Assembly (NCBI GenBank): GCA_919902745.1
Contig: CAKKRN010000248.1
Span: 1-10,400 of the forward strand
Reading direction: 5' to 3'
DNA: 10,400 nt
DNA from: Syntrophaceae bacterium
GTDB lineage: Bacteria; Desulfobacterota; Syntrophia; Syntrophales; UBA5619
Made by a program: the position numbers and the translations under genes. A model generated the notes under the pieces. It made no database searches. It was not told the DNA's origin and saw only the letters and a program-made list of their open reading frames with translations. This document shows positions 1 through 10,400 of the stretch, piece by piece; positions within the stretch are counted from its first letter, which is position 1, and every line of letters starts with the position of its first letter.

Positions 1-970
1 CCTGTTCCGGCCGGATGTGCTCGTAAGCCTGGGGGTTTTTGGCGATGGCGTTCACGTGGATTCCCCCCTTGTGGGCGAAGGCGCTCCGCCCGACGAAGGG
101 CCGGAAGGGAAGGGGACGGACATTGGCCACCTCGCCCACGTAATGGGAGAGGTTTGTGAGCTGCTGCAGGGAGCTCTCCGGGAGACACCTCCGGGCCATC
201 TTGATCTGGAGGTTTCCGATGATGGAGATCAGATCGGCGTTGCCGCACCGCTCTCCGTAGCCGTTCACCGTCCCCTGGACCATGGCCACCCCTGCCAGGA
301 CGGCCGCGAGGCTGTTGGCAACGGCGAGACCGCAATCGTTATGGGCATGGATTCCGAGCTGCCCCGCCGGAATGATGGCGGCGGCCTTCCTGACGGCCTC
401 TCTCAGGTCATGGGGCATGGCGCCGCCGTTTGTGTCGCACAGGACAATCCGGTCGGCGCCGGCGTCGAAGGCGGCCTTTAGTGTGGAAAGGGCGTACGCG
501 GGCCGGCGGCGGTATCCGTCGAAGAAATGTTCCGCATCGAAGATGACTTCCTTGTCTCGGGCTTTCAGCCAGGCTACGGAATCGCGGATCATATCCAGGT
601 TTTCCGCCAAGGGGATGCCGAGGATTTCCGTGACGTGGAGATCCCAGCTCTTTCCGAAGATGGCGACGGCCGGCGTCCCGGCTCCGAGCAGCGCGCGAAG
701 GTTCCGGCAGTTCTCGGGCCGGACGCCCGGCTTCCGCGTGCTCCCGAAGGCGGTCAGGCGGGCGTGCCGGAATGGTTGTTCCTTCACCATCTCGAAGAAA
801 CGGACGTCCTTGGGGTTGGAGCCGGGCCACCCCCCTTCGATGTAGTGGAATCCCATGTCGTCCAGGCGATGAGCGATCCGCAGCTTCTCCTCGGCCGAAA
901 AATTGACCTGCTCCCCCTGCGTACCGTCTCTCAGGGTCGTGTCGTAGATGATAACATCGGGTGATTTCAT
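1..970 (-). CDS. cimA: Citramalate synthase (isoleucine pathway), 3' end outside window
   Basis: Predicted to condense pyruvate with acetyl-CoA to (R)-citramalate, the first step of the threonine-independent route to 2-oxobutyrate and isoleucine; cytoplasmic. The first 323 codons are visible. Residues 10-16 are DTTLRDG, the metal/substrate motif that opens the DRE-TIM (HMGL-like) barrel. HAHND at 208-212 supplies the metal-binding histidines, followed by an NGYGERCGN segment, and SAFAHKGGIHV around 297-306 marks the linker after the barrel. This wording (GGWPGSNPKD near the start, HKGGIHV later) fits the long citramalate synthase branch (about 520-540 residues) better than 2-isopropylmalate or homocitrate synthase. 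The C-terminal allosteric domain lies off the left edge, so feedback residues cannot be judged. ATG at 970 is preceded by a strong AAGGAGAAGG ribosome site. An isoleucine-codon leader peptide and terminator lie directly upstream, which independently supports an isoleucine role. The main alternative is another LeuA-family synthase. Confidence 0.9.
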   Translation of the reverse strand, partial: MKSPDVIIYDTTLRDGTQGEQVNFSAEEKLRIAHRLDDMGFHYIEGGWPGSNPKDVRFFEMVKEQPFRHARLTAFGSTRKPGVRPENCRNLRALLGAGTPAVAIFGKSWDLHVTEILGIPLAENLDMIRDSVAWLKARDKEVIFDAEHFFDGYRRRPAYALSTLKAAFDAGADRIVLCDTNGGAMPHDLREAVRKAAAIIPAGQLGIHAHNDCGLAVANSLAAVLAGVAMVQGTVNGYGERCGNADLISIIGNLQIKMARRCLPESSLQQLTNLSHYVGEVANVRPLPFRPFVGRSAFAHKGGIHVNAIAKNPQAYEHIRPEQ

Positions 971-988
971 AACCTTCTCCTTTTGCAC

Positions 989-1026
989 AAAAAAATCCGT
1001 TATCGGTCGAACCTGATAACGGATTT
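989..1026 (-). terminator. Leader intrinsic terminator (attenuator) upstream of cimA
   Basis: Read on the minus strand, AAATCCGTTATC (1026-1015) pairs perfectly with GATAACGGATTT (1004-993). The stem can extend inside through GGT/ACC around a TCG loop with one bulged A. Seven T residues follow at 995-989. This is a strong rho-independent terminator, yet it lies only about 20 bases before the cimA start, so it must act as a conditional terminator in the leader rather than at a gene end. The 5' arm can instead pair with an upstream segment at 1073-1062 (see antiterminator entry). Confidence 0.88.
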
Positions 1027-1089
1027 GGTCGCTTTGACTCTGTTGTAATGAAACGCTACCCTCCGTCCAGGCCCGTATATGCAGGCCTG
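1012..1089 (-). promoter_or_regulatory. Alternative leader hairpins: 1:2 pause/protector and 2:3 antiterminator
   Basis: Minus-strand arms: arm 1 CAGGCC (1089-1084), arm 2 GGCCTGGACGGA (1073-1062), arm 3 TCCGTTATCAGG (1023-1012). Arm 1 pairs with the first six bases of arm 2. Alternatively arm 2 pairs with arm 3: CCTG with CAGG and GACGGA with TCCGTT (one G-U), with a two-base AT bulge. The 2:3 pairing uses the same bases that form the 5' arm of the terminator, so antiterminator and terminator exclude each other. Arm 1 starts at the last base of the third consecutive isoleucine codon of the leader peptide, and arm 2 ends four bases before its stop codon. This is the spacing expected of translation-controlled attenuation. 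Pairings were found by eye; energies were not computed. Confidence 0.75.
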
Positions 1090-1142
1090 ATAATTATGCC
1101 CCCAATGGCGAGGATACGGCGGCTGGCGTCTCTCATATTCAT
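1056..1142 (-). CDS. Isoleucine-rich leader peptide of cimA attenuator (28 aa)
   Basis: Short reading frame ATG 1142 to TAG 1058-1056, lying between the minus-strand promoter and the leader terminator. Its core reads RRILAIGGIIIRP: five isoleucines in 28 residues, three of them consecutive (I16-I18, codons ATA ATT ATC), plus a leucine. The end product of the pathway served by the downstream gene is isoleucine, so the peptide fits a classical attenuation leader in which ribosome stalling at isoleucine codons reports low charged tRNA-Ile. The ribosome site is not ideal: GGGA sits 10 bases before the ATG and AAAGGGAG 16 bases before. A second in-frame ATG (codon 3) is possible. The peptide itself probably has no function after synthesis. 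A chance ORF is the alternative, but codon content, position and hairpin spacing all agree. Confidence 0.75.
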   Translation of the reverse strand: MNMRDASRRILAIGGIIIRPAYTGLDGG

Positions 1143-1177
1143 ATCGAAATTGTCCCGACTCCCTTTCTGTGATTTTT

Positions 1178-1206
1178 ATCGTAATCTTATCCGGGGGATT
1201 TGTCAA
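1178..1206 (-). promoter_or_regulatory. Sigma70-like promoter for the cimA leader
   Basis: On the minus strand a perfect TTGACA (1206-1201) is followed after 17 bases by TACGAT (1183-1178), four of six matches to the -10 consensus. The T-rich stretch just upstream (about 1229-1207) could act as an UP element. Transcription would start near 1171, giving a leader of about 200 bases that contains the peptide and hairpins described here. Confidence 0.65.
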
Positions 1207-1299
1207 CGAAAATGAAACAGCAAAAAAGTAATCACCGGGCCAACCAATTTTGCTATCATGCAAGGCGGGGAAAGGGAAGGCGATATGGATAGAAACTTG

Positions 1300-1328
1300 T
1301 TGACATGTGAGTCGATCCTTCGTATCCT
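1300..1328 (+). promoter_or_regulatory. Sigma70-like promoter for carB
   Basis: TTGACA at 1300-1305 and TATCCT at 1323-1328 (four of six to the -10 consensus) are separated by 17 bases on the plus strand. The start site would be near 1335, leaving a leader of about 118 bases before carB. It is divergent from the cimA promoter; the two -35 boxes are 93 bases apart, room for a shared operator, although I see no clear palindromic site between them. Confidence 0.5.
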
Positions 1329-1375
1329 CCGCGCCATGTTCACGCTTGGTTCTTGTCGGTAAAAAACGGTTATCG

Positions 1376-1416
1376 AGCTCCTCTGCAGAATGCCCGGAGG
1401 CGTGTCGCGAGGAGCT
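1376..1416 (+). promoter_or_regulatory. Hairpin in the carB 5' leader
   Basis: AGCTCCTC (1376-1383) is perfectly complementary to GAGGAGCT (1409-1416). A smaller GCC/GGC stem could form inside the 25-base loop. No T-run follows, so it is not a rho-independent terminator. It might affect translation or mRNA stability of carB; no known pyrimidine or arginine leader motif was recognised. Confidence 0.35.
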
Positions 1417-1452
1417 TTGCCCTTGATCTCACTATAATAAAAGGACCCCCCT

Positions 1453-4656
<3,204 letters not shown>

Positions 4657-4668
4657 GATATACACAAC

Positions 4669-4720
4669 GCCTAACAAAACACTCAACCGGACGCGCGAAG
4701 AAGCTGCGTACCAGTTAGGC
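4669..4720 (+). repeat. Integron attC-like inverted repeat between carB and the unknown gene
   Basis: GCCTAAC at 4669-4675 fits the R'' (RYYYAAC) consensus and its exact complement GTTAGGC at 4714-4720 fits R' (GTTRRRY). Between them lies ACTCAACCGGAC, like the L'' arm of known attC sites, and GGACGC (4688-4693) can pair with GCGTACC (about 4706-4712, one bulged A). At 52 bases it is slightly shorter than usual attC sites. An oddity: a second complementary pair, CTCAACCG (4682-4689) and CGGTTGAG (4725-4732), is interleaved with the first instead of nested, and its right arm runs past R' into the next gene. The site is therefore either a degenerate or rearranged attC, or another kind of inverted repeat. 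No integrase gene is present in the window. Confidence 0.5.
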
Positions 4721-4721
4721 C

Positions 4722-5279
4722 GTGCGGTTGAGTATTACGAAGGAAGAATACTTGAAAGACATATTGGCCAACATTACTTCGGACCAGGCCGTCTATATAT
4801 TGAAGGTGCTTTGGGAAAAACGAAGTGACGTTAGGGAGATAATTGTTCACGAGGCGGAAAGACTGCTTGGGTCCGTCGATCTGGATGAGATTGCCGAGGA
4901 TGTTTTTTTTGCTTTGGAGTCAATCGATGTACACGAGCTATGGGACAGGTCCGGTTCCCACAGTGATGGATACACGTCACCCGAAGACATGGCCATGGAA
5001 ATGGTTGAAGAGGAGCTTGACTCGTTTAGTGACCAAATCGTAAGATATCATAATCTGGGACTGCACGACGAGGAAAAGTTATATTGCATGGGAGTTCTCA
5101 AAGGACTTTACAGATTCGAAAAAGAGGCAAAGTCTGAATTCCGAAATTGGGCATCTGACATAGCCGGCGAATGCTTCGATTTTGTTCACAAGGCTTGGCA
5201 AAAACAAAAAGGGAACGAGCGGTTTGCAGGCGAAATGGGTGAGTTCATCAAAGTGACCTGCCCGGAATGGGCAAGGTAG
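4722..5279 (+). CDS. Uncharacterised acidic helical protein, possible gene cassette
   Basis: Not recognised. It encodes about 185 residues, strongly acidic and apparently all helical, with no signal peptide or membrane segment. Visible features are ALESIDVHELWDRSG near residues 63-77, an acidic helix (MAMEMVEEELDSF), a single YCMGVLKGLYRFEKE segment around 120-135, and two cysteines (C121, C150). The DNA is visibly more AT-rich than carB or the operon beyond, suggesting foreign origin. It begins one base after the R' core of an attC-like repeat, the typical place for a gene in an integron cassette, but no matching repeat follows the stop. The start is uncertain: GTG 4722 has no clear ribosome site, TTG 4728 has AGG eight bases upstream, and TTG 4752 follows AAGGAAG by five bases. 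No in-frame ATG occurs early. Function unknown. Confidence 0.7.
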   Translation: MRLSITKEEYLKDILANITSDQAVYILKVLWEKRSDVREIIVHEAERLLGSVDLDEIAEDVFFALESIDVHELWDRSGSHSDGYTSPEDMAMEMVEEELDSFSDQIVRYHNLGLHDEEKLYCMGVLKGLYRFEKEAKSEFRNWASDIAGECFDFVHKAWQKQKGNERFAGEMGEFIKVTCPEWAR

Positions 5280-5521
5280 TCTCGGAGGCGCAAACCGAAC
5301 CAGGCGATCCAGCCGATCAAGATAAGCATCTGGCCATGTTTCCTGAAGAACTTCCCATGTGGTTGATAAGGATGTTCAGCTTTGTCGGGGAAACGGTTCT
5401 TGACCCATTCCTGGGAAGCGGACGTCTGCCGGTATATCCGGCGGCATTGGAGGTGGCCGATTCAGGGGTGGGGGAATTGGCTGATTTAGTCACCGGGCAA
5501 GTCACCGGGCAAGTCCAGTGA
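5267..5521 (+). pseudogene. Remnant of a beta-class DNA methyltransferase (motif I fragment)
   Basis: The frame opened by ATG 5267 reads HLAMFPEELP (residues 21-30), then FSFVGETVLDPFLGSG (37-52). This is the conserved block before and including motif I (DPFxGSG), the S-adenosylmethionine-binding loop, of N4-cytosine/N6-adenine methyltransferases whose catalytic DPPY motif lies N-terminal to it. No DPPY region precedes it, since the upstream DNA encodes the unknown 185-residue protein in another frame. After GSG the expected TT and following helix are missing and the frame continues into unrelated residues to a stop at 5521. The piece is therefore broken at both ends and cannot be an active enzyme. 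A small chimeric ORF of 84 codons is formally open and overlaps the preceding gene by 13 bases, but it has no convincing ribosome site. It looks like the scar of a lost restriction-modification or phage methylase gene. Confidence 0.65.
5489..5512. repeat. Two tandem copies of a 12-base unit
   Basis: GTCACCGGGCAA occurs twice in direct succession (5489-5500, 5501-5512) and is followed by GTC, the start of a third copy. It lies in the intergenic tail between the methyltransferase remnant and the convergent HAD gene. Read on the minus strand, CACTGG/CCGGTG in this stretch can form a weak six-pair hairpin, but without a T-run it is not a convincing terminator. Confidence 0.6.
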
Positions 5522-5528
5522 AGGATCA

Positions 5529-6341
5529 TCAACCACAGGCGGGACCGCCCTCCGCCAAGGCCGCCCGCCAGGCGTCGAGGAGATGGCCGATGTCGTCGAA
5601 AATGAAGTCGGCGCCGGCGGCCTCGGCTTCGGCCCGGCCGGACGCCCCCGTGAGGACGCAGATCGTTGTGAGCCCCGCCCGCTTTCCGCCCACGATGTCG
5701 GTCGCGACGCGGTCGCCGACGGCGGCGGTCGTTTCGGGTCTTGCCCCCATCTGGGCCATGGCCAGCTCGTACATGATCGGCTCCGGCTTCCCGACCCCGG
5801 TCGGCCGGGTTTCGGAGGCGGCCGCCAGCATCGCGACCATCGCGCCGCTTCCCGGTAAAAACCCCTCTTCCGATGGGATGTTGGGGTCGAGGTTCGTCGC
5901 GATGAAGCGGGCGCCGCCCCGGAGAAGATCAGCGGCCCGTTTGATCTTCTCGTAGGTGACCTCGCGATCCACGCTGGCGACGACGACCTCCACATCATCG
6001 TCGGCGAGGACGAATCCCTCCTCCTCCAGGGCCTGCCTGAGGGCGGCCATCCCGAAGACGTGCACCCGCGTTCCCGCCGGGTAGTCGCGGCGCAGGTAGC
6101 GGGCCGCCGCCCGGCCTGAAACCAGGATCTCGGAGGGCGAGACCTCGGCGCCCATCGCGGCGAGTTTTTTCGACCGCTCGCTCGGCGTGCGGGTCGCGTT
6201 GTTGGTGACCAGCATGAAGGGGATGGACCGTTCGCGCAGGAAGGCAAAGAACTCCCGCAGGCGGGGCATCGGTTCGCCGCCCCGGTAGAGCACCCCGTCC
6301 ATGTCGAGGATCAGATGCGTGATCTTGGTCAGAGAATTCAT
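5529..6341 (-). CDS. HAD superfamily subclass IIA phosphatase, NagD-like
   Basis: A 270-residue cytoplasmic phosphohydrolase of the NagD/4-nitrophenylphosphatase group. Motif I is D13-M-D15-G-V (nucleophile and acid/base), motif II T46-N-N, motif III K185 in GKPEP, and motif IV G209-D210 with D215 for magnesium. The long insert between motifs II and III (about residues 70-180, including FIATNLDPNIPSEEGFLPGSG) is the C2 cap of subclass IIA. Length is usual for the family. These enzymes act on small phosphorylated metabolites such as sugar phosphates, phosphoglycolate or nucleotides; the substrate cannot be told from sequence. ATG 6341 has GGAG seven bases upstream. It is the last gene of the minus-strand operon, 48 bases after the preceding gene, and no terminator with a T-run was seen after it. 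It ends close to the accessory island, so the operon's 3' boundary may have been remodelled. Confidence 0.9.
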   Translation of the reverse strand: MNSLTKITHLILDMDGVLYRGGEPMPRLREFFAFLRERSIPFMLVTNNATRTPSERSKKLAAMGAEVSPSEILVSGRAAARYLRRDYPAGTRVHVFGMAALRQALEEEGFVLADDDVEVVVASVDREVTYEKIKRAADLLRGGARFIATNLDPNIPSEEGFLPGSGAMVAMLAAASETRPTGVGKPEPIMYELAMAQMGARPETTAAVGDRVATDIVGGKRAGLTTICVLTGASGRAEAEAAGADFIFDDIGHLLDAWRAALAEGGPACG

Positions 6342-6389
6342 CGTTTTTCTCCGGTTTTCCGTTTGGAATGGATTATCTCCGCCGATGGA

Positions 6390-7391
6390 TCATGATGCGA
6401 TCGTGGGGAGGAGAGGGGCGAGCCCCGGGAAGAGCGCCCGCTCTTCCCGCCATTCGTAGATTAGGATGTCGATATTCAGCCGCTTCAGCTTGTCCCGGAG
6501 GGCGACCTCCGGCGGCCGGGGGAGAATCAGGATCAGCAGGGGATTGTCGGGCAGACTCAGGCCGTTCAGCAGAAGCTGCGTCGCCCCGGCGTGAAGGTCC
6601 GAGAGGGTCGTCTCCGTCCGGACCTGAAAGACCGCCCGGATCCGACCCGCCCGGTCCATCACCAACAGATCCTGGTTTCCGTCATTCCCCGCCCTCAGGC
6701 CGGCTTGCTTCAATGTTTCGGCCAGATCCCGGACGATCAGGCCGTGGTCGCATTCGGCCCCGGTCTCCCTCTCCTGTTCGCGGTAGCGGGCGCCGATCAG
6801 CTCTTCACGGAGGCGAAGTTCGCCGAAGGTCAGCTCCGCCTGCGCGGAGCGGGTGGCGGCCGTCTCCTTGATCCGGGCGATCTTCCGGACGAACTCGGCG
6901 ATCTGCCTGGCAAAGCGCGGGGATTGGAGAATCCCGATGACGGCGACCGGCGTCTCCTCGCCTCCGTCATCCATCACCTCCCAGACTCCCCGGTAGTGGT
7001 TTTCGAAGAGCGATTTTCCGATCCCCTTTCTCCCGCCGCCTAACTTTCCCCGGTGCACGACGTAGAGACGACCGGCGCGGTCCTGGGCGAAGGCGCCGCC
7101 CGTCCGCCGGTCGACGCCGCAGAGGGGGAAATTGATCTCGCAGGTGATCGCGATGGCGGCTCCCCCCTCCGGTCGGCCGATCCCGAAGCCATTCCAGTAG
7201 CGGCTTCCGGCGATCTTTCGGGAGAAGGACCAGATGCCGAGGCTATCCGACCAGGCGACCTTCGCCTTTTCGCTCGCCCCCGGATGGCCGAGCTTCACAG
7301 GGATCGTAGCGGCCGTCACAGGTTTGAAACTCCTCACGAACTGACTCTGGCAGCGTTTGATCGCCGCCTCGTCTGTGATGACTTTCAGCAT
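6390..7391 (-). CDS. Uncharacterised protein with PD-(D/E)XK nuclease-like C-terminal core
   Basis: A 333-residue soluble protein without signal peptide or membrane segments; not assigned to a named family. The N-terminal part (about 45-175) is rich in strands and carries SRYWNGFGIGRP (63-74), CEINFPLCGVDRR (84-96) and VHRGKLGGGRKGIGKSLF (112-129). A charged, probably helical linker runs about 165-230. The C-terminal part has the order of a PD-(D/E)XK fold: D241-LLV, then a strand ending Q256-V-R258, a helix with Q272-LLLNG, a hydrophobic strand LLILILPRP (285-293), and a final IDILIYEW strand (307-314). Where the family usually shows (D/E)-x-K, this protein has Q-x-R, so nuclease activity is doubtful unless the protein is a variant. 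It starts 13 bases after the second ABC permease (AAGGA six bases before the ATG), so it is likely co-expressed with the exporter; the functional link is unknown. Confidence 0.85.
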   Translation of the reverse strand: MLKVITDEAAIKRCQSQFVRSFKPVTAATIPVKLGHPGASEKAKVAWSDSLGIWSFSRKIAGSRYWNGFGIGRPEGGAAIAITCEINFPLCGVDRRTGGAFAQDRAGRLYVVHRGKLGGGRKGIGKSLFENHYRGVWEVMDDGGEETPVAVIGILQSPRFARQIAEFVRKIARIKETAATRSAQAELTFGELRLREELIGARYREQERETGAECDHGLIVRDLAETLKQAGLRAGNDGNQDLLVMDRAGRIRAVFQVRTETTLSDLHAGATQLLLNGLSLPDNPLLILILPRPPEVALRDKLKRLNIDILIYEWREERALFPGLAPLLPTIAS

Positions 7392-7404
7392 GGTTTGTCC
7401 TTTA

Positions 7405-8526
7405 TCAATCCAGACGTTTCTGGAAACGCCCGACCGCTCCGGTGAAGACCATGATGCCGAGGACGGCCAGGGCGGCGTACTGGGGCCAGAGGATGTGCAG
7501 CCCCACCCCCTTGAGAAAGATGCCGCGGATGATGACCAGAAAATAGCGCAAAGGGTTCAGGTATGTCAACCATTGAACGACCTCGGGCATGTTCGCGATC
7601 GGGAAGACGAAGCCGGAGAGCATGAAGAACGGGAGGATGAAGAAGAAGGTGGTCATCATCGCCTGCTGCTGGGTCTTCGACACCGTTGAGATGAAGAGCC
7701 CGATGCCCAGGGTGCTCAACAGAAACAGGCAGGTCGCCAGGAAGAGATCGAGGACGCTCCCCGCCAGCGGGACATCGAACCAGTTCAGCGCGAGCAGCAT
7801 GACGAGGACCATCTGGCCGATCGCGATGATCGTATAGGGGATGGTCTTGCCGATGATCAGTTCGATCGGTTTCAGCGGCGTCACGATGAGCTGCTCCATC
7901 GTCCCGTTTTCCCGTTCCTTGATGATCGCGATGGAGGTCAGAAGCAGCGAGATCAGCATGATGACGAAGGCGACGATCCCCGGGACAAAGAAATTCTGGC
8001 TGTCGAGGTTCGGGTTGTACCAGGCCCGGATGCGGGCGTCGATCTTCCCGTAACGGAGGTCGCGGCCATAGAGCTCGCGGGCCAGCTCCGTGTTCAGTCG
8101 GTCGAGGACCATCACTGCGTAGGAGATCCGGATGGAGGCCATGTTGCTCATTCCGCCGTCGGCCAGGATCTGGACGTCGGCCGTCTTCCCCCGGCGGATG
8201 CGGCTGCTGAAATCGGGGGGGATCCGTATCCCGATGTCGGCGTTTCCCTTCAGAAACAGCTCCTCCATGCCGCGGGCGTCCGCCGGCCGGTGGGTGATCC
8301 GGAAGATCCCGCCCGCGGTGAAGGCGTCGGCGAGAAGCCGGCTTTCCCGGGTCTGCGCCTGGTCGATCAGCGCGACGCGGATGTCCTTGATATCGTAGTT
8401 GACCACGTAGCCGAAGACGAGGAGCTGGATCAGCGGCGCCATGATCAGGATCGGACGGCTCCGCTTGTCGCGGAAGAGCTGGATGAATTCCTTGCGGACC
8501 ATTTCCCGGATGCGAAGCCAGCTCAT
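7405..8526 (-). CDS. ABC-2 type exporter permease (second subunit, YbhR/YbhS-like)
   Basis: A 373-residue inner-membrane subunit of an ABC-2 efflux pump. One membrane segment lies at about 25-43, followed by an extracytoplasmic domain of roughly 130 residues, then five more segments: about 180-202, 223-248, 259-280, 289-311 and one near the C terminus (HILWPQYAALAVLG onward). The ERENGTMEQL motif at 204-213, just after the second segment, is the hallmark coupling region of this permease family, and FFMLSGFVFPIANMP marks the fifth segment. Together with the ATPase and the preceding permease it would form a heteromeric exporter of the YbhFSR/YhhJ kind, often drug or lipid efflux; the substrate is unknown. 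ATG 8526 overlaps the preceding stop codon (ATGA), with an AGGGAGGGG ribosome site, so translation is probably coupled. Confidence 0.93.
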   Translation of the reverse strand: MSWLRIREMVRKEFIQLFRDKRSRPILIMAPLIQLLVFGYVVNYDIKDIRVALIDQAQTRESRLLADAFTAGGIFRITHRPADARGMEELFLKGNADIGIRIPPDFSSRIRRGKTADVQILADGGMSNMASIRISYAVMVLDRLNTELARELYGRDLRYGKIDARIRAWYNPNLDSQNFFVPGIVAFVIMLISLLLTSIAIIKERENGTMEQLIVTPLKPIELIIGKTIPYTIIAIGQMVLVMLLALNWFDVPLAGSVLDLFLATCLFLLSTLGIGLFISTVSKTQQQAMMTTFFFILPFFMLSGFVFPIANMPEVVQWLTYLNPLRYFLVIIRGIFLKGVGLHILWPQYAALAVLGIMVFTGAVGRFQKRLD

Positions 8527-9656
8527 AGCCCCTCCCTCTTCAGGACGATGACGTTCAGGGCCGCGAGAATTGCAAACATCCCCGTCAGAACCAGCAGGTC
8601 GGGCCAGAGGTGGGAGAGGCCGAGGTTCCGGAGGTAGATCCCGGAGAGGATGTCGATGTAGTAGGTCGCCGGGACGAGGTAGGTGACGAGCTGGAGGACC
8701 TTCGGCATGTTGATCACCGGGAAGACGAAGTTCGACAGCAGCAGCGACGGGAGGTAGGTGAGCAGGACGGCCGCCTGGTTTGCGACCATCTGGGACTTCG
8801 TCACCGACGAGATGAGGAGCCCGAGCGTCAGCGCGACCAGAATATAGAGTGAGGAGGCCAGGATCATCAGCCAGAAGCTTGCCTTCATCACGATGCCGAA
8901 GAGGGTCTGCCCCATCAGGACGGCAACGAGGACGTCGATGAGGGCGATCAGAAAGTAGGGGATCGCCTTTCCCACGAGGAATTCCCCCGCCCGGATCGGG
9001 AGCGACCGGATCGTCTCCATCGTGCCGTTTTCGTACTCCCGGGCGATGACCAGCGAGGTCAGCATCGCCCCGACAATCATGATAATGATCGCGATGATCC
9101 CCGGGATGATGAAGTTCCGGCTTTCCAGGTCCTCGTTGAACCAGACCCGGATCCGCCCCTCCACGGGCGGCCGGATTTTCTCCATCCCCTGCCGGTCGAG
9201 GAAATCGGCGAGGAGATTCCGGTTGTAGTTCTCAATGAAGCCGCTGATGTAGGCGCGGGAGATCCCGGCAAAATTGGGGTCGCTGCCGTCGAGGAGGATC
9301 TGAACGGTCGTCTCCCGGTCCGCCCGGAGATCGGCGGTCCAGCCGGCGGGGATGATCACGGCCAGCGTCGCCCGGCCGTAGTCGAGCGCCTCCGTTACGG
9401 CGTTGGTGTCCGGTAGCTGGGCGGTGATCCGGAAGTAGGAGCCGGCGCCAAGGCGGCGGATGAAGTCCCGGCTCAGGTCCGTCCGGTCCTGGTCAACAAC
9501 GATCGTCTCGATGTGCTCCACGTCGAGGCTGAGCGCATAGCCGAACAGCAGGATGAGGAGCAGCGGGATCGCGAAGGCCAGGTAGAGGCTCCGGAAATCC
9601 CGGAGCAGGTGGTAGATCTCCTTGCGGGCGATCGCCTGGATATTTCTCGGATTCAC
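8523..9656 (-). CDS. ABC-2 type exporter permease (first subunit, YbhS/YhhJ-like)
   Basis: A 377-residue inner-membrane permease, paralogous to the next gene in the operon. Its first membrane segment spans about 23-43 (LAFAIPLLLILLFGYAL), a large extracytoplasmic domain fills about 45-178, and membrane segments follow from N181-F-I-I-P-G onward. EYENGTMETI at 207-216 matches the family coupling motif, and SNFVFPVINMP corresponds to the fifth segment. The gene begins with GTG at 9656 (not ATG), preceded by AAGGA at eight bases, and starts 15 bases after the ATPase stop. The two permeases are clearly related in layout but different in residues, which points to an old duplication and a heterodimeric pore. 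In known ybhGFSR-type operons a HlyD-like periplasmic adaptor gene is expected upstream; here it would lie beyond the right edge. Confidence 0.93.
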   Translation of the reverse strand: MNPRNIQAIARKEIYHLLRDFRSLYLAFAIPLLLILLFGYALSLDVEHIETIVVDQDRTDLSRDFIRRLGAGSYFRITAQLPDTNAVTEALDYGRATLAVIIPAGWTADLRADRETTVQILLDGSDPNFAGISRAYISGFIENYNRNLLADFLDRQGMEKIRPPVEGRIRVWFNEDLESRNFIIPGIIAIIIMIVGAMLTSLVIAREYENGTMETIRSLPIRAGEFLVGKAIPYFLIALIDVLVAVLMGQTLFGIVMKASFWLMILASSLYILVALTLGLLISSVTKSQMVANQAAVLLTYLPSLLLSNFVFPVINMPKVLQLVTYLVPATYYIDILSGIYLRNLGLSHLWPDLLVLTGMFAILAALNVIVLKREGL

Positions 9657-9671
9657 GCCTGGTTTCCTTCC

Positions 9672-10400
9672 CTATTTTCCGGTCTTCATCAACGTGATGA
9701 AGGCGTCGTTGAGGTCCGCGTCCGGCTTTCCCGGACAGGTTCCGCGGATGATCTCCTCCGGACTTCCCGCGGCGACAATCCTCCCCTCGTTGATCATCAC
9801 GATCCGCCCGCAGTGGCGCGCCTCATCCATATAGTGCGTCGTGACAAAAACGGTGATTCCCTCTCCGGCGATCCGGCCGATGAAATTCCAGAAATGGCGC
9901 CGGGTGATCGGATCGACGCCGGAGGTCGGCTCGTCGAGAAAGAGGATCCGCGGGCGGTGAAGCAGCGCACAGCCGAGGGCGAGGCGCTGGCGCAATCCCG
10001 GCGGGAGCTCCCGGGTCAGGCGGTCGCGAGCCTCCGCAAGGCGCGTCATGTCGAGGATCCAGGCGCTCCGTTCCGCCCACTCCTTCTCCGGCACGCTGTA
10101 CACCCCGAGATAGAAGCGGAGGTTCTCCGCGGGGGTCAGATCCTCGTAGAGGGAGAACTTCTGAGACATGTAGCCGATCGCGTGTTTGACCTCCTCCGCC
10201 TCGGTAACGATGTCGTAGCCCGCCACCTTCGCCTCTCCCGACGTGGGGGTGAGGATCCCGCAGAGCATCCGGATCGTCGTCGATTTTCCGGAGCCGTTCG
10301 ACCCGAGAAAGCCGAAGATCTCGCCGGGCCGGACCGTGAAGGAGATCTTATCGACGGCGGTGAAGGCCCCGAAGCGCTTTTCGAGCTCCCGGACGACGAT
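9672..10400 (-). CDS. ABC exporter ATP-binding protein, 5' end outside window
   Basis: Cytoplasmic ATPase driving the two downstream permeases. The visible 242 residues form a nearly complete nucleotide-binding domain: Walker A GSNGSGKST (10304-10278), Q-loop in GYMSQKFSLYEDLT, Walker B RILFLDEPTSG (around 9950-9918) with D-loop GVDP, and H-loop in TTHYMDEA. The signature position reads ELPPGLRQRLALG instead of the canonical LSGGQ; variation here is known in YbhF-like exporters. The C terminus (DLNDAFITLMKTGK) matches the short tail of this group. Because the visible start (IVVRELEKRFGAFTAVDKISF) is typical of the beginning of an ABC domain, either only a few residues are missing or this is the second domain of a YbhF-like double ATPase; the window cannot decide. 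The permease gene follows after 15 bases. Confidence 0.93.
   Translation of the reverse strand: MVVRELEKRFGAFTAVDKISFTVRPGEIFGFLGSNGSGKSTTIRMLCGILTPTSGEAKVAGYDIVTEAEEVKHAIGYMSQKFSLYEDLTPAENLRFYLGVYSVPEKEWAERSAWILDMTRLAEARDRLTRELPPGLRQRLALGCALLHRPRILFLDEPTSGVDPITRRHFWNFIGRIAGEGITVFVTTHYMDEARHCGRIVMINEGRIVAAGSPEEIIRGTCPGKPDADLNDAFITLMKTGK

Follow-up and report, generated by a model that had tools for sequence, protein, structure and literature searches.

The citramalate synthase gene (cimA) of a Syntrophaceae bacterium is preceded by a short isoleucine-rich leader ORF and by competing RNA helices, an arrangement kept across the class Syntrophia, and it is very probable that this leader is a ribosome-mediated transcription attenuator which controls cimA via the supply of isoleucyl-tRNA. 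The anatomy of the leader, the conservation of its frame and of its Ile codons, the covariation of the mutually exclusive helices and the positional fit of the Ile codons were all established by computation, and from them we infer that the leader is translated, that ribosomes stall in it and that read-through changes. The sequence-only reading of this DNA, which proposed isoleucine attenuation of cimA, is supported, with the leader conserved and both the terminator and its competing antiterminator conserved and covarying.

In the proposed mechanism, ample charged tRNA-Ile would allow the ribosome to reach the leader stop codon and to cover segment 2, upon which the terminator (3:4) would form and transcription would end before cimA. 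With charged tRNA-Ile scarce, the ribosome would stall at the run of Ile codons that immediately precedes the protector hairpin and would melt that hairpin, and the freed segment 2 would pair with segment 3 (the antiterminator), so that RNA polymerase would continue into cimA.

Anatomy of the cimA leader in the window

The window, i.e. the whole analysed stretch of 10,400 nucleotides, carries on its minus strand, in this order (coordinates rechecked), a promoter-like site, the leader ORF, a hairpin with U tract, and cimA. The individual features are:

1206..1178, minus: promoter-like site TTGACA-17-TACGAT (promoter scan)
1142..1056, minus: leader peptide ORF of 28 codons with 5 Ile codons, product MNMRDASRRILAIGGIIIRPAYTGLDGG
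1097-1089, minus: regulatory triplet ATA ATT ATC (Ile-Ile-Ile), from the sequence; a stall here gives the antiterminator (folding)
1068..1089, minus: protector (1:2) hairpin CAGGCCUG-CAUAUA-CGGGCCUG, from the fold with the ribosome upstream of the triplet
1062..1074, minus: antiterminator segment 2, GGGCCUGGACGGA, overlapping the 3' arm of the protector hairpin (fold and conservation)
1008..1023, minus: segment 3, UCCGUUAUCAGGUUCG, common to antiterminator and terminator (fold and conservation)
989..1026, minus: intrinsic terminator, a 12-bp hairpin with arms AAATCCGTTATC and GATAACGGATTT, followed by a U tract
2..970, minus: cimA, citramalate synthase, start at 970, 323 codons, cut by the contig end

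The 28-codon frame with five Ile codons, three of them consecutive, which the sequence-only reading had placed between promoter and terminator in front of cimA, was confirmed on the sequence; its Ile codons start at 1115 (ATC), 1106 (ATT), 1097 (ATA), 1094 (ATT) and 1091 (ATC), and the protector hairpin adjoins the 3' end of the Ile triplet. The product of the gene, as far as it extends before the contig end, scores 463.4 bits against TIGR00977 (cut-off 450), which identifies it as CimA. Two promoter-like sites were found in 900..1500, compared to 0.7 expected from shuffles. A simple terminator scan of the same interval flagged no terminator, although the hairpin at 1026..989 is visible both in the RNA fold and in the comparative data. 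The leader folds with z = -4.06 (1 of 200 shuffles equally stable), and the spacing from GGGAG to the leader ATG is long, at 16 nt.

A short ORF with Ile codons, as a ribosome-mediated transcription attenuator calls for, is present in the window, where at least five Ile codons in one ORF were reached by 11 of 200 dinucleotide shuffles of the leader; for the window alone the Ile count is therefore marginal and within reach of chance. Since the single-sequence count is not decisive, it is the conservation across relatives that makes the leader ORF real. In a DNA search of the window's own genome, the 561-base upstream stretch matched only itself. One relative from the same genus is a Syntrophaceae MAG; its locus L160 and the locus L015 of genome G009 are one and the same DNA. 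Elsewhere in the window (5529-10400, minus strand), we observed a HAD-IIA family hydrolase (scoring above the TIGR01460 cut-off), a 333-aa protein, and an ABC transporter comprising an ATPase and two permeases of the ABC-2 type; this ATPase and one of the permeases are similar to portions of RbbA, with scores under the RbbA cut-off.

Conservation and coding signal of the leader in class Syntrophia

When 61 genomes were searched for CimA, 53 strong hits were read from the table, and 50 of the corresponding cimA upstreams were inspected regardless of their content (G019, G029 and G050 were left out). The leader is present in 47 of these 50 unselected upstreams, a count that includes two loci (L013 and L051) cut by contig ends yet showing the leader's Ile codons, and it is absent in three. 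One of the three (L009) has neither promoter nor hairpin; by eye, the second (L027) retains promoter and terminator, and in the third (L005) the promoter -35 is fused to the terminator. The sequences of L005 and L027 suggest that the leader was lost by deletion, and cimA may be constitutive or shut off there. Low Ile counts were seen in L010 (2 codons) and in L014 and L038 (3 each). An alignment of cimA upstreams had been named as the way to check the attenuation reading, and in the unselected class loci it returned an Ile-codon ORF kept with synonymous change; the contrary pattern, hairpins kept while the Ile codons are lost, was looked for and appeared in exceptions only, such as L027 and L005.

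From the 47 class leaders we built a covariance model (R1), which finds matches in 102 of 109 class genomes (that of the window and 108 others that are at least 90% complete), while a CimA hit was found in 100 of the same 109. An R1 match is present in 99 of the 100 class genomes with a CimA hit, the sole exception being G046, the genome of L027; not all matches lie at cimA, as G050 has its single match, and G107 its listed match, before ilvB. By reading of the table, all 18 class families sampled have at least one genome with an R1 match, and of the 100 class cimA loci that extend upstream by 190 nt or more, 97 have TTGACA ahead of the element. Among 80 named CimA loci, R1 matches the six closest to the window (L159-L164), which are titled as Deltaproteobacteria, Syntrophaceae or Desulfobacteraceae, and has no match in the other 74 (Paenibacillus, Nitrospinaceae and others), a few of which have little or no upstream DNA. 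No leuA or ilv genes were found behind cimA at the 102 class cimA elements, with at least 500 nt beyond cimA at only 37 loci and the window's cimA itself cut. One R1 match (L295) was rejected as probably false, since its site lacks an Ile-rich ORF and is followed by no branched-chain gene. The scripted ORF calls were wrong or empty for L106, whose true reading is MNTSRAIIISSIIICIPRGGLAVE, and for L051, which is cut by the contig end; the regular expression for terminators missed that of L061 (same genome as L266).

Over 106 distinct class leader ORFs, Ile accounts for 812 of 2814 in-frame codons (28.9%), compared to 80 of 2708 (3.0%) and 41 of 2708 (1.5%) in the other two frames and 1042 of 16563 (6.3%) in cimA bodies. 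The frame comparison is biased, as the ORF caller takes the Ile-richest ORF, whereas in the shuffle test every shuffled sequence is subject to the same selection. In that test, 87 of 102 class cimA ORFs have an Ile count that no more than 5 of 200 shuffles attain, and the other 15 are the window (L001), L004, L006, L010, L014, L016, L038, L039, L048, L056, L256, L271, L027, L051 and L106, the last three of which are not valid leader calls. At the mainly-Ile columns outside the anchors (-5 to -3 and 2), variation amounts to 0.49-1.22 bits at codon positions 1-2 and to 1.55-1.89 bits at position 3, with ATT, ATC and ATA all in use at mainly-Ile leader columns; judged from the aligned sequences, this third-position variation is a mark of selection on the amino acid. 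The class cimA leaders as a whole comprise 27.2% Ile, 5.9% Leu and 3.8% Val. The share of ATA among Ile codons is 244 of 812 (30%) in class leaders versus 74 of 1042 (7%) in cimA bodies, and AUA as a near-invariant leader codon was dropped as a candidate, since ATA is enriched and not invariant. Decoding by the AUA-reading tRNA may matter for class leaders, or base composition may explain the ATA excess.

Competing helices and the position of the ribosome

An intrinsic terminator lies between the leader ORF and the first structural gene, and an antiterminator shares the 5' arm of the terminator and excludes it, both of which are defining features of an attenuator. On the 47 aligned leaders, 97.5% of the terminator cells are paired and 30 have changed on both sides (reached by 0 of 500 shuffles). 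For the antiterminator (CCTGA..TAATGG type with CCGTTATCAGG), the paired share of cells is 86.7%, as against 31-51% when slid, and it has 9 double-change cells (0 of 500 shuffles) and a covariation score reached by 1 of 500; its pairs with a double change number 3, which is not unusual (138 of 500 shuffles reach it). In the window, the antiterminator requires a 2-nt bulge and the duplex calculation favours another register. Cognate pairing was further assessed by swapping segments, where an element's own segment 2 was compared to segment 2 from elements with another terminator arm (166 of 170 elements usable). In 98 of 101 class cimA elements, pairing with segment 3 is stronger for the element's own segment 2 than for the foreign ones (mean -15.7 versus -11.8 kcal/mol). 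The same holds for 18 of 19 ilvB elements in the class and, outside it, for 14 of 17 cimA elements and 13 of 16 ilvD elements. In a number of class leaders, the sequence of the protector hairpin is CATAGGAGG; it resembles a Shine-Dalgarno site and in some of these leaders stands shortly before an ATGG near the leader stop.

We then folded the RNA left free by a ribosome at a given codon at two stages, with the full terminator present or before segment 4 is made. In the window, with the A site on ATA or ATC, the antiterminator is the best fold (-25.9 kcal/mol) despite the terminator sequence being present, while a ribosome at the first Ile codon leaves protector hairpin and terminator to form (-39.1) and one at the stop codon leaves the terminator (-18.6). 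Before segment 4 is made, the probability (P) that segment 3 pairs with segment 2 in the window is 0.004 for free RNA, 0.44-0.47 for the first two Ile codons, 0.80 for each codon of the triplet and 0.02 for the stop codon. Over 100 class cimA leaders at the same stage, P averages 0.40 for free RNA, 0.88 at the best Ile stall and 0.08 at the stop, and P of at least 0.5 is reached in 38, 98 and 4 leaders, respectively. As computed, a stall at the regulatory codons thus gives the antiterminator and the stop codon gives the terminator, which is the switch expected of an attenuator. That the antiterminator is already favoured without a ribosome in 38 of the 100 counts against attenuation.

With the full-length RNA at equilibrium, a ribosome at the best Ile stall lets the antiterminator win over the terminator in only 19 of the 100 class cimA leaders, including that of the window, which implies that in most leaders the switch must be kinetic, i.e. 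a matter of timing. The full-length equilibrium fold was set aside as a sole test, because the terminator wins in most leaders and the stage before segment 4 is more relevant. Across class cimA and ilvB leaders, Ile makes up 762 of the 2019 codons (37.7%) where a stalled ribosome yields P of 0.7 or more, in contrast to 48 of the 676 codons (7.1%) with P below 0.3, and peaks 64-90 nt before segment 3. Outside the class, branched-chain codons follow the same positional trend in ilv leaders, and more weakly in cimA-leuA leaders (Ile 19% versus 15%, Leu 29% versus 16%).

Element family across the phylum and relation to known systems

Within the class, a second element precedes ilvB(N)CD: 21 of 22 second sites start with ilvB, and in the search L132 starts with ilvC. 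One such element lies in the window's own genome, at C206:8835-8954, with ilvB cut by the contig end. The class ilvB leaders comprise 27.3% Ile, 3.3% Leu and 8.1% Val, two of them (L136 and L137) being mixed. Across 394 phylum genomes, R1 matched 63, of which 44 lie outside the class, and a second covariance model of the cimA-leuA type (R2) matched 47, with G474 as the only one that R1 had missed. The 40 outside sites that were inspected come from 35 of the 44 matched genomes and comprise 14 cimA-leuA, 3 cimA (short context), 16 ilvD-ilvB, 3 ilvB and 2 leuA sites as well as 2 without gene assignment. The gene names denote similarity to reference proteins taken from L122, L143, L144 and the window; the IlvB, IlvN, IlvC, IlvD, CimA, LeuA and LeuC references each score above an NCBIfam equivalog cut-off, and the LeuD-like reference scores above a subfamily cut-off and below the LeuD equivalog. 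The operon types elsewhere in the phylum are cimA-leuACD, with Ile and Leu codons, and ilvDBNC, with Ile, Leu and Val codons. Outside the class, cimA-leuA leaders comprise 15.8% Ile and 24.6% Leu, and those of ilvD-ilvB operons 20.0% Ile, 18.1% Leu and 12.1% Val. Because the shares of Ile, Leu and Val differ by operon type in this way, the regulatory codons follow the products of the operon.

A broader reading, which we hold to be evenly balanced between true and false, is that one ancestral branched-chain attenuator was passed between operons across Thermodesulfobacteriota and its codons rewritten with operon content, including recruitment before acyl-CoA dehydrogenase-EtfBA genes in two lineages. 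As part of the same evenly weighted reading, the codon sets would be mostly Ile (cimA alone, Syntrophia ilvBNCD), Ile then Leu (cimA-leuACD) and Ile/Val/Leu (ilvDBNC(-cimA)). Leaders that change codons with operon content would amount to a natural experiment on the amino-acid choice of attenuators.

Sensing of tRNA-Ile or isoleucine directly by a T-box or metabolite riboswitch, with the short ORF incidental, is very unlikely: the leader RNA is structured and partly base-conserved, many class sequences having a stretch like GGCATAATTA and a loop that reads CATAGG, but its variation follows codon position and the first hairpin is unlike between the class and the cimA-leuA group. Furthermore, no Rfam family matched window 800..1600 at E up to 5, T-box covariance models matched neither this region nor eight related loci, and the only matches in those eight loci were two weak ones, Thr_leader (28.5 bits versus a gathering score of 55, in L122) and mir-451 (25.9 versus 66.5); the former was also the best score among the Rfam 15 amino-acid operon leaders, none of which reached its gathering score in the window or the eight loci. 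We give equally little weight to arrest of the ribosome by the nascent leader peptide in response to a small molecule, as in TnaC, where nascent peptide arrest is combined with tryptophan sensing. An Ile-Ile-Ile or Gly-Ile-Ile core is common to many class peptides, yet peptide length, start and C terminus are variable, the leader ends inside the hairpin loop in L016-L018 and several residues later in others, and the residues shift to Leu and Val in relatives as the operon changes. A chance ORF over an ordinary constitutive hairpin or terminator, to which the shuffles matching the window's Ile count (11 of 200) would point, has a negligible probability given that 47 of the 50 class cimA upstreams show the pattern again, and that it comes with synonymous variation, frame specificity and cognate pairing of the segments.

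The attenuator reading of the cimA leader has close counterparts among known systems. Like the E. coli ilvGMEDA and ilvBN attenuators, the cimA leader combines a run of branched-chain codons, a protector, an antiterminator and a terminator before a branched-chain biosynthesis gene; the E. coli leaders have mixed or Val/Leu-rich branched-chain codons and serve ilv operons, whereas the class cimA leaders are mostly Ile and serve cimA. Branched-chain T-box leaders also couple uncharged tRNA to a terminator, through direct tRNA binding and with no coding leader. The Corynebacterium ilvB-II uORF motif, which has enriched Ile, Leu and Val codons, a terminator and an antiterminator, is described as attenuated by uORF translation (PMC10272879; PMC11109978) and, unlike the cimA leader, belongs to another phylum and targets ilvB; ilvB-OMG and Leptospira ilvB motifs are named alongside it in the same sources. 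Among the open-access papers listed as matches, no title or opening of an abstract was recognised as concerning a cimA leader or attenuator, although some of the elements may have been predicted comparatively before. The paper in which citramalate and leader peptide occur together has valine production in a methanogen as its stated subject (PMC13158618), and the terms citramalate, Geobacter, Syntroph, Deltaproteobacteria and ilv are all absent from the main text of PMC2965389 and PMC4833913.

The proposed mechanism is classic ribosome-mediated attenuation, for which cimA would be a new target. The citramalate route, in which isoleucine is made independently of threonine, would thereby be tied to the charging of tRNA-Ile in a way familiar above all from the ilv, leu, his, thr and trp operons. 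As a compact RNA without an Rfam 15 match, the element could serve as a marker of branched-chain operons in part of the phylum, and the genes behind it may point to unknown genes of isoleucine metabolism.

At two loci, L261 (G063:C29:99537-99667, Ile-rich) and L140 (G469:C278:3846-3962, Ile and Leu), the element stands before genes for an acyl-CoA dehydrogenase, EtfB and EtfA, in place of branched-chain genes. Their proteins are closest or near-closest to the acryloyl-CoA reductase components AcrC, AcrB and AcrA and score below those cut-offs (the dehydrogenases 472 and 434 bits versus 640), and each of the two genomes also has a cimA leader. If recruitment to these genes is true, they would be part of an isoleucine-linked pathway.

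Beyond cimA, a same-strand frame with the YrdC/Sua5-like motif YPTDTVYG (e.g. L030:3303-3911) was seen in 26 of the 37 class loci with at least 500 nt there, and the one tested scores above the cut-off of TIGR00057, L-threonylcarbamoyladenylate synthase. This synthase supplies the precursor for t6A37 in tRNAs that decode ANN codons, Ile included. Methylation of t6A has been reported to affect thr attenuation in E. coli (PMC4132733).
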